NCBI RefSeq assembly: GCF_004116335.1 | Contig: NZ_PDKN01000001.1 | Span: 248,001-312,000 of the forward strand | Source: Candidatus Marinarcus aquaticus | GTDB lineage: Bacteria > Campylobacterota > Campylobacteria > Campylobacterales > Arcobacteraceae | Reading direction: 5' to 3' | Length of the DNA: 64,000 bases | Shown here: piece after piece, positions 1 through 64,000 of the stretch | Layout of the letters: each line of letters opens with the position of its first letter | Numbering within the stretch: the first letter of the stretch is position 1 | The notes under the pieces: generated by a model | Databases searched by the model: none | The model's input: only the letters and a program-made list of their open reading frames with translations | What the model was told of the DNA's origin: nothing | Made by a program: the position numbers and the translations under genes

Positions 1-891
1 TTGTTTATTATTGTTTCAAAGTCGGGTTCAACCATTGAAACCATCTCAATTTTTAAATATATTCTTTCACTGGTGCCTTTAAACAAAGAGCAGTTTATTA
101 TTGTTTCAGATGACGGTTCATCTTTGCATCAATTGGCTATGAAAAACAGTTTGCCATTTTTTGAAATTCCTTCCAATGTGGGCGGACGATTTTCAGTTTT
201 AAGCAGTGTCGGACTTTTGCCTTTAGCACTGATTGGTGTAGATATTAAAGCGTTGTTAAATGGAGCCAAGGCCATTAAAGAGAGCTTTTTTTCACAAGGA
301 CAAGCGTATGAAGACATTGTCTGTAAAGCCTCATTTTATGCTTCTAATATTGCAAAATATAACATTAACTGTCTCTTTTCTTACTCTGAGGCCTTTCGAA
401 GTTTTAACGACTGGTACATTCAATTGTGGGGTGAGAGTTTGGGGAAACGACAGTTACACTCTTACTTAAACGTGGGGTTAACTCCTATTGGTTTGATTGG
501 TCCTACTGATCAACACTCATTTTTGCAACTGATTGTAGAGGGAAAACGAGATAAATCAGTGACGTTTATAAAAGTAAAAGATTTTGACACACACATGAAA
601 ATTCCAGATATCACGATTGAGTTTTTAGAAAAACTCGATTTTATTAACGGTGTGGATTTCTCTGATTTGATTAATAAGCAAGCGGATTCTATCATTGAGT
701 CTTTACGAAATAAACACGATATTCCTTTGGATATCATTGAAGTTGATAAAATCGATGAGTTTGCCATTGGTGAACTGTTTTACTATTTTGAACTTTTAAC
801 TTCAGTGGTTGCAAAAATGATTGATGTCAATGCGTATGACCAACCCGGAGTAGAAGAGGGTAAAAAGATTTTAAGAGGCTTTTTTAACTGA
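1..891 (+). CDS. pgi: Glucose-6-phosphate isomerase, C-terminal part (5' end outside window)
   Basis: Interconverts glucose-6-phosphate and fructose-6-phosphate in the cytosol. What is present is the second part of a compact (about 400-residue) PGI. It has the SIS-fold phosphate loop SKSGSTIET near the window start, the PGI signature GGRFSVLSSVG at about residues 61-71, the WGESLGK stretch with the expected Glu, a QHSFLQL segment, and the C-terminal YDQPGVEEGKK motif (YDQPGVE corresponds to FDQWGVE in the family). The first 100 or so residues lie upstream of base 1, so the TTG at base 1 is not a real start. It overlaps the gmhB ATG by one base (TGATG), so the two are probably translationally coupled and lead into the heptose genes. 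Confidence 0.93.
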   Translation: MFIIVSKSGSTIETISIFKYILSLVPLNKEQFIIVSDDGSSLHQLAMKNSLPFFEIPSNVGGRFSVLSSVGLLPLALIGVDIKALLNGAKAIKESFFSQGQAYEDIVCKASFYASNIAKYNINCLFSYSEAFRSFNDWYIQLWGESLGKRQLHSYLNVGLTPIGLIGPTDQHSFLQLIVEGKRDKSVTFIKVKDFDTHMKIPDITIEFLEKLDFINGVDFSDLINKQADSIIESLRNKHDIPLDIIEVDKIDEFAIGELFYYFELLTSVVAKMIDVNAYDQPGVEEGKKILRGFFN

Positions 892-1409
892 TGCAAAAAG
901 CCATTTTTATTGATCGTGATGGGGTGATTAATGTTGAAAAAAACTATTTGTATAAAATCGAAGATTTTGAGTTTATTGAGGGTGTATTTGAAGCATTAAA
1001 ATCGTTTCAAACTTTAGGTTATAAACTTTTTATTATCACCAATCAATCTGGAATTGCACGTGGATATTACACTTTAGATGATTTTAATAGACTCACTGAG
1101 TGGATGTTACAACAATTTGAAAAAAAAGAAATTACTATTTCAGATGTGCAGTTGTGCCCTCATGGACCCCATGATGAGTGTAATTGCCGAAAACCAAAAA
1201 CAGGTATGATTGATGCGATTTTAAAAAAACATGCAATTGATTTAACACAGTCATGGCTTATTGGAGATAAAACATCGGATATAGAGTGTGCTCAAAATGC
1301 AGGGATTGCACACACCATTCAAGTAAAAAGTGGGCATGAATTTGAAACCTCTTTGGCAGAATATGTATGTGACAGTATCAAGGAAGCAAAAGATATTATT
1401 CGTATCTGA
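891..1409 (+). CDS. gmhB: D-glycero-beta-D-manno-heptose 1,7-bisphosphate 7-phosphatase
   Basis: Removes the C7 phosphate in ADP-heptose synthesis for the LPS inner core. It is a 172-residue HAD phosphatase with motif I DRDGVIN at residues 8-14, motif II ITNQSG at about 49-54, the GmhB zinc loop CPHGPHDECNC at about 89-99 (Cys, His, Cys and Cys ligands all present), and motif III Lys with GDKTSD near 127. This is the normal length for the family. The start codon shares its A with the pgi stop. The 3' end overlaps the convergent ligase gene by 14 bases. hldD, hldE and gmhA, the rest of the pathway, follow just downstream. Confidence 0.95.
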   Translation: MQKAIFIDRDGVINVEKNYLYKIEDFEFIEGVFEALKSFQTLGYKLFIITNQSGIARGYYTLDDFNRLTEWMLQQFEKKEITISDVQLCPHGPHDECNCRKPKTGMIDAILKKHAIDLTQSWLIGDKTSDIECAQNAGIAHTIQVKSGHEFETSLAEYVCDSIKEAKDIIRI

Positions 1410-2193
1410 CGTGTAAAAAAGAGGCAAAACGAGGTTTTTTGTTTTTTGTTAACCCATAATACTTAAAGGTTACAATTGAACCTACTTTTGGTGGGTTTTT
1501 TCGTAAAGTTTTAGAAAAGCCACTGCCCAGTTTAAACACCACCCCATTTTTGAGTTCAACAATCAAACTTTTCATACGATTTGCTGCATAATCAATAGCC
1601 ACAACGACACCTTCCATATCTTTATACTCTTTTACTTTTAATACATTTGCGCTGCGACCACTGAAGTAAGGAAGTTCGGGATTTTTTACAATCACACCTT
1701 CTCCTCCTTGTGCAATGATCTCTTTTAAGTAAAGTTGCAACTCTTCTTTGTTTTTACACAGTTTTTGTGGGATGATTTTGACATGAGGGTTTCTGTGTTC
1801 TAAAAACCACATTTGTGCTTTTTTCAGTCGGGTTATAAAGTCCCCTTTAGCATGTGGAACTTCAAAAATATTATAAGAGACTTTTTCCCATGCTTGACTG
1901 GGAAAATGATCCATAACAATGGATTGAAGTTCAGAAAAAGCGCCACGTTTAATCCAAAGTTCTCCATCAAGTTCAAAAGGGGGGAAATTGAGTGTAAACC
2001 CTTTGGGTACATGGATCGCATTGCCTTGGCGTGTAAGAAGCTCTTGACCATTCCAATAAGCACGTATTCCATCAAGTTTTTCACTCATGAGCCAGTTATC
2101 AATTTCTTGTGAGCCGTTATATGTTTTGGGTTTTTGAAGATCGAATGCAAAAAGTTGAAGTAATAGAAATAAAAAAGCAATAATAATTTTCAT
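1396..2193 (-). CDS. Secreted ATP-dependent DNA ligase (LigE-like)
   Basis: Predicted to seal DNA nicks with ATP. The adenylation motif KLDGIR carries the nucleotidyl-lysine. Later motifs include a FELDGELW segment (motif III), EGVIVK (motif IV) and a VLKVKEY segment (motif V). At about 265 residues it is a minimal ligase with only the adenylation and OB domains. The N-terminus MKIIIAFLFLLLQLFAFD is a signal peptide, pointing to the periplasm, as described for LigE ligases of Haemophilus, Neisseria and Campylobacter. I place the start at 2193 rather than an upstream ATG at 2235 because an AGGTGA site sits 5 bases before it and the signal peptide begins there. It opposes the heptose genes and may be linked to competence (inference). 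Confidence 0.85.
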   Translation of the reverse strand: MKIIIAFLFLLLQLFAFDLQKPKTYNGSQEIDNWLMSEKLDGIRAYWNGQELLTRQGNAIHVPKGFTLNFPPFELDGELWIKRGAFSELQSIVMDHFPSQAWEKVSYNIFEVPHAKGDFITRLKKAQMWFLEHRNPHVKIIPQKLCKNKEELQLYLKEIIAQGGEGVIVKNPELPYFSGRSANVLKVKEYKDMEGVVVAIDYAANRMKSLIVELKNGVVFKLGSGFSKTLRKNPPKVGSIVTFKYYGLTKNKKPRFASFLHVRYE

Positions 2194-2315
2194 AGAGTCA
2201 CCTAAATGTTTTATAAAAGTGATTTTATTGTACACTCATTATTATTAAACTTACCTAACAGAAATATAACCTAGAATTAGATAAAATCTAGTCAAATAGT
2301 AATAATGGAAAAGAT

Positions 2316-3326
2316 ATGAAATACAGTGATATAGATTTTAATGATAAAACGATTTTAATAACAGGTGGGGCTGGATTTATTGGTTCTAATTTGGCTTTTT
2401 ATTTTCAAGAAAACTATCCAAATGCATTGGTGGTAATACTTGATTGTTTTAGAAGCGGTGAAACCTTAAGTAACGGAAACTTAAAAAGTTTTGGTCACTA
2501 TAAAAATCTTTTAGGTTTTAAAGGGGTGGTCATCAGTGGCGATATCAATGATACAAAACTTTTAAAAAAGCTTGAAACGGAGTATAAGTTTGACTACATT
2601 TTTCATCAAGCAGCTATCAGTGATACCACTGTAAATGAACAAGACTTGATGATTAAAACCAATGTGAATGCATATGAAGATCTGCTTAAATTAGCCATTG
2701 CTCATCAAGCCAATATGGTCTACGCTTCATCCGCTGCAACCTATGGAGATGCTCCAAGTCCTCAAACTGTAGGGTGTGAAAACCCAGGTAACGTTTATGG
2801 TTTTTCAAAACTGATGATGGATAACATCTCTTATGAATACATTAAAGCAGGAGCTGAAATCTCAATTGTGGGACTGCGTTATTTCAATGTATATGGACCA
2901 AGAGAGTTCTTTAAAAATAAAACAGCCTCTACTGTAGTGCAATTTGGGCATCAAATACTTGCAGGAAAAACACCACGACTTTTTGAAGGCAGTGATAAGA
3001 TTTTACGAGACTTTATCTATATTGAAGATGTTATTCAAGCCAATATTAAAGCGTGTGTACCAAAACAAAGTGGTGTTTATAATGTGGGAACAGGAAAAGC
3101 AAGAAGCTTCCAAGACATTGCAGATATTTTACAAAAAGAGTTGGGTACAAATTTGGGAACAGAGTATATCCCTAATCCATACATAGGACAATATCAGTTC
3201 CACACCGAAGCTAATATTGAATCGAGTATTGAGCAATTAGGTTATGTGCCACAGTTTGAGATGGAAGAGGGAATTAAAGCTTATATTCCTGAGATTAAAC
3301 GACTTTTTGAAACCGAAGTAAAATAG
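2316..3326 (+). CDS. hldD: ADP-L-glycero-D-manno-heptose 6-epimerase
   Basis: NADP-dependent SDR-family epimerase converting ADP-D,D-heptose to ADP-L,D-heptose, the donor for LPS inner core. The N-terminal Rossmann motif is GGAGFIGSNLA at residues 18-28. The catalytic set is Ser/Thr in ASSAATYGD plus YGFSK (Tyr-x3-Lys) at about 161-165. The RYFNVYGPRE segment typical of HldD/RfaD also fits. Its 336 residues match the family. A GGAAAAG site precedes ATG 2316. hldE starts one base after its stop, so hldD-hldE-gmhA-apt reads as one operon with its own promoter in the 122-base divergent gap to the ligase gene. Confidence 0.95.
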   Translation: MKYSDIDFNDKTILITGGAGFIGSNLAFYFQENYPNALVVILDCFRSGETLSNGNLKSFGHYKNLLGFKGVVISGDINDTKLLKKLETEYKFDYIFHQAAISDTTVNEQDLMIKTNVNAYEDLLKLAIAHQANMVYASSAATYGDAPSPQTVGCENPGNVYGFSKLMMDNISYEYIKAGAEISIVGLRYFNVYGPREFFKNKTASTVVQFGHQILAGKTPRLFEGSDKILRDFIYIEDVIQANIKACVPKQSGVYNVGTGKARSFQDIADILQKELGTNLGTEYIPNPYIGQYQFHTEANIESSIEQLGYVPQFEMEEGIKAYIPEIKRLFETEVK

Positions 3327-3327
3327 T

Positions 3328-4746
3328 ATGACAAATAAAGTGCCTAATATTTTAGTTATTGGTGATTTGATGATAGATCACTATTTGTGGGGAAATTGTG
3401 AACGTATTTCACCAGAAGCACCTGTACAAGTTGTGGATGTACAAAAAGAGACCACGGTGTTAGGTGGGGCTGGAAATGTGATTAATAACTTAGTCAGTCT
3501 GGGTGCCAATGTATGTGTGTACAGTGTAATTGGTCATGATGAAGTTGCAAAAGAGTTACGCACAAAGCTCGATGAAGTCGGTGCAAAGTCTCTTTTAATA
3601 GAAGAACCCAATCGACGCACCTCAAAAAAGAGTCGTATTATTGCCTCTCACTCACAAGTGGTACGGTTTGACAATGAGAGTAAAAATGACATTGCTCCAA
3701 GTTCACAAGCACTTCTTTTAAAAGAGTTAGAAGAGAATATTATCTCATTTGATATTGTATTGCTTTCAGATTATGGTAAAGGGGTGCTCACTAATGACTT
3801 AACCAAAGCCGTGATTAATTGTGCCAACAGACACGATAAAAAAGTGTTGGTTGACCCAAAAGGCAATGACTACAGTAAATATTTTGGCGCGTATTTTTTA
3901 ACACCCAATAAAAAAGAGGCACAAGAGGCAACCAATATCACCATTAATGATGAACACTCTTTAAAAGATGCATTAGTCAAACTTCAAAAAGTAGCCAACT
4001 TAGGTGTATCAGTTATTACTTTAAGTGAAGATGGAATTGCCGTACTTAAAGAGGGTGAAGTTACGATTAAACCAACGGTTGCGCGAGAAGTGTATGATGT
4101 TACAGGTGCAGGTGATACGGTGTTGGCTTCTTTAGGATATGCCTTGTGTTTAAATAAAGATATTTATGACGCATTAGAGTTTGCAAACTTGGCTGCGGGA
4201 GTGGTGGTTGGGAAACTGGGAAGTGCAACCGTTTCATTGGATGAAATAGAGGAGTACAAATCAAGTTTGCATAAAAGCTCAATTGAACTGCACATTAAAA
4301 CATTTGATGAAATAGAAAGACTCTCTTTGCGATTAAAAGCACAAAATAAGAAAGTGGTGTTTACCAATGGGTGTTTTGATATTTTACACAAAGGGCATGT
4401 GAGTTATCTCAATGTGGCAAAAAGTTTTGGAGATGTTTTAATCTTAGGATTAAACTCTGATGCGAGTGTGAAACGACTTAAAGGTGAAAGTCGACCTATT
4501 AACTGCGAAGGTGACCGAGCCTATATCTTAAGTGCTTTAGAGTGTGTTGATTATGTGGTCATCTTTGATGAAGACACCCCTTATGAACTCATTGCAAAAA
4601 TACAACCAGATGTGTTAGTTAAAGGTGCAGATTATGAAGGCAAAGAGGTTGTTGGAAGCGATATTGCAAAAGAAACAAAACTTGTCGAGTTTGTGGATGG
4701 AAGAAGCACCACCAATACGATTAATAAAATCAATGGAGTAAATTGA
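3328..4746 (+). CDS. hldE: Bifunctional D-beta-heptose 7-phosphate kinase / heptose 1-phosphate adenylyltransferase
   Basis: Two-domain enzyme of the ADP-heptose pathway. Residues about 1-315 form a ribokinase-type (PfkB) kinase with [10 protein letters not shown] near 46 and the catalytic DVTGAGDTV near 256. Residues about 335-472 form a nucleotidyltransferase starting with [17 protein letters not shown], whose HxGH is the adenylyl-transfer signature. The length of 472 matches the fused RfaE of Proteobacteria, so the domains are not split. The stop overlaps the gmhA start by one base. HldE intermediates (heptose 1,7-bisphosphate, ADP-heptose) are known innate immune signals, which matters if the host is animal-associated. 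Confidence 0.96.
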
Positions 4747-5318
4747 TGAACAAAACGATACAAAATGAATTTGAATCACATTTAGAGACAATTAAAACGG
4801 TGATACAAACCATGCAAGAACCATTGCAACAAGCATCACAACTTATTGTGGATACTTTAAAAAACGGAAATAAAATTTTATTATGTGGTAATGGTGGCAG
4901 TGCAGCAGATGCACAACATATTGCGGCAGAACTGACAGGACGATATAAAAGTGAACGACGGGGACTTCCTGGTATTGCCCTTACTACAGACACCAGTGCA
5001 TTAACGGCTATTGGAAACGATTATGGATATGACAGAGTATTTGATCGACAGCTTGAAGCACTGGCAGTTAAAGGGGATTTACTCATTGGTATCAGCACCA
5101 GTGGAAACAGTGGAAATGTAATCAATGCCTTGAAATTGGCCAAAGAGATAGGGTGTAAAACTGTCGGTTTAAGTGGTCGAGATGGTGGAGCAATGAATGA
5201 AGTGTGTGATGTAAACTTGGTCGTGCCATCAAATAATACACCAAGAATTCAAGAGATGCATATTTTGTTTGGGCATACCATTTGCCAAATTATTGATGAC
5301 AGTTTTGAGGGAGAGTAA
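4746..5318 (+). CDS. gmhA: Sedoheptulose 7-phosphate isomerase
   Basis: First step of ADP-heptose synthesis: sedoheptulose-7-P to D-glycero-D-manno-heptose-7-P. It is a SIS-domain protein of 190 residues with [16 protein letters not shown] at about 48-63, [11 protein letters not shown] and [10 protein letters not shown]. The His of AQHIAAE and Glu63 correspond to metal and catalytic residues of GmhA. I use ATG 4746, which overlaps the hldE stop by one base, instead of an upstream TTG at 4743. The stop overlaps the apt ATG by one base (TAATG), so hldE-gmhA-apt are tightly coupled. Confidence 0.95.
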
Positions 5319-5869
5319 TGAGCATTGTATTAAGTGAGAGTGAAAAAAAGATTATAATAGATTCAATCAGAGATATTAAAGATTTTCCAAAACCGGGTAT
5401 TGTGTTTAAAGATATTACAACACTGTTGAACAATAAAGAAGCATTTGCTCTTTTAATGAATCATTTAGAAGAACGATACAGAAGTTATGATTTAGATTAT
5501 GTTGCGGGGATTGATTCTCGTGGATTTATTTTTGGAGCAGCACTTGCAGACAGATTGGGCATTGGTTTTGTTCCTGTTAGAAAAAAAGGGAAACTTCCTG
5601 GTACAACCATTTGTGAAAAATATGAGTTAGAGTATGGTTTTGATGAGGTAGAAATCCACATCGATGCGTTTAATAACAACCATGAAGCCAGAGTGCTTTT
5701 AATTGATGATCTCATTGCAACAGGTGGAACAGCTGTGGCTGCGTCAAAACTTGTTTGTGACACCAAATCAAAACTGGTTGAAGTCTGCTTTTTATTGAAC
5801 TTAGAGTTTTTAAAAGGGAAGCAACGTGTTGAAGAGGTTGCTCCTGTTTATTCAATTTTAGATATTTAA
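5318..5869 (+). CDS. apt: Adenine phosphoribosyltransferase
   Basis: Salvages adenine to AMP using PRPP. The 183-residue type I phosphoribosyltransferase has the PRPP loop [14 protein letters not shown] at about 127-140, the [10 protein letters not shown] segment at about 67-76 and the [11 protein letters not shown]-terminal hood motif characteristic of APRT. It overlaps gmhA by one base although the pathway is unrelated, so it is probably carried as a housekeeping gene at the end of the heptose operon. trpB follows 11 bases later. Confidence 0.95.
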
Positions 5870-5880
5870 GGAATTTTTGA

Positions 5881-7098
5881 ATGCAAAATACAAACCAATA
5901 TTATGTTCCTAAGCCAAGTCAGTTTGATCCCAAAGAGGGTCATTTTGGTATATTTGGAGGGCGATATGTTCCAGAAACATTGATGCCAGCACTTTTAGAG
6001 TTAGAAAAAGAGTATGAGAAATATCGATTTGATACTGCCTTTTGGAAAGAGGTGGATGAACTTTTAAAAGATTATGTGGGACGAGAAAACCCTCTGTATT
6101 TTGCAAAAAATATCAGTGAAGAAGTCGGTGCAAAAGTCTATTTAAAACGAGAAGATTTAAACCACACAGGCGCACATAAAGTAAATAATACCATTGCACA
6201 AGCGATGTTGGCAAAGAAAATGGGAAAAACCAAAGTCATTGCTGAAACAGGGGCAGGGCAACATGGTGTTGCTACTGCAACCGTAGCAGCACTTTTGGGC
6301 TTAGAGTGTACGGTGTTTATGGGTGCTAAAGATGTACAACGGCAAGAGTTGAATGTGTTTAGAATGAAGCTTCTGGGTGCCAAAGTAGTACCCGTTGAAA
6401 ATGGAAGTAAAACACTCAAAGATGCCATGAACGAAGCGATACGATATTGGGTGACCAATGCAAGAGACACGTTTTACATCATCGGTACAGTTGCAGGTCC
6501 TCATCCATACCCTATGATGGTTCGAGATTTTCAAGCCATTATTGGATGGGAAGCAAGGCGACAATTCTTAACCAAAGAGAACCAACTTCCAGATTATGTG
6601 GTTGCGTGTATTGGTGGTGGAAGCAATGCCATTGGTATGTTTTCTCACTTTTTAGAAGATAAAGAGGTGACCTGTGTGGGAATTGAAGCAGGTGGGTTAG
6701 GGTTAGATACCAATAAACATGGATGTTCACTTGAAAAAGGAACCCCTGGTGTGTTGCATGGTCAAATGAGTTATTTGCTGCAAGATGAAGATGGACAAGT
6801 ATTAGAAGCACACAGTATGAGTGCAGGGTTGGATTATCCAGGTATTGGACCTGAACACAGTTTTCATAAAGATAACAAAAACGTCCAGTATGACTCTATT
6901 ACTGACCAAGAAGCCTTGGATGCTTTTGTGTGGATGAGTCAAAAAGAGGGAATTATTCCCGCTTTTGAGAGTGCCCATGCGGTGGCATATTTAAAAAAAG
7001 TACAAGAAAAATTCAAAGGTAAATCGGTCATTATTTGTCTTTCGGGTCGCGGTGATAAAGACATGGTTCAAGCCAAAGATTTACTTAAGTTTGATTGA
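5881..7098 (+). CDS. trpB: Tryptophan synthase beta subunit
   Basis: PLP enzyme joining indole and serine to make tryptophan, normally in an alpha2-beta2 complex with TrpA. The 405 residues are full length for TrpB1. The PLP lysine lies in HTGAHKVNN at about residue 96-104, the phosphate-binding GGGSNA at about 244-249, and ETGAGQHG at about 120-127 includes the catalytic Glu. The C-terminal LSGRGDKD is intact. No other trp gene is in the window; trpB stands between apt and a DedA gene, away from any trp operon. An AAGGAA site precedes the ATG. Confidence 0.96.
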
Positions 7099-7107
7099 GG
7101 TTAAGAT

Positions 7108-7806
7108 ATGAAAACAAAATTGCAAAAGAATTCAGGAAAAATCTTAACCGTTGTTGTGAGTGTGTTCATCATTTTTTTAGCCTACAACTTGTACCATGCA
7201 CCAGTAGAAGGTCTTGAAGAAAAATTCATCTATTTACTTAAAACCTATGGCTATATTATTTTATTTGCTTGGAGCATGCTTGAAGGTGAAATGGGTCTTA
7301 TCATGGCAGGTCTGCTTTCACACACAGGTGATATGAATATCTATATTGCTGTTTTTGTAGCAGGTTTAGGTGGGTTTGCTGGAGATCAAGTCTATTTTTA
7401 TATTGGACGATTCAACAAAGCGTATGTCTATAAAAATTTTAAAGGGCAACGACGAAAATTTGCTTTGGCGCATTTGCTGCTTCAAAAATATGGTTGGCCC
7501 ATTATTTTTGTTCAACGATACATGTATGGAATGAGAACGGTGATTCCTATTTCAATCGGTTTGACACGATATTCGGGGAAAACCTTTGCTTTTATTAATT
7601 TGATCAGTGCATGGTGTTGGGCGGCTATTACTATTGTGCCTGCATGGTATTTTGGTGAACAAATTTTAGATGTATTGCATTGGATTAAAGAGCATTGGTA
7701 TTTGGCTCTGCCATTTGCCATTCTCATTGGAGGAGGTATTTTATACTACTTCAATAAAGTAACAAAAAAAAAGGAGAATATTTATAATGAAACTAACACT
7801 TTTTGA
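7108..7806 (+). CDS. DedA/SNARE-associated family membrane protein
   Basis: Inner-membrane protein of 232 residues with hydrophobic segments at about 15-28, 45-70, 75-100, 145-175 and 198-215. The family core is visible as the FAWSMLEGEMGLIMAG segment and the GDQVYFYIGR motif (equivalent to DedA GDxxxYxxGR), followed by an RYMYGMRTVIPISIG stretch (FxRFxPxxRxxxxxxAG in the family). Some DedA proteins recycle undecaprenyl-phosphate or phospholipids; which applies here is not shown by the sequence. It overlaps the pepA start by 20 bases and sits 9 bases after trpB. Confidence 0.85.
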   Translation: MKTKLQKNSGKILTVVVSVFIIFLAYNLYHAPVEGLEEKFIYLLKTYGYIILFAWSMLEGEMGLIMAGLLSHTGDMNIYIAVFVAGLGGFAGDQVYFYIGRFNKAYVYKNFKGQRRKFALAHLLLQKYGWPIIFVQRYMYGMRTVIPISIGLTRYSGKTFAFINLISAWCWAAITIVPAWYFGEQILDVLHWIKEHWYLALPFAILIGGGILYYFNKVTKKKENIYNETNTF

Positions 7807-9211
7807 TAAAAACAGTAAACAAAATGAATATGATATAGAGATTATTTTGGTATTAAATAAAGATTTAGAAGCAAAAAATATAAAAGACAGAGCACTTTTA
7901 AAAAATTTAAACTTTAAAGGTGGTGATGAAGAAGCCGTATTTTTACCTGAATCGCAACGAATCTATGTTGGATGTGAAGAGAATTCATATGAATGTATTG
8001 CCATTGCGATTGCAACAGCAGTGAAAAAGTTCCAAACAACACAGTTTAAAACTGCATGCGTGGAACTGCTTGAAGATGAGTCTGAATCTTTAAAAGCATT
8101 GGTGGAAGGAGCCATTTTAGGAGCTTATACTTTTAAAAAGTATAAATCTAAAAAAGAGAAAGAAGTAAAACAAGAGCTTGTACTGCTCGCATCAAAAGAT
8201 TTAAAGAAATTAAGTGACATCTTTAATGAGTCTGTGATTATTGCAGAATCAGTGAATAAAACGCGAGATTTTGTCAATACAACTCCTGATGATTTTTATC
8301 CTAAAATCATGGCCAAAGAAGCCAAAAAAATTGCCAAAGAGAATGATCTAGAGATTGAAGTGTATGGACAAAAATATCTTCAAAAAAATAAAATGAATGC
8401 CATGTACAGTGTAGGACGTGCTTCAAGACATGAATCTAAACTCATTCACTTAAGTTATAAACCAAACAATCCAAAGAAAAAAATTGTGCTCATAGGTAAA
8501 GGTTTAACGTATGACAGTGGTGGTCTTTCACTTAAACCAAGTGATTTTATGGTGACCATGAAGAGTGATAAATCAGGTGGTTGCGCCGTATTAGGAATGC
8601 TTAATGCCATTGCCAAACTGAAATTGCCAATTGAAGTTCATGGTATTGTGGGTGCCGTTGAAAACATGATTGGTGGTGATGCGTATAAACCAGATGATGT
8701 ATTAAAAGCACGCAATGGCAAAACCATTGAGATAAGAAATACCGATGCAGAAGGCCGACTGGTACTTGCTGATTGTCTGTGTTATGCACAAGATACCATC
8801 AAAGATATTGATTATATTTTTGATTATGCCACACTTACAGGAGCAAGTGTGGTTGGCGTAGGTGAGTACACGACTTCAATCATGGGAAATAATTCTAAAC
8901 TGAAATATAAAGCAGTCAGCAGTGCACTTCAAGCAGGTGAATATGCAACAAGTCTGCCCTTTAACCGATTTTTGCGAAAAGCGATTAAATCAGAAATTGC
9001 TGATGTGTGCAATGTTGCTAATACACGATATGGTGGAGCCATCACTGCGGGGCTTTTTTTAGATAATTTTGTTTATGATGAAAACAAAGAGAAGTGGCTA
9101 CACTTTGATATTGCTGGGCCTGCATTTGTTGAAAAAGCGTGGGGGTATAACCCACATGGTGCAAGTGGTGCAGGTATTCGAATGACCATTGAATTGCTTA
9201 AAGCATTATAA
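7787..9211 (+). CDS. pepA: Leucyl aminopeptidase (M17)
   Basis: Cytosolic dinuclear-zinc aminopeptidase of 474 residues, the family's usual size. The C-terminal catalytic half shows GKGLTYDSGG (with the metal Asp), MKSDKSGG (catalytic Lys and metal Asp) and the M17 signature NTDAEGRL near residue 319. The N-terminal domain (about 1-150) is less conserved. The ATG lies inside the end of the DedA gene, behind an AAGGAG site. A hairpin terminator at 9216-9238 closes the operon against the convergent response regulator gene. Confidence 0.94.
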   Translation: MKLTLFDKNSKQNEYDIEIILVLNKDLEAKNIKDRALLKNLNFKGGDEEAVFLPESQRIYVGCEENSYECIAIAIATAVKKFQTTQFKTACVELLEDESESLKALVEGAILGAYTFKKYKSKKEKEVKQELVLLASKDLKKLSDIFNESVIIAESVNKTRDFVNTTPDDFYPKIMAKEAKKIAKENDLEIEVYGQKYLQKNKMNAMYSVGRASRHESKLIHLSYKPNNPKKKIVLIGKGLTYDSGGLSLKPSDFMVTMKSDKSGGCAVLGMLNAIAKLKLPIEVHGIVGAVENMIGGDAYKPDDVLKARNGKTIEIRNTDAEGRLVLADCLCYAQDTIKDIDYIFDYATLTGASVVGVGEYTTSIMGNNSKLKYKAVSSALQAGEYATSLPFNRFLRKAIKSEIADVCNVANTRYGGAITAGLFLDNFVYDENKEKWLHFDIAGPAFVEKAWGYNPHGASGAGIRMTIELLKAL

Positions 9212-9215
9212 GATT

Positions 9216-9250
9216 GAACGAAGGCATCGCCTTTGTTCCTTATTTTTTAA
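9216..9250. terminator. Terminator between pepA and convergent REC-PAS gene
   Basis: GAACGAAGGC / GCCTTTGTTC arms (one G-T pair) around the loop ATC at 9216-9238, followed on the plus strand by a T-rich run (CTTATTTTTT). The hairpin also lies just before the end of the minus-strand gene (stop 9240), so it may act in both directions. Confidence 0.75.
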
Positions 9251-10478
9251 GATTTTTGTAATCCTCTTCTAATTGCAGTACTTCTTTTAAATCTTTGATT
9301 TTAAGTTCTCTTTGTTTACTGATATTTTCAAGTTTTAGAATTTCTTGTTTGAGCACTTGTTTCTCTTTTTTTAATGTCTCTTTTTCATAATAGAGTTTGT
9401 CCATCTTTTTTGTTTGTTCATGTCGAAAAACAATATGTTTTTGTATCTCTTCTTGTTTTTGTTTAAGTAAATTTTCATATTTCTCTACAAAGTTTTGCAT
9501 CTGCTGTTCGTAGTGATGAAGTTGACGATCTTTTTCTAATGCACGCCGTTTTTCTGTTTCAAATTTTTGAGGATAAGATGCTGTAAACTGTTGAGCTTCA
9601 GTAAGCAGTTTTTCAAGCTTTTCTATATGTGTTTTATACTCATACTCTTTTTTATTGAAATCTTGAATATTTTGGATCACTTTCTTTTTAAAATCTCTGT
9701 TTTTGATGTTTTCTTGGGTGGTTAAAAAAGAGATACTGATATATTCATCCTCTTTTGCTGACTCTTGTATTTTAAAAATGGTGCTGTTTAAATAAAATAT
9801 CACTTTGTTTTTATCTACAAATTTAGTGTTTCCTTTCCATGTCTCTCCTGCAATGAGTTTTTCCCAGGTTTCATCGATATATTTTTGAGGGATATTGGGA
9901 TGGATAATGTCGTTAAAATTGAGTGTTTCAGCCTCTTCAGGAGTACATTTTATGATATCTAACATACTTTTATTCATATAGGTGATGTTTCCATTTGCAT
10001 ACATTTTATAAATGATGGCAACGTTATCCACAGCATCCAAATATTTTTGGACCTCTTCTTGTTTTTGTTTGAGTCGTATTTCATAATATTTATGTTCACA
10101 AATACTTAAGAGTTTTTCAAGTAAAAGTTTGGTGTTAATGGGTTTTAAAATATAGTAGTTTGCATTTTGATTAATCGCTTCAATGATATGTTCAGACTCT
10201 GTTTTTGCAGTCATAAAAACAAAGGGTAACAAAGGGTTGATTTGTCGAAGTCGTTTTAAAAACTCAATGCCATCCATAACGGGCATATTAATATCTGAAA
10301 TAATGATATCGATTTTTGATGCATGTGTATTGTAAAGTTCAAGAGCCTCTTCTCCATCAGAAGCTTCGTAGACCTCTTTGAACATTTTTCGTAAAAACGA
10401 ACACATAATTTCTCTATCATTAATGGAGTCTTCAACGACTAGAAGAGTTAACTCTTTTAAAAATGCAACACTGAACAT
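9240..10478 (-). CDS. Response regulator with PAS domain and long C-terminal coiled coil
   Basis: Cytosolic signalling protein of 412 residues. Residues about 8-125 are a receiver domain: acidic pair in VVEDS, phospho-acceptor Asp in IIISDINMP, Thr in FMTAKT, and Lys in LKPIN. Residues about 137-245 look like a PAS domain (YMNKSMLDIIKCTPEEAE). Residues about 255-410 are highly charged heptads rich in E, K and Q, predicted coiled coil, and there is no DNA-binding, kinase or GGDEF output. It is divergent from a REC-PAS histidine kinase with the same receiver style (both end the domain with KPIN), suggesting a partner pair. An AAAGG site precedes ATG 10478. Confidence 0.85.
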   Translation of the reverse strand: MFSVAFLKELTLLVVEDSINDREIMCSFLRKMFKEVYEASDGEEALELYNTHASKIDIIISDINMPVMDGIEFLKRLRQINPLLPFVFMTAKTESEHIIEAINQNANYYILKPINTKLLLEKLLSICEHKYYEIRLKQKQEEVQKYLDAVDNVAIIYKMYANGNITYMNKSMLDIIKCTPEEAETLNFNDIIHPNIPQKYIDETWEKLIAGETWKGNTKFVDKNKVIFYLNSTIFKIQESAKEDEYISISFLTTQENIKNRDFKKKVIQNIQDFNKKEYEYKTHIEKLEKLLTEAQQFTASYPQKFETEKRRALEKDRQLHHYEQQMQNFVEKYENLLKQKQEEIQKHIVFRHEQTKKMDKLYYEKETLKKEKQVLKQEILKLENISKQRELKIKDLKEVLQLEEDYKNLKK

Positions 10479-10599
10479 AATAGCAGCCTTTCAATAATTT
10501 CTTTAGTATATCAGTCTTTTTTTAAATAAATACTTTGACACTATTAAGCAAAATATATTTCTTACATGTTATACTCATATAACAATAAAAGGGAACAGT

Positions 10600-12105
10600 A
10601 TGCTTGATGCTAAATTAATTATAGTTGAAGATGAAGAGACATTACTCAACCGATTGATGACTATTTTAAAACGTGAAATAAAAGAGGTTGAAGGCTTCAG
10701 TTCACCTAAAGCACTCTTGCAAAGTGAATCATATAAAAATGCACATTTTATTTTAACCGATATTAATATGCCCGAAATAAGTGGTGTTGAACTGCTTAAG
10801 CAGGTTAAAAAAGCCAATCAAAGTATCATCTGTATTATTGCTTCTGCGTTCAGTGATCCTCAATATTTTCAAGAAGCGATTGAAACAAAAGTGGATAAGT
10901 TTTTAATTAAACCCATTAACACTGAAGAGTTAATTGCAGAACTTAAAGAACGATTTGCTTTAAAACAAGAGCAAGATGAAAACAAACAGTTACTCGAAGA
11001 GTATAAAGCCATTATTGATGATAATAACTGTGTTTATAAACTCAGTTTGGATGGAACCATTACGTATATCAATGAGAAGTTTTTAACACTTTGTGGTTAT
11101 ACAAAAGAGGAAGTTTTAGGGCAACCTTATACTATAATTGGATCCAAAGAGAATCAAAGTGCGTATGAAAGTATTTGGAAAAATCTGTTAGAAAAAAAGA
11201 GTTGGAGTGGGGTTATTGCCCATGAGAAAAAAGACGGGAGCACCTTTTATACTCAAACCAATATCTACCCACTGTGGGATTATCAAGGCAAAATCAAAGA
11301 GGTGATTTCAATCAAAACCGATATCACAAAAATACGACAAATGCAATCTGAATTGGACACCAAAGAGCGATTGTCCTTAATGCAATCAAAAATGGCAACA
11401 ATGGGAGAGATGTTGGCCAATATTGCGCATCAATGGAGACAACCTTTAAACACCATAACCATGTGTTCTACAAGTATTCAAGTGAGCAATGAAATGAATA
11501 TGTTGCAAATAGATGATGAGTTTACACATATGATTAACAGTATTAATGATGCCGCTGAGTATATGAATCAAACCATCACTGATTTTCAAAACTATTTTAA
11601 ACCCAATAAAAACAAAACTTGTTTTTATGTGGAAAATGTCTTTGAAAAAGCGTATAAGCTTTTGAGTGTTCAGATGACATCCAACACAATTCGTTTGATT
11701 AAAAACATTGAAAAAGTCCAATTGTGTTCATATGAGAATGAATTGTTACAAGTATTGGTCAATATATTAAAAAATGCATTGGATCAACTGCACCATATTA
11801 ACATGCAACGTTACATTTTTGTGGATGTGTTTCAAGATAAAGAAGGATGTGTGTTGATTAAAATAAAAGACAATGCAGGTGGAATAGATAATACCATTAT
11901 TGAGAAGATTTTTGATGCCTATTTTACGACCAAAGAGGCGGATAAAGGTACCGGATTGGGACTTCATATGTCCAAAGATATTGTGCAAAAACATCTGCAT
12001 GGAGAGCTCAATGTTAAAAACATAGAGTTTGTGTATGAACATGATGCTTGTAAAGGGGCAGAGTTTACGCTTAAACTGAAATCCATTGAAGAAGAAAGTC
12101 CTTAG
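10600..12105 (+). CDS. Cytosolic hybrid sensor: REC-PAS-histidine kinase
   Basis: 501 residues with no membrane segment. Receiver at about 4-120 (VEDEE, FILTDINMP phospho-Asp, KPIN), PAS at about 135-250 (TYINEKFLTLCGYTKEEV; PAC-like ending at SIKTDITK), a dimerisation/H-box NIAHQWRQPLNT near 284 of the type common in Campylobacterota, then an HATPase with an N-box NILKNALDQL, the G1 DNAGGID and the G2 GTGLGLHMSK. The receiver being N-terminal means the kinase is itself probably controlled by phosphorylation from another kinase. An AAAGGGAA site precedes ATG 10600. No signal input is evident other than PAS. Confidence 0.9.
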   Translation: MLDAKLIIVEDEETLLNRLMTILKREIKEVEGFSSPKALLQSESYKNAHFILTDINMPEISGVELLKQVKKANQSIICIIASAFSDPQYFQEAIETKVDKFLIKPINTEELIAELKERFALKQEQDENKQLLEEYKAIIDDNNCVYKLSLDGTITYINEKFLTLCGYTKEEVLGQPYTIIGSKENQSAYESIWKNLLEKKSWSGVIAHEKKDGSTFYTQTNIYPLWDYQGKIKEVISIKTDITKIRQMQSELDTKERLSLMQSKMATMGEMLANIAHQWRQPLNTITMCSTSIQVSNEMNMLQIDDEFTHMINSINDAAEYMNQTITDFQNYFKPNKNKTCFYVENVFEKAYKLLSVQMTSNTIRLIKNIEKVQLCSYENELLQVLVNILKNALDQLHHINMQRYIFVDVFQDKEGCVLIKIKDNAGGIDNTIIEKIFDAYFTTKEADKGTGLGLHMSKDIVQKHLHGELNVKNIEFVYEHDACKGAEFTLKLKSIEEESP

Positions 12106-12133
12106 TTTTAGCTCTTTTTAGGGCAAGTTTGAG

Positions 12134-12139
12134 TATAAT
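12134..12139 (+). promoter_or_regulatory. -10 box upstream of ychF
   Basis: TATAAT at 12134-12139 in the 91-base gap before ychF. No close -35 match, as is usual in Campylobacterota, where AT-rich periodic upstream DNA replaces it. Predicted start is about 50 bases before the ychF ATG. Confidence 0.55.
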
Positions 12140-12196
12140 ATTGTCCAATAATAAAAAATTATTTTTTAATAAATCGACTTAAAATAAAGGAAATAG

Positions 12197-13300
12197 ATGG
12201 GATTAGGAGTAGGAATAGTTGGGCTTCCAAATGTGGGGAAATCAACGACATTTAATGCATTAACAAAGGCACAAAATGCTGAGGCTCAAAACTATCCATT
12301 TTGTACAATAGAACCAAATAAAGCAGTAGTACCCGTACCTGATAAACGATTAACAGAATTAGCAAAGATTGTTAATCCCGATAAAATTCAACACTCAACC
12401 ATTGATTTTGTTGATATTGCTGGACTTGTACGAGGGGCAAGTAAAGGGGAAGGTTTAGGAAACCAATTTTTATCAAATATTCGAGAGGTAGAAGTCATTC
12501 TTCATATGGTACGATGTTTTGATGATGGTAATATTACACACGTAGAAGGCGATGTAAATCCACTTCGTGATATTGAGATTATTGAAACAGAGTTAATTTA
12601 TGCTGATATCACACAAGTTGAGAAAAAAATAGAGCGATTGAAAAAACAAGCCAAAGCCTCCAAAGAGGCAGCTTCACAACTTGTGGTCGCTGAGGCGTTA
12701 ATGAAACACTTAGAAGATTTACAACCGGTTAAAAACTTTGAAGACATTGAAAATGAACACTTTTTAGCCTTGGATAAAGAGTTGAGATTTTTATCCAACA
12801 AAGATGTTATTTATGGGGCCAATGTAGATGAAGATTCATTGGCTGAAGGTGGAAATGAATATGTCAATACGCTTAAAGCTCATGCACAAAGTGTGAACGC
12901 CGATGTCATTGTTTTGTGCGCAAAGATTGAGGAGGAATTGGTTGGTCTTGAAGAGGATGAAGCCAAGGAGTTCCTAACCGATTTAGGTGTTGAAGAGTCT
13001 GGTTTAGAGCAAATCATACAAAAAGCCTTTGATAAGCTGGGACTTCAATCATACTTCACTGCAGGTAAAGTAGAAGTGCGTGCTTGGACAATTAAAAAAG
13101 GGACAAAAGCTCCTCAAGCAGCTGCTGTCATTCACAATGATTTTGAAAAAGGGTTTATTAAAGCCGAAGTAATCTCTTATGAAGATTTTGTTGCATTGGG
13201 TGGAGAAAACAAATGCAAAGAGGCTGGAAAATTACGATTAGAAGGGAAAGATTACGTCGTTCAAGATGGCGATGTAATGCATTTTAGATTCAATGTATGA
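12197..13300 (+). CDS. ychF: Ribosome-binding ATPase YchF
   Basis: Obg-family P-loop protein that binds the ribosome and hydrolyses ATP rather than GTP. G1 is GLPNVGKSTTFNALT at residues 8-22 and G3 is DIAGLVRGAS at about 73-82. The atypical G4 is the reason for ATP preference in the family. A helical coiled-coil insert lies at about 130-200 and a TGS domain at about 280-365 (ending VQDGDVMHFRFNV). The length of 367 is standard. It overlaps the HDOD gene by 8 bases. Confidence 0.95.
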   Translation: MGLGVGIVGLPNVGKSTTFNALTKAQNAEAQNYPFCTIEPNKAVVPVPDKRLTELAKIVNPDKIQHSTIDFVDIAGLVRGASKGEGLGNQFLSNIREVEVILHMVRCFDDGNITHVEGDVNPLRDIEIIETELIYADITQVEKKIERLKKQAKASKEAASQLVVAEALMKHLEDLQPVKNFEDIENEHFLALDKELRFLSNKDVIYGANVDEDSLAEGGNEYVNTLKAHAQSVNADVIVLCAKIEEELVGLEEDEAKEFLTDLGVEESGLEQIIQKAFDKLGLQSYFTAGKVEVRAWTIKKGTKAPQAAAVIHNDFEKGFIKAEVISYEDFVALGGENKCKEAGKLRLEGKDYVVQDGDVMHFRFNV

Positions 13301-14126
13301 TAAAAGTGTAGAAGTGGACCAATCAATTATTGATAAAATTGATTCTTTACCCCCTTTACCTAAAACGGTGATTGAAATAGAAGAGTTTCGACAAAAAAAG
13401 AGCAAAGAGCTGGATGACTTACTTGATATTATTAATAAAGACGCGTTGCTTGTTGCGACATTGTTGAAAGTCTCAAACTCTGCTATTTTCTGTTTCAAAA
13501 GTAAAATAGAAACAGTTCGCAAAGCGGTTAATCTTTTAGGCATAGAGTTTACCATCTCTATTGCCATGAGCAGTGCATTGCAAAATATTTTAAAAACAAA
13601 CCTCTTCCCCTATGGTATTCACAGTAATGATTTCATGCGAGCTTCAAATCTCTCTTCACGTTTGGCACAACTGTGGCTCAAAGGTGAAGTAAGAAATGAG
13701 CTGGTATTGCCTGCTTTTTTACAAGAGACAGGGATGTTTATTCTTGCGGAAATCATTGATGAAAGAGGGCAAACAAATGATTTTGTAAAAGCATTACAAA
13801 CAGGCGATCGAACAGAAGTTGAACTTCAATATACGGGGTTGACTTCAACCAAACTCACTTCACTTATTTTCCAAAAATGGAAACTGTGTAGTTATATGTC
13901 ACATGTAATTGCGTGTGTGGATGACATAGCGCACTGTAATGTGGCCTATTTAAAATATACACAAACTTTGCATGTACTTAAAACCATCTGTGAAGTTACG
14001 GATCCTTTAAGTGAAGAGAACATTGAAAAAGGATTAATCAAAGCATCTGAATTTAACTTGGATGTGGACGCCTTAAAAAAAGCCATTGTAAAACTGCAAG
14101 ATGATCTTCTTGAAGAAGATGACTAA
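13293..14126 (+). CDS. HDOD-domain signalling protein
   Basis: 277 residues. The N-terminal IDSLPPLPKTVIEIEE and the following DLLDIINKDALLVATLLKVSNSA are the classic HDOD start (related to the HD phosphohydrolase fold, usually without catalytic residues), covering about 10-205. HDOD proteins act in signal transduction, often around motility and c-di-GMP. The start lies in the ychF end with an 8-base overlap and no clear Shine-Dalgarno, suggesting coupling to ychF translation. A strong hairpin terminator follows. The gene after it is a CheW fusion, a suggestive but unproven link. Confidence 0.85.
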   Translation: MYDKSVEVDQSIIDKIDSLPPLPKTVIEIEEFRQKKSKELDDLLDIINKDALLVATLLKVSNSAIFCFKSKIETVRKAVNLLGIEFTISIAMSSALQNILKTNLFPYGIHSNDFMRASNLSSRLAQLWLKGEVRNELVLPAFLQETGMFILAEIIDERGQTNDFVKALQTGDRTEVELQYTGLTSTKLTSLIFQKWKLCSYMSHVIACVDDIAHCNVAYLKYTQTLHVLKTICEVTDPLSEENIEKGLIKASEFNLDVDALKKAIVKLQDDLLEEDD

Positions 14127-14155
14127 AAAATAATTTTCTAAAACTTCGTTAAAAT

Positions 14156-14197
14156 AGACAATTTTGTATACTTTTTATACAAAAATGTCTTTTTTTG
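14156..14197 (+). terminator. Rho-independent terminator after the HDOD gene
   Basis: Arms at 14156-14170 and 14176-14190 (15 bases, one mismatch) around loop CTTTT, followed by seven T at 14190-14196. It ends the ychF-HDOD unit. Confidence 0.85.
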
Positions 14198-14212
14198 CTT
14201 TTACTTTAAATG

Positions 14213-14218
14213 TATAAT
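14213..14218 (+). promoter_or_regulatory. -10 box for the Cache-CheW gene
   Basis: TATAAT 30 bases upstream of ATG 14248, immediately downstream of the previous terminator, giving the CheW fusion its own promoter. An AAAGGC site lies between. Confidence 0.55.
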
Positions 14219-14247
14219 TGTCTTATATATTTTAAAGGCAAACAATC

Positions 14248-16803
14248 ATGATGAACAATACTATAAACTATAAAGGTGTTGAACTTAAAGGCAACAATGC
14301 CAAATATCTTAAATATATGGATATGGTGGATGAGTACAGGGAGGAGTTGGTTTCACTCTCAAAAAGTTGGGACAACTTAGCACTGCTGAGCCACTTTGGA
14401 AACAGCAGCACCAATATCAATGAGACTAAAAATAACTTTTCTAAACTCACATCAACGCTTCTGAATCACTTAAGTTCTGAAGTATTGGATAAAACCATTC
14501 GAGAGATGAAATTTAAAGCTCAAATTTCCATTGATATTTTGATTCGAAACCTGTTTGAACGAACCGCTGATATTGGATTTTTATCAACCGATCAAGACAT
14601 TAAAAACTTTTTAGTACACAATACGAATAAATACACGCAAGAGTACGTACAAGAAGTTGAAAAGATTAAAAACAGATTCAAAGAGTATACACAAAAATAC
14701 AGTGTCTATTATGATATCGTGTTGATGGATACACATGGTAATATTTTGGTGCAACTTGATGAGAACAGTGACGTTGAAAAATCAAAAGATGAGATCATTA
14801 ACTATGCATTAAATTGTAATGAAGAGTATATTGAGACCTTTAAATATCATGATTTTATCCCAAAAAGAAAAAAGAGCTTGGTCTATACTCTGCCTGTAAA
14901 ATCAGATGATGAAAGCAATAAACCCCTTGGAGTACTCTCACTTTGTTTTCGATTTCAAGATGAAATGAAAGCGATTTTTGATAATTTAAAGAGTGAACGA
15001 AATAAAGAGTGTCTGACCATTTTAGATAAAGAAGGGGTGGTGATTGCAAGCAGTGATCATTACCATATTGCACTAGGCACAAAGCTGACCTATAATATCA
15101 CACAAGAGTATCAAATCGTTTCACACGGTGGAAGAGATTACTTAGCGCGATCGTGTAAAACCAATGGTTATCAAGGTTATTATGGGCAACAATGGTATGG
15201 ACATATTATGGTGCCTATGGATTATGCCTTTTTAGAAGATGAAGACAATTTAAACATCAATGCACACACCCTTTTGGCAATTTTACAAGAAGGGGATGGT
15301 TTCAGTGATGAGTTAAAAGAGATTCCTTTAAATGCCAACAAAATTCAAGTCAATCTCAATCGTTTGGTATGGAATGGCAACATCACAAAAAATGCAAGTG
15401 ATAATAACAATAAAAACTTTTCAAGAGCACTGTTAAATGAAATCAGTGCAACGGGTGAAAAGACAAAACAAATTTTTGATTTATCCATTGCCAATTTGAC
15501 CAAAACCATCATTTTAAACAACACATCATTGGTGGCATCATTGATGGTGGACATCATGGACAGAAACCTATATGAAAGAGCGAATGATTGCAGATGGTGG
15601 GCATTGACAAGTGAGTTTAAAACCATTCTCTCTTCACATGAAGGGGATGATGCCTCAAATCAAATACGACTCTCTGAAGTATTACAATACATCAACAGTT
15701 TGTATACGGTGTATACCAATTTGTTTGTATATGATGCCAATGGGGTGATTATGGCGGTATCCAATGAGAGTGAAAAAGAGCTTATTGGAAAACAATTAGA
15801 CACGGATGTAGTTGCAAAAACCATGCACATACAAGACTCCAATGACTATTTTGTTTCACCATTTAATCGAACCAAACTTTATAACAGTGAACATACTTAT
15901 ATCTATTATGCTGCTATTAAAGATGAACAAAAATGTGTGGGTGGAATCGGTGTGGTGTTTGATTCAAAAGTGGAGTTTCAAGCGATGCTTGAAGAGTCCA
16001 TTCCTGGCTTTGAGAAAAGTAAAAACAGTGAAGTATTTGGTGTTTATGCCAATAAAGATAAATCCATTATTGCAACCAGTAATCCCAATTTGAAAGTAGG
16101 AGATGCTTTAAAACTCAGTGATACTTTTTTTAACTTAAGCAATGGACAAACCCACAGTGAAATCATCGTGTATGATAATAAATATTATGCCGTGGGAGTA
16201 AAGTGTTCTCAAGGATATCGAGAGTATAAAACCAGCGACAGTTATGAAAATGATGTTTATGCACTCTTTTTTTCATACATCAGTTCAGGAAACTTAAACA
16301 TTGAAAAAAGACGAGAAGTCTTTACTGAAGCTCCAGCTTTAAACAATGATAACACTGCAGAGTTAGCCACATTTTTTATTGGTGGGAAATGGTTGGGTGT
16401 GTATATTGAAGACGTCATTGAAGCGGTGAGTGTGGACAAATTGGATATTACACTAACAATGGACAACACGCACCACTTTAAAGGAACGGTGATCTATAAC
16501 AATAAAGCCGTTGCTGTTATTGATATTCGAAATTATATTGATGAACAACCCAAACAAGACTATGAAGAGATTGTCATTATTAAAGATTATGATAATGATG
16601 AGAGTTATATTGGTATTTTAGTTAATTCTTTAGGAGACATTCCTGAAGTGAATCAAAGCCGTATTAAAACGATTGACAATAAAATTTTAGGAAATTGTAC
16701 ACTTATTACAAGTATTGTTACACCTTTAGAGAATGTCTCGTATAACAAGCTTTTGTCACTGCTTGATGTGAAAAAACTCAAAGAGCATTTGGTCGAGGAG
16801 TAG
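14248..16803 (+). CDS. Soluble double Cache-like sensor fused to CheW
   Basis: 851 residues with no transmembrane segment or signal peptide that I can see. There are two tandem sensor units, each opened by a related helix motif: RNLFERTADIGFL near residue 99 and RNLYERANDCRWWAL near residue 438. Each is followed by Cache/PDC-like strands (YYDIVLMDTHGNILVQ and YTNLFVYDANGVIMAVS). The C-terminal 145 residues are a CheW domain starting ELATFFIGGKWLGVYIEDV near 706 and ending with a VSYNKLLSLLDV strand. CheW couples receptors to CheA, so this looks like a cytosolic adaptor that brings its own ligand or redox sensing. It has no methyl-accepting hairpin. Cache domains are normally extracytoplasmic, which makes the architecture odd. 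Confidence 0.82.
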   Translation: MMNNTINYKGVELKGNNAKYLKYMDMVDEYREELVSLSKSWDNLALLSHFGNSSTNINETKNNFSKLTSTLLNHLSSEVLDKTIREMKFKAQISIDILIRNLFERTADIGFLSTDQDIKNFLVHNTNKYTQEYVQEVEKIKNRFKEYTQKYSVYYDIVLMDTHGNILVQLDENSDVEKSKDEIINYALNCNEEYIETFKYHDFIPKRKKSLVYTLPVKSDDESNKPLGVLSLCFRFQDEMKAIFDNLKSERNKECLTILDKEGVVIASSDHYHIALGTKLTYNITQEYQIVSHGGRDYLARSCKTNGYQGYYGQQWYGHIMVPMDYAFLEDEDNLNINAHTLLAILQEGDGFSDELKEIPLNANKIQVNLNRLVWNGNITKNASDNNNKNFSRALLNEISATGEKTKQIFDLSIANLTKTIILNNTSLVASLMVDIMDRNLYERANDCRWWALTSEFKTILSSHEGDDASNQIRLSEVLQYINSLYTVYTNLFVYDANGVIMAVSNESEKELIGKQLDTDVVAKTMHIQDSNDYFVSPFNRTKLYNSEHTYIYYAAIKDEQKCVGGIGVVFDSKVEFQAMLEESIPGFEKSKNSEVFGVYANKDKSIIATSNPNLKVGDALKLSDTFFNLSNGQTHSEIIVYDNKYYAVGVKCSQGYREYKTSDSYENDVYALFFSYISSGNLNIEKRREVFTEAPALNNDNTAELATFFIGGKWLGVYIEDVIEAVSVDKLDITLTMDNTHHFKGTVIYNNKAVAVIDIRNYIDEQPKQDYEEIVIIKDYDNDESYIGILVNSLGDIPEVNQSRIKTIDNKILGNCTLITSIVTPLENVSYNKLLSLLDVKKLKEHLVEE

Positions 16804-16829
16804 TCAAGACAAGAGAGGCCTTGTCTTGA
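16804..16829. terminator. Perfect hairpin between convergent genes
   Basis: TCAAGACAAG / CTTGTCTTGA perfect 10-base arms around AGAGGC, directly after the stop of the Cache-CheW gene and before the stop of the opposing gene. No long T-run on either side, so termination may be weak or processing may trim back to it. Confidence 0.6.
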
Positions 16830-16831
16830 CA

Positions 16832-17134
16832 TTATATGTGATACGTTGAGATAATGTAGCTTGAATTAACAGCTTTATCAAAATATCGAGCTTTGATTGA
16901 CGTATAGTTTGGATGGTTAAAAAATGCCTCTTTTAACTTTTTTGTTTCAAAACGCAGTGTAAAAATCCGATTGATATTTTTATGAGCTGATTGGTTTTCA
17001 AGTTCGTCTTTTTCAACCCAAACATCATAAGAGAAACTGCCTTGGTGCTCTTGAAGCAGGCTTGATATCTCTTTTGTGTATTGTTCATACAGCTCTTTGT
17101 TGCACACATTCAGTGCAACCAACATTTCAAACAT
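16832..17134 (-). CDS. Small dimeric alpha+beta barrel (ABM/DUF1330-like) protein
   Basis: 100 residues. Pattern of an N-terminal strand MLVALNVCN, helix, strand SYDVWVEKDE, strand RIFTLRFETKKLKEAFFNHPNYTS and C-terminal strand matches the dimeric ferredoxin-like barrel fold of antibiotic-biosynthesis-monooxygenase and DUF1330 proteins. No catalytic or cofactor residues can be pinned down, and the HPNYTS segment is the best family resemblance. It is the last gene of the minus-strand unit behind recO (18-base gap). Function unknown. Confidence 0.5.
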   Translation of the reverse strand: MFEMLVALNVCNKELYEQYTKEISSLLQEHQGSFSYDVWVEKDELENQSAHKNINRIFTLRFETKKLKEAFFNHPNYTSIKARYFDKAVNSSYIISTYHI

Positions 17135-17152
17135 TATACTCCTTTTTCAATC

Positions 17153-17770
17153 TTATAATCCTTGCAATAATATGTTCCATAAATACTCCACCTCTTCATC
17201 TTCAAACTTTAGAAGAGATGCTTCATCAAACAGCTCTTTAATTTGATTAAACTCAAACGTTTTACTGTAAGAACATTTGGCATGTGTGGGAAGAAAACTT
17301 CGCACTAAGCTTATTTTATTGTGAATTTTTTGTTCACATAAAAGACATTCATACTCTTTGTGCAAACGACCTTCATGTTCGAGAAGTTGTATGTAACTCT
17401 CTATAATGGCACGTTTGGGATTTTGTTTTATCATTTTATGAACGGTATCATCCAGACTTTGAAAGTAAAAAGACTCCAACTCTTCTACCTCTTTTAGATG
17501 AGGATAAAAAAGTTTAATATAGCGTTGCCAACAGTAGAGTTTTTCTCGATCTAAAATCCATTCAAATCCCAACTGTATGACATCTTTAAGGCGTGGAATG
17601 GAACTTTTTAAATTGCTTTCAAGTTCAAAATCGATTTTATATCCTACATTGATAGTAGAGTGTCGAGCACCATAAAATCGATACGCAGTAAAGAGATTAT
17701 TTTCTTCAAGAATCGTAACAATCAAGTCATCATCACGGACATTCTTGACATCAATAATATATCCTTGCAT
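17153..17770 (-). CDS. recO: Recombination protein RecO (short Campylobacterota type)
   Basis: Loads RecA on SSB-coated ssDNA with RecR in the RecFOR-like pathway. 205 residues, shorter than the about 240 of E. coli but usual for Campylobacter and relatives. The N-terminal OB fold begins MQGYIIDVKNVRDDDLIVTI (about 1-75). The helical region contains CLLCEQKIHNK at about 141-151, a remnant of a zinc site with one CxxC visible. The start directly abuts the stop of the acidic protein upstream (17771), so the two are cotranscribed. Confidence 0.85.
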   Translation of the reverse strand: MQGYIIDVKNVRDDDLIVTILEENNLFTAYRFYGARHSTINVGYKIDFELESNLKSSIPRLKDVIQLGFEWILDREKLYCWQRYIKLFYPHLKEVEELESFYFQSLDDTVHKMIKQNPKRAIIESYIQLLEHEGRLHKEYECLLCEQKIHNKISLVRSFLPTHAKCSYSKTFEFNQIKELFDEASLLKFEDEEVEYLWNILLQGL

Positions 17771-18034
17771 CTACTCTTTTAAACTCTTCATATCGATGAT
17801 TTCATCGATGATTTCTTGAGCTTCTTCATCTTCTATTTCACCCGCTTGTAACTCATCAACGAGCTCTTGAAACTCTTGTTTCATCTCTTGCATGGCTTTG
17901 ATCTCTTCTTTAAGTTCTGGGTCATCTTTTTTAGAAGCGACGATTTCAAAGAGTTCATCTAAATACTCTTCAATATCAGGTAAAACTTCATTGTGTAAAA
18001 GATTTAAAAGTTTTTCTTGTACAGGTATAGACAT
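17771..18034 (-). CDS. Small acidic helical protein, paralogue of the protein at 33419-33691
   Basis: 87 residues, strongly acidic (many E and D), no signal or membrane segment, almost wholly predicted helix. Unknown function. It shares an aligned pattern with the 90-residue protein at 33419-33691: an N-terminal LP-x-EEYLDEL-like block, a middle I-x-A-M-Q-E-M block and a C-terminal IEDEEAQEIIDEI block (ISDEQAQEVHENI in the other). It lies directly upstream of recO without a gap. A protein that binds basic or nucleic-acid-binding partners is one possibility, but this is inference only. An AAGGAGA site precedes ATG 18034. Confidence 0.8.
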   Translation of the reverse strand: MSIPVQEKLLNLLHNEVLPDIEEYLDELFEIVASKKDDPELKEEIKAMQEMKQEFQELVDELQAGEIEDEEAQEIIDEIIDMKSLKE

Positions 18035-18197
18035 GGGTCTCCTTATATTTTGGGGATTATAACAAATTAATGCTACTTATTTGCTTCATCAAGATAAATT
18101 CGGTTTATTTTTTAAATAATTAACAAAATTATAGCTGTTTCATAATTATTGTTATGCTATCATTCTACAAAATACAGATATATATTAAGGGGTGTAA

Positions 18198-18509
18198 ATG
18201 CCAGATTTTAAAAATGTTTCAATTAACAAAAGTGCTAATATCTTTTATGAAGGAAGAGTTACCAGTCGAAGTTTAGAGTTTGAAGATGGGAGTAGAAAAA
18301 CACTGGGGATTATGTTACCGGGTGAGTATCAATTTAATACCGTTCATAAAGAGATTATGGAGATTAACTCAGGTGAATTAGAATACCGACTTCCTGCAGA
18401 AGATTGGAAGAAAATTACGGCACCGGGAGTCTTTGAAGTACCTGCAAACTCAAAGTTTGATATTAAAATTATCGCGATTGTTGATTACTGTTGTTCATTT
18501 ATTAAATAA
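18198..18509 (+). CDS. ppnP: Pyrimidine/purine nucleoside phosphorylase PpnP (DUF1255)
   Basis: 103-residue single-domain cupin, the standard PpnP size. It shows the YFEGRV-like motif FYEGRVTSRSLEFEDG at about 17-32, TLGIMLPGEYQF and the C-terminal FEVPANSKFDIKI strand. The E. coli protein (YaiE) phosphorolyses a broad range of nucleosides. A strong GGGGTG site precedes ATG 18198. It is monocistronic: its own upstream region and a perfect terminator 19 bases after the stop. Confidence 0.93.
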   Translation: MPDFKNVSINKSANIFYEGRVTSRSLEFEDGSRKTLGIMLPGEYQFNTVHKEIMEINSGELEYRLPAEDWKKITAPGVFEVPANSKFDIKIIAIVDYCCSFIK

Positions 18510-18527
18510 ATACAAAACATACAACAT

Positions 18528-18560
18528 AAAAAGGCAAGAGTTTTCTCTTGCCTTTTTTTA
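18528..18560 (+). terminator. Rho-independent terminator of ppnP
   Basis: AAAAAGGCAAGAG / CTCTTGCCTTTTT perfect 13-base arms around TTTT (18528-18557), running into more T. Confidence 0.92.
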
Positions 18561-18700
18561 TCTTTATTTTATACAAATATTTAAACGTTGGAATAACTAA
18601 ATCTATGTCTAAGTTGTGTTGGATATTAAATTATTTAAGTGATGATAGGAACAGTGAATGTCAGACAAATTGTTGTTTATTTGAAATTTTTTTGAACTTC

Positions 18701-18720
18701 AAAGCCCTAAGAAGGGCTTT
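18701..18720. terminator. Hairpin downstream of the superoxide reductase-like gene
   Basis: AAAGCCC / GGGCTTT arms around TAAGAA, three bases beyond the stop of the minus-strand gene at 18724. On the minus strand no T-run follows, and on the plus strand GTTTT follows, so its direction is unclear. The stretch 18558-18700 between it and the ppnP terminator contains nothing I recognise. Confidence 0.55.
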
Positions 18721-18723
18721 GTT

Positions 18724-19104
18724 TTAGTTAACTGCGACAGCCACAGGGTCTGATTCCCAAACCCCGTGCTTGGTACAGTATGCGTGAGCAACAAGATTTA
18801 ATTTTCCTGTTGGTACAACGTTAAAAGTAACAGTTTGATGTCCTTTTTCGTTCCCTAAAGCACCTGCCATAAACTCTGCTTTAGCTAATAGTGTCTCCCC
18901 ATTAAAAAGTGAAATACTTGAAATATAGTGATCGAAATCATCTGGATGAGAGTACTCATTTCCCATTTTTACTGTAACTGCAAAAGGTTCACCTTTTGTT
19001 GCGTTATCTTCACAGTGAATGAATGGTGAGTGTCTGTCAATATAATCTTTTTTTGCTTCTCTCTCAACCGTATCTATATCTACGTATTTATTAATCTTTG
19101 GCAT
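18724..19104 (-). CDS. Class II superoxide reductase-like protein (neelaredoxin type)
   Basis: Predicted non-heme iron protein reducing superoxide to peroxide in the cytosol. 126 residues, one domain, without the N-terminal desulforedoxin centre. The Fe(His)4(Cys) ligands can be assigned: His25 (RHSP), His53 and His59 (SHPDDFDH), Cys110 and His113 (CTKHGVWE). The usual E-K-H-x-P loop, whose Glu and Lys gate and protonate the active site, reads D23-R24-H25-S-P here. An AGGAGA site lies before ATG 19104, and a palindrome at 19162-19180 overlaps the upstream promoter region. Activity with the altered loop is uncertain. Confidence 0.85.
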   Translation of the reverse strand: MPKINKYVDIDTVEREAKKDYIDRHSPFIHCEDNATKGEPFAVTVKMGNEYSHPDDFDHYISSISLFNGETLLAKAEFMAGALGNEKGHQTVTFNVVPTGKLNLVAHAYCTKHGVWESDPVAVAVN

Positions 19105-19134
19105 GTTTTATCTCCTGAATTTTTAAATTATCAC

Positions 19135-19140
19135 ATTATA
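19135..19140 (-). promoter_or_regulatory. -10 box for the superoxide reductase-like gene
   Basis: TATAAT on the minus strand, 30 bases before ATG 19104, with no consensus -35. The palindrome at 19162-19180 lies where a -35 or activator site would be. Confidence 0.5.
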
Positions 19141-19161
19141 CACTAACTTTTTTAAATTAAA

Positions 19162-19180
19162 TAGGATAAAAATTATCCTA
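19162..19180. promoter_or_regulatory. Candidate operator palindrome upstream of superoxide reductase-like gene
   Basis: TAGGATAA-AAA-TTATCCTA: perfect 8-base arms with a 3-base spacer, about 58 bases before the start of the minus-strand gene and covering its -35 region. It resembles a metalloregulator or redox-regulator site in size and symmetry; the regulator is not identified. Confidence 0.5.
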
Positions 19181-19270
19181 AATGAAAAGCTTAAGCAAAA
19201 AATCAGCAAAAAGTGATGAACTCACAGTATAACATATTAATTTTTAGAGGTGCCCTTTGGTTATATTGGG

Positions 19271-19276
19271 TATAAT
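19271..19276 (+). promoter_or_regulatory. -10 box for thiL, leaderless position
   Basis: TATAAT followed by six bases (GGGCTT) and then the thiL ATG at 19283. Transcription would begin at or next to the A of the start codon. Confidence 0.55.
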
Positions 19277-19282
19277 GGGCTT

Positions 19283-20107
19283 ATGAATAAAGAGGACTAT
19301 TTTATAAAACAATTTTCACACTCAAAATTTATTGGTGATGATGGTGCGATTGTCGGTTCGTATGTCTATAGTGCTGATGCATTTTTTGAAAACGTGCACT
19401 TTAAACGTGAATGGATGAGTCTCAAAGAGATTGCTCAAAAAGCAATGTTAGTCAATATCTCTGATGCCATTGCGATGAATGCAAAACCAAAGTATGCACT
19501 TTTAACCGTAGCCATACCCAAATCATACACGCATAAAGAGCTTGATGAATTGGCCCTTGGCTTTAAAAAAACAGCGCAAAAATTTGGTATAGAGATCATT
19601 GGAGGGGATACCATTTGTAATGAGAAACTTGATATTTCAGTCACTATTATTTCAAAAAGCAAACGACCCGTTTTAAGAAGTGGTATGAAAAAGGGTGATT
19701 TGCTTTGTTATACGGGTGAATTAGGTCAGTCTTTAAAGCATCTGAATGCGTTGCTTAAAGGTGAAAAGATTCCCAAAAAATCAAAGTTCATCAAACCCAA
19801 GCTCAATGCAAAGTTTTTTTATGAAATAGCTTCCTATGTCAGTGCAGGTATGGATATCTCTGATGGTCTTTTTTTTGAATTAGAACGCCTTTCAAAAGCC
19901 AACACACTGGGTTTTGAATTTTTCAGTTCCATTCCTAATGAAATAGGATGTTCAGGAGAAGAGTATGAACTGCTTTTTTCTTTTGCACCTCAGTATCAAA
20001 AAAAGATTGAAAAGATTGCACACAAACACAATATTAAATTAACCATCGTAGCCAAAGCTGTTAAAGGCAGTTACGAATGTAAATGTAAGGGACACCATTT
20101 TGAATAA
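19283..20107 (+). CDS. thiL: Thiamine-monophosphate kinase
   Basis: ATP-dependent phosphorylation of thiamine-P to the cofactor thiamine diphosphate. PurM-like fold: FIGDDGAIVG near the N-terminus carries the metal Asp pair, SADAFFENVHFKREW binds substrate, a GGDT segment at about 109-112 and MDISDGLFFEL bind ATP-magnesium. At 274 residues it is shorter than E. coli ThiL (325) but typical of Campylobacterota. I choose ATG 19283 over GTG 19250 because conserved ThiL sequence begins with the following residues and a TATAAT lies 7 bases before it. It overlaps truD by 8 bases. Confidence 0.9.
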   Translation: MNKEDYFIKQFSHSKFIGDDGAIVGSYVYSADAFFENVHFKREWMSLKEIAQKAMLVNISDAIAMNAKPKYALLTVAIPKSYTHKELDELALGFKKTAQKFGIEIIGGDTICNEKLDISVTIISKSKRPVLRSGMKKGDLLCYTGELGQSLKHLNALLKGEKIPKKSKFIKPKLNAKFFYEIASYVSAGMDISDGLFFELERLSKANTLGFEFFSSIPNEIGCSGEEYELLFSFAPQYQKKIEKIAHKHNIKLTIVAKAVKGSYECKCKGHHFE

Positions 20108-21164
20108 ACAGTACTATTTAAACCACTCTAAAATTGAGGTGGTTTTTAAACAAAGCAAAGATGATTTCGTGGTTACAGAAGTACCACTGTATGAGTTCAG
20201 TAATGAAGGTGAACATCTCATTATTAAGTTTCGGAAAAAAGATTTAACCACGTGGGATGCCCAACAAATCTTCTCAGAACAACTCGGATGCAAAGCACGA
20301 GATATTGGTTATGCGGGGTTAAAAGATAAAAATGCCATGACAATTCAGTACTTTTCTTTGCCAAAGTCATGTGAAGCCAACCTCGAAAAGTTTAACCATG
20401 AAAACATTAAAATCCTTGAAACAACCTATCATAACAATAAAATACGAATAGGGCATTTAAAAGGGAACAAGTTTTTCATTCGTCTAAAAAGAGTCAACTT
20501 GGTTGATGCCAGAAAGATTGAACAAGTGTTGCAAAACATTGTCAGTTTTGGGATTCCAAACTATTTTGGTTTCCAACGTTTTGGTGTTGAAGGGAACAAC
20601 TATCAAAAAGGAGAAGCCATCATCAAAGGAGAACTCAAAGAGAAAAACAGAAAACTCAAACAGATGTATATCAATGCGTATCAAAGTTATTTGTTTAATA
20701 CTTGGTTATCTAAGCGTATTGAAATCTCAAAACTGGTAGACGCTTTTGAACCCAAAGAGATTTGTGAAAAACTGGGACTTCCTTTAGAGATGGTCAAGCA
20801 GATGAAAAAACAACAACACCCTTTTAAACTCATCCAAGGGGATTTAATGAGTCACTACCCATATGGACGTATTTTTCATGTGGAAGATTTAGAGAGTGAA
20901 AGTGAGAAGTTCTTTGCACGTGATAGAGTCCCTACAGGAATACTTGCGGGTAAAAAAGTAAAAACCAGTGAAAACGAAGCGTATGAAGTGGAAAAAGAGT
21001 TTGATATTAAAATTCCAGAAGATGGTGCCAGACGTTTTGCTTGGATTTTTCCTGAAGAGATTGAAAGCAATTATAAAGAGGAAAAAAACTGGATGGAACT
21101 CTCTTTTTACCTGCCAAAGGGTTCATACGCTACAGAAGTGATCAGCGAGTTAATCCACCAATAA
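20100..21164 (+). CDS. truD: tRNA pseudouridine synthase D
   Basis: Makes pseudouridine-13 in tRNA-Glu. 354 residues. The catalytic motif is GYAGLKDKNAMTIQYFSL at about 76-93 with the nucleophilic Asp of KDK, and the NYFGFQRFG motif at about 158-166 also identifies the family, as does NAYQSYLFN. The start is TTG 20100 inside the thiL end, supported by an AAGGGA site at suitable distance; no ATG fits better. thiL-truD form an operon. Confidence 0.93.
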   Translation: MNKQYYLNHSKIEVVFKQSKDDFVVTEVPLYEFSNEGEHLIIKFRKKDLTTWDAQQIFSEQLGCKARDIGYAGLKDKNAMTIQYFSLPKSCEANLEKFNHENIKILETTYHNNKIRIGHLKGNKFFIRLKRVNLVDARKIEQVLQNIVSFGIPNYFGFQRFGVEGNNYQKGEAIIKGELKEKNRKLKQMYINAYQSYLFNTWLSKRIEISKLVDAFEPKEICEKLGLPLEMVKQMKKQQHPFKLIQGDLMSHYPYGRIFHVEDLESESEKFFARDRVPTGILAGKKVKTSENEAYEVEKEFDIKIPEDGARRFAWIFPEEIESNYKEEKNWMELSFYLPKGSYATEVISELIHQ

Positions 21165-21234
21165 ATGCCTCTTGTAATTATTTTATTAAGAGAAGTTAAG
21201 CTAAACTTAGTGCATTATTTTTTTAGGATGGGGT

Positions 21235-21708
21235 ATGACTCAAGAAGAATTAGATGCAATGATGGAAAATGGTATTGAAGATGTAGTAGAAGATTCAACT
21301 TCTGCAACTCAGGATGAACACCACCGAGATATGGCAGAACAACTTGGCAGCGTGACCAAAGAGTCTGAAGTCAAAGCGACGGAGATATTTGATAAGTTAG
21401 AATCAATTCTTTGTGTGACTGAAACACTTAAAAATTCACAAGATGATTTGGAAGCACATCTGGAAAAGATCGATGCTATTGTCATGGATATCATGTCAAC
21501 CATGCAGTATCAAGATATTCACCGACAAAAAATTGAGCGAGTGATTAATAATATGCGTTCAATTTCTAAATTGATGAATCAAACTCTGCATATTGTAGAT
21601 GATGAAGAGATTGCTCCAAGTGCAAAACATATTGTGGGTGATAATACATCTGATTTAGTAACCGATGAGGAGCTTGAAGCATTGATTGCTTCAATGAATA
21701 ATAAATAA
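21235..21708 (+). CDS. cheZ: CheZ-like CheY-P phosphatase
   Basis: 157-residue helical protein. MQYQDIHRQKIERV at about residues 90-103 matches the CheZ catalytic helix: Asp94 and Gln98 keep the D-x3-Q spacing of E. coli CheZ (Asp143, Gln147). The remote CheZ of Helicobacter and other Campylobacterota is known to dephosphorylate CheY. The C-terminus TDEELEALIASM resembles the CheY-binding tail of CheZ. The N-terminus MTQEELDAM resembles the CheY-binding peptide of FliM (LSQxEIDAL). A GGATGGGGT stretch precedes ATG 21235. It faces a convergent chemoreceptor gene across a shared hairpin. Confidence 0.8.
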   Translation: MTQEELDAMMENGIEDVVEDSTSATQDEHHRDMAEQLGSVTKESEVKATEIFDKLESILCVTETLKNSQDDLEAHLEKIDAIVMDIMSTMQYQDIHRQKIERVINNMRSISKLMNQTLHIVDDEEIAPSAKHIVGDNTSDLVTDEELEALIASMNNK

Positions 21709-21712
21709 GCAA

Positions 21713-21745
21713 AGGCAGAAGAGGAGTTTTACTCCTCTTCTGCCT
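21713..21745. terminator. Shared hairpin terminator overlapping the chemoreceptor C-terminus
   Basis: Perfect 14-base arms (AGGCAGAAGAGGAG and its complement) around TTTTA. The right arm encodes the last acidic residues of the minus-strand chemoreceptor and contains its stop region (stop at 21729-21731). It follows the cheZ stop by 4 bases. Confidence 0.75.
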
Positions 21746-23978
21746 CTTCGCTTTCTTCAATATCTTCTTGTTTTATGGGAGCTGAAAAGCTTTCATCAGA
21801 ACAGGTTTCTGCTTTTACTTTATTGAGTAATCCAAAGATTTGTAACGATAAGATTTCAACCGCTTTTGCTTTTTCATTTAATTTCTCATTAGACTCTTTT
21901 TCGCTGTTGGCATTGACCAGTTCTTGAAGTTTTTTGGTTAATTCCGAATTAAGTTCTTTCAGCTCTTCAATCGTTTTTGAGTTGTAGTCATCATGTGAAT
22001 GTGTATATTCCGCAATCCAACCCTCTAAGGCACTGTTTTTAGCAACTGCAAATTTCTCAAACGTACCAAACTGACTGTAAATACTCTCTTTGAGTTTTAA
22101 AATGTCGACTTTGAGTTTCGCTGTATCATAGACCAAATCAATATCACATACTTGCTCTCGTGCTTCTTCTAAGAAACTTGCACGTGATGCAGCAGTTACT
22201 AAAGAGTTTGACATTTCAGCAATTTGTTCAGACATATTAGAAATTTTGTCTGCAACAGTTGCATTCTCTTGTGTGGCTTTATCTAAAGCATTAACTGCAT
22301 CATTGATTTGTACAATTCCACGCTCTTGTTCTTTACTTGCAGTGGCTACTTGCTCAATCATTTCAATGGTATTGTTAATATTTGCATTGAGTTCATCATA
22401 TCCGTGAATCATTTTTGCTGAGATCTCTTTACCTGCTTGTGCTTTTGAACTTGCATTTTCAACAATTGCTTTAATCTCTTTAGCAGCTTCAGCACTTCGT
22501 GAAGCAAGGTTTCTTACCTCTTGTGCAACGACAGCAAAGCCTTTTCCTGCTTCACCTGCTGTTGCTGCTTCCACTGCAGCATTGAGTGAGAGGATATTGG
22601 TTTGAAACGCAATTTGGTCAATTACTTCAATCGCTTCATTAATAGAACTTACTTGTGTATTAATCTCTTCCATTGATTGTGCTGTTTCATTGGCAAGCGT
22701 TAATCCGCTTTTCGCTGAAGAAGTCACGTTTTGTGCTAATTGTGCCATTCTGGTTGAGGCTTCCGTGTTTCCTTGAATGTTTGAAGTAATTTGCTCCAAT
22801 GCTGCAGCAGTCTCTTCTAAGGAAGCCGCTTGTTTATTGGATGACTTTGATAAGTCAGCTGAAGCAGTTGAGAGCACTTCTGTATTTTCTTTAAGTGAAT
22901 CACCTGTGTTCATAATCATTGCTAAAATTTCAGAAGTATTGTTCCCTACGAGTTTGATACCCGAAGCAACGGAACCTAAGTCCCCATAAAGACCTTGGTC
23001 ATTGATACGTGTATCAAAGTGTGATTCAGAGTATTGTCGTAGCGTTTCATTGATTTTATCCAAGGTGTTTTTCGTATTGGCAATCATATGGTTGAGTTTA
23101 TTTTTCAAGTCTTCCACAAATGGATTGCTTGCTGTTGAGCTTACTTTATAGACAAAGAAACCATTTCCTGTTTTTTCTAAAACATCATTGGCTTCTTCAA
23201 TGACTTTTTCATCTTGTTTAAGACCTTCTCTCACTTTATCCATATATTGGTTAAACAGTTGGGCCACATCTCCAATCTCATCTTCAGTTGTGATGTCCAG
23301 TTTGATATTGGCATCATTTGAAGTGATAAGATTTTGAAATCCTTCTTTTAATCCATTAATTGGATTGGTTGCTTTTTTGACGACAACTAAAATAAGAATA
23401 ATAGTAATCCATCCAAGTATCGTTGAGATAGAGAGAATATAAATGGTCAGTTCATGAAGTTGGTCATCAGATTCATCTAAAGAGAATGTCAAGTCCATGA
23501 CTCCAATAACATCACCAATACCTTGGTTGGCATGACACATTAAACACTCTTGGGTTGCCACCATTGGTTTGATCATTCGAAGGTTGTGTCCAGTGTTATC
23601 TGAGAATTCAAGCACTTGGGATTTTTTGGTATTAAAAGAGTTTAAAACCTCTTTGTCATCGGTCATGGCTTCGCCTGCAGAGTACATATCAATAAGAGGT
23701 TGACTCTTTGCTACAATCAAACGTTTTACGCCCTTAATCGATTGAGCTTCCTCTTCAGCTTTTTTAATCGCAGCTGGGTCACCCGTGTTCATTGCGTTTC
23801 TAAGACTTTGGAACATTGCAGTATTGAGCATCTCTAAACTCTCTTTGGTACTTACTATGGAGTCATCATGTACGGTTTTTGTTGTAAAGTAAACAACAGC
23901 TAAACTGTTGATGGTCATGAGAACCAATAAAGAAAAAATAATTTTGTTACTGATCTTCTTTTTCAGAAAGTTGAACAT
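21729..23978 (-). CDS. Methyl-accepting chemotaxis protein with periplasmic c-type heme motif
   Basis: 749 residues. Transmembrane segments at about 12-32 and 177-200 flank a periplasmic domain of the Tll0287-like/DUF3365 type carrying CLMCH at Cys145-His149, a covalent heme c site, so redox or gas sensing is likely. A HAMP region follows (about 200-255), then the signalling hairpin with the tip [21 protein letters not shown]. The C-terminal 120 residues align with a CZB zinc domain, but the His and Cys zinc ligands are replaced (NSALEGW instead of HCxLGxW). An acidic tail ends the protein. It is convergent with cheZ and divergent from ruvA. Confidence 0.9.
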
Positions 23979-24070
23979 TTCGTGCCCTTATTATTTAAGT
24001 TGGTTTATTATATAATGAAAACTATTTAAAGTAAGTTAAAATAACAAAATTGTAAAAGAGATTTAAATAA

Positions 24071-24631
24071 ATGATTGTTGGAATAGAAGGAACGATTGAA
24101 AAGAAGGAGCCTACAGGTGTACACCTCAATGTGAACGGATTGATTTATGAGGTTTTTGTCTCCTTAAATTGCAGTGCACAGATTACAAAAAATAATATTA
24201 AACTGTATACCACTCATATTATAAAAGAGGATTCTCAAACGCTATATGGTTTTTATGATTTGAATGAAAAAAAACTGTTTGATACAGTCATAAAAATTAA
24301 TGGGGTAGGACCAAAAGTCGCATTGGCAATTTGTTCTACTTTTACCCCTTCGACTTTTGCTCAAATTGTATCAGCTAATGATGTGACAATGCTCAAGCGA
24401 GTTCCTGGGATTGGTCCGAAGCAAGCGAGTCGAATTTTGGTTGAACTCAGTGGTTTCATTATTGATGGCACAGATGAAAATGGCAGTTCAAATAGCAATA
24501 CTCTTGAAGCTGCTTTAGCGTTAGAATCTTTAGGATTTAAAAAAGAATTGGTTGCAAAAGTACTTACTTCATGTACTGCAACAGACACAAGTGGCCTTGT
24601 CAAAGAGGCATTAAAAAAACTACAAAAATAA
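24071..24631 (+). CDS. ruvA: Holliday junction branch-migration subunit RuvA
   Basis: DNA-binding part of RuvAB. 186 residues: N-terminal OB domain ([19 protein letters not shown], about 1-62), two helix-hairpin-helix motifs ([12 protein letters not shown] near 76 and [12 protein letters not shown] near 111), and a C-terminal RuvB-binding domain with [12 protein letters not shown] near 147. A short gap of 19 bases leads to ddlA with an AGGAGA site. Beginning of the ruvA-ddlA-hydrolase-murF operon known from Campylobacter. Confidence 0.95.
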
Positions 24632-24650
24632 TTATAGGAGACTTTATAGA

Positions 24651-25685
24651 ATGAAAATAGCAATCTTTTTTGGTTGTTCAAGTTATGAACATGAGATATC
24701 AATTGTCTCATCTATTGCAATGAAGGACGTATTAAAGCATGAGTTGGTGTATATATTTTGTGACCAACACCGAGAGCTTTATGAGATTCCTTCATCAACC
24801 ATAAAGTCAAAACTCTTCAGCTCAGGTGAGTATAAAAAGTGCGATAAAGTAACTTTACAAAAAGGTGGTTTTGCTAAAAAGAGCATGTTTGGACAAAAAG
24901 AGATTGCATATGATGTGGTATTGAACCTTACTCATGGTGGTGATGGTGAAGATGGTGTGTTAGCATCACTGTTTGAATTCTATGGTATTCCTTTCATTGG
25001 CCCAAGAGTAGAAGCGTGTTCTGTGAGTTCACACAAGTTCTTAACCAAAGGGTATGCACAAAGTGTGGATGTAAAAACGATTGATTACGCATTTTATACC
25101 AAAAACGATGAAATCAAAGTGGACAGTTTCCCTGTGATTGTAAAACCCGTTCGTTTAGGAAGTTCAATCGGGGTTTCCATTGTAAAGTCGCAAGAAGAGT
25201 TAGATTATGCACTGGATGTGGCATTTGAGTTTGATGATGCCATTATCATTGAACCATTTATAGCAAACATCAAAGAGTATAACCTTGCAGGATGTGTGAT
25301 TAATGGAGAGTTTAACTTCTCAATCATTGAAGAGCCGCAAAAAGCAGAGTTCTTAGACTTTGATAAAAAATATCTAGATTTCTCTCGAACCAGTAAAGCC
25401 TTAGAAGCAGACATAGACGAAACACTTAAAGAAAAAATCAAAGAGGCATTTAAAAAGCTTTATAACACTCTGTTTATTGGTTCTTTGATTCGTTGTGATT
25501 TCTTCGTTGTGGATGGGGAAGTCTATATTAATGAGATCAACTCTATTCCTGGAAGCATGGCAAACTATCTGTTTGAAGACTTTAATACACTCTTTACTTC
25601 ATTGGCACAAAACTTACCCAAGAAAAAAGCCATTACGATTAACTATGAGTATGTGAATAAAATCCAAGCAAGCAAGGGTAAGTAG
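24651..25685 (+). CDS. ddlA: D-alanine-D-alanine ligase
   Basis: ATP-grasp enzyme making the D-Ala-D-Ala dipeptide for peptidoglycan. 344 residues: FFGCSSYEHEISIVS near the N-terminus is the Ddl motif with the catalytic Glu, LTHGGDGEDGVLAS the second signature, VKPVRLGSSIGVS the ATP-grasp segment, and INEINSIPGSMA the metal-binding C-terminal signature. An AGGAGA site precedes ATG 24651. The next gene starts immediately after its stop, and the product feeds the MurF-like ligase two genes on; alr, which supplies D-Ala, is at 56952-57977. Confidence 0.96.
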   Translation: MKIAIFFGCSSYEHEISIVSSIAMKDVLKHELVYIFCDQHRELYEIPSSTIKSKLFSSGEYKKCDKVTLQKGGFAKKSMFGQKEIAYDVVLNLTHGGDGEDGVLASLFEFYGIPFIGPRVEACSVSSHKFLTKGYAQSVDVKTIDYAFYTKNDEIKVDSFPVIVKPVRLGSSIGVSIVKSQEELDYALDVAFEFDDAIIIEPFIANIKEYNLAGCVINGEFNFSIIEEPQKAEFLDFDKKYLDFSRTSKALEADIDETLKEKIKEAFKKLYNTLFIGSLIRCDFFVVDGEVYINEINSIPGSMANYLFEDFNTLFTSLAQNLPKKKAITINYEYVNKIQASKGK

Positions 25686-26414
25686 TTGGCTCTTAAGCAA
25701 GTAACGTATGCTCATCACTCTTTTGATATTGCCTATGACTTAGTCAATCCAGCAGCATCTAAAACGATTGTCTTTTTACATGGTTGGGGAAGTAACAAAG
25801 AGATTATGAAACAAGGGTTTGCCAACACTCTGTCAGAGTTTAAACACATCTATGTGGACATGCCCGGTTTTGGAAAAAGCAGCAATGAGATGGTGCTTAC
25901 CACACAAGAGTATGCCACAATCATGCAACTTTTTTTACAACAGTTGGGATATGAAACTTGCAGTGAGCTTACCATTGCAGGTCACTCTTTTGGTGGAAAA
26001 GTGGCCACACTTTTAGAACCTAAAAACTTAATACTTTTAAGCACAGCAGGTATCATTGAACCAAAACCTTTTAAAGTGCGTGTCAAAATCAAACTGGCGA
26101 AGTTTTTAAACCTTTTTGGTTTGGGAAAAATCACCAAAGCCTTTAGAAGCAGTGATGTCAACCAAATGAGCCAAAACATGTATGAAACCTTTAAAAATGT
26201 GGTGGATGAAGATTTCACTGCGATTTTTCAAGCATACCGTGGAAAAACATTTATCTTTTGGGGTGAAACAGACACCGCTACTTCTTTACAAAGTGGAGAA
26301 AAAATCCACAGCTTAATTAAAAATTCTGAGATGGTATCTTATAATGGTGACCACTATTTTTTTTTAAAATACAACAACGACATCGCAAAGAGACTGGAAA
26401 ATGGAATACTTTAA
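25686..26414 (+). CDS. Alpha/beta hydrolase
   Basis: 242-residue hydrolase with the oxyanion motif FLHGWGSNKE at about 30-39, the nucleophile elbow AGHSFGGK (Ser about 99) and the last-His region GDHYFFLK near 221. The catalytic acid is probably in the WGETDTA segment. Substrate unknown; a gene of this type occupies the same place between ddl and murF in Campylobacter, suggesting a cell-wall-related role. Start TTG 25686 directly abuts the ddlA stop, with AAGGG about 10 bases before. It overlaps murF by 14 bases. Confidence 0.85.
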   Translation: MALKQVTYAHHSFDIAYDLVNPAASKTIVFLHGWGSNKEIMKQGFANTLSEFKHIYVDMPGFGKSSNEMVLTTQEYATIMQLFLQQLGYETCSELTIAGHSFGGKVATLLEPKNLILLSTAGIIEPKPFKVRVKIKLAKFLNLFGLGKITKAFRSSDVNQMSQNMYETFKNVVDEDFTAIFQAYRGKTFIFWGETDTATSLQSGEKIHSLIKNSEMVSYNGDHYFFLKYNNDIAKRLENGIL

Positions 26415-27837
26415 TATATTTACACACATTGTATTGATACTATGTTTAGGGTGGTACTTGATTACCAACTTACAATGGTACAACTATAAAATTGAACGGG
26501 TGATTTTAAAACACCATAAATATTACTGGCACATCAACTATTTTGTAGTGCCTATTTTTATGTACTATTTATTGGAGCCATTGTACTTTGCCATCTTCTT
26601 TTATGTGCTTTATTTAACTGCCTTTTTCTTATGGAACAGAAAGCTTGACCGACCATTGGTATTAACTTCACGTGTTAAACGCTTCTTAGCGATTTTGTTG
26701 TTTACAACGTTTGCCATAAATCTGTTGTGCATGTATGCAACTTCATGTGAAGGTGTAACCGTACTTATTCCTTTAGCGATTGCTTATGTTGTCTCACACT
26801 TTTTAGAAAAAATCTTTTTTATCAGTTTTAAACACAAAGCAAAACAAAAACTCAAACTCATTCCTAATCTAAAGATTATTGCAATTACCGCTTCATTTGG
26901 TAAAACATCGATTAAAAACTACATGCATCAAGTATTAAGTAAAAAGTACAAGACCTATAAAACCCCACGTAGCGTGAATACGATTGGTGGGATTGTGTTA
27001 GATGTGAACAATCACTTGCCCGATGATACGCAAATATATATTGCAGAAGCGGGTGCCAGAGAGCAAGGGGATATTGAAGAGATTACGATGTTCCTAGAAC
27101 CTCAATACCCAGTGATTGGTTCAGTAGGTGAACAACATATTGAGTACTTTAAAACCTTGGATAATATTATTCATACGAAAATGGAAATCCTTAAAACCCC
27201 ACGAATGGTTAAAGGGTTTGTGCATGAAACGGTGCCTATTTTAAAGTATGATACCATTGAGAAGTTTCCAAAAAATCTGAACATCACCATGTCCAACTTA
27301 GATGGTATTTGGTTTGATTTAGAGATCAATGGTATACAAGAGCACTTCCATGCACCTCTTCTTGGTAGTTTTAATGCCATAAACTTAAGTGCCGTTATTT
27401 TAGTGGCACTGGAATTGGGTATGAGCATTGATGAGATTAAAATTGCCTTGGATAAGATTGAACCTGTGGAACACCGACTGCAACTCATTAAAGCGGGTGG
27501 AAAAGTCATTGTGGATGACAGCTTTAATGGAAACCTTGACGGGATGCTGGAAGCTGTGAATATCTGCTCAACGTATGAAGGCAGAAGAGTCATAGTGACG
27601 CCAGGTTTGGTTGAATCAACCGATGAAGCCAATATCACTTTAGCCAAAACCATTAATGAACACTTTGATTTGGTGATGATCACGGGAAGTTTGAACGCTA
27701 AAATATTGGGCGATAATATTGACAACAGTAAAGTAATTGTGCTTAAAGACAAAGCAAAAATGGAAGCCATGTTAGCAGAAAAGACTCGAATAGGGGATTT
27801 AATCTTGTTTGCTAATGATGCACCTAATTTTATATGA
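26401..27837 (+). CDS. murF: MurF-like Mur ligase with N-terminal membrane domain
   Basis: Predicted to add D-Ala-D-Ala to UDP-MurNAc-tripeptide. 478 residues. The first 150 or so are mostly hydrophobic, with segments at about 5-25, 45-75, 95-115 and 118-145, replacing the usual MurF UDP-binding domain. The Mur ligase centre starts at AITASFGKTSIKNYM near 160 (P-loop), followed by an SVNTIGG segment, the AEAGAREQGDI segment with the metal Glu, HIEYFKTLD, and the C-terminal ligase domain with VEHRLQ and DDSFNGNLDGM. It lies directly behind ddlA and the hydrolase. Either a membrane-tethered MurF or a Mur-related ligase of another step. Confidence 0.8.
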   Translation: MEYFNIFTHIVLILCLGWYLITNLQWYNYKIERVILKHHKYYWHINYFVVPIFMYYLLEPLYFAIFFYVLYLTAFFLWNRKLDRPLVLTSRVKRFLAILLFTTFAINLLCMYATSCEGVTVLIPLAIAYVVSHFLEKIFFISFKHKAKQKLKLIPNLKIIAITASFGKTSIKNYMHQVLSKKYKTYKTPRSVNTIGGIVLDVNNHLPDDTQIYIAEAGAREQGDIEEITMFLEPQYPVIGSVGEQHIEYFKTLDNIIHTKMEILKTPRMVKGFVHETVPILKYDTIEKFPKNLNITMSNLDGIWFDLEINGIQEHFHAPLLGSFNAINLSAVILVALELGMSIDEIKIALDKIEPVEHRLQLIKAGGKVIVDDSFNGNLDGMLEAVNICSTYEGRRVIVTPGLVESTDEANITLAKTINEHFDLVMITGSLNAKILGDNIDNSKVIVLKDKAKMEAMLAEKTRIGDLILFANDAPNFI

Positions 27838-27859
27838 TGCAAAGCATCATATAAAATTA
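27825..27859. repeat. 35-base near-perfect palindrome at the murF end
   Basis: 16-base perfect arms (TAATTTTATATGATGC and complement) around AAA. It covers the murF stop codon (27835-27837). No T-run follows, so it is not a classical terminator. It stands at the left edge of the four-helix-bundle gene unit. Confidence 0.8.
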
Positions 27860-27878
27860 AATGAATAAGGAAAAGTGA

Positions 27879-27892
27879 ATAATGAACAGTGA
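27879..27892 (+). repeat. Left copy of 14-base inverted repeat around the four-helix-bundle gene
   Basis: ATAATGAACAGTGA, exact reverse complement of 28262-28275. It includes the ATG of the gene (27882). Confidence 0.75.
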
Positions 27893-28241
27893 TAATATTC
27901 TGGAAGTGAAAAGTTATGCTTTTGCCTTACGAATTGTAAAACTCTCTCGTTATTTACAAGATGAACAAAAAGAGACTATCCTTTCTAAGCAAATTCTTCG
28001 TAGTGGCACCGCTGTAGGAGCACTTATTAGTGAATCTGTCTATGCTCAAAGTAAACCTGATTTTATTTCAAAATTGCACATAGCTATAAAAGAAGCCAAT
28101 GAAACACAATATTGGCTCAACCTTCTTAAAGACTCGGATTACATCACAGTTAAAATGTTTGAAAGTATAGAACCTGATATAATAGAACTATTAAAACTAT
28201 TAACCACAAGCCTTAAAACTGCAAAGGAAAACAATGTTTAA
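27882..28241 (+). CDS. Four-helix-bundle protein (23S rRNA intervening-sequence / S23 family)
   Basis: 119 residues, all helix. The family motif LSKQILRSGTAVGALISESVYAQS (positions about 34-57; Arg-Ser-Gly-x-Ala/Val-Gly core) is clear, followed by DFISKLHIAIKEANETQYWLNLL. This family occurs in intervening sequences of 23S rRNA genes and is structurally related to Avd of diversity-generating retroelements; biochemical role unknown. Here it stands alone between murF and a HIT gene, flanked by a 14-base inverted repeat whose left copy overlaps its own start codon, and by short ATTATTC repeats. It looks like an inserted unit. Confidence 0.85.
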   Translation: MNSDNILEVKSYAFALRIVKLSRYLQDEQKETILSKQILRSGTAVGALISESVYAQSKPDFISKLHIAIKEANETQYWLNLLKDSDYITVKMFESIEPDIIELLKLLTTSLKTAKENNV

Positions 28242-28242
28242 G

Positions 28243-28289
28243 ATTATTCATTATTCATTATTCACTGTTCATTATCCATTATTTTTTTC
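28243..28289 (+). repeat. Right flank: ATTATTC tandem repeats with the inverted-repeat copy and T-run
   Basis: Three head-to-tail copies of ATTATTC (28243-28263) merge into TCACTGTTCATTAT (28262-28275), the inverted copy of 27879-27892, then ATCCATTATTTTTTT. The two 14-base copies could pair in RNA around the whole reading frame, with the T-run behind acting as a terminator. Confidence 0.7.
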
Positions 28290-28304
28290 ACAAGGAACAA
28301 AATA

Positions 28305-28793
28305 ATGGAACACCTCTATGCACCTTGGCGATTTGAATACGTAACAGAAGAGAAAATCAAAGGGTGCGTATTTTGCCATATTTCAAAAAACTTAGAAGAT
28401 GAAAAAATGCAAGTCATTTTCTCTGACGAGTTGTGTTATGTGGTGATGAATAAATACCCATACTCTCCAGGACACATCATGGTCGTACCACATTTTCATA
28501 CCGATAAAATAGAGGAGTTAGAAGCTCAAGTCTGGCAACAGATGAGTTTGCGCGTACAACAAGGTGTGAAGCTTTTAAAAGAGGTGATGCCGTGTGAGGG
28601 TGTGAATATAGGTATGAACTTAGGAGAGATTGCAGGAGCTGGGATTGCTCAGCATGTGCATTATCATTTGGTACCACGTTGGAAAGGGGATACTAATTTT
28701 ATTAGTACGATATCTCATATTCGTGTTTATCCGGTTGATTTTGATGAAATTTTCTCTAGACTTAAGGAATATGCTCCTAAATATTTTTTATAA
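28305..28793 (+). CDS. HIT-family nucleotide hydrolase/transferase
   Basis: 162 residues. The HIT triad is in AQHVHYHLVPRW (His-x-His-x-His) near 125-136, and a zinc pair CVFCHI lies near 21. The N-terminal LYAPWRFEYV is typical of the Ap4A phosphorylase-like HIT branch found in Campylobacterota. Likely acts on dinucleoside polyphosphates or nucleoside phosphoramidates; substrate not determined. An AAGGAA site precedes ATG 28305. Confidence 0.9.
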   Translation: MEHLYAPWRFEYVTEEKIKGCVFCHISKNLEDEKMQVIFSDELCYVVMNKYPYSPGHIMVVPHFHTDKIEELEAQVWQQMSLRVQQGVKLLKEVMPCEGVNIGMNLGEIAGAGIAQHVHYHLVPRWKGDTNFISTISHIRVYPVDFDEIFSRLKEYAPKYFL

Positions 28794-28805
28794 ATGTAGT
28801 ATAAT

Positions 28806-29276
28806 TTAAAATATCCATTTCTCTTCTTTCATAAAATGTGTTAAGTTCATGCATTTAACATTAAAATGTTCACAAATATTAGGAACCTTGGCACCATTTT
28901 CACTATATTTCTCTGTTGTAACTACACAGGCATTAAGGTATTTTGCTTTTGCTATTACAAATGGGTCTGCAACAGGCTTTCCTTCTAGAATTTCTTGTTT
29001 TCTAATTATGTGTTGAAAATGTTTGACTTGAAAAATTTCTAAAATGATATTATATTCCTCTATATCTGGTTGAAAGAATAAGTGTTTATTATTCTTAGAC
29101 CAGTCTCCTAATGCATCAGTTGAATTACTAATTTCATTATAAACTTCTTTTACAGAAATAAGATTATCTTCTTCAATTAACTTATCGAACTTTTCCCATA
29201 AGGTAGGAAATATTTCTGGTTTATAATGTTTAAATAAGTCAATTAATGGACCACTGTCAAAAATATATAACATCAT
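28806..29276 (-). CDS. PIN-like toxin (DUF4411)
   Basis: 156 residues. The PIN fold is indicated by FDSGPLIDLFKHY at the N-terminus (first acidic residue), SVKEVYNEI (conserved Glu) and ADPFVIAKAKYLNACVVTTEKY (third acidic site and strand), matching the DUF4411 branch of PIN nucleases. Likely cleaves RNA when free. The ATG shares one base with the stop of the upstream Xre/ImmA gene (TAATG), so toxin translation is coupled to its partner. Base composition is more AT-rich than the neighbours, consistent with transfer. Confidence 0.82.
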   Translation of the reverse strand: MMLYIFDSGPLIDLFKHYKPEIFPTLWEKFDKLIEEDNLISVKEVYNEISNSTDALGDWSKNNKHLFFQPDIEEYNIILEIFQVKHFQHIIRKQEILEGKPVADPFVIAKAKYLNACVVTTEKYSENGAKVPNICEHFNVKCMNLTHFMKEEKWIF

Positions 29277-30439
29277 TAAATCTCTTTACCTAAATAGTAT
29301 TGAATAAGCGGTTTGAAATATTTAGATTTAATATTAAATAAATTTGATGCTTGCTCTATTGATAGATTATTATTTAAGTAATTTTGAATAACTAAGTCTT
29401 TATATGTATTACTTAAATACGTATTTGCTTTATGATATGGTTTAGGTCCACCAGTTTGTTTTCTAATTTTTTTAAGTTCTAAATATTCGTGATTCCATTG
29501 TTGCCTTTTCTCTTCATAGTATTTAGTTGAAACGAGCTTTAGATTTAAATATTTTCTTAAAATAGCTTCTTTTGATACACTATAATTTTTAGCGAGATTA
29601 TTAAAAGTATTATCATTTATTTTTAAGTTTTGAATATCTTTTTCGAAACTACTTGTTGGAATTAAAAATTCGCCTGCAAATTGATTACAATGTCTTTCAA
29701 TTATCTCTTCAGGACCTTGAAAATAGTCGAAATAGTTTTTACTATCAATTCCACTAGTGTTAAATAGTAAATGAGCTAGTTCATGAAACAATGTAAATAT
29801 TTGTCTAGATTTAGATTTAGAGTTATTTATATAGATAATTGGTATATTATCATCATATAAACAGAAGCCTGAGTAATTTTCATTTTTAAATGCTTCTTTA
29901 AAAACAAATATTCCAACTTCTTCAAGTTTATTTGTCCATGATTCTAATGCTTTAGTAGTGCTTTTCCAGTCTTTTTGTTCATTAATTGATATATCTAAAA
30001 AGTTTCTGAGACTTTCTACCATATCTAAAGTACTATCTTTGTGATTAAAGCTTAAGTTATTTAAAATAAAGCCTGTTGAAGGGTTAATGTTATTTGTTAA
30101 ATCCTTAATATTTAGTTGATATGAAAAAGCTTTATCTATTAGAAGTTTAAATTTTGGTTCTAGTTCAAGGAATTCATATTCGGCAATTGTTCTAAATGAT
30201 TTATTGATATTTACATGTGTCGGAGGTGCAGGAAAGAAAAAAACAGCTAAGGGCTTTTTATAAATTTCATATGCTAATCTTTCTAACTGTAAATAAGTAG
30301 GAGATGATTCTCCTTTTTCCCAACTTTGAATATCTTCGACTGACTTAGAAAACTTTTTGGCAATATCTTCCTCTGTATAGTTTATTCGTTCTCTTGCCCA
30401 TTTTAGTATGGTTGGATTATATGGTATTGTATTATGCAT
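29276..30439 (-). CDS. Xre/ImmA-IrrE antitoxin-type regulator (HTH plus M78 metallopeptidase)
   Basis: 387 residues from ATG 30439. An N-terminal helix-turn-helix (EEDIAKKFSKSVEDIQSWEKG, about 22-42) is followed by an M78 zinc peptidase domain with FHELAHLLFN (HExxH) at about 225-234 and a downstream Glu in EEIIERHCNQFAGEFLIP. Proteins of this build pair with PIN/DUF4411 genes in predicted toxin-antitoxin loci. A GTG at 30466 would extend the protein by nine residues but falls inside a palindrome that is more likely an operator, so I prefer the ATG. Expected to repress its own promoter. Confidence 0.85.
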   Translation of the reverse strand: MHNTIPYNPTILKWARERINYTEEDIAKKFSKSVEDIQSWEKGESSPTYLQLERLAYEIYKKPLAVFFFPAPPTHVNINKSFRTIAEYEFLELEPKFKLLIDKAFSYQLNIKDLTNNINPSTGFILNNLSFNHKDSTLDMVESLRNFLDISINEQKDWKSTTKALESWTNKLEEVGIFVFKEAFKNENYSGFCLYDDNIPIIYINNSKSKSRQIFTLFHELAHLLFNTSGIDSKNYFDYFQGPEEIIERHCNQFAGEFLIPTSSFEKDIQNLKINDNTFNNLAKNYSVSKEAILRKYLNLKLVSTKYYEEKRQQWNHEYLELKKIRKQTGGPKPYHKANTYLSNTYKDLVIQNYLNNNLSIEQASNLFNIKSKYFKPLIQYYLGKEI

Positions 30440-30463
30440 AGATAAAGTATATAAAAACAAAGT

Positions 30464-30475
30464 CACAATTTTGTG
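30464..30475. promoter_or_regulatory. Candidate operator of the toxin-antitoxin operon
   Basis: CACAA-TT-TTGTG palindrome, 25 bases before the ATG of the Xre/ImmA gene. Between it and the ATG the minus strand reads TATACT in a -10-like position. A short AT-rich imperfect hairpin follows upstream (about 30497-30535). Confidence 0.45.
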
Positions 30476-30602
30476 TAGTTATTAGATTTAGTTTGTAAAT
30501 AAATTATTTTTTTATAAATAAATAAAATAATTTACTTAAGCTCAACTATAAAGTATATCTAGATTTAAATAACCAAAACTTTCTAAAAAACTCTAAACAT
30601 GC

Positions 30603-30608
30603 TATAAT
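30603..30608 (+). promoter_or_regulatory. Extended -10 box for the CPBP protease gene
   Basis: TGCTATAAT at 30600-30608 (TG-n-TATAAT), 29 bases before ATG 30637, with an AGGAG ribosome site between. Confidence 0.55.
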
Positions 30609-30636
30609 ACAAATAACTCTAAAAAAAGGAGTTGTT

Positions 30637-31287
30637 ATGATTCACAATGCACAATTTAAACAGTTTGAATTTGTAATACTATTTACCATAATACCACTTC
30701 TGTTTGTATTGCATATGATACCTCTTGGATTTCTTATGCCAATGCTTTGGCTGATGTCATTGTACGCAATGTTGGTACTTAAAGCCACTCACCATGACTT
30801 TTCATTTTTAGGGTTTAAGAAAAATCAGTTTATTTTCACACTGCTGCGTTTTATTCTATTAGGGGCAGTATTTACTTTTTTAAGCTATTTTTATCATCCT
30901 GAAGCCTTTTTTCATATGGTAAAAAATGAGATGCAACTTTTTATTTTATTACTTTTACTCTATCCATTGATATCCGTACTGCCACAAGAGTTACTCTATA
31001 GAGAATTCTTTTTCTCTCGTTATCACTGGAAACTTTCCGTGCAAAATCAAATCATGCTGAATGCTGTGATATTTTCTTGGGCACACAGTGCTTTTGATTC
31101 TATAATTGTATTTGCATTGACTCTTTTTGTGGGATTGCTTTTTGCACAGACCTATTTGAGAAATCGTTCTTTTATTTTGGTCTGCATTGAGCATACACTC
31201 TTTGGATATTTACTTTTTACTTCAGGTATGGGAGAACTTTTTTTTCAAAGCGGCAGTTTGGATCTGTTGCGTTCAATTACGGGTTAA
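30637..31287 (+). CDS. CPBP-family intramembrane metalloprotease
   Basis: 216-residue membrane protein with about six to seven hydrophobic segments (about 14-30, 32-50, 65-85, 103-120, 145-165, 172-200). The CPBP motif 1 is PQELLYREFFFSRY near 118-131, where the first Glu of EExxxR is Gln, a variant seen in a known subgroup. Motif 2 is FSWAHSAFD near 148-156, with the His. CPBP members include CAAX prenyl proteases and bacteriocin self-immunity proteins. It is a single gene with its own promoter next to the toxin-antitoxin pair; target unknown. Confidence 0.78.
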   Translation: MIHNAQFKQFEFVILFTIIPLLFVLHMIPLGFLMPMLWLMSLYAMLVLKATHHDFSFLGFKKNQFIFTLLRFILLGAVFTFLSYFYHPEAFFHMVKNEMQLFILLLLLYPLISVLPQELLYREFFFSRYHWKLSVQNQIMLNAVIFSWAHSAFDSIIVFALTLFVGLLFAQTYLRNRSFILVCIEHTLFGYLLFTSGMGELFFQSGSLDLLRSITG

Positions 31288-31370
31288 GTTTCTGAAGTAG
31301 TTTTATTTTTTATTTAAAATAAATCTCTTTTTTGAGATACTGCGAAAACTGGACTTGATAAGGAGTCTGT

Positions 31371-32597
31371 ATGAAACGAGATATTATTATAGTTGGTGGC
31401 GGTGCCGTTGGTTTAATGTGTGCGTATGCACTTGTTAAGCAAGGGCGTGATGTCACTGTTATTGATGAAGGAGATATTACCAACTCAACCTCTTTTGGAA
31501 ATGCAGGTTTGCTCTCTGCCTTTGACAAATCTCCTTTAAGTTACCCCGGTGTAGTGGGTGAGACGCTCAAACTCATGCTTAAAGGAGAATCTCCTTTAAC
31601 CTTTCATCCCACTTTGGATTTGAAAATCTATCGATGGCTTTTAAAGTTTGTACAGAGTGCGAGTGAAGAAAGAATGAAAAAAAGCATGGCTCTGTTTGAA
31701 AAGTATGGGCAACTTGCTTTGGATTTGTATACGCAAATGCAAACAGAAGATGGTATGGATTTGGACCTTCAAAAAAAAGGTCTTTTGATGGTCTATACAC
31801 AAGAAGAGACTTTCAAACAAAAAGTCAAAAAAAGTCAAAATGAAGAGCGTTTTGAGATTTTAGATGTGGCACAAACCAAACACTATTTGCCGTGTGCGAA
31901 TGATAGGATTCAAGGTTCGGTGCTTTTAAAGAAAAATGCACACATTGATCCCAGATGTGTTATGCTTGAAATGAAAGCTTTTTTAGAAAAATCAGGGGTG
32001 CACTTTATACTCAATGAGAAAATTGAGGATTTGATTTTTGAAAATGGTGACATACGATATGTTAAATCCAAAGAGCAGCTTTATGAAGCAAATACTGTGA
32101 TACTCTCAACGGGGTATCAAATCAAGTTAGCACGAAAAGAGTTGATGCTCACTCCTGCAAAAGGTTACAGTATTACATTTGAAATGCCCGAAATATTGAA
32201 ACCAAAAACCTCACTGCTGTTTGCAGATATGTTTATAGCCATGACGCCAAGACGAAATGATGTACGTATCACTTCTAAACTTGAAATAGGTTCAAACAAC
32301 AAAGAAGTGGTTCAAAAACAGATCAACAGTATCAAAGAGAATTTCAAACGATACACACTTCCTTTTGAGATGAAAAACCCAGTAGAGTGGTGTGGCTTTA
32401 GACCTTTAACTCCTAATGATATGCCTCTTTTAGGACGAGATGAAAAATATAGAAATCTTATATACGCCAATGGCTTAGGGTGGTTGGGTATCACTTTTGC
32501 CCCTGCTATTGGCGAAATCATTGCCAATTTGATTACCAAAGAGCAAGCCAATGGTGACAGTGATGATATCATGGCATTTTCTGGATTCTTTCAATAA
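31371..32597 (+). CDS. FAD-dependent D-amino acid dehydrogenase-like oxidoreductase
   Basis: 408 residues of the DAO/DadA family. The FAD-binding GGGAVGLMCAYAL lies at about 9-21 with Glu/Asp at VIDEGD, SFGNAGLLS follows near 42-50, and the C-terminal CGFRPLTPNDMPLLG and NGLGWLGITFAPAIGEIIA segments match DadA. Probably oxidises D-amino acids at the membrane with electrons passing to quinone, but other amines are possible. No racemase or partner is adjacent. A GATAAGGAG site precedes ATG 31371. Confidence 0.82.
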   Translation: MKRDIIIVGGGAVGLMCAYALVKQGRDVTVIDEGDITNSTSFGNAGLLSAFDKSPLSYPGVVGETLKLMLKGESPLTFHPTLDLKIYRWLLKFVQSASEERMKKSMALFEKYGQLALDLYTQMQTEDGMDLDLQKKGLLMVYTQEETFKQKVKKSQNEERFEILDVAQTKHYLPCANDRIQGSVLLKKNAHIDPRCVMLEMKAFLEKSGVHFILNEKIEDLIFENGDIRYVKSKEQLYEANTVILSTGYQIKLARKELMLTPAKGYSITFEMPEILKPKTSLLFADMFIAMTPRRNDVRITSKLEIGSNNKEVVQKQINSIKENFKRYTLPFEMKNPVEWCGFRPLTPNDMPLLGRDEKYRNLIYANGLGWLGITFAPAIGEIIANLITKEQANGDSDDIMAFSGFFQ

Positions 32598-32651
32598 TTT
32601 TACGTCTTCATTACCTTTGTTGCATTATAATCTTTGTTTAAAGGATATATG

Positions 32652-33416
32652 ATGCGACACTGGTTACGACTTCTTTTTTTGTTCCCTATGTGTTTAAGTG
32701 CCAATGACTTTGCTCTCAAAGAGTTGTTTGAATTGCACGATGTCAAAGGAACGATTGTCATTGAATCACACAATTCAGGGAAACAATACATTCATAATAA
32801 TATAAGAGCATACCAACCGATGTTGGCTGCATCGACTTTTAAAATACCGCATACTCTCATTGCTTTGAATGAAGGCATCATCAAAGATGAAAAGAGTCCT
32901 ATCATTTGGGATGGTAAAAAACGCTCAATGACAGTATGGAATCAAAACCAAACGCTTAAAAGTGCATTTTCAGTTTCGTGTGTTTGGTGTTATCAACAAT
33001 TTACTGAAAACATCTCTAAACAGAAGTATGAAAACTATTTACATCAACTGCACTATGGCAATGAACAAACAGGAGAAAATGTCAAAACATTTTGGCTTGA
33101 TGGCACATTGCGAATCACGGCGTTTGAACAAGTAGCGTTTTTAAAAAAATTGTATGAAGAGAATCTGCCATTTAATAAGCAAGATATACTGACAGTGAAA
33201 ACTATCATGCTCAATGAAGAGAGTGAAAACTATCAATTATATGCCAAAACAGGTTGGGCTACATCAGAGGGTTCATATGGATGGTTTGTGGGGTATTTAA
33301 AAACATCAAAGGATGTTTGGTTCTTTGCAACCAATATGGATATTCGAAAACAAAGTGAATTGAAACTGCGTAAGCAAATCACCATGGAAGCCTTCAGACT
33401 TCTTGGGGTGATATAA
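32652..33416 (+). CDS. Class D (OXA-type) beta-lactamase
   Basis: Periplasmic serine beta-lactamase, 254 residues, with signal peptide MRHWLRLLFLFPMCLSAND. All class D motifs are present: STFK (active-site Ser, Lys expected carbamylated) at about 65-68, SCVW (S-x-V), YGN in LHYGNEQTG, FWLDG with the conserved Trp, and KTG in YAKTGWA. Start at ATG 32652 because AAGGA is 6 bases upstream; an adjacent ATG at 32649 is too close. It lies alone on the plus strand with no transposase or integron site nearby, suggesting a chromosomal enzyme such as those known in Arcobacter and Campylobacter. Confidence 0.92.
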   Translation: MRHWLRLLFLFPMCLSANDFALKELFELHDVKGTIVIESHNSGKQYIHNNIRAYQPMLAASTFKIPHTLIALNEGIIKDEKSPIIWDGKKRSMTVWNQNQTLKSAFSVSCVWCYQQFTENISKQKYENYLHQLHYGNEQTGENVKTFWLDGTLRITAFEQVAFLKKLYEENLPFNKQDILTVKTIMLNEESENYQLYAKTGWATSEGSYGWFVGYLKTSKDVWFFATNMDIRKQSELKLRKQITMEAFRLLGVI

Positions 33417-33418
33417 GA

Positions 33419-33691
33419 TTACACTTGAGCCTTTTCGCTCTCTTGTAGAAGTTGCATGATGTTTTCGTGCACTTCTTGTGCTTGTTCATCACTGATTTTG
33501 TCCTCTTTAATGGCTAAGAGAATATTTTCAAGTTCGACTAAAAAAGACTCCATCTCTTTAATGGCACTCATGTCATCATCCGTGGCTTTGCCCTCTTGCA
33601 GAAGTTCATGCAACTCTTCGATGTAACTCTCTACTTCAGGAATCATGGTCTGGCTGATTACTTCGGTTAACTCTTCTTTAATGGTTGCCAT
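33419..33691 (-). CDS. Small acidic helical protein, paralogue of the RecO-linked protein at 17771-18034
   Basis: 90 residues, acidic and helical, without Cys or membrane segment. It matches the 87-residue protein upstream of recO across its length: VESYIEELHELL against IEEYLDELFEIV, a central I-K-E-M/A-M-Q-E-M block with a following EL, and ISDEQAQEVHENI against IEDEEAQEIIDEI. Unknown function. Its stop lies 2 bases from the convergent beta-lactamase stop with no visible terminator. An AGGAAG-like element sits upstream of ATG 33691. Confidence 0.78.
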   Translation of the reverse strand: MATIKEELTEVISQTMIPEVESYIEELHELLQEGKATDDDMSAIKEMESFLVELENILLAIKEDKISDEQAQEVHENIMQLLQESEKAQV

Positions 33692-33741
33692 AGGAAGCCT
33701 TTGTGTGGAATTGTATATAAAGTATTATAGGCTTCTTTTTA

Positions 33742-34158
33742 TTAAAAAACAAAAGCAATATCAGTAATACTTATATGATACATCGTAACTTTAACCCCTT
33801 TAGAGTCTGTAACACTGTAGGTTAAGGTATATTTGTTGGGTTCTTCTATGCTTGGATTTTGTTCAACAAATGTTTTGTATCGTTCAACATCTACAACAGA
33901 GTAAATAAATTTCGCTTTGTTCATAAAGCTTTCGTTGTTGATATATAGGTCAAATATCTGTTTGTGCTCTACGGGGTCATATTTATTTACAAAGTTATCA
34001 TCATACAGTTTTTGTGCAATCTCTTTTTTATCTGATTTATCAGTGTTATACATATAGTAGTCATCATATAAAATTGGAACCAATCCATCATCGATTAAAA
34101 AGTGGTTATAAGTTATGTAATCGTTCTCTTCATTGGCTTTGTGCGTGTACTCTATCAA
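33742..34158 (-). CDS. Hypothetical protein
   Basis: 138 residues that I do not recognise. Start TTG 34158 with an AAAGGA site 6 bases before. Rich in Tyr, Asp and Asn (IDDGLVPILYDDYYMYN), no signal peptide or membrane span. The C-terminal part (YTLTYSVTDSKGVKVTMYHISITD) looks like beta strands. It faces away from the S10 operon across a 271-base gap. Coding is supported by length and ribosome site only. Confidence 0.6.
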   Translation of the reverse strand: MIEYTHKANEENDYITYNHFLIDDGLVPILYDDYYMYNTDKSDKKEIAQKLYDDNFVNKYDPVEHKQIFDLYINNESFMNKAKFIYSVVDVERYKTFVEQNPSIEEPNKYTLTYSVTDSKGVKVTMYHISITDIAFVF

Positions 34159-34334
34159 AAAGTTTCCTTTGCTTGAAAATTAAAAGGTGAAATTGTAGCG
34201 TTTTAATCTTAATTGAATAAATGAACTTTTGCTTTCTACCTTAACATGAACTTAATAGTAGTCAAAAATAGATATAGTTTTCCTTTTTAAAAGGAAGAAA
34301 AATATATAAATTTTAGAGCAAAACCCCATAACTC

Positions 34335-34363
34335 TTGACATTTAATACAAAAAAGGTTATAAT
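34335..34363 (+). promoter_or_regulatory. Consensus sigma-70 promoter of the S10-spc operon
   Basis: TTGACA (34335-34340), 17-base spacer, TATAAT (34358-34363). The predicted start near 34370 gives a leader of about 60 bases. The leader opens with an ACCAT/ATGGT hairpin and ends in AAAGGAAAAAA before ATG 34430. The rest of the gap 34159-34334 is AT-rich and shows no gene. Confidence 0.9.
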
Positions 34364-34429
34364 CCGCGACCATAAAAATGGTTAGAGTGCGTAAACACGT
34401 ACATTTAACGAGTTCTTTAAAGGAAAAAA

Positions 34430-34744
34430 ATGGAAAAAATTAGATTAAAGCTTAAAGCTTATGATCACAGAGTTTTAGACAGAAGTGTTGCTTCAATTGT
34501 TGAAGCTGTTAAAAGAACCGGTGCTGAGTTGAGAGGGCCAATCCCTTTACCAACAAAAATCAGAAGATATACGGTTATTAAAGGTCCTCACGTAAACAAA
34601 GATTCTCGAGAACAATTCGAAATCAGAGTTCACAACAGAATGATTGATATTATTTCTGCAACTCCTGAGACAGTTGACTCATTAATGAAGTTAGACTTAG
34701 CTCCAGAAGTAGACGTAGAAGTTAGATCAATGGGTCAAGAATAA
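34430..34744 (+). CDS. rpsJ: 30S ribosomal protein S10
   Basis: 104 residues, full length. It contains the S10 signature near [15 protein letters not shown] and the [10 protein letters not shown] strand. S10 is part of the 30S head and, as NusE, binds NusB in antitermination. First gene of the operon, behind the consensus promoter at 34335; rplC follows after 17 bases. Arginine is nearly always AGA here, unlike the CGA/CGT mix of genes outside the ribosomal cluster. Confidence 0.98.
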
Positions 34745-34761
34745 GAAGAAAGGTAATATAG

Positions 34762-35340
34762 ATGGAATTCATAGTTGAAAAAATCGGTATGAGCAGAACT
34801 GTTTCAGTTCCAAGTGTTCCTGTTACACTTTTAAAAGTTCTTGATACAAAAGTATGTGAGATCGCTGAAAACGGTAAAGCTTTCGTTGCTTATAGCAATG
34901 GAAAGAAATTCAATAAAACAATTGAAGGTCAACAAAAAAAGTTTAATTTAAGTAAAGAGTTTAATAGATTTGCAACTATCGCAGTAGCAAACTCTGAAGC
35001 TGGAGACTTAGATGTAGCTGGTTTAGCGGAAGCTAAAGTATTAAAATCTACGTTTAAAACTAAAGGTAGAGGTTTCCAAGGTGGAGTTAAAAGATGGAAC
35101 TTCGCTGGTGGTAGAGCATCACATGGTCACAGAATGGGTAGAAGAGTAGGTTCTATCGGTAACTGCGAATGGCCAGGTCGAGTTATGCCAGGGAAAAAGA
35201 TGCCAGGTCAATACGGAAATACTAACGTAACAGTTAAAAATGAAGTTGTTTCATTTGACGCTGAGACTGGAATTTTAGTTGTAAAAGGTTCAATCGCTGG
35301 ACCAAACGGTGCATTAGGAAAAGTAAAGGTTGCTAAATGA
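34762..35340 (+). CDS. rplC: 50S ribosomal protein L3
   Basis: 192 residues. The central loop with [16 protein letters not shown] and the [14 protein letters not shown] stretch that reaches the peptidyl-transferase region is complete (about 93-130), and [11 protein letters not shown] follows. Early assembly protein of the 50S. Overlaps rplD by four bases (ATGA), so coupled. Confidence 0.97.
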
Positions 35341-35948
35341 GTAAAGCAGTAATTTTAAACGAAAAATTTGAAAGCAATGGTGAATTAGATTTACCAGCAA
35401 GTTATGAAGAGATCAACTCTCACAACTTATATTTATATGTTAAATCTTACCTTTCTGCATTAAGAGCTAACACTGCTAGAGTTAAAAACAGAAGTGAAGT
35501 TAGCGGTGGTGGTAGAAAACCAAAAGCACAAAAAGGTTCAGGTGGAGCAAGATGGGGTTCTAAAAGATCACCACTATTCGTTGGTGGGGGTCAAGTATTT
35601 GGACCTACAAAAAGAAACTACAACCAAAAAGTAAACAAAAAGCAAAAAGCGTTAGCATTATCTTATGCATTAAATGCTCAAGCAAACAATGGTTCACTTT
35701 TCGTAGTTGATTCAATCAAAATTGAATCTGGAAAAACTAAAGATGCAGTTGCAATTTTAAAATCAATCGACAAGAGAGACACATTAATTGTTGTTGACAC
35801 AATTGATGAGAAAACTTACCTTGCGTTTAGAAATGTAAAAAATTGTTATATGATAGAAAAACAAGAAGTAAATGCTTACTTAATTTCTGCATATCATTCA
35901 GTACTTATTGAAAAATCAGTACTTGATGCATTAACAAAAGAGGCGTAA
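35337..35948 (+). CDS. rplD: 50S ribosomal protein L4
   Basis: 203 residues. The tunnel-lining loop is present ([21 protein letters not shown] at about 56-76), followed by [21 protein letters not shown]. In E. coli L4 also represses the S10 operon through the leader; the leader here is only about 60 bases and lacks the long E. coli structure, so that control is doubtful. ATG overlaps rplC stop. Confidence 0.97.
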
Positions 35949-35950
35949 AA

Positions 35951-36232
35951 ATGGCTGATATTACAGATATTAAAGCAATATTATATACAGAGAAAACAAT
36001 CGAACTTCAAGAAAATGGAGTTATCGTGGTTCAAACGAGTCCAAAAATGACTAAAAACAGTTTGAAAGAAGTGTTTAAAGAGTATTTTGGGGTTACACCT
36101 TCAAAAGTTAACTCATTAAGACAAAATGGTAAAGTTAAACGATTCAGAGGACGACCAGGTAAACGACCTGACTTTAAAAAGTTTTATGTAACATTACCAG
36201 AGGGCGCTGAAATAGCGAACCTTTCAGCTTAA
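35951..36232 (+). CDS. rplW: 50S ribosomal protein L23
   Basis: 93 residues, a docking site for SRP and trigger factor at the tunnel exit. Features: LYTEKTIEL near the N-terminus, [30 protein letters not shown] near 55-84, the basic loop contacting 23S rRNA. Two-base gap from rplD and 12 bases to rplB. Confidence 0.96.
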
Positions 36233-36244
36233 GGAGTATAGAAG

Positions 36245-37072
36245 ATGGCAATTAAAAAATTTAGACCAATAACTCCTGCTAGAAGATTCATGTCTGTTAT
36301 GGATACTTCTGATATTACTTCTAAACCAACAGTAAGAAGCTTACTTGTAAGAGTTAAAGCAAAAGCGGGTAGAAATAATAACGGTAGAATTACTTCTAGA
36401 CACAAAGAAGCAGGTGCTAAAAAATTATATAGAATCATTGATTTTAAAAGAAACAAATTTGGTATTGAGGGAACTGTATCAACTATTGAGTACGACCCAT
36501 ACAGAAACTGTAGAATTTGTTTAGTTACTTATTTAGATGGTGATAAACGATATATCATCCAACCATCTGGATTAAAAGTTGGTGATAAAGTTCAAGCGGC
36601 TGAGTCTGGTTTAGATATTTTACCAGGTAACGCAATGAGACTTATGAGTATTCCTGTTGGTACTATGGTTCACAACATTGAACTTAAACCAGGTAAAGGT
36701 GCTCAAATGGCAAGATCTGCTGGTGCTTACGCTCAAATCATGGGAAGAGAAGACAAATATGTAATTATGAGACTTCCTTCAGGTGAAATGAGAAAAATTC
36801 TTGGTGTTTGTATGGCAACTATTGGTGTTGTAGGAAATGAAGATTTCACAAACATGGTAATTGGTAAAGCTGGTAGAACAAGACACATGGGTATCAGACC
36901 TCAAACTCGAGGTTCTGCGATGAACCCTATCGATCACCCACACGGTGGTGGTGAAGGTAAAACGAATTCAGGTCGACATCCTGTTACACCATGGGGTATG
37001 CCAACTAAAGGTTATAAAACTAGAAAGAAAAAAGCTAGTGATAAATTAATCATCTCAAGAAGAAAGAAGTAA
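36245..37072 (+). CDS. rplB: 50S ribosomal protein L2
   Basis: 275 residues. The [18 protein letters not shown] segment (about 153-168) and the C-terminal signature [15 protein letters not shown] with the conserved His (about 225-239) are intact. Needed for subunit joining and peptidyl-transferase activity. An AAGGAG site precedes ATG 36245. Confidence 0.98.
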
Positions 37073-37083
37073 GGGTTTAAAAG

Positions 37084-37359
37084 ATGGCAAGATCAATTAA
37101 AAAAGGTCCATTCGTAGACAAACACCTAATGAAAAAAGTTCTTAAAGCTGTTGAAGCTAATGACAGAAAACCAATCAAAACATGGTCAAGAAGATCAATG
37201 GTTTTACCAGATATGATCGGTTTAACTTTCAACGTGCACAACGGAAGAAACTTTATTCCTGTAAACATTACAGAAAATCATGTTGGGTACAAATTAGGTG
37301 AATTCGCACCAACAAGAACATTTAAAGGGCACAAAGGTTCTGTGCAAAGAAAGGCGTAG
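37084..37359 (+). CDS. rpsS: 30S ribosomal protein S19
   Basis: 91 residues. Starts [17 protein letters not shown], with the S19 signature [21 protein letters not shown] near 58-78. Forms the S13-S19 pair contacting the A-site tRNA in the 30S head. Two bases separate its stop from the rplV ATG. Confidence 0.97.
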
Positions 37360-37361
37360 TG

Positions 37362-37694
37362 ATGGGTAAAGCTATATTAAGATTTATCAGACTTTCTCCA
37401 ACTAAAGCAAGATTAATTGCAAGAGAAGTACAAGGTATGAATGCTGAATATGCAATCGCATCTTTAGAGTTCACTCCAAATAAAGCGGCTGGAATTATTT
37501 CAAAAGTAATCGCTTCAGCTGTAGCAAATGCTGGTTTAGAACCAGAAGAAGCTGTAATTACAAGTGCAAGAGTAGATAAAGGACCAGTTCTTAAAAGATT
37601 TACTCCAAGAGCAAGAGGAAGTGCTTCTCCGAAACACAAACCAACTGCACACATTATGATTGAAGTAGCTGCTGCTGAAAAAGGAGACAAGTAA
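37362..37694 (+). CDS. rplV: 50S ribosomal protein L22
   Basis: 110 residues from ATG 37362; a GTG at 37359 in the same frame overlaps the rpsS stop and is less likely. The core [22 protein letters not shown] and the beta-hairpin loop reaching the exit tunnel with [19 protein letters not shown] near 78-96 are present. Loop changes in this protein cause macrolide resistance in other bacteria; nothing unusual is seen. Confidence 0.96.
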
Positions 37695-38392
37695 TGGGTC
37701 AAAAAGTTAATCCAATAGGTTTAAGATTAGGTATCAATAGAAACTGGGAATCACGATGGTTTCCTTCATTCAACAAGATGCCAGCAAACGTTGCAGAAGA
37801 TGACAAAATTAGAAAGTTCATTAAAAAAGAGCTTTACTATGCAGGAATTGCTCAAACTATCGTTGAGAGAACTGCTAAAAAAGTTAGAATCACTATCGTT
37901 GCTGCTAGACCTGGTATCATCATTGGTAAAAAAGGTGCAGACGTTGAGAAGTTAAAAAACAACTTAACTAACTTAGTTGGTAAAGAAGTTGCTGTTAACA
38001 TCAAAGAAGAGAGAAAGCCACAACTTTCTGGTCAATTATCTGCAGAAAACGTTGCTCAACAACTTGAAAGACGGGTTGCATTCAGACGAGCAATGAAACG
38101 AGTTATGCAAAACGCTCTTAAATCTGGAGCAAAAGGTATTAAAGTTTCTGTATCTGGACGACTTGGTGGAGCTGAAATGGCGAGAACTGAGTGGTACTTA
38201 GAAGGTAGAGTTCCTTTACATACTTTAAGAGCAAGAATCGATTATGGTTTTGCTGAAGCGCATACTACATATGGTTGTATTGGTATTAAAGTTTGGATTT
38301 TCAAAGGTGAAGTACTTGCAAAAGGTATCCCTGCTGAAAAAGCTGAAACTGCAAAACCAAAAAGAAGACCTACAAAGAAAAGAGGTAAATAA
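37694..38392 (+). CDS. rpsC: 30S ribosomal protein S3
   Basis: 232 residues. KH domain with [17 protein letters not shown] (GxxG) near 73-89, and the C-terminal domain with [19 protein letters not shown] and [10 protein letters not shown]. Part of the mRNA entry helicase site. The start shares a base with the rplV stop. The C-terminus is a basic Lys-Arg tail. Confidence 0.98.
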
Positions 38393-38394
38393 TC

Positions 38395-38820
38395 ATGTTA
38401 ATGCCTAAAAGAATGAAATACAGAAAGTACCAAAAAGGTAGAAATAGAGGTTATGCTACAAGCGGTAACTCTTTAGCTTACGGTGATTTTGGTATCAAAG
38501 CAGTTGAGCATGGACGAATTGACTCAAGACAAATCGAAGCAGCCAGAATTGCAATGACAAGAAAGGTAAAAAGACAAGCGAAAGTTTGGATTATGGTATT
38601 CCCTGACAAACCACTTACTGCTAAACCTCTTGAAACAAGAATGGGTAAAGGTAAAGGTGCTATTGACAAATGGGTTATGAATATCAAGCCAGGTCGAGTT
38701 TGTTTTGAAATCGCTGGTGTTGGTGAAGAGTTATCAAGAGATGCTTTAACTTTAGCGATGCACAAACTTCCATTTAAAACTAAAATTGTAACAAAAGATA
38801 GTGAAAATGAAATATATTGA
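38395..38820 (+). CDS. rplP: 50S ribosomal protein L16
   Basis: 141 residues beginning [16 protein letters not shown], with [18 protein letters not shown] near 40 and the RMGKGKG loop (residues about 81-87) at the A-site side of the peptidyl-transferase centre. Its end overlaps rpmC by 14 bases. Confidence 0.97.
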
Positions 38821-38998
38821 TATTAAAGATAAAAGTTTACAAGAGTTAAACGAGTTGTTAAAAGAGAAAAAGGTGCTGCTTTTTGAATTAAAAGCGAAGC
38901 TAAAAACTATGCAGTTAACGAATACATCTGAATTAAAAGTAGCGAAAAAAGATATCGCTCGAATTCAAACAGCTATTACTGCAGTAAAAGCTAACTAA
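38807..38998 (+). CDS. rpmC: 50S ribosomal protein L29
   Basis: 63 residues from ATG 38807 (a GTG at 38801 would add MK). Two-helix protein with [26 protein letters not shown] and the [11 protein letters not shown] ending typical of L29. Sits near the tunnel exit beside L23. It starts inside the rplP end. Confidence 0.95.
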
Positions 38999-39009
38999 GG
39001 ATCTATGGT

Positions 39010-39264
39010 ATGAATACGCATAAAAGAGAGATTCAAGGTGTAGTGGTAAGAAAATCTGGAGATAAAACAGCGTCTGTATTAGTTACACGACAAGTTTTAC
39101 ACCCAAAATACCACAAGACTGTTAAGAGATTTAAAAAATATTTAGTTCACGACGAAAGAAATGAATTAAACGAAGGTGACACTGTAATTGCTGTTGAGTG
39201 CAGACCACTTTCTAAAACTAAATCTTTTAGATTAAAGACAATTGTAGCTACAGGAGTTAAATAA
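39010..39264 (+). CDS. rpsQ: 30S ribosomal protein S17
   Basis: 84 residues, OB fold: [20 protein letters not shown] at the start, [19 protein letters not shown] in the middle and the S17 signature [18 protein letters not shown] near 57-74. Binds 16S rRNA early in assembly. Its stop overlaps the rplN ATG by one base. Confidence 0.97.
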
Positions 39265-39632
39265 TGATTCAAAGTTTTACACGATTAAACGTAGCTGACA
39301 ACACTGGTGCTAAAGAGATCATGTGTATCAAAGTACTTGGTGGGTCTAAAAGAAGATATGCATCTGTTGGTGATGTTATTGTTGCTTCAGTTAAAAAAGC
39401 GATTCCAACTGGTAAAGTTAAAAAAGGTCAAGTTGTTAAAGCTGTTGTTGTTAGAACTCACAAAGAGATTCAAAGAGAAAATGGTTCTTTAATCAGATTC
39501 GACGACAACGCTGCTGTTATCCTTGACGCTAAAAAAGAGCCAATTGGAACGAGAATTTTTGGACCTGTTGCAAGAGAAGTTCGATATAAAAACTTCATGA
39601 AAATTGTTTCACTTGCTCCGGAGGTATTATAA
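39264..39632 (+). CDS. rplN: 50S ribosomal protein L14
   Basis: 122 residues, the invariant length. [21 protein letters not shown] at the N-terminus, [22 protein letters not shown] in the middle and [13 protein letters not shown] near the C-terminus. Forms an intersubunit bridge and is the binding site of RsfS. Confidence 0.98.
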
Positions 39633-39634
39633 TT

Positions 39635-39874
39635 ATGGCAGTTAAATTAAAGATCAAAAAAGGTGATACTGTAAAAATCATTGCTGGAGATGATAAAGGT
39701 AAAACGGGAGAAGTTTTAGAAGTATTACCATCAAAAAACAAAGTAGTTGTTAAAGGTTGTAAAGTTGCTAAGAAAACTGTTAAACCTGATCAAGACAAAA
39801 ATCCAGATGGTGGTTTTGTAAACAAAGAGATGCCTATTGATATCTCTAATGTAGCAAAAGTAGAAGGTGAGTAA
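39635..39874 (+). CDS. rplX: 50S ribosomal protein L24
   Basis: 79 residues, shorter than the usual about 100 but typical for Campylobacterota. KOW motif: [23 protein letters not shown] at about 8-30. C-terminal part with [17 protein letters not shown]. Assembly initiator near the tunnel exit. ATG 39635 lies two bases after the rplN stop. Confidence 0.95.
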
Positions 39875-39875
39875 G

Positions 39876-40424
39876 ATGTCAGCTAGATTATTAGAAAGAT
39901 ATAAAGCGGAAATTAAACCAGCATTAGAATCAGAATTCGTAAAAAACAAAATGTTAACTGCTAAGTTAGAAAAAGTAGTTATCTCTGTTGGTGCGGGTGA
40001 GGCAATGAAAGACAGTAAATTAATGCAAAACATTCAAGATACTATCTCTTTAATTACTGGTCAAAGAGCAGTACAAATCATTGCTAAAAAATCTGTTGCA
40101 GGTTTTAAAGTTAGAGAAGGTATGCCTGTAGGTGTTAAAGTAACACTTAGAGGGGAGCAAATGTATAACTTTATAGATAAACTTTGTTCAATCGCACTTC
40201 CAAGAGTAAAAGACTTCCAAGGTCTTAATAGAAATGGTTTTGACGGTAGAGGAAACTTTAACTTTGGTCTTGATGAACAATTAATGTTCCCAGAAGTTGT
40301 ATATGATAATATCATTACAACACATGGTATGAATATTTCAATTTCTACATCTGCAGATAACGATAAAGAAGCGTACAGATTATTAGAACTTGTAGGAATT
40401 CCATTTACAAAAGGAAGAGCGTAA
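39876..40424 (+). CDS. rplE: 50S ribosomal protein L5
   Basis: 182 residues from ATG 39876, just after the rplX stop; a GTG at 39867 is in frame but inside rpl[20 protein letters not shown] near 26-44 is the L5 signature region and the [20 protein letters not shown] stretch near 110-129 is conserved. Binds 5S rRNA and the P-site tRNA. One-base overlap to rpsN. Confidence 0.97.
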
Positions 40425-40609
40425 TGGCAAAGAAATCTATGATTGCTAAGCAACAGAGAGCTCCTAAGTTCTCTTCTAGAGCTTATACAAGATGTTCAGT
40501 TTGTGGTCGACCACACTCAGTTTACAGAGACTTTGGTCTTTGTAGAGTGTGTTTAAGAAAAATGGCTAACGAAGGTTTATTACCTGGTGTTAGAAAAGCT
40601 AGTTGGTAG
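40424..40609 (+). CDS. rpsN: 30S ribosomal protein S14, zinc type
   Basis: 61 residues, the short zinc-binding (type Z) S14. Four Cys ligands are present: CSVCGRPH at about 24-31 and CRVCLRK at about 40-46. S14 paralogues without zinc replace it under zinc starvation in some bacteria; none is in this window. It lies between rplE and rpsH as in other spc operons. Confidence 0.97.
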
Positions 40610-40621
40610 GAGAATAAAGCT

Positions 40622-41020
40622 ATGATGAATGACATAATCGCAGATGCTTTAACTAGAATTAGAAATGCAGCAATGAGAAAACTTGAAGTTACTACATTGT
40701 TACATTCTAACACTGTAGAAGGTGTATTGAAAGTTTTAGAGCAAAAAGAGTATATCGATGGATATAAAGTAGTTGACGGTAAAAATAATAAGAAAACTAT
40801 TCAAGTTACACTTAAATATGATGATGCTGACAGATCAGTTATCAACGAGTTACAAAGAGTTTCAACTCCAGGACGAAGAGTTTATAAACACTCTACTGAG
40901 TTAAAATCTTTCAAAAATGGATATGGTACTATCATTGTTTCTACAAACAAGGGTGTAATTTCAAATGATGAAGCTTTCGCTGCTAAAGTTGGTGGTGAAG
41001 TTTTATGTACAGTGTGGTAG
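40622..41020 (+). CDS. rpsH: 30S ribosomal protein S8
   Basis: 132 residues. N-terminal [17 protein letters not shown] and C-terminal [33 protein letters not shown] with the S8 signature. Binds 16S helix 21; in E. coli it represses the spc operon. An AGGAG site precedes tandem ATGs at 40622 and 40625; I use the first. Confidence 0.97.
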
Positions 41021-41029
41021 GAGAGAACA

Positions 41030-41563
41030 ATGTCAAGAATTGGTAAACAACCTATCGCAATCCCAAGTGGAGTTGAAGTTACAGTTGATGGTACAGCAAT
41101 CGTTGTAAAAAAAGGTAATAAATCTTCTACTGTTGAGACACACGGACGAGTTGATGTTGAAATCGCAGAAGGAAAAGTTGTATTCTCAAGAAAAGGTGAA
41201 GATAAAGAATCTTCAGCATTCTGGGGAACTTACAGAGCTTTAACAAACAATGCAATCGTTGGTTTAGCTGAAGGTTATAAAAAATCTTTAGAGATCAACG
41301 GTGTTGGTTACAGAGCTGCTGTTAAAGGTAAAGTTCTTGAGTTACAACTTGGTTATTCTCATCCAATCGAATTTGATATTCCAGAAGGAATTGAGATTTC
41401 TGTTGATAAGAACATTGTAAACGTAGAAGGTGCAGATAAACAACAAGTTGGTCAAACTGCTGCAATTATTAGAGGCTTTAGAAAACCAGAACCATATAAA
41501 GGTAAAGGTGTTAAATATACTGACGAGCATATCGTTAGAAAAGCCGGAAAAACTGCTAAGTAA
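41030..41563 (+). CDS. rplF: 50S ribosomal protein L6
   Basis: 177 residues, two repeated alpha/beta domains. [17 protein letters not shown] at the start and the signature [22 protein letters not shown] near 152-173. Sits near the sarcin-ricin loop and the factor site. A GGAGAG site precedes the ATG. Confidence 0.98.
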
Positions 41564-41573
41564 GGTGTGAAGT

Positions 41574-41933
41574 ATGAGTAGAGCAAAAGATTTAGCAAAG
41601 AAAAATTCTTTAAGAATTAAAAGAAAAAAAAGAGTTAGAGGAAAAATCTCTGGTACAGCTTCAAGACCAAGAGTTACAGTTTTCAAATCTAATAGGTATT
41701 TAAGTGCACAAGCAGTAAACGATGTTGAAGGTGTTACATTAGCATCAGTTAACTCTAAAGCTATGAACTTAAATGTAAGCAAAGAGAACGCAACAAAAGT
41801 AGCAGCTACATTCGCAGAAAGCTTAAAAGCTGCAAATATTACTGAAGTTGTATTTGACAAAAATGGTTACCTTTATCACGGTGTAGTTGCAGCATTCGCT
41901 GACGCACTTAGAGATAACGGTATCAAATTATAA
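41574..41933 (+). CDS. rplR: 50S ribosomal protein L18
   Basis: 119 residues with a basic N-terminal tail (KKNSLRIKRKKRVRGKISG), RPRVTVFKSNRYLSAQAVND and the C-terminal YLYHGVVAAFADALRDNGI, which is the L18 signature. Binds 5S rRNA with L5. Ten-base gap from rplF. Confidence 0.97.
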   Translation: MSRAKDLAKKNSLRIKRKKRVRGKISGTASRPRVTVFKSNRYLSAQAVNDVEGVTLASVNSKAMNLNVSKENATKVAATFAESLKAANITEVVFDKNGYLYHGVVAAFADALRDNGIKL

Positions 41934-41942
41934 GGGTTAATG

Positions 41943-42383
41943 ATGGCAGTTAATAGAGAAGATTTTCAAGAAGCAATCGTTAAAATTGGAAGAGTTACAA
42001 AGGTTGTAAAAGGTGGACGAAGATTCAGATTTACAGCTTTAGTTGTTGTTGGTGATAAAAACGGAACAGTTGGATTTGGTACTGGAAAAGCAAAAGAGGT
42101 TCCAGATGCAATTAAAAAAGCTTTAGATGATGCATTTAAACGATTAGTCAGTGTATCAATTAAAGGAACAACTATCGCACATGATATTGAGCATAAGTAC
42201 AATTCAAGTAAAATTTTACTTAAACCTGCATCTGAGGGTACAGGGCTTATTGCTGGTGGTGCTGCGAGACCAGTTCTTGAACTTTCAGGGGTTACAGATA
42301 TCATTGCTAAATCTCTTGGTTCAAACAATCCAAACAACCTTGTACAAGCTACAGTTGAAGCGTTAGCAAGAATTAAAGGATAG
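41943..42383 (+). CDS. rpsE: 30S ribosomal protein S5
   Basis: 146 residues using the second ATG at 41943 (better spaced from AAGGG than ATG 41940). Contains [31 protein letters not shown] (S5 signature, about 8-38) and the C-terminal [22 protein letters not shown] stretch. Shorter at the N-terminus than the E. coli protein. In most bacteria rpmD (L30) would follow; here rplO starts three bases after the stop. Confidence 0.97.
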
Positions 42384-42386
42384 AGT

Positions 42387-42785
42387 ATGGCATTAGACAA
42401 CTTACAACCAGCAACTGGTAGTACAACAAATACTAAACGAGTAGGTAGAGGTCAAGGTTCAGGAATGGGTAAGACTTCTACTCGAGGTCAAAAAGGTCAA
42501 AAATCTAGATCTGGGTATAAAATCAAAAGAGGTTTTGAGGGTGGACAAATGCCAATCCAAAAAAGACTTCCAAAGATTGGATTTTTCTCAAGAGCTGTAA
42601 AACCTTACTCTATCAATGTTGATAAAGTGAAACAAGTTGCAGCACTTGAAGAGATTACAGTTGAGTCAATCAAATCTGTATACAAATTATCTAAATCAGT
42701 TGTAAAGGTTAAATTAATTGGTGCAGCTGCAAAAGATTTAGCTTCTAAAATTAAAGACGAAAACGTAACAACTACTGGAAACTAA
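42387..42785 (+). CDS. rplO: 50S ribosomal protein L15
   Basis: 132 residues. [49 protein letters not shown] at about 18-66 is the extended Gly-rich arm that threads 23S rRNA. Late-assembly protein. It directly follows rpsE without rpmD and is one base from secY. Confidence 0.97.
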
Positions 42786-42786
42786 T

Positions 42787-44049
42787 ATGAGTAAAGATCT
42801 AATAAATAAGATTCTTATTACATTAGGTTTTATCTTCCTCTATAGGTTACTGGCATACGTGCCAGTTCCTGGAGTGAACATAGACGTTGTAAAAGAATTT
42901 TTTGATTCAAATGCAAACAATGCATTAGGTCTTGTGAACATGTTTAGTGGAAATGCCATTGAGCGATTAAGTATTATCTCATTAGGTATTATGCCTTACA
43001 TTACTGCTTCTATTATTATGGAACTTCTAGCAGCAACTTTCCCTGGTCTTGGTAAAATGAAAAAAGAGCGAGATGGAATGCAAAAATATATGCAAATCAT
43101 CCGATACACAACTGTTGTAATCACATTGATTCAAGCAGTCGGAGTATCAATGGGTCTGAACTCATTAACAGGACAAAGTGGTCAAGGTGCAATCTCAATT
43201 GATATGGATACATTTGTGGCTGTTTCAGCAATTTCAATGTTAACAGGAACCATGCTTTTAATGTGGATTGGAGAACAAATCACACAAAAAGGGATTGGTA
43301 ATGGTATTTCACTGATTATCTTTGCAGGTATTGTTTCGGCAATTCCAAGTGCAATTGGTGGTACGATTGATTTAGTGAACAATGGACAAATGAACTTCTT
43401 AACAGTTATTGGAATCCTAGTGGTTATTCTCGGAACGGTGGGAGCAATTATCTATGTTGAATTAGGTGAAAGAAGAGTACCTGTATCTTACTCAAGAAAA
43501 GTAATGATGCAAAATCAAAATAAAAGAGTAATGAATTATATTCCTATTAAGGTAAACCTTTCAGGTGTAATTCCTGCAATTTTTGCAAGTGCAATTTTGA
43601 TGTTCCCTGCTACTATTTTACAAGGCAGTCAAAACAAAATATTGATGGCTGTGGCAGATTTTGTAAGTCCTCAGTCTTATACATTTAATATCTTTATGTT
43701 CTTATTTGTTGTTTTCTTTGCATTCTTCTATGCATCGATCACCTTTAATGCAAAAGATATCTCTGAAAACTTAAAAAAACAAGGTGGATTTATTCCTGGT
43801 GTACGACCGGGTGAAAGCACTGCTGGTTTCTTAAATGATATTGCTGGACGATTAACGTTCTGGGGTGCATTGTACTTAGCTGCAATCTCTACAGTACCAT
43901 GGCTTTTAGTAAAAGCAATGGGCGTACCTTTCTATTTTGGTGGGGTAGCTGTACTGATTGTTGTTCAAGTTGCAATTGATACCATGAGAAAAATTGAAGC
44001 ACAACAGTATATGAATAAATATGATACATTAAGTGCAGTCGGTCTGTAA
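42787..44049 (+). CDS. secY: Protein translocase subunit SecY
   Basis: Channel of the Sec translocon in the inner membrane; 420 residues with ten predicted transmembrane segments. Signatures: GIMPYITASIIMEL near 68-81 (SecY motif 1), ERRVPVSYSRK near 229-239 (cytosolic loop), PGVRPGESTAGFLN near 338-351. Shorter loops than E. coli but complete. Located in the spc operon as usual. Confidence 0.98.
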   Translation: MSKDLINKILITLGFIFLYRLLAYVPVPGVNIDVVKEFFDSNANNALGLVNMFSGNAIERLSIISLGIMPYITASIIMELLAATFPGLGKMKKERDGMQKYMQIIRYTTVVITLIQAVGVSMGLNSLTGQSGQGAISIDMDTFVAVSAISMLTGTMLLMWIGEQITQKGIGNGISLIIFAGIVSAIPSAIGGTIDLVNNGQMNFLTVIGILVVILGTVGAIIYVELGERRVPVSYSRKVMMQNQNKRVMNYIPIKVNLSGVIPAIFASAILMFPATILQGSQNKILMAVADFVSPQSYTFNIFMFLFVVFFAFFYASITFNAKDISENLKKQGGFIPGVRPGESTAGFLNDIAGRLTFWGALYLAAISTVPWLLVKAMGVPFYFGGVAVLIVVQVAIDTMRKIEAQQYMNKYDTLSAVGL

Positions 44050-44054
44050 ATATT

Positions 44055-44816
44055 ATGGCAATTCCATTAAGAAAAGAAAACGAAATTGAAAAGCTTCGAA
44101 CTGCTTCCCAAGCAGTTGCGAAGACTTTGAACTACTTAAAAGAGAATGTAAAACCCGGAATGACCCTGTTAGAAGTGGACAAAATGGGTGAAGATTTTCT
44201 TCTGTCTTTAGGTGCAAGACCTGCTTTTAAAGGTCTGTACGGCTTTCCAAATGCAATTTGCACATCTTTAAACGAAGTTGTAATTCACGGTATTCCTGAT
44301 GATACAGTATTAAAAGAGGGAGACATTTTAGGACTCGACATCGGAAGTGAAATTGATGGTTGGTATGGTGATGCGGCCATTACAATGCCAATTGGTCAAA
44401 TTTCCAAAGAGGATGAAGACTTAATAGCGTGCGCAAAAGATACTTTATATTATGCGATTGATATGATTAAAGAGGGTATGCGATTCAAAGAGCTTTCAAA
44501 AGCCATTGAAGACTTCATTCGTGCAAGAGGTTATGTGCCTTTAACACGTTTTTGTGGTCATGGAATTGGACGAAAACCACATGGTGAACCAGAGATTCCA
44601 AACTATGTTGAAACGCCAAACGTGAAAGCTGGTCCTAAAATTAAAAACGGAATGGTTTTTTGTATTGAACCAATGATTTGTCAAAAAGAGCAGGAACCTG
44701 TGATTTTAGAGAATGATTGGGACGTGATATCTCAAGATGGCTTACGAACAAGCCATTATGAACATACTGTGGCTGTGGTTAATGGTAAAGCAGTCATTCT
44801 ATCAGAAGTAAATTAA
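44055..44816 (+). CDS. map: Type I methionine aminopeptidase
   Basis: Removes initiator Met from nascent proteins. 253 residues. The five metal ligands can be read: Asp in [10 protein letters not shown], Asp in WYGDAAIT, His in [14 protein letters not shown], Glu in CIEPMI, Glu in SHYEHTV. The substrate His lies in VVIHGIPDD. Five bases after secY; infA follows. Confidence 0.97.
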
Positions 44817-44826
44817 AGGAAAACAA

Positions 44827-45045
44827 GTGGCAAAAGATGATGTAATTGTAATTGATGGTAAAGTGATTGAAGCGTTACCTAATGCAATGTTTAGAGTTGA
44901 ATTGGATAATGGACATGTAGTATTATGTCATATCTCTGGAAAAATGAGAATGCACTACATTAAAATTTTACCAAGCGATAAAGTAAAAGTGGAGATCACA
45001 CCTTACTCTTTAGATAAGGGTAGAATTACTCACCGATACAAATAA
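44827..45045 (+). CDS. infA: Translation initiation factor IF-1
   Basis: 72 residues, OB fold that blocks the 30S A site during initiation. [22 protein letters not shown], then [23 protein letters not shown] and the C-terminal [10 protein letters not shown], all typical. Start is GTG 44827 behind AAAGGA. It ends the long operon: rpmJ and the alpha operon do not follow, and a strong terminator lies just after. Confidence 0.97.
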
Positions 45046-45048
45046 TTT

Positions 45049-45085
45049 AATAAAAACAATTTATAATTTATAAATTGTTTTTATT
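45049..45085 (+). terminator. Long terminator of the S10-spc operon
   Basis: 18-base perfect arms (45049-45066 and 45068-45085) with a one-base centre; AT-rich, the right arm containing a T-run. It starts four bases after the infA stop codon. Confidence 0.85.
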
Positions 45086-45141
45086 GTTTATTAACACACT
45101 TTAAGGCAAAATATTTGCATCTTGTATTTTAAAGAAGCAAT

Positions 45142-46401
45142 ATGGACAAAGAAAAATTAGTTGGTATTATTAAATCTACACTGACAACCCTTAAAAAGAA
45201 AAACATACATGCTACCCCAATTAACTATGCTAAAGAGTTTAGCCGACAAGCAGGGGAGTACAAAAAAGAGCTCAAAGAATACAAAGAACTCGAGTATTTA
45301 ATAGAAGAGCTTATTCATCAACAAAACAACAATAAACATCCTAAAATTGATACGTATTATGAACTTGTAAGAGAGTATAAAAAACTTTATAAAACAAATA
45401 ATCTTGAGATTTTAATAAATAACTTAGAAGAAATTATTGCACCATCAATCAATCATGAGATTGATTCAAGCATTGAAAAGTTTGTAAAAAGTGTAAAAAC
45501 GAAACCTTCTCAATTTTTATCTGAAAAAAAAATTGAAGAGTTAAAAGCATTGGCTCAAGAAAGAATTGAGCTTGATCGTGAAGTGATTAAAGAGAAAACA
45601 TCGGATATCATCAAACTGACAAATTTAATGGGAAAATATTTTGATCGATCATTGATTCAAAGTGGAAACTCTTTGGATGAAGTCAATAACATCAAACAAG
45701 AGCTCGATGAACTTGAACTCTCTGCTACTTCAAAAAGAGAGTTGATTCGACTTCAAAATAAGCTTGTTGATACGGTGTATGCATTAGGAAATAATCTGAA
45801 AAGTTCTCAAGAAGAACTCATTGAAAATAAATCACGATTTGGCGAGATGCAATCACGTATTATAAAACTGCAAGAAGAGCTTAACAGTGTACGTAAAGAG
45901 AAGTTTATGGACTTCTTAACAGGCGTACATAATCGTCGGGCTTTTGATGTTGAGATTGAAAAGCTGGAGACTCAGTTTAAAATTTTTGGAAACAAATATG
46001 CGATTTTATTCATAGATATTGATTATTTTAAAAAGATCAATGATCAATATGGACATGAGTGTGGAGATACCATTTTAAGAACTTTTGCAAATCTTTTAAA
46101 TGCACTTACTCGTGAAGGTGACATGATTGTTCGATACGGAGGAGAAGAGTTTATTGCTTTAATCAAGTATGAAGAACAAGTTGAAGTTGAGAAGTATGCA
46201 AGACGTATTAAAAAAACCATTGAAGAGAATAATTTTGTTTATAAAGACTTAAAGTTTAAAATTAAATTTTCTGCGGGTGTTGCTTATAGAGAAAATAATG
46301 TTAATAATATTGATACCGTCAATGCCGCAGATAGTTTAATGTATAAAGCGAAACGAACGGGTCGAGAACAAATTATATTTGAAAATGGTTTAATCATTTA
46401 A
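45142..46401 (+). CDS. Diguanylate cyclase (GGDEF)
   Basis: Makes c-di-GMP from two GTP. 419 residues, cytosolic. The first 240 residues are helical and coiled coil with no named sensor domain. The GGDEF domain spans about 255-415: FLTGVHNRRAFD start, FIDIDYFKKINDQYGHECGD metal site, and RYGGEEFIAL. The RxxD inhibitory site (REGD) sits five residues before GGEEF, so product feedback is possible. No EAL or HD-GYP domain. Next to a REC-DUF3369 regulator (14-base gap), suggesting they act together. Confidence 0.93.
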   Translation: MDKEKLVGIIKSTLTTLKKKNIHATPINYAKEFSRQAGEYKKELKEYKELEYLIEELIHQQNNNKHPKIDTYYELVREYKKLYKTNNLEILINNLEEIIAPSINHEIDSSIEKFVKSVKTKPSQFLSEKKIEELKALAQERIELDREVIKEKTSDIIKLTNLMGKYFDRSLIQSGNSLDEVNNIKQELDELELSATSKRELIRLQNKLVDTVYALGNNLKSSQEELIENKSRFGEMQSRIIKLQEELNSVRKEKFMDFLTGVHNRRAFDVEIEKLETQFKIFGNKYAILFIDIDYFKKINDQYGHECGDTILRTFANLLNALTREGDMIVRYGGEEFIALIKYEEQVEVEKYARRIKKTIEENNFVYKDLKFKIKFSAGVAYRENNVNNIDTVNAADSLMYKAKRTGREQIIFENGLII

Positions 46402-46415
46402 GTTAAAGGATATGT

Positions 46416-47321
46416 ATGATGGATGCTAAAAAACCTATGAAGTTTGCTCAAAAAACAAAAGGTGAGTCGATTAAAGATACGTGGAAAGTTCTTATTGTTG
46501 ATGATGAGGAGAGTGTTCATACGATTACAAATGCAGTGCTCAATGGAATTACGTTTGATCATAAAAAACTTGAGTTTATTAGTGCTTACAGTGGAACACA
46601 AGCAAGAGAGTTGATGCAAGAGAATCCAGACATTGCATTGATACTTCTTGATGTTGTTATGGAGAATGACAATGCGGGTTTAGAGTTTGTTGATTATGTT
46701 CGTAATGATTTAGAGAATAAAATGGTCAGAATTGTACTACGAACAGGACAACCAGGATATGCCCCTGAGAAAGAGGTGATCGACCAATATGATATCAATG
46801 ACTATAAAGAGAAGACAGAACTGACTGCTCAAAAACTTTATACCACGGTTATTACTTCACTTCGAAACTTTAAAGATTTGATTGATTTACAAAATCAAAA
46901 AATTCCTGTAGAGAAGAAACAAAACAGCATGATGTATGAGTTCTCTCAAACGGCATTGGAAAAATTGATTACAACCATGAAAGAGAGCTGTGAAGGCAAA
47001 TGTGAAGGCATCGAAATTGTGGTGTGTGAATTTGTCAAAGAGAACAAAATGATTTTGGCTTCAACTGAAAGTTATAAAGGTTTGGATTATGAAGGGTTTA
47101 TTGCAAAATATCCTGATATTCAAGAAGCCATTGAAAAAGCGTTGGAGTTAAAAAGCAGTATCTCGATTGAAAAAGGGATGGTGAGTTACTACGAAGATGA
47201 GAGTGGTAATGAAAACATTGTTTATGTGAACAGTCCTAAACACTTGACACAAAATGATATTCAACTCATTGAGATGTTCTCGTTTAATATCTCTTCAGCC
47301 ATTGAGCTGTATTACAAATAA
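46416..47321 (+). CDS. Response regulator with DUF3369 and no output domain
   Basis: 301 residues. Receiver at about 25-150: VDDEESVH acidic pair, phospho-acceptor Asp in LILLDVVMEN, RTGQPGYAPEKEVI in place of the usual Thr region, and EKTELTAQKLYT near the Lys end. Residues about 160-300 match DUF3369, which in most regulators is followed by HD-GYP or GGDEF; here the protein ends after it. With the GGDEF gene immediately upstream, the pair resembles one such regulator split into two proteins. AAAGGA precedes tandem ATGs at 46416 and 46419. Confidence 0.83.
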   Translation: MMDAKKPMKFAQKTKGESIKDTWKVLIVDDEESVHTITNAVLNGITFDHKKLEFISAYSGTQARELMQENPDIALILLDVVMENDNAGLEFVDYVRNDLENKMVRIVLRTGQPGYAPEKEVIDQYDINDYKEKTELTAQKLYTTVITSLRNFKDLIDLQNQKIPVEKKQNSMMYEFSQTALEKLITTMKESCEGKCEGIEIVVCEFVKENKMILASTESYKGLDYEGFIAKYPDIQEAIEKALELKSSISIEKGMVSYYEDESGNENIVYVNSPKHLTQNDIQLIEMFSFNISSAIELYYK

Positions 47322-47333
47322 TCAATACATGAA

Positions 47334-47362
47334 CCATAGATGTAATATATTTACATTTATGG
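47334..47362. repeat. Hairpin-forming inverted repeat downstream of the REC-DUF3369 gene
   Basis: CCATAGATGTAA / TTACATTTATGG, 12-base arms with one G-T pair around TATAT. No T-run follows. Possible transcript end or processing site; the rest of 47363-47435 shows nothing recognisable. Confidence 0.45.
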
Positions 47363-47435
47363 AACTCATAACTACCTATAGTCGCGCATTTTAAAAAATA
47401 TATAAGCAGCGATAAGTCCCATAAATCTAAATATC

Positions 47436-47648
47436 TTACGATACTCTTTGTAGGGTTAAGTGGATTTCCTCTTCTAAACGTTTTTTTTGTTCACTCATGA
47501 GTTTGAGATTCTTTTTTAACAACTCTTTATCTTTATATGAATCGATAATAAACTCAAACAACTTTGGTCGGTTTTTTTTCCAATTGTGCAACGTGGTTTT
47601 ATTCACTTCTAAATCTGATTCTAATTTTCTTAAACTGGGTGTCATCAT
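47436..47648 (-). CDS. Small helix-turn-helix protein, probable autoregulator
   Basis: 70 residues. The N-terminal half (LRKLESDLEVNKTTLHNWKKNRPKLFEFI) has the spacing of an HTH used in small phage-like or KfrA-like regulators: a Val-Asn-Lys-Thr turn and a Trp-containing recognition helix. The C-terminal half is a charged helix or coiled coil (KELLKKNLKLMSEQKKRLEEEI). AAAAGG precedes ATG 47648. Its promoter on the minus strand carries an operator-like sequence between -35 and -10, repeated at a palindrome further up. Target genes beyond itself are unknown; the UDG-like gene is divergent. Confidence 0.6.
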   Translation of the reverse strand: MMTPSLRKLESDLEVNKTTLHNWKKNRPKLFEFIIDSYKDKELLKKNLKLMSEQKKRLEEEIHLTLQRVS

Positions 47649-47676
47649 GAAACGGCCTTTTAAACTTTATATGCAA

Positions 47677-47705
47677 ATTGTATAATTATTTGGAACGATT
47701 GTCAA
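47677..47705 (-). promoter_or_regulatory. Sigma-70 promoter of the small HTH gene with operator in the spacer
   Basis: On the minus strand TTGACA (47705-47700), 17-base spacer, TACAAT (47682-47677). The spacer contains GTTCCAAATAAT (47696-47685), a copy of the half-palindrome found at 47723-47734. Confidence 0.75.
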
Positions 47706-47718
47706 GTATTTTATATAA

Positions 47719-47743
47719 ATTTGTTCCAAATAATGGAACAAAT
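47719..47743. promoter_or_regulatory. Operator-like palindrome between the HTH and UDG-like genes
   Basis: ATTTGTTCC-AAATAAT-GGAACAAAT, perfect 9-base arms. Its first half with the spacer (GTTCCAAATAAT) recurs inverted in the promoter spacer at 47685-47696, giving three GTTCC half-sites in 59 bases. Confidence 0.65.
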
Positions 47744-47777
47744 CAGAGTGAAAGTTCTTTTTTTGTACAATTTTCAG

Positions 47778-48449
47778 ATGACAAAACAAGTACAACAGAA
47801 AATTTTAAAACACTATAACAGCTTGCAAATGATGGGTTTTGAGTATGCTCCTGCATTAAAAACGGATGAGCTTAACAACAATGACATGTCCTTGCCCAAT
47901 AATTTAATTGATTTACAAGCACTTGTTGAAAATTGCAGTTTGTGTGAGTTATCTAAATACAAAACAAGCACGGTTTTCAGCGAAGGTAATATTCACTCAC
48001 CCATAGTTTTTGTGGATGTAATGCCTTCCATTGTACAAGAAGAAAACAATCGATTGTTAGTGGGGAAAAGTGGAGAACTGTTGATTAAAATGATTGAAAA
48101 TGTGTTAAACGTTTCTTACAACCAGTTCTATTTTGCCAATATTATTAAGTGTAAAACAAGCACAAAAAAAGTACCCACACCACATGAAATAAATTGTTGT
48201 AAACCTTTTTTAACCAAACAGTTAGAACTCATTTCACCTAAATTGATTATCACATTAGGTGAGAGAACGTATGAATATTTAACCAATGATAAACGAAATA
48301 TTGAACAAGTTCGTGGTAAAATAACAAAGTATAATCATATTGATGTATTGCCCATATATCATCCAAGTTTTCTGTTGCGAAATCCATCAGCAAAAAAAGA
48401 GGCATTTCACGATATGCTTAAAATCAAATCATTAATGGAGTCAATGTGA
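47778..48449 (+). CDS. Uracil-DNA glycosylase-family protein with degenerate motif 1
   Basis: 223 residues from ATG 47778. Resembles family 4/5 UDGs: four Cys for a 4Fe-4S cluster can be assigned (CSLC near 62-65, the Cys of IIKCKTS, and a Cys of NCCKPF), GKSGELL near 103 matches the second part of motif 1, and HPSFLLRNPSAKKEAF is the C-terminal motif. The catalytic GEAPGxxED region is replaced by VDVMPSIVQEE. Perhaps not a glycosylase in the usual sense. TACAAT lies 7 bases before the ATG and no Shine-Dalgarno is visible, so the mRNA may be leaderless. It overlaps the next gene by four bases. Confidence 0.72.
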   Translation: MTKQVQQKILKHYNSLQMMGFEYAPALKTDELNNNDMSLPNNLIDLQALVENCSLCELSKYKTSTVFSEGNIHSPIVFVDVMPSIVQEENNRLLVGKSGELLIKMIENVLNVSYNQFYFANIIKCKTSTKKVPTPHEINCCKPFLTKQLELISPKLIITLGERTYEYLTNDKRNIEQVRGKITKYNHIDVLPIYHPSFLLRNPSAKKEAFHDMLKIKSLMESM

Positions 48450-49525
48450 AACACTACAGTTTTATTTTTATTTTTTCACTTCTTTTTATTGGATGTGCTC
48501 CTAAAACAGTAGACTATTCTCAAAAAGAGTACAGTCAAACCTATAAACAAAAGCAACAAGAAGATGCAGAACGAAAAATGAGCCAATTTGAGCTCTTTAA
48601 CATCTATGAAGACCAAAACAGAGTTGCCATCGTATTTCCTTCAAAAGTGGTTGGAAAATATGCTAATGGAACAATCAATACCATCATTTCATATTTGCTT
48701 TTTAAAAATGAGAAGTTTGATGTGGATGTGATTGATTCTTCAACAGAAGAGTATGCAAGTGTCTATCAAGCGATGAATGAAGTGGTAGACAACCGATACA
48801 GTAAAGTGATACTTCTTTTTACTGAAGATGGATTACAACACTTAAACGATATTCAAAATATTGACAAACTGGATATTTTTATGCCACTCATTCATAAAAG
48901 CAGTGTCATTAATCCTATGCCAAATATTACTTTTGGAGGAATGGATTATGAAGAACAAATCCAAACACTTAAAACTTTGAGTAATGGTAAAAATACTCAC
49001 TTTTATGGAGAGAGTGTATTGGGCAATACTTTACGAAATATTTTATTGCAAGATAACTTTAATGTGATCAGTGAGCGTATGATTAAACCTTCAGGGAATA
49101 ACTATAAAGCAATTACATCTCAAGAAGTACTCAATGATTCAACGCTGTTTTTAAATACTTCTATTATTAAAACCTCTATTTTACTCTCACAATTAACAGT
49201 GCAAGAGGCAACGCCGTATGTGATTCTTTCAACGCAGTTAAACTTTACGCCACTGATAGTATCTTTAACGCAATACCCAGATAGAAAGAATTTCTTAATT
49301 GCAAACTCCATTGAACAAACCTCTCCTATTTTAGAAGAGACCATCAACTTACTTGATGCAGATGTGGTGTATAACTGGGTGAACTACTCAACACTGATTG
49401 GAATTGATTATTTGTATAACAACAAAATGACCAGCAGTGTGATTAAAAATAGAATTGTGGATTCTCAAGTACAATACCGTACAACGATTTACAAAAATAC
49501 TCCATTTGGATTTAAAAAACAGTAA
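48446..49525 (+). CDS. Putative lipoprotein with periplasmic-binding-like fold
   Basis: 359 residues. Signal peptide MKHYSFIFIFSLLFIGC with a lipobox (LFIGC) at about 13-17, so it is lipidated and faces the periplasm. Alternating strand-helix pattern (RVAIVFPSKVVGKYANGTINTII; KVILLFTEDG; THFYGESVLGNTLR) resembles type I periplasmic binding proteins or LpoA/LppC-like cell-wall regulators, but I see no decisive motif. It starts with a four-base overlap to the UDG-like gene, and aspS follows after 83 bases with its own promoter. Confidence 0.65.
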   Translation: MKHYSFIFIFSLLFIGCAPKTVDYSQKEYSQTYKQKQQEDAERKMSQFELFNIYEDQNRVAIVFPSKVVGKYANGTINTIISYLLFKNEKFDVDVIDSSTEEYASVYQAMNEVVDNRYSKVILLFTEDGLQHLNDIQNIDKLDIFMPLIHKSSVINPMPNITFGGMDYEEQIQTLKTLSNGKNTHFYGESVLGNTLRNILLQDNFNVISERMIKPSGNNYKAITSQEVLNDSTLFLNTSIIKTSILLSQLTVQEATPYVILSTQLNFTPLIVSLTQYPDRKNFLIANSIEQTSPILEETINLLDADVVYNWVNYSTLIGIDYLYNNKMTSSVIKNRIVDSQVQYRTTIYKNTPFGFKKQ

Positions 49526-49572
49526 TCTTTTCAATTTTAGCTTAGTCCAACAAAACCTAAGTTTTGTTTCGA

Positions 49573-49578
49573 TATAAT
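49573..49578 (+). promoter_or_regulatory. -10 box for aspS
   Basis: TATAAT 31 bases before the chosen aspS TTG start, with a GGAG ribosome site between at 49599-49602. Confidence 0.6.
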
Positions 49579-49608
49579 CGCGGATATTTAAACACGATGG
49601 AGCTAAAA

Positions 49609-51360
49609 TTGAGAACTCATTATTGTACTGACGTAACTGAAAAAAACATTGGGGAGACGGTTACTGTTGCTGGTTGGGTCAACAGTAGACGAGACCACGG
49701 TGGAATCATTTTTATTGACTTAAGAGATAAAGGCGGGATTGTTCAACTTGTAGCAGACCCACAAGATAACAAAGAAGCATTAGAAGTAGCAGAAAAAGTA
49801 AGAGATGAATTTGTTTTAATTGCTACAGGGAAAGTAAGACAAAGAGGGGAAGGGTTAGAAAACCCAAACCTAATAACAGGTAAAATTGAAATTATCTTAG
49901 ATGAACTGATTATTGAAAATCGTTCAAAACCAATGCCATTTGACTTAGGTGATGAAAAAGTAAATGAAGAGATTCGATTAAAAAACCGATTCTTAGAACT
50001 TCGAACAAAACGATCATATGATATTTTTAAATTAAGAAGTACCGCAAACATTGCAGCAAGAAACTCTTTAAATGAGATGGGATTCTTAGACGTTGAAACA
50101 CCAATTTTAACAAAATCAACACCAGAAGGTGCAAGAGACTATTTAGTACCTAGTCGTGTTCACCCCGGTGAATTTTATGCATTGCCTCAATCACCACAAC
50201 TTTTCAAACAACTTTTAATGGTATCTGGATTTGATAAATATTTCCAAATTGCTAAATGTTTCAGAGATGAAGACTTAAGAGCAGACAGACAACCAGAGTT
50301 TACACAAATTGACGTTGAGATGAGTTTTTGTGACCAAGAAGATGTGATTAAAGTTGCTGAAAAATTGATTCATGATATTTTTACTGCGTGTGGAAAAGAA
50401 GTGCCAGCAACATTCAAAAGAATGACGTACAACGAAGCTATGGAGCTGTATGGTAGTGATAAACCAGATTTACGATTTGGTATGCCAATGGTAGACGTAA
50501 TCGATATTTTTGGACGAAGCACCAATGAAATTTTTGCAGATATTGCAAAAGATAAAGCACACAACAGAATCAAAGCCATCAAAGTACCAAACGGAGATAA
50601 CATCTTCTCTAAACGACAAATGAAAGGTTTTGAAGATTACGTTCGAAAATTTGGAGCTAAAGGTTTAGGTTACTTCCAAATGAAAGAGGATGGACTTAAA
50701 GGACCATTGACTAAATTCTTCTCTGAAGCAGATTTAGAAGAGATTGTGAAAGTAACTGAACTTCAAGAGGGTGACGTTGTATTCTTTGGTGCAGGTCATA
50801 AAAAAGTGGTTTGGGACTACATGGGACGATTCAGATTGTACCTAGCAGAACAAATGGAAATCGTACCTAAAGATGTATACGAATTCTTATGGGTTGTTGA
50901 CTTTCCAATGTTTGAAGTAGAAGAGGGTAAAATCAAAGCACTTCACCACCCATTTACAATGCCAAAAAACTTAAACAAAGAGAACATTGAAGAGATTGAA
51001 TCAATCGCTTATGACTTAGTACTCAATGGTACTGAGCTTGGTGGTGGGTCTATCAGAATTCACAAAGAAAACATTCAAAGTGAAGTATTTAGCCTTATGG
51101 GTATTAGTGAAGAAGAAGCCAAAGAGAAGTTTGGATTCTTACTGGATGCACTTCAATTTGGTGCGCCTCCACACGGTGGATTTGCAATGGGGTTTGATAG
51201 AATGATTATGTTGCTTGCAGGAACAGACTCTATTCGAGACGTGATTGCATTCCCTAAAACACAAAGAGCTCAATGTCTTATGACACAAGCACCGTCTGAA
51301 GTAGATGGTGAGCAGTTAAAAGAGCTCAGTTTACGAATTCGAAAAGCAGTAACAGAATAA
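49609..51360 (+). CDS. aspS: Aspartyl-tRNA synthetase
   Basis: Class II synthetase of 583 residues with bacterial domain order: OB anticodon-binding (about 1-105), catalytic core with motif 1 region ending [20 protein letters not shown], motif 2 [18 protein letters not shown], a GAD insert in the middle, and motif 3 [10 protein letters not shown] near the C-terminus. Campylobacterota AspRS usually also charges tRNA-Asn with later amidation (known of the group). I choose TTG 49609 (protein starts MRTHYCTD, like Campylobacter) because GGAG lies 6 bases before it; ATG 49597 lacks a site. Confidence 0.93.
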
Positions 51361-51377
51361 AAGAGAATTTCTCTTTT
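51359..51377 (+). terminator. Hairpin terminator of aspS
   Basis: AAAAGAGA / TCTCTTTT arms around ATT, starting at the aspS stop codon and ending in T. Confidence 0.7.
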
Positions 51378-51387
51378 GTCTGTTGAC

Positions 51388-51558
51388 TTACTTATATTTA
51401 CTCACTCTTACAATATCCAATTTAAAAAATCGTTTCTTATCAATTTTTGTCTTTAAATCTTCATAGATATTTTTACAAGCATTACAACTGCAAAATGGCA
51501 GTGCCATTAAAAGTTTTTCATTGGCACCAATGGGTTGAATTTGAGTTTTGTGTAACAT
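51388..51558 (-). CDS. 56-residue Cys-rich small protein
   Basis: Reading frame of 57 codons including the stop. Start ATG 51558 is preceded by a strong GGAGAAGAAG site. The protein has a CxCxxC cluster (PFCSCNACKNIYEDL at about 21-35), followed by a basic helix and a C-terminal strand. It might bind a metal such as zinc or a thiol, but I do not recognise the family. It lies 63 bases downstream of the SDR gene on the same strand and is convergent with aspS. Confidence 0.65.
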   Translation of the reverse strand: MLHKTQIQPIGANEKLLMALPFCSCNACKNIYEDLKTKIDKKRFFKLDIVRVSKYK

Positions 51559-51621
51559 CTTCTTCTCCTAGAATATACAAAGAAGTTTGACATGTTACTG
51601 TTACCAATTGATTACGTTTCA

Positions 51622-52311
51622 TCAAAGACTGCGTACATCAATAAACGCACCACTTTCAAATTTATCACTTTGTTGTGCAACCTTTGCCAAACGTTGGGCT
51701 GCTTGTTCAGGTGTTTGTATTTCTCCATTTTTGAGACGTTGTGCAGAAGGGAACTCTTGGTCGTTTATATCAAATCGTATGTAATCTGTCATGGGTGTTT
51801 CTACAACACCTGGAGCCACTGCTAGCAAAACAGAGTTGGGCATCTCTTTGGAGTAGAGATTTAAAAGCATGTTTAACCCCGCTTTTGATAAAGAGTAACT
51901 TGCCCAACCTTTAGAACCATTGACTGATGCACCTGAAGAGAGCCCAATGATGGTTTTGACTTCAATGGTAGCCAATATATCCAGCAACTCTTTATTGGCA
52001 TAGACATTGAGGTTATACACCTCTTGTAGCTCTTCAATAGTGAGTTCAAATGATGATTTGATTTCACCCAACATGCCTGCATTTAAATAGACCAAATCAA
52101 GTGCTTGAATGTTTTGTATAAACTCTTTGAGATTGTTTTTTATAAGTTGTGTTTGGATTAGGTCACACGCTTTGAAAGTAAAGTTTTCATGTGTGATACT
52201 GGGTTGTGTTCGACTGATACCAAAAACATGGTAACCTGCTTCTAAATAGTAGTGTGTTAAAGCCAACCCCAATCCTGAACTGCACCCTGTGATTAATACG
52301 TTTTTTGACAT
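51622..52311 (-). CDS. Short-chain dehydrogenase/reductase
   Basis: 229-residue classical SDR. Cofactor motif TGCSSGLGLALTHYY (TGxxxGxG) at about 8-22, acidic switch absent so NADP is favoured (GISRTQ), YLNAG as NAG motif near 75-79, catalytic Ser in IGLSSGAS, Tyr-x3-Lys in YSLSKAG near 143-149, and APGVVETPM after it. Substrate unknown. ATG 52311 is divergent from ygiQ. Confidence 0.88.
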   Translation of the reverse strand: MSKNVLITGCSSGLGLALTHYYLEAGYHVFGISRTQPSITHENFTFKACDLIQTQLIKNNLKEFIQNIQALDLVYLNAGMLGEIKSSFELTIEELQEVYNLNVYANKELLDILATIEVKTIIGLSSGASVNGSKGWASYSLSKAGLNMLLNLYSKEMPNSVLLAVAPGVVETPMTDYIRFDINDQEFPSAQRLKNGEIQTPEQAAQRLAKVAQQSDKFESGAFIDVRSL

Positions 52312-52380
52312 TGACTTTCCCTATACTTAAAGTTTTTGTTCAATATTTTAGTATAAATCACTTTTATATACTCTTTTGGT

Positions 52381-52386
52381 TATAAT
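52381..52386 (+). promoter_or_regulatory. -10 box for ygiQ
   Basis: TATAAT with a G-rich TTTGGT just before it, 24 bases before the chosen ATG 52410. Confidence 0.5.
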
Positions 52387-52409
52387 TGCCAAAAAATAAA
52401 AAGAATAGA

Positions 52410-54146
52410 ATGTTTTTACCCACAACCAAAGAAGAACTTAAAAAATTAAATATAGACCAACTTGATATTATTTTAGTCAGTGCTGATGCATATATTGACT
52501 CACCTTTTATTGGCGTGGCCGTAGTAGGGCGTATGCTTGAAGCACAAGGGTATAAAGTAGGAATCATTGGACAACCTGATATTGAGAGTGATGACATCAT
52601 GCGTTTGGGTGAACCAAAACTCTATTGGGGGGTCAGTGGTGGAAGCATTGACTCGATGGTTTCAAACTATACTGCTACTAAAAAATTTAGAAACTCAGAT
52701 GACTATACTCCCGGTGGGAAAAACAACAAACGACCTGACAGAGCAACGTTAGTATACACCAATTTAATCCGACGACATTTTAAAAACACCGTACCCATTG
52801 TCTTAGGTGGGATTGAAGCGAGTTTAAGACGTGTAAGCCACTATGATTATTGGACCAATAAACTGAGAAAACCGGTACTCTTTGATGCCAAAGCTGATTA
52901 TTTGATTTATGGTATGGGTGAAATGGCGATTAAAGAGTTCAGTGCGGCACTTCGCGATGGGCAAAATCCTCAAGATGTACGAGGAGTGTGTTATATATCT
53001 AAAGAGCCAAAGAGTGACTACCTTCAACTGCCGTCACATCAAGAGTGTGTGGATAACAAAGAGAAGTATATTGACCTTTTTGATGCTTTTTATGATAACA
53101 ATGATCCCATCTCTGCAAAAGGCTTATGCCAACCAGTAGACACACGGTTTTTAATTCAAAATCCACCGTGTGATTACTTAGATGAACAAGAGATGGATAA
53201 CGTGGCATCTTTACCTTATGAAAGAGAGTTGCACCCGTATCATCGATCTGAAGGGAAAGTGAAATGTTTAGAGACGATTAAGTTCTCTATTCAGACGCAT
53301 CATGGATGTTGGGGTGAGTGTAACTTCTGTGCCATTGGTGTACATCAAGGACGAACCATACGAACACGAAGTGAAGACTCTATTTTAAAAGAGGCCAAAG
53401 AGTTTACACAATACAAAGATTTTAAAGGCATCATCTCAGATGTAGGTGGACCAACAGCGAACATGTATGGCTATGAGTGTACAAAAAAACTTAAAAAGGG
53501 TACTTGTGATGAGATACGATGTGTGGATTACGAAGGGTTATGCAAAGCGATGAAAGTGGATCACTCTCGACATCTGAATCTTCTTAAAAATATTAGACAA
53601 GTTCCTGGAGTTAAAAAAGCGTTTGTGGCTTCAGGGATCAGATACGATGTTATCACTGAAGATAAAAAACATGGCTATGAGTACTTAAAAGAGTTGGTTA
53701 ATCACCACATCTCTGGTCAGATGAAAGTGGCACCTGAACACACCTCTGATAGGGTTTTAAAACTCATGGGAAAACCAGGAAAGCAATCATTGATTGATTT
53801 TAAGCGATTGTATGACCGTTTAAATAAAGAGGCGGGAAAGAATCAATACTTAACGTATTATTTAATTGCAGCGCACCCAGGATGTGAAGAGAAAGACATG
53901 CATGAACTTAAGAACTTCACACGCAATGAGTTAAAGATGAACCCCGAACAAGCACAAGTCTTTACTCCCACTCCTTCAACGTATTCAAGTGTGATGTACT
54001 ATACGGAACTTGACCCCGTAACGCGTAAGAAAATCTACGTGGAAAAAGATATTAAACGCAAAGAGAAACAAAAAGACATTGTCATTGATAAGCAGTTTAT
54101 TCAACGAAACAAACGACCTTCTGGTGGCAGTGGAATGCAAGGATAA
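52410..54146 (+). CDS. YgiQ-family radical SAM protein (UPF0313)
   Basis: 578 residues. Radical SAM cluster motif HHGCWGECNFCAIGVHQGR (CxxxCxxC) at about 298-316, preceded by a cobalamin-binding-like N-terminal domain (VSADAYIDSPFIGVAVVGRML). Long C-terminal tail rich in Lys and Arg. Substrate unknown in the family. I use ATG 52410 (MFLPTTKEEL), the conserved start; a TTG at 52386 overlaps the TATAAT. It is ended by a strong terminator at 54153-54192. Confidence 0.88.
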   Translation: MFLPTTKEELKKLNIDQLDIILVSADAYIDSPFIGVAVVGRMLEAQGYKVGIIGQPDIESDDIMRLGEPKLYWGVSGGSIDSMVSNYTATKKFRNSDDYTPGGKNNKRPDRATLVYTNLIRRHFKNTVPIVLGGIEASLRRVSHYDYWTNKLRKPVLFDAKADYLIYGMGEMAIKEFSAALRDGQNPQDVRGVCYISKEPKSDYLQLPSHQECVDNKEKYIDLFDAFYDNNDPISAKGLCQPVDTRFLIQNPPCDYLDEQEMDNVASLPYERELHPYHRSEGKVKCLETIKFSIQTHHGCWGECNFCAIGVHQGRTIRTRSEDSILKEAKEFTQYKDFKGIISDVGGPTANMYGYECTKKLKKGTCDEIRCVDYEGLCKAMKVDHSRHLNLLKNIRQVPGVKKAFVASGIRYDVITEDKKHGYEYLKELVNHHISGQMKVAPEHTSDRVLKLMGKPGKQSLIDFKRLYDRLNKEAGKNQYLTYYLIAAHPGCEEKDMHELKNFTRNELKMNPEQAQVFTPTPSTYSSVMYYTELDPVTRKKIYVEKDIKRKEKQKDIVIDKQFIQRNKRPSGGSGMQG

Positions 54147-54152
54147 AAGCAT

Positions 54153-54192
54153 AAAAAAAGGGGCAACTGCAAAACAGTCGCCCCCTTTTTTA
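54153..54192. terminator. Bidirectional terminator between ygiQ and adk
   Basis: A-run, GGGGCAACTG / CAGTCGCCCCC stem (with a small mismatch) and T-run; A and T runs on both sides make it usable by both convergent genes. Confidence 0.88.
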
Positions 54193-54208
54193 TTTGTGAG
54201 TTAAAAGA

Positions 54209-54850
54209 TTATGCTAAAGCCGCAATCATATCTTTTGTAACATCTGAAACATCTTTTGTTCCATCAAGTTCAGTGAATACACCCATGTTTGTATAAAAGT
54301 CAATTAAAGGTGCCGTTTGTGCATGGTATGCTTCAAGTCTGCTTTTTACAGTCTGGGCATTATCATCTTTTCGAATAATGAGTTCACTTCCACAGTAATC
54401 ACATACGTTCTCTTCTTTTGAAGGGTTAAACTCTACATGGAAAGAGGCACCACATTTTGAACATACTCTTCTTCCAGTGATTCTTCCTACGATTAATTCA
54501 TCTGGAACATTTAAAGAGATTACTCTGTCAAGTGAGATTTGCATGGTTGCCATAAGCTCTTTAAGTGCTTGGGCTTGTGCTAATGTTCTTGGGAAACCAT
54601 CAAGGATGAAGCCCTCTTTACAGTCAGACTCAGCCAATCTGTCTTTAATGATACCAATAATAGTTGAATCTGGAACCAATTTACCTTCATCCATAAATTT
54701 CTTTGCTTCTAATCCCATCTCAGTGTTGTTAGCAATCGCTTCTCTTAAAATATCACCTGTTGAAATTTGTGGAATGTTGTATTTCTCAATTAAAAATTTT
54801 GCTTGAGTTCCTTTACCCGCTCCTGGTGCACCAAATAGCATTAAGTTCAT
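54209..54850 (-). CDS. adk: Adenylate kinase, long form with zinc LID
   Basis: 213 residues. P-loop GAPGAGKGTQ at 7-16, STGDILREAI near 29, GFPRTLAQAQAL near 84, and a LID with two Cys pairs (CSKCGASFHV near 129 and CDYCGSE near 149) that bind zinc, as in Gram-positive and many other Adks. Converts AMP and ATP to two ADP. I use ATG 54850 because the AAGGA site is 8 bases upstream; ATG 54856 is only 2 bases from it. A second, different adk lies divergently at 55024. Confidence 0.93.
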   Translation of the reverse strand: MNLMLFGAPGAGKGTQAKFLIEKYNIPQISTGDILREAIANNTEMGLEAKKFMDEGKLVPDSTIIGIIKDRLAESDCKEGFILDGFPRTLAQAQALKELMATMQISLDRVISLNVPDELIVGRITGRRVCSKCGASFHVEFNPSKEENVCDYCGSELIIRKDDNAQTVKSRLEAYHAQTAPLIDFYTNMGVFTELDGTKDVSDVTKDMIAALA

Positions 54851-55023
54851 AGTCATTTTCCTTTTAAATGGTTCCCTTATAAGGCAGTCAAAAATCATTT
54901 TTAAAGACCTTTAAGAGAACAGTGAATTGTGTTTGATTTTTTGTATTGTAGTTAAAAAGCATTTAACATCACATAAAGAATTTAATCGATTTTTGCTACA
55001 ATAACAACTTTAAAAGGGTATAC

Positions 55024-55593
55024 ATGAAAAAACTATTTTTAATTATTGGCGCACCAGGAAGCGGGAAAACAACCGATGCAGAGCTTATTGCAGCACAACA
55101 TGAAGACATCACTCACTACTCTACAGGGGATATGTTAAGAGCGGAAGTTGCAAGTGGAAGTGAAAGAGGAGAACTCATTGATTCATTTGTCAGCAAAGGA
55201 AACCTTGTCCCAATTGAGATTATCATTGAAACCATTGTAATGGCCATTAAAAATGCACCAACGGATGTGGTTGTTATTGATGGTTATCCAAGAAGTGTAG
55301 AGCAAATGATGGAGTTAGATCGATACTTGGTTGATGAAGATGAAGTAGAGTTGGTCAATGTTATTGAAGTAGAAGTATCCCAAGAGGTTGCTTGTGAAAG
55401 AGTTTTAGGACGAGCAAGAGGAGCTGATGATAATGTGGAAGTGTTTAACAATCGAATGAAAGTCTACACGGAACCCTTAGAAGAGATTCAAATATTCTAT
55501 AAAGCAAAAGATGTGTTAAAGAAAATCAATGGTGAGCGCACCATTGAAGAGATTGTTGAAGAGATGGATGCCTTTATTCAATCACGAATTTAA
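55024..55593 (+). CDS. Adenylate kinase, short Campylobacter type
   Basis: 189 residues without a LID domain. P-loop [13 protein letters not shown] at 9-21, [14 protein letters not shown] near 37, [17 protein letters not shown] near 86-102, and [24 protein letters not shown] near 128-151. This matches closely the single Adk known in Campylobacter and Helicobacter. It starts 174 bases from the divergent long adk. The neighbouring CinA-like gene starts two bases after its stop. One of the two kinases may be acquired or act on other nucleotides (inference). Confidence 0.92.
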
Positions 55594-55595
55594 CT

Positions 55596-56354
55596 ATGAG
55601 TTCTTTAACTAATCCCAACTTCTACTCTGTGATTATTGGCACAGAGCTACTTAATGGGCGTCGCAAAGATGCTCATTTTACTTTTTTAAACCAAGAGCTG
55701 CTCAAGCGAGGATTTATTCAAAAAGCAAACTTTGTTATTAAAGATGATCCACAATTCATGCTGGACATTTTTAATCTGATACAACAAGATGAAAAGGCAG
55801 TGATGTTTTGTTTTGGTGGCATTGGTGCTACGCCAGATGATTATACCAGAGAAGTTGCAGCCAAAGCCTTTACCAATAGTGAGATGTTTTATCATGAAAC
55901 AGCCAAAGAGCTTATTATTAATCAATTTGGAGATGAAGCGTATCCCTACAGAATTGAGATGTCTCATCTGCCTGTTGGAGCAAAACTTTTAGACAATGTG
56001 GTTAACAATGTTCCGGGATTTTATTTAGAAGATCGATTTTTCTTTACACCTGGATTTCCTTCAATGTCACAAGCGATGGTTTTACAAGCATTGGACAGAC
56101 ACTATTTAAAAAATGATACAAAGGTGTTTAGAAAAACATTGACGGCATACACAGGAGAGAATACGCTTATTCCTTTGATGAAAAAAGTACCTTCCAACGT
56201 GGAACTTTCATCGCTTCCACGTATTAAAGGTGAAAAAAGGGAAGTGGTGCTTTCCATTGCTGCTTTTGAAGAAAATGTGTGCAGTGAAGTGTTCGATACT
56301 TTTGTATTATTTTTAGAGAATGAGAAAATAGAGTATGTCTTAGGAGATGTTTAA
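55596..56354 (+). CDS. CinA/MoaB-like molybdopterin-binding-domain protein
   Basis: 252 residues. Only the N-terminal domain of CinA is present: IIGTELLNGRRKDAHFTFLNQEL (about 13-35; GxELLxGxxxDxN pattern), FCFGGIGATPDDYTREVAAKAF (GGxGPTxDDxT, about 72-93), and PGFPSM near 150. The C-terminal nicotinamide-nucleotide amidase domain is missing. Function in these short proteins is not established. It is cotranscribed with the short adk. Confidence 0.8.
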   Translation: MSSLTNPNFYSVIIGTELLNGRRKDAHFTFLNQELLKRGFIQKANFVIKDDPQFMLDIFNLIQQDEKAVMFCFGGIGATPDDYTREVAAKAFTNSEMFYHETAKELIINQFGDEAYPYRIEMSHLPVGAKLLDNVVNNVPGFYLEDRFFFTPGFPSMSQAMVLQALDRHYLKNDTKVFRKTLTAYTGENTLIPLMKKVPSNVELSSLPRIKGEKREVVLSIAAFEENVCSEVFDTFVLFLENEKIEYVLGDV

Positions 56355-56355
56355 C

Positions 56356-56955
56356 TTATGGTTTGACATACGTTGAGCCAAATTTAAACCCTTTATCTTC
56401 TGGATAGTTTGGCAAGTTATAATCTCTCCAAACTTTTAAACAAAGTGGGTGCTTACTTTGAACGCCTTCTTTTGCAAATGCATGAGCTCGTCCAAAGTTC
56501 ACAAACACTCCTTTTCCAGCTGCGTACATATAGGCTAAATTACATTGGGCTGTAATATATCCTTGTTTTGAAGATTTTTCATACCATTTGATGGCTTCTA
56601 AATAGTCCTTTTCAACAACGCCCCCCAGTGTGTAGTACATGCCTAAACGATTTTGAGATGCGGCATGTCCTTTTTGCGCTAATTTTTCGAATTGTTCAAA
56701 AGCTTTTTGTTGGTTGTACAGATAAAATTTTGGATTGGCGTATAAGACCCCTAGGTTATATTGAGCTTTGTAATTTCCCAGTGCAGCAGATTTCTCAAAG
56801 TATTCAAATGCTTTGGTATAGTTTTTTTCTTTGTAGTATTTTTTTCCCTCTTCAAAGAAGACTCCCGTGTCTGCTTGGGCTAAATCATCAATGGTCAGTG
56901 GACTGTTTGCCCATGCAATTCCTGCATATAAAAGAAGTCCAAGCATTTTGTTCAT
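56356..56955 (-). CDS. Secreted Sel1-repeat protein
   Basis: 199 residues with a signal peptide ([18 protein letters not shown]) and four or so Sel1-like repeats: [72 protein letters not shown]. Two Cys near the end of the last repeats could form a disulfide, as in Helicobacter Hcp proteins. Periplasmic or secreted protein-protein scaffold. It overlaps the alr stop by four bases, so follows alr in one operon. Confidence 0.85.
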
Positions 56956-57977
56956 GATGTAATCTCCCTTGGTATATCCGGTTTAAGTGAGGTTATGATT
57001 TCATAGGTAATCGTATCATGTGCTTTGGCCAATGGCCAAGCATTATTAAAAAGACAGATTTCATCTTTTGTGGTATTTAATGAGAGGTTGTCCATTGAAA
57101 CACGACCTAACACTTCATAGCCTTCAGGCGTAAAAAATTTTTTACGTTCATTCAGGCGTAAAAATCCATGTCCATACCCAGTATCATAAGTTGATACGTC
57201 CATATCCTCTTGTGCAGTATAGGTTCCACCATAACCAATGCATTGATTTTTTAATAACTTTCTTGATGATAATTTATTAACATATAAAGATAAGACTGGT
57301 TTAAGTTTTGGAATTCCAAAAATTGGGTTGGTATCAAGATATCCATACAGTGCAATTCCAACACGAACCCAATCATCATCAAAAGAATTATCACGAAATG
57401 TCGCTGAAGAATTTGAGCTATGAAAAATAGGAATGGGTAAAAAAAGTTTTTCACATATTTTAATAACTTCTTTTTTTACCTTTTTAAAATTATTTTTTTG
57501 CCAAAAGAAAACAGAGCTCAATTCATCGGCACTTTTGTGGTGTGTGAAGACCCCTGATAAAATGAGTCCTTTGTTATAAATCCCTAAAATAGCCTCTTCT
57601 AGCTCTTCAATGGCAACTCCATTTCTATGCATTCCTGTATCTACTTTAAGCTGGACTTTAGTATTTTTTTGCATCAACTCAATGTCATTTATACAATTTA
57701 TGGTCATGTGAAAAGTATGTGAATAACTTGGGGGTTGTTTATCAGCTAAGATTAAGATATTGTCGAATAATGTCACAATCTTCTCTGCTTCTGCAACACT
57801 ATGTACCACCGCGTTTCGTACCCCATACTCTTTACAAAGGGTACCAATTTCTACAATTCCGTGTCCATATGCGTTGTCTTTTAGTACCACTGCAATCTTG
57901 TTTTTGTCTTTGATTTTTGACTCAATGAGTTGAAGATTGTGAAAAAGATGTGATTTATTCAGTAAAATTCGTGCCAA
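56952..57977 (-). CDS. alr: Alanine racemase
   Basis: PLP enzyme making D-Ala for peptidoglycan. 341 residues. PLP lysine in [11 protein letters not shown] near 30-40, [13 protein letters not shown] near 125-137, catalytic Tyr in [13 protein letters not shown] near 241-252, and [13 protein letters not shown] near 296-308. Slightly shorter than E. coli Alr and with a compact beta domain. It follows uvrC (3-base gap) on the same strand. Works with ddlA at 24651 in this window. Confidence 0.93.
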
Positions 57978-57980
57978 AGC

Positions 57981-59816
57981 TTAATCCAAATTATTAAAAT
58001 GTTTATGTATAAGAGTAGCATCTTTTTCGTTTAAAACCTCTTTGAGGTTTTCAAAAGTTGCGTTTTTAATCTCTTTAAAAGTTCCAAAGTATAAAAGCAG
58101 TTTTTTAACTTTGGCTTCACCAATACCATGCAGTTGCAACAAGGATATTTGTTTGTCCTCTTTTCGTTTTTGCTTTTTATGAAAGTTAATGACAAAGCGG
58201 TGCGCTTCATCTCTTTGACGTTGTACAAATTGAAGTCGTGCGTCACTGGGTTGTAGTTTAAGTTCTTTAAAGATACCGTCTTGTTTATAATGTAAGATGT
58301 CTTTTGCTTTTCCTTTAGCTCGGTGCGCCTTTGCATCAACTTTCTCTTTTGCTATGGCAATGATGTCAATGTTTACTCCCACAGACTCTATGATGTCATA
58401 GGCCAGTTTAAGCAGAGTTGAACCTCCATCAATAATCCAAAGATCAGGTGCTGGATTTTTTTCAAAACTCTCTACTCGGCGAATGAGCATCTCTCTCATT
58501 TGTGCATACTCATCATTGGTTTCTAAGTTGTAGTGTCTGAAATCTACTTTCATGAATTTCTCATGCCAAACGACCATTGCTCCAACGGTTGCTTGACCCA
58601 TCATGTGTGAGTTATCAAAACTCTCAATACGTTCAGGCACTCTTTGCAAACAGAAGAGCTTTTGCAGTTCTTCATACACCGTGGTATGGTTTTTCGTTGC
58701 ATCCAATCGAAGCAATTCTTCACAGTTATTCAGTGCTATTTTTATAAGTTCACATTTTTTACCCGCTTTTGGAAAATTCAGAGGAATCTTTTTATTGAAT
58801 TTTTGTTGTAAGAAACTTTGTAACTCCTCTTGGTTTTCTGTTTCATTCGCAATGAGTACCTCTTTAGGCAGTACTGGAATTTCATGGTTGTAGTAGTTGA
58901 TGATGGCTCTTTCATACATCTCATCCAAGTCCACTATACTTTGTTCATCGACAAAGTCAAGTTTAATGTAATCATGATTTGAAGATGCCAGTTTCCCATC
59001 TCGGATAAACATACGCACAATCACGGCACGTTTAAGCCCTTGTTTAATAGCAAAGACATCAAGGTTTTCATTACTGGCTAAATCCATACCGGTTTTGACT
59101 TGAGATTTTTCAATGGTTTTGATACGGTCACGTAATATCATGGCATCTTCAAAACGAAAATCCATGGAATACTCTTCCATACGATCTTTGAGTTTGAAAA
59201 TGAGTTTACTTTTATTATAGATATACTCTAAAGCTTCATTGACAATACGTTTGTATTCTTGTGAAGATATTTTGCCTTCACACGGTGCATGGCACTTTTT
59301 GATTTGGTAAAACAAGCAGGCCTCTTTCCCTTTTATACAGGCCTTTTTTTGGACCAATGGTACAATCTCATAAATGGAGTCCAATATGTCTCGTGCTCCA
59401 GTAGAATAAGGACCAAAGTATTTGATACTGCTGCCTTTTAAAACCTTTCGTGTGATTTCCAGTCGTGGGAAATCTTCACTCATATCAATATAGATATAAG
59501 GGTAGGTTTTATCATCTCTCAATAAAATATTGTATTTGGGTTTGAGTTGTTTAATCAATGAATTCTCTAAAATCAGTGCATCGTGTTCATTGGGTACCAC
59601 AATCCAATCCACGTTTTTAACTTCACTGATCATCTTATAAATACGAGGTCCAAGTTTTTCAGCAGGTTGTAAATAAGGGGTGAATTTAAAGTATGATTTT
59701 ACACGATTTTTAAGCACCTTTGCTTTACCAACATAAAGCAGGTGTCCCTCTTCATCAAAGTATTGATATACACCTGATTGATTGGGAAGTTCTTTGAGTT
59801 TTTCTTCTAGATTCAT
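57981..59816 (-). CDS. uvrC: Excinuclease ABC subunit C
   Basis: Makes both incisions of nucleotide excision repair. 611 residues. GIY-YIG N-terminal domain with GVYQYFDEEGHLLYVGKAK near 15-33, Cys motif region CLFYQIKKCHAPCEG near 172-186, UVR motif DFRFEDAMILRDRIKTIEKS near 210-229, RNase H-like domain with DNSHMMGQATVGAMVVWHE near 398-416, and C-terminal helix-hairpin-helix GIGEAKVKKLLLYFG near 570. TAAAAT lies 7 bases before ATG 59816 and no Shine-Dalgarno is seen, so the mRNA may be leaderless. Confidence 0.95.
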   Translation of the reverse strand: MNLEEKLKELPNQSGVYQYFDEEGHLLYVGKAKVLKNRVKSYFKFTPYLQPAEKLGPRIYKMISEVKNVDWIVVPNEHDALILENSLIKQLKPKYNILLRDDKTYPYIYIDMSEDFPRLEITRKVLKGSSIKYFGPYSTGARDILDSIYEIVPLVQKKACIKGKEACLFYQIKKCHAPCEGKISSQEYKRIVNEALEYIYNKSKLIFKLKDRMEEYSMDFRFEDAMILRDRIKTIEKSQVKTGMDLASNENLDVFAIKQGLKRAVIVRMFIRDGKLASSNHDYIKLDFVDEQSIVDLDEMYERAIINYYNHEIPVLPKEVLIANETENQEELQSFLQQKFNKKIPLNFPKAGKKCELIKIALNNCEELLRLDATKNHTTVYEELQKLFCLQRVPERIESFDNSHMMGQATVGAMVVWHEKFMKVDFRHYNLETNDEYAQMREMLIRRVESFEKNPAPDLWIIDGGSTLLKLAYDIIESVGVNIDIIAIAKEKVDAKAHRAKGKAKDILHYKQDGIFKELKLQPSDARLQFVQRQRDEAHRFVINFHKKQKRKEDKQISLLQLHGIGEAKVKKLLLYFGTFKEIKNATFENLKEVLNEKDATLIHKHFNNLD

Positions 59817-59823
59817 GAAAAGT

Positions 59824-59829
59824 ATTTTA
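59824..59829 (-). promoter_or_regulatory. -10 box for uvrC in leaderless position
   Basis: TAAAAT on the minus strand, seven bases before ATG 59816; the transcription start would coincide with the start codon. Confidence 0.45.
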
Positions 59830-59931
59830 TCTAAAACAAGATGAAACTCTGCCCATTTTTGGAAGCTTTTAAAGAGATTGTTTTGTGAAAAAAATTTTAA
59901 AATTTCAGCAAGAGTTAATTTAAAAAGATGT

Positions 59932-59937
59932 TATAAT
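59932..59937 (+). promoter_or_regulatory. Extended -10 promoter of the small RNA unit
   Basis: TGTTATAAT (59929-59937): TG-n-TATAAT, with an AT-rich upstream region. Predicted start about 59942-59945. Confidence 0.75.
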
Positions 59938-59941
59938 AGGA

Positions 59942-60102
59942 GTAACCAAACAATAGGAGGTGTGAATGAGAGGAATCAAACATTCTTAATATTGTTACCA
60001 CAGATAAATCATAAAGAAAAAGTTAACTACACAGTTATAGCATAGATAAAAGTTTATTTATGATTTAAAAAGGGAAGAGCTCATTTGCTTCTTCCCTTTT
60101 TT
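59942..60102 (+). ncRNA. Putative structured small RNA with tiny ORF
   Basis: About 160 bases between an extended -10 promoter and a strong terminator, with no annotated gene. Contents in order: a 5' stem (GTAA..CAAT at 59942-59954 with ATTGTTAC at 59991-59998); an ideal AGGAGG ribosome site (59955-59960); ATG 59966 opening a 7-codon frame (MRGIKHS, stop 59987-59989) whose start codon is held in a GAATG/CATTC hairpin (59964-59968 with 59981-59985); an 11-base perfect long-range stem (60005-60015 with 60057-60067) enclosing TAACT-ACAC-AGTTA; then the terminator. A second frame from GTG 59962 gives 27 residues with a hydrophobic FLILL core. It could be an sRNA, a type I toxin-like mRNA or a leader-peptide RNA; the sequence does not decide. 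Confidence 0.6.
60067..60102. terminator. Bidirectional terminator of the small RNA and the SprT-like gene
   Basis: A-run, GGGAAGAGC / GCTTCTTCCC stem (one bulge) around TCATTT, then six T. The mirror A-run lets it serve the minus-strand gene ending at 60106. Confidence 0.9.
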
Positions 60103-60105
60103 CGT

Positions 60106-60600
60106 TTAAAATGATGTTTTCCCCAATAAAATGTCGTGTTCATTGACATATTGTTCACACTTAATGCCATTGAGTTGCTTGCAGATTTGTTGCCACTCTT
60201 TCCCATGACCTTTCTTTTTATTGGTAAAATTGCCCTTATAAAACATCACTGCATGTGCATATTCATGAGGTATGACATGGTTTATCATATACTCACTGCT
60301 CTCTTTAAAACGTTTTTTATTTAAATAAATAACAATACGATGATGTTTGGTATAGGCTGTTGCACCATAAAGATGAGCAGGCATGGCATCACTCACAATC
60401 AAAGGCACATTTAAATCAAAACCAAGGTTTTTTTTCATCAGTTGGCGAGTTTGTAATTTTTTATTTTCAATTTTTTGTAAGAGAGTTGTACTTAATGGGT
60501 GATTATCAAAGTGATAGTCTTGATACCAGTGATACCCTAGAAGAAGTATCGAAAGTATTACCACAAAGAAAAAAAAGAGATTTAATCTTTGCAGAAACAT
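60106..60600 (-). CDS. Membrane-anchored SprT-like zinc metalloprotease
   Basis: 164 residues. One N-terminal transmembrane segment (about 8-25, LFFFFVVILSILLLGY), then a SprT-type domain: PHEYAHAVMFYKG with HExxH near 110-116, third zinc ligand region KKGHGKEWQQICKQLNG (HGxxW) near 130-146. SprT homologues are usually soluble and act on DNA-protein crosslinks; a tethered form probably has the active site outside the cytosol. Eleven bases separate it from the J-domain gene upstream on the same strand. Confidence 0.8.
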   Translation of the reverse strand: MFLQRLNLFFFFVVILSILLLGYHWYQDYHFDNHPLSTTLLQKIENKKLQTRQLMKKNLGFDLNVPLIVSDAMPAHLYGATAYTKHHRIVIYLNKKRFKESSEYMINHVIPHEYAHAVMFYKGNFTNKKKGHGKEWQQICKQLNGIKCEQYVNEHDILLGKTSF

Positions 60601-60611
60601 GAAGGTACCTT

Positions 60612-61082
60612 TTATTGTGCTACTTGCATCAATACATCTCGATAGTGGTTAAGCTCTTTCATGAGTGTATCATCATGGTTATTGATATCAGGGTGGTATT
60701 TACGTGCTAACTCTTTGTACCTTTTTTTCACTTCCTCTTTAGTAGGACTGTGCGTAAAGCCAAAGAACTCTTTTGCTTTTTGAACTTCACCAAATTGTGG
60801 TGGGGCTTGGAAGTTGCCTTGCTGGAAGTGTTGAAAATCTTCAAAACGGAAACCTTGTGCGCCTTGTTGAAAGTTTGAACCATCAAAGTGAAAGTGAAAA
60901 CCGCTTTGCCGTGATTGCTCTTTGAGTTGTTTGATTTTTTTATAGATAAAGAAATATCCTAAAATGATTAAAACAGAAACAATAATTAAAAATGTTCCAA
61001 AGTTCGTAAAGATAAGATAGAGAACAAAAAAGAGTAGGCTAAATCGAATGAGTTTGCTAAAAAAGTAATCAATGTTATTCAT
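60612..61082 (-). CDS. Membrane protein with C-terminal J domain
   Basis: 156 residues. Hydrophobic segment(s) at about 10-50, a central Gln/Phe/Gly-rich linker (QQGAQGFRFEDFQHFQQGNFQ, about 72-92), and a C-terminal J domain with the HPD motif in ARKYHPDINNHDDTLMKEL near 128-146. The J domain would recruit DnaK to a membrane site. Domain order is the reverse of classical DnaJ and resembles DjlA-like proteins. It is cotranscribed with the SprT-like protease, so the two might act on the same membrane substrates. Confidence 0.85.
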   Translation of the reverse strand: MNNIDYFFSKLIRFSLLFFVLYLIFTNFGTFLIIVSVLIILGYFFIYKKIKQLKEQSRQSGFHFHFDGSNFQQGAQGFRFEDFQHFQQGNFQAPPQFGEVQKAKEFFGFTHSPTKEEVKKRYKELARKYHPDINNHDDTLMKELNHYRDVLMQVAQ

Positions 61083-61180
61083 GTAGTAAAAAATGTCCTT
61101 TTAATGTCTGCTTGTATTATAGTATTTTGTTATTATAATAAGGTTAATATTTCATATAGGATTATATCAAGGAAAAGTTA

Positions 61181-62059
61181 ATGATTCATTACAGTGAGCC
61201 TCTTTTTAGACCACCTTCAGAAGCAAACAATGTCATAATTCAAATCACACATGGTTGCAGTTACAACGCCTGCAGTTTTTGTTCGATGTATGAAACCAAA
61301 CAGTATAAACAAAAGAGTCTGGATGAGGTGTTTGAAGATATTGAAACACTAAATAAGTATTACTCACAAGCACACAAGATATTTTTAGCCGATGGAGATG
61401 CCTTAGCTGTAGATACTTCTACGCTTTTACAAATACTTAAAAAGCTCTATGCATCTTTTCCCAATTTACGACGCGTCACTTCATATGCTTCTCCTATTAA
61501 CTTAGAACAAAAATCATTAGAAGAGCTTTCAACATTGTATGAAGCTGGATTAAAACTCATCTATTTTGGAATTGAAACAGGCAGTGATGTCTTGCTTAAA
61601 AAGATTCAAAAAGGAACAACTTTTTCAAAGATGAAAGAGGGATTAAACAAAGCAAGTCAAGCAGGTTTTAAAATCTCAGCAACGGTTATTTTGGGTGTGG
61701 GTGGAAGGGAGTATTCAAAAGAACACGTGGCACAAACTGCTCGATTGGTCAATGAAACCACATTGAACTATCTCTCAACCTTACAATTGGGATTGCAACA
61801 AACTAAAGAGGCACAGTTTTATAAAAAGTTTGAACAAGGGTTTACTTGGTTGGATGACAAAGAGATGCTTGAAGAGCAGTTACACTTTTTAGAAGCCTTA
61901 CAACCTACAAATAAAATCATTTTTCGTTCAAACCATGCAAGCAATGCTTTTGCACTTGCTGGAACTTTGCCGAAAAATACGAACCGATTGATAGATGAAG
62001 TGAAGTATGCCATCAAGGATGAATCACTGCTCACTCCTTCATGGCTTCGAGGGTTTTAA
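61181..62059 (+). CDS. Radical SAM protein (B12-independent Elp3/YhcC-like branch)
   Basis: 292 residues. Cluster motif HGCSYNACSFCSMYETKQY near 24-42: spacing C-x4-C-x2-C instead of the standard C-x3-C-x2-C, a variant of some radical SAM families. A later segment YFGIETGSDVLLKKIQKG near 128-145 binds SAM, and ATVILGVGG follows. Substrate unknown. The stop overlaps the convergent DsbA-like gene by four bases. Confidence 0.82.
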   Translation: MIHYSEPLFRPPSEANNVIIQITHGCSYNACSFCSMYETKQYKQKSLDEVFEDIETLNKYYSQAHKIFLADGDALAVDTSTLLQILKKLYASFPNLRRVTSYASPINLEQKSLEELSTLYEAGLKLIYFGIETGSDVLLKKIQKGTTFSKMKEGLNKASQAGFKISATVILGVGGREYSKEHVAQTARLVNETTLNYLSTLQLGLQQTKEAQFYKKFEQGFTWLDDKEMLEEQLHFLEALQPTNKIIFRSNHASNAFALAGTLPKNTNRLIDEVKYAIKDESLLTPSWLRGF

Positions 62060-62679
62060 AAGTAGGTGTTTTCACTTAAATTTTGAATTTGAGCGAGCAT
62101 TTTAGAACTCTCTTTAAAATCGATATTTATAGGATAACACTCTTTTTTATATTGTAAAAGAAGTGTGGGAAATACACGCACATTGAGTTTTCGTCGTAAG
62201 TTCAAATCTTCATCTAAAAGGGCTTGTGTTTGTGGAGTGTGAAGCCGTTTTTCAAACACTTTTTTATCCAAGCCAATTTCATCTGCTAATTTGACTAAAA
62301 CCTCTTTTTGTGAAGGATTGAGTGCTTTTTGATAGTAACCGCGTTGTATGGCTTGAAGCATCTCTTCCTCTTTGCCCATTTCACGTGCAAGAATCAGAGC
62401 TTGGCACGCTAAATAGGTGGCTCTTTGGGGTGTGTTTTTACTCCAAAAATCGTAGTTGAATTTTGTGCCTATTTCTTGTTCTATTTGTTGCCAGATGGCT
62501 TTGATTTTCTCTTGTTGATCTTTGGGCATCACTTCATCTGTGTGTTGAGCCAATCCGCCACAGACATAAACAATTTGGGTGTTATCTTTTAAGTTTTTTT
62601 TGAGCTCTTCAAATACAGGCTTAAAAGCGTAACACCAAGAGCACATTGGATCATGAATATAGTATAGTGTCTTTTGCAT
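62056..62679 (-). CDS. DsbA-family (FrnE-like) thioredoxin-fold protein
   Basis: 207 residues without signal peptide, so cytosolic. The redox motif CSWC lies in DPMCSWCYAFKPVFEEL at about 10-26, and the cis-Pro loop is VRVFPTLLL near 168. A helical insert between, typical of DsbA/FrnE and 2-hydroxychromene-2-carboxylate isomerase relatives. Substrate unknown. An AGGAGG site lies 10 bases before ATG 62679. Confidence 0.87.
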   Translation of the reverse strand: MQKTLYYIHDPMCSWCYAFKPVFEELKKNLKDNTQIVYVCGGLAQHTDEVMPKDQQEKIKAIWQQIEQEIGTKFNYDFWSKNTPQRATYLACQALILAREMGKEEEMLQAIQRGYYQKALNPSQKEVLVKLADEIGLDKKVFEKRLHTPQTQALLDEDLNLRRKLNVRVFPTLLLQYKKECYPINIDFKESSKMLAQIQNLSENTYF

Positions 62680-62798
62680 GATAAACCTCCTAAGAACTTT
62701 TTGTAATTATATCTTTTTTACATCAAAGCAATGTACAAAAAAATCATTAGTTATTCCATTTAACTTGTTTTAGTTTTTATTTAGAGTATAATTCCAAA

Positions 62799-63515
62799 AT
62801 GATTTTAGAAATAACACTGGGTATTATTACTTTTTTAACCTCCATTGTTGCGGGAGTTGTCGGTATTGGTGGAGGTATGATGCTTATTGCAATCCTTCCT
62901 TCTTTTTTACCTTTGAATGCGTTGATTCCTGTGCATGGTTTGACTCAAATGTCAAGCAACTTTTCACGAGCTGTTTTTGGATATAAGGATGTAGAGTATG
63001 AAGTTATCCCTAAGTTTTTAGTGGGGTCACTTTTGGGTATTGCTCTTTTTTCTTCTATTTTGTTTTATATTTCATTGGAGTATGTGCCTCTGTTTATTGG
63101 GGTGTATATTTTACTCTCATTGTGGAGTACAAAATTCAATGAAAAAATTAAACGATATGAAAACTATTACATTGCTGGCTTTTTTCAAACAGGTCTTTCT
63201 ATGGTTGTAGGTGCAACGGGACCTCTGACGATGACACTTTTGCTAAAAGATTATGGGGATAAACATAAAGTCGTGGCAACAGGTGCAGCACTTATGAGTA
63301 TCACACATATTTTTAAAGTAATTGTGTTTGTCTTTTTTGGTTTTGTTTTTTGGGATTATGTTGGTGTATTATCTTTCATGATCGCAGGTGCCATAGCAGG
63401 AAGTTTTGTAGGAACAAAATTGCGAGATAAAATTGATGGTAAAAGGTTTATAATGGTACTTAAAGTGCTTCTTTCTGCATTGGCAATTAAGCTGATGGTT
63501 TCTCTGTTTTTATGA
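62799..63515 (+). CDS. TauE/SafE-family sulfite or anion exporter
   Basis: 238-residue membrane protein with about eight hydrophobic segments. The internal repeat of the family is visible: VAGVVGIGGGMMLIAIL near 18-34 and the second FFQTGLSMVVGATGPL near 126-141, both with Gly-rich turns. Transported anion is not shown by the sequence. No clear Shine-Dalgarno. Its end overlaps the next transporter gene by four bases (ATGA), so the two are cotranscribed. Confidence 0.87.
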   Translation: MILEITLGIITFLTSIVAGVVGIGGGMMLIAILPSFLPLNALIPVHGLTQMSSNFSRAVFGYKDVEYEVIPKFLVGSLLGIALFSSILFYISLEYVPLFIGVYILLSLWSTKFNEKIKRYENYYIAGFFQTGLSMVVGATGPLTMTLLLKDYGDKHKVVATGAALMSITHIFKVIVFVFFGFVFWDYVGVLSFMIAGAIAGSFVGTKLRDKIDGKRFIMVLKVLLSALAIKLMVSLFL

Positions 63516-64000
63516 GAGATTTTTTTAAATCCAAAGAGGCATTGCTTTATGTGATGTCCATTGCGATGCTGTTCTCTTTTTCAGCATGGATGAGTCTTTT
63601 AAATAACTTTGTGGTTGAAGTGGCCTCATTTAATGGTAGTCAAATAGGGATTTTACAAAGTTTGCGTGAAGTTCCTGGCTTTTTAGCCTTTACCGTGGTA
63701 TTGGTTCTTTATTTGATTGCCCAGCAACGTTTGGCATATCTCTCCATGATTTTATTGGGACTTGGAACGCTTTTAACAGGTTATTTCCCCAATGCTATTG
63801 GTTTATATATCACAACAGTCATTATGTCCATAGGTTTTCACTATTTAGAGACACTTAATCAATCACTCTCACTTCAATGGTTGCCTAAAAACAGAGCACC
63901 GATTATTTTAGGGCGCATCACAGCAGTCAAATCTTTTACAGGATTATTGGTGTTTGTCTTAATTTTTGCGATGATGAAATATTGGGATGTACCCTATAAA
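63512..64000 (+). CDS. MFS-type transporter, N-terminal part (runs off the window)
   Basis: 163 codons visible without a stop before the window end. Hydrophobic segments at about 12-32, 50-72, 75-90, 93-112 and 138-158 fit an MFS N-terminal half. FNGSQIGILQSLREVPGFLAF near 40-60 resembles the region between the first two helices, and QWLPKNRAPIILGRI near 122-136 resembles the cytosolic loop motif. ATG 63512 overlaps the TauE stop (63513-63515). Substrate unknown. Confidence 0.75.
   Translation, partial: MRDFFKSKEALLYVMSIAMLFSFSAWMSLLNNFVVEVASFNGSQIGILQSLREVPGFLAFTVVLVLYLIAQQRLAYLSMILLGLGTLLTGYFPNAIGLYITTVIMSIGFHYLETLNQSLSLQWLPKNRAPIILGRITAVKSFTGLLVFVLIFAMMKYWDVPYK

What the first reader, a model, noticed from the sequence alone, without database searches (positions are those of the whole stretch)
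59929..60102. Unannotated structured transcript with ideal ribosome site and 7-codon ORF
An extended -10 promoter, a 5' stem, AGGAGG exactly 5 bases before an ATG that is locked in a GAATG/CATTC hairpin, an 11-base perfect long-range stem (60005-60015 with 60057-60067) and a strong terminator are packed into 175 bases between uvrC and a SprT-like gene. The 7-residue frame MRGIKHS ends at 59989; an alternative GTG frame gives 27 residues with a FLILL core. GGA elements flank and occupy the hairpin loop (AGAGGA), as in CsrA targets. Candidates: regulatory sRNA, CsrA decoy, leader-peptide RNA, or mRNA of a very small toxin with built-in translational block, like AapA-type systems of Helicobacter.
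Basis: partly seen in the sequence, partly recalled or inferred. Interest (0 to 1): 0.78.

Follow-up and report, generated by a model that had tools for sequence, protein, structure and literature searches.

The report
Conserved Arcobacter-family small RNA with mini-ORF
Between two unrelated genes of an Arcobacter-family bacterium lies a stand-alone small RNA gene, not in the RNA family database and conserved across 12 genera of that family, that carries an unusually strong ribosome-binding site and a 7-codon reading frame whose start and stop are kept while its peptide sequence is not.

Summary
In detail: extended -10, AGGAGGTG five bases before an ATG, a 7-codon frame ending at 59989, and a terminator are all present. 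They belong to a real, conserved RNA gene. It has BLAST homologues at 73-83% identity in other species and genera. A covariance model finds it in 57 of 104 genomes and 12 of 20 genera of the family, with no credible hit outside it in 399 genomes of the order. Record titles identify the family as Arcobacteraceae. Rfam has no match. The conserved architecture is promoter, HP1 (Shine-Dalgarno and mini-ORF), HP2, HP3, terminator. HP2 and HP3 show strong compensatory change. The frame is 7 codons in 43 of 65 homologues and 12-13 in 19, but without synonymous bias, so the peptide is probably not the product. CsrA decoy, AapA-type toxin and leader-peptide readings fail their tests. Best reading: an Arcobacteraceae-specific sRNA whose 5' hairpin captures ribosomes, with ribosome binding or mini-ORF translation controlling the RNA's stability or folding. 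Its targets and expression are unknown.

The parts
59914..59937 (+). Promoter: T/A-rich block and extended -10 TGTTATAAT (59929-59937)
   Evidence: Conserved as TTTAATnTAAAAnGATGTTATAAT in several genera. An extended -10 (TGnTATAAT or near variant) is found in 51 of 65 homologues versus 0.4% of random 28-base stretches of the same loci, and a TATAAT-like hexamer in all 65.
59949..59996 (+). HP1: 5' hairpin, outer stem AACAATA (59949-59955) with TATTGTT (59990-59996), enclosing SD, start codon and frame
   Evidence: Outer stem kept in 24-25 of 26 aligned homologues with mostly one-sided changes. SD predicted paired with mean probability 0.86 at 37 C.
59955..59962 (+). Perfect Shine-Dalgarno AGGAGGTG, five bases between GGAGG and ATG
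   Evidence: GGAGGT in all homologues except one GGGGGT; spacing nearly constant. Exceptional against the window's own genes.
59966..59989 (+). Mini-ORF, 7 codons (MRGIKHS, TAA)
   Evidence: 7 codons in 43 of 65 homologues, 12-13 in 19; ATG in 62 and TTG in 3; stops TAG or TAA. No synonymous bias.
60024..60037 (+). HP2: TAACT-ACAC-AGTTA
   Evidence: Present at a near-constant place in homologues. All 7 tested pairs show two-sided compensatory change.
60041..60062 (+). HP3: CATAGATAA-AAGT-TTATTTATG
   Evidence: All 9 tested pairs show two-sided compensatory change, 97.5% of cells paired.
60005..60067 (+).
   Evidence: Seen only in the window and its sister species; 1.5 kcal/mol better than the HP2+HP3 fold.
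60069..60102 (+). Intrinsic terminator: GGGAAGA...TCTTCCC and a run of T
   Evidence: Seen in the fold; a hairpin followed by a T-run is visible downstream of HP3 in the homologues printed. The simple consensus scan did not list it.

Best explanation
The stretch 59914-60102 is a stand-alone gene for a small RNA of about 160 nt (TSS about 59943, inferred) belonging to a family restricted, as far as searched, to Arcobacteraceae and absent from Rfam. Its body is HP2, HP3 and an intrinsic terminator. Its 5' hairpin HP1 is a ribosome-capture element: a perfect Shine-Dalgarno, an ATG and a very short frame folded on themselves. Proposed mechanism: ribosome binding at the SD, with or without translation of the mini-ORF, opens HP1 and thereby protects the RNA's 5' end or resets its fold, while the regulatory work is done in trans by the rest of the RNA. 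The peptide itself is not the product. Shown: gene, conservation, architecture, compensatory changes, conserved SD/start/stop, lack of peptide-level selection. Inferred: transcription, ribosome binding, stabilisation or switching, action in trans.
For: Cross-genus DNA matches and a covariance model found in 57 of 104 genomes of the family but nowhere credible in the rest of the order. Covariation score for HP2+HP3 0.793 against 0.247 in shuffles and at most 0.12 when partners are slid. Hairpin scores in HP2/HP3 far above dinucleotide shuffles searched in the same way. Neighbours differ between genera, and the nearest downstream gene is on the opposite strand in roughly 45 of 64 loci (my count), so this is a stand-alone unit. 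SD near-invariant, start only ATG or TTG, stop only TAG or TAA, lengths 6, 7, 12, 13, 15 in the frame against 1 to 38 in frame +2. Seven codons are kept where the local hairpin changed (L104, L112-L114, L110/L111), but synonymous fraction 0.16 against 0.22 expected. Precedent: as summarised in PMC8708949, a strong SD upstream of a mini-ORF was reported to stabilise a transcript against RNase E with no need of the hexapeptide.
Against: No expression data. The 7-codon length could partly be a by-product of RNA constraint, because stop and start lie next to conserved stems; the 12-codon class ends at a linker motif (CTAAT) that many 7-codon relatives also have. No target is known. HP1's inner pairing differs between lineages. 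Homologues were gathered with models seeded on the same motif, which favours conservation of SD and ATG.
Confidence: 0.5

Rival explanations
1. Plain base-pairing sRNA: HP1 with its G-rich segment is a seed or a structural element, and SD/ATG/stop are incidental. No ribosome is involved.
For: No synonymous bias. Codon 6 CAT pairs with the ATG in most members, so much of the frame is explained by pairing.
Against: SD, spacing and start codon are near-invariant with ATG-to-TTG and TAG-to-TAA changes only; the frame survives where the local hairpin is rebuilt and where indels occurred: minus 3 in L093, and L110/L111 whose middle is rearranged yet still 7 codons.
Confidence: 0.27
2. Dual-function RNA: the 7-12 residue peptide is itself active.
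For: Conserved short frame with a perfect SD; recurrent MTK[VD]xHF in several genera.
Against: Peptide changes freely (MTGILHW, MRVLLQW, MTRRTFT, MTKISLFMVVKI), second codon position is the most variable, no synonymous bias.
Confidence: 0.12
3. Type I toxin mRNA with built-in translational block, like AapA/IsoA.
For: SD buried in a hairpin; several genomes carry two copies.
Against: Peptide of 7-12 residues without conserved sequence; no antisense extended -10 (ATTATAnCA) in 65 homologues.
Confidence: 0.03
4. Leader-peptide attenuator or cis-regulatory leader of the next gene.
For: Short frame followed by hairpins and a terminator.
Against: In the window and in most loci the next gene is on the other strand, and neighbours vary widely.
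Confidence: 0.02
5. CsrA-binding decoy.
For: A GGA at the SD and sometimes a second in the HP1 loop.
Against: Only one or two GGA in 55 of 61 members; known CsrB/RsmZ-type decoys carry many (established knowledge).
Confidence: 0.04

Closest known systems
Transcripts stabilised by a strong SD and mini-ORF near the 5' end (as discussed in PMC8708949)
   Same: Strong SD and a very short frame; in the stabilisation case cited there, the peptide is said not to matter.
   Different: Known cases lie upstream of a gene and act in cis; here there is no downstream cistron, the element heads a stand-alone terminated RNA, and it is conserved across a bacterial family.
Dual-function sRNAs (e.g. VcdRP of Vibrio cholerae, PMC8672173; SR1 of Bacillus subtilis, PMC8501984)
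   Same: Stand-alone small RNA with a short reading frame.
   Different: Those encode functional small proteins (VcdP has 29 residues); here 7-12 residues with no conserved peptide, and no base-pairing target known.
AapA/IsoA type I toxin-antitoxin RNAs of Helicobacter (PMC6733600)
   Same: SD occlusion by RNA folding, same phylum.
   Different: No antisense promoter, no toxin-size peptide; SD is occluded by a local hairpin, not a 5'-3' long-distance interaction.
FourU-type SD hairpins (from memory)
   Same: SD GGAGG faces a run of U in many members, e.g. GGAGGUG with CACUUUU in g10.
   Different: No protein gene downstream; predicted SD pairing hardly changes between 15 and 37 C (0.91 to 0.86).

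Membership tests
Bacterial small RNA (stand-alone, terminated) | Own promoter, own terminator, independent of neighbouring genes | tested here: met
   Extended -10 in 51 of 65 and TATAAT-like in 65 of 65; hairpin plus T-run downstream; varied neighbours.
Bacterial small RNA (stand-alone, terminated) | Conserved secondary structure with compensatory changes | tested here: met
   HP2 and HP3, all 16 pairs.
Bacterial small RNA (stand-alone, terminated) | Transcript detected in cells | not testable with these tools
   No RNA-seq held; no matching paper found.
Dual-function sRNA | Translated frame under selection as a peptide | tested here: not met
   Synonymous fraction 0.16 against 0.22 expected.
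Dual-function sRNA | Base-pairing regulation of target mRNAs | not tested
   No target prediction was run.
AapA/IsoA type I toxin-antitoxin | Overlapping antisense antitoxin RNA | tested here: not met
   Antisense extended -10 (ATTATAnCA) in 0 of 65 RNAs; a weaker antisense promoter is not excluded.
AapA/IsoA type I toxin-antitoxin | Small toxic protein of conserved sequence | tested here: not met
   7-12 residues, sequence not conserved; toxicity itself not testable.
CsrA/RsmA decoy RNA | Many GGA motifs in hairpin loops | tested here: not met
   One GGA in 37 of 61, two in 18.
6S RNA | Match to RF00013 / long rod with central bulge | tested here: not met
   No Rfam match in the window; three separate hairpins. 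RF00013 finds nothing in the whole genome, so its 6S is not recognised by that model.
Leader-peptide attenuator | Co-oriented downstream gene under control | tested here: not met
   Downstream gene on the opposite strand in the window and in most loci.
FourU RNA thermometer | SD opens with temperature | tested here: inconclusive
   Predicted SD pairing 0.91 at 15 C and 0.86 at 37 C; prediction only.

The most novel reading that the evidence does not exclude
A family-wide sRNA that uses the act of ribosome capture on a 7-codon mini-ORF, not the peptide, as its own stability or folding switch: a stand-alone regulatory RNA that reads out free ribosomes or translation status.
Probability: 0.25. 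Interest if true: 0.75.

Novelty: new variant of a known kind. Interest (0 to 1): 0.5.

Why it matters
I found almost no described sRNAs of Arcobacteraceae (Aliarcobacter, Halarcobacter, Poseidonibacter and relatives) in the literature searched here, and Campylobacterota are known to work largely without Hfq (established knowledge). A conserved RNA with a near-invariant perfect SD and a fixed-length, sequence-free mini-ORF makes the question whether ribosome binding can serve an sRNA, rather than a protein, directly testable with a few point mutations.

Tried and rejected
Rfam at gathering and relaxed thresholds: nothing credible. 6S RNA, CsrA decoy, AapA-like antisense, leader/attenuator, coding by the 27-codon frame: rejected. 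RNAalifold on the plain MAFFT alignment failed to show the structure because linkers misalign; replaced by register-based arms with loops masked, which carries a selection bias addressed by searching shuffled sequences the same way and by slid partners. The SprT-like protein search in genome contigs gave no relatives. One order-level hit outside the family (L124) looks like the start of an rpsP-like gene and was rejected by inspection. Two genome contigs pattern hits labelled Aquificota and Thermodesulfobacteriota (L127, L141) do not match the model. The supplement of PMC6429828, which screened intergenic regions of Arcobacter sp. L and left genus-confined candidates unnamed, could not be read, so this RNA may be one of those unnamed candidates.

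Full report
Observation. The RNA folds with z = -3.9 and none of 200 shuffles does as well. No ATG gene in the window (0 of 55) has GGAGGTG upstream and only one has GGAGG.

It is a conserved gene. A plain DNA search finds it in other genera (E down to 1.5e-15 outside the genus; 73-74% identity over about 145 bases in two genera). A covariance model of promoter plus HP1 (R1) finds it in 57 of 104 genomes of the family, 12 of 20 genera. Among 399 genomes of the order, every hit but one lies in this family; the exception looks like the start of an rpsP-like gene. Record titles from a pattern scan name Aliarcobacter, Arcobacter, Halarcobacter and Poseidonibacter, so the family is Arcobacteraceae. 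Rfam has no match.

It stands alone. Neighbours differ between genera: uvrC and a SprT-like gene here, a histidine kinase and groEL in g10, others elsewhere (names of these neighbours are my reading of the sequences). The nearest downstream gene is usually on the opposite strand. Extended -10 elements precede it in 51 of 65 homologues against 0.4% of random stretches, and terminator hairpins follow.

Architecture. HP1 encloses SD, ATG and frame. HP2 (TTTACT-NNNN-AGTAAA type) and HP3 (GTAAATAA-AAGTT-TTATTTAC type) follow at near-constant distance. On 31 distinct HP2+HP3 arm sets, 95.4% of cells pair, all 16 pairs show two-sided changes and the covariation score is 0.793, against 0.247 in shuffles and about 0.1 for slid partners. 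Arms were picked for best pairing in each sequence; the same picking on dinucleotide shuffles reaches the observed median HP2 score in 3.4% and HP3 score in 0.7% of cases. The 31 sets are a hand-thinned selection of the 56 distinct ones; the fuller set was counted with the same outcome. The members of g9 and g14 have other hairpins at this place and were left out of the counts.

The mini-ORF. In 65 homologues the SD is GGAGGT (one GGGGGT), the spacing 4 (61) or 3 (4) bases after GGAGGT, the start ATG (62) or TTG (3), the stop TAG (41) or TAA (24). Length is 7 codons in 43, 12 in 17, 13 in 2, 15 in 2 and 6 in 1; the +2 frame ends anywhere from 1 to 38 codons. The 7 codons persist where the local sequence is rebuilt (MTGILHW, MRVLLQW, MTRRTFT). 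Yet there is no sign of protein-level selection: single-base codon differences are synonymous in 16% against 22% expected, and second positions vary most. Part of the length conservation may come from RNA constraint: codon 6 CAT pairs with the ATG in most 7-codon members, and the 12-codon class stops in a linker motif also present in 7-codon relatives. The SD is predicted paired (0.86 at 37 C).

Mechanism. A near-invariant perfect SD with start and early stop, but a free peptide, points to ribosome binding or the act of translation as the function of HP1. A precedent summarised in PMC8708949 is a strong SD before a mini-ORF stabilising a transcript against RNase E without need of the peptide. 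I therefore propose that HP1 is a ribosome-capture element that protects or refolds the RNA, with HP2/HP3 as the body of a trans-acting sRNA. The gene and structure are shown; transcription, ribosome binding and targets are inferred.

Alternatives. AapA-type toxin: no antisense extended -10 in 65 homologues, no conserved peptide (features from PMC6733600). CsrA decoy: too few GGA. Leader peptide: no co-oriented gene in most loci. 6S: no match. A plain base-pairing sRNA with an incidental frame remains the main rival.

Limits. No expression data. Homologue collection was seeded on the same motif. An earlier intergenic screen of Arcobacter sp. L left genus-confined candidates unnamed (PMC6429828), and its tables could not be checked, so first sighting cannot be claimed.

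Noticed in passing
L045, L057, L099, L112 and other loci of g10, g14, g19: In several genera the sRNA lies beside the 3' end of groEL in convergent orientation (a GroEL-like family recurs among 23 neighbouring proteins), which suggests an ancestral location from which the window's genus has moved.
   Followed up: partly
G108:C1:695743-695840 and 705115-705210; also G003, G019, G023, G031, G032, G034, G119, G122, G123: About ten genomes carry two copies of the sRNA, sometimes with different promoters (L119-L121 against L003/L004).
   Followed up: partly
g10 loci and L095, L096, L099, L103, L108: A 12-codon class (MTKISLFMVVKI-like) exists in Aliarcobacter-like genomes and a few others; in g10 it goes with loss of one base in HP1, and the SD there can pair fully with CACUUUU.
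   Followed up: yes
G000 whole genome: The Rfam 6S model finds nothing in this genome although it rings in five of 14 control genomes; the 6S RNA of this lineage may be diverged or absent.
   Followed up: no
window 60005-60067: In the window's genus HP3 and an 11-bp long-range stem are mutually exclusive with nearly equal predicted energy, a possible lineage-specific switch.
   Followed up: partly
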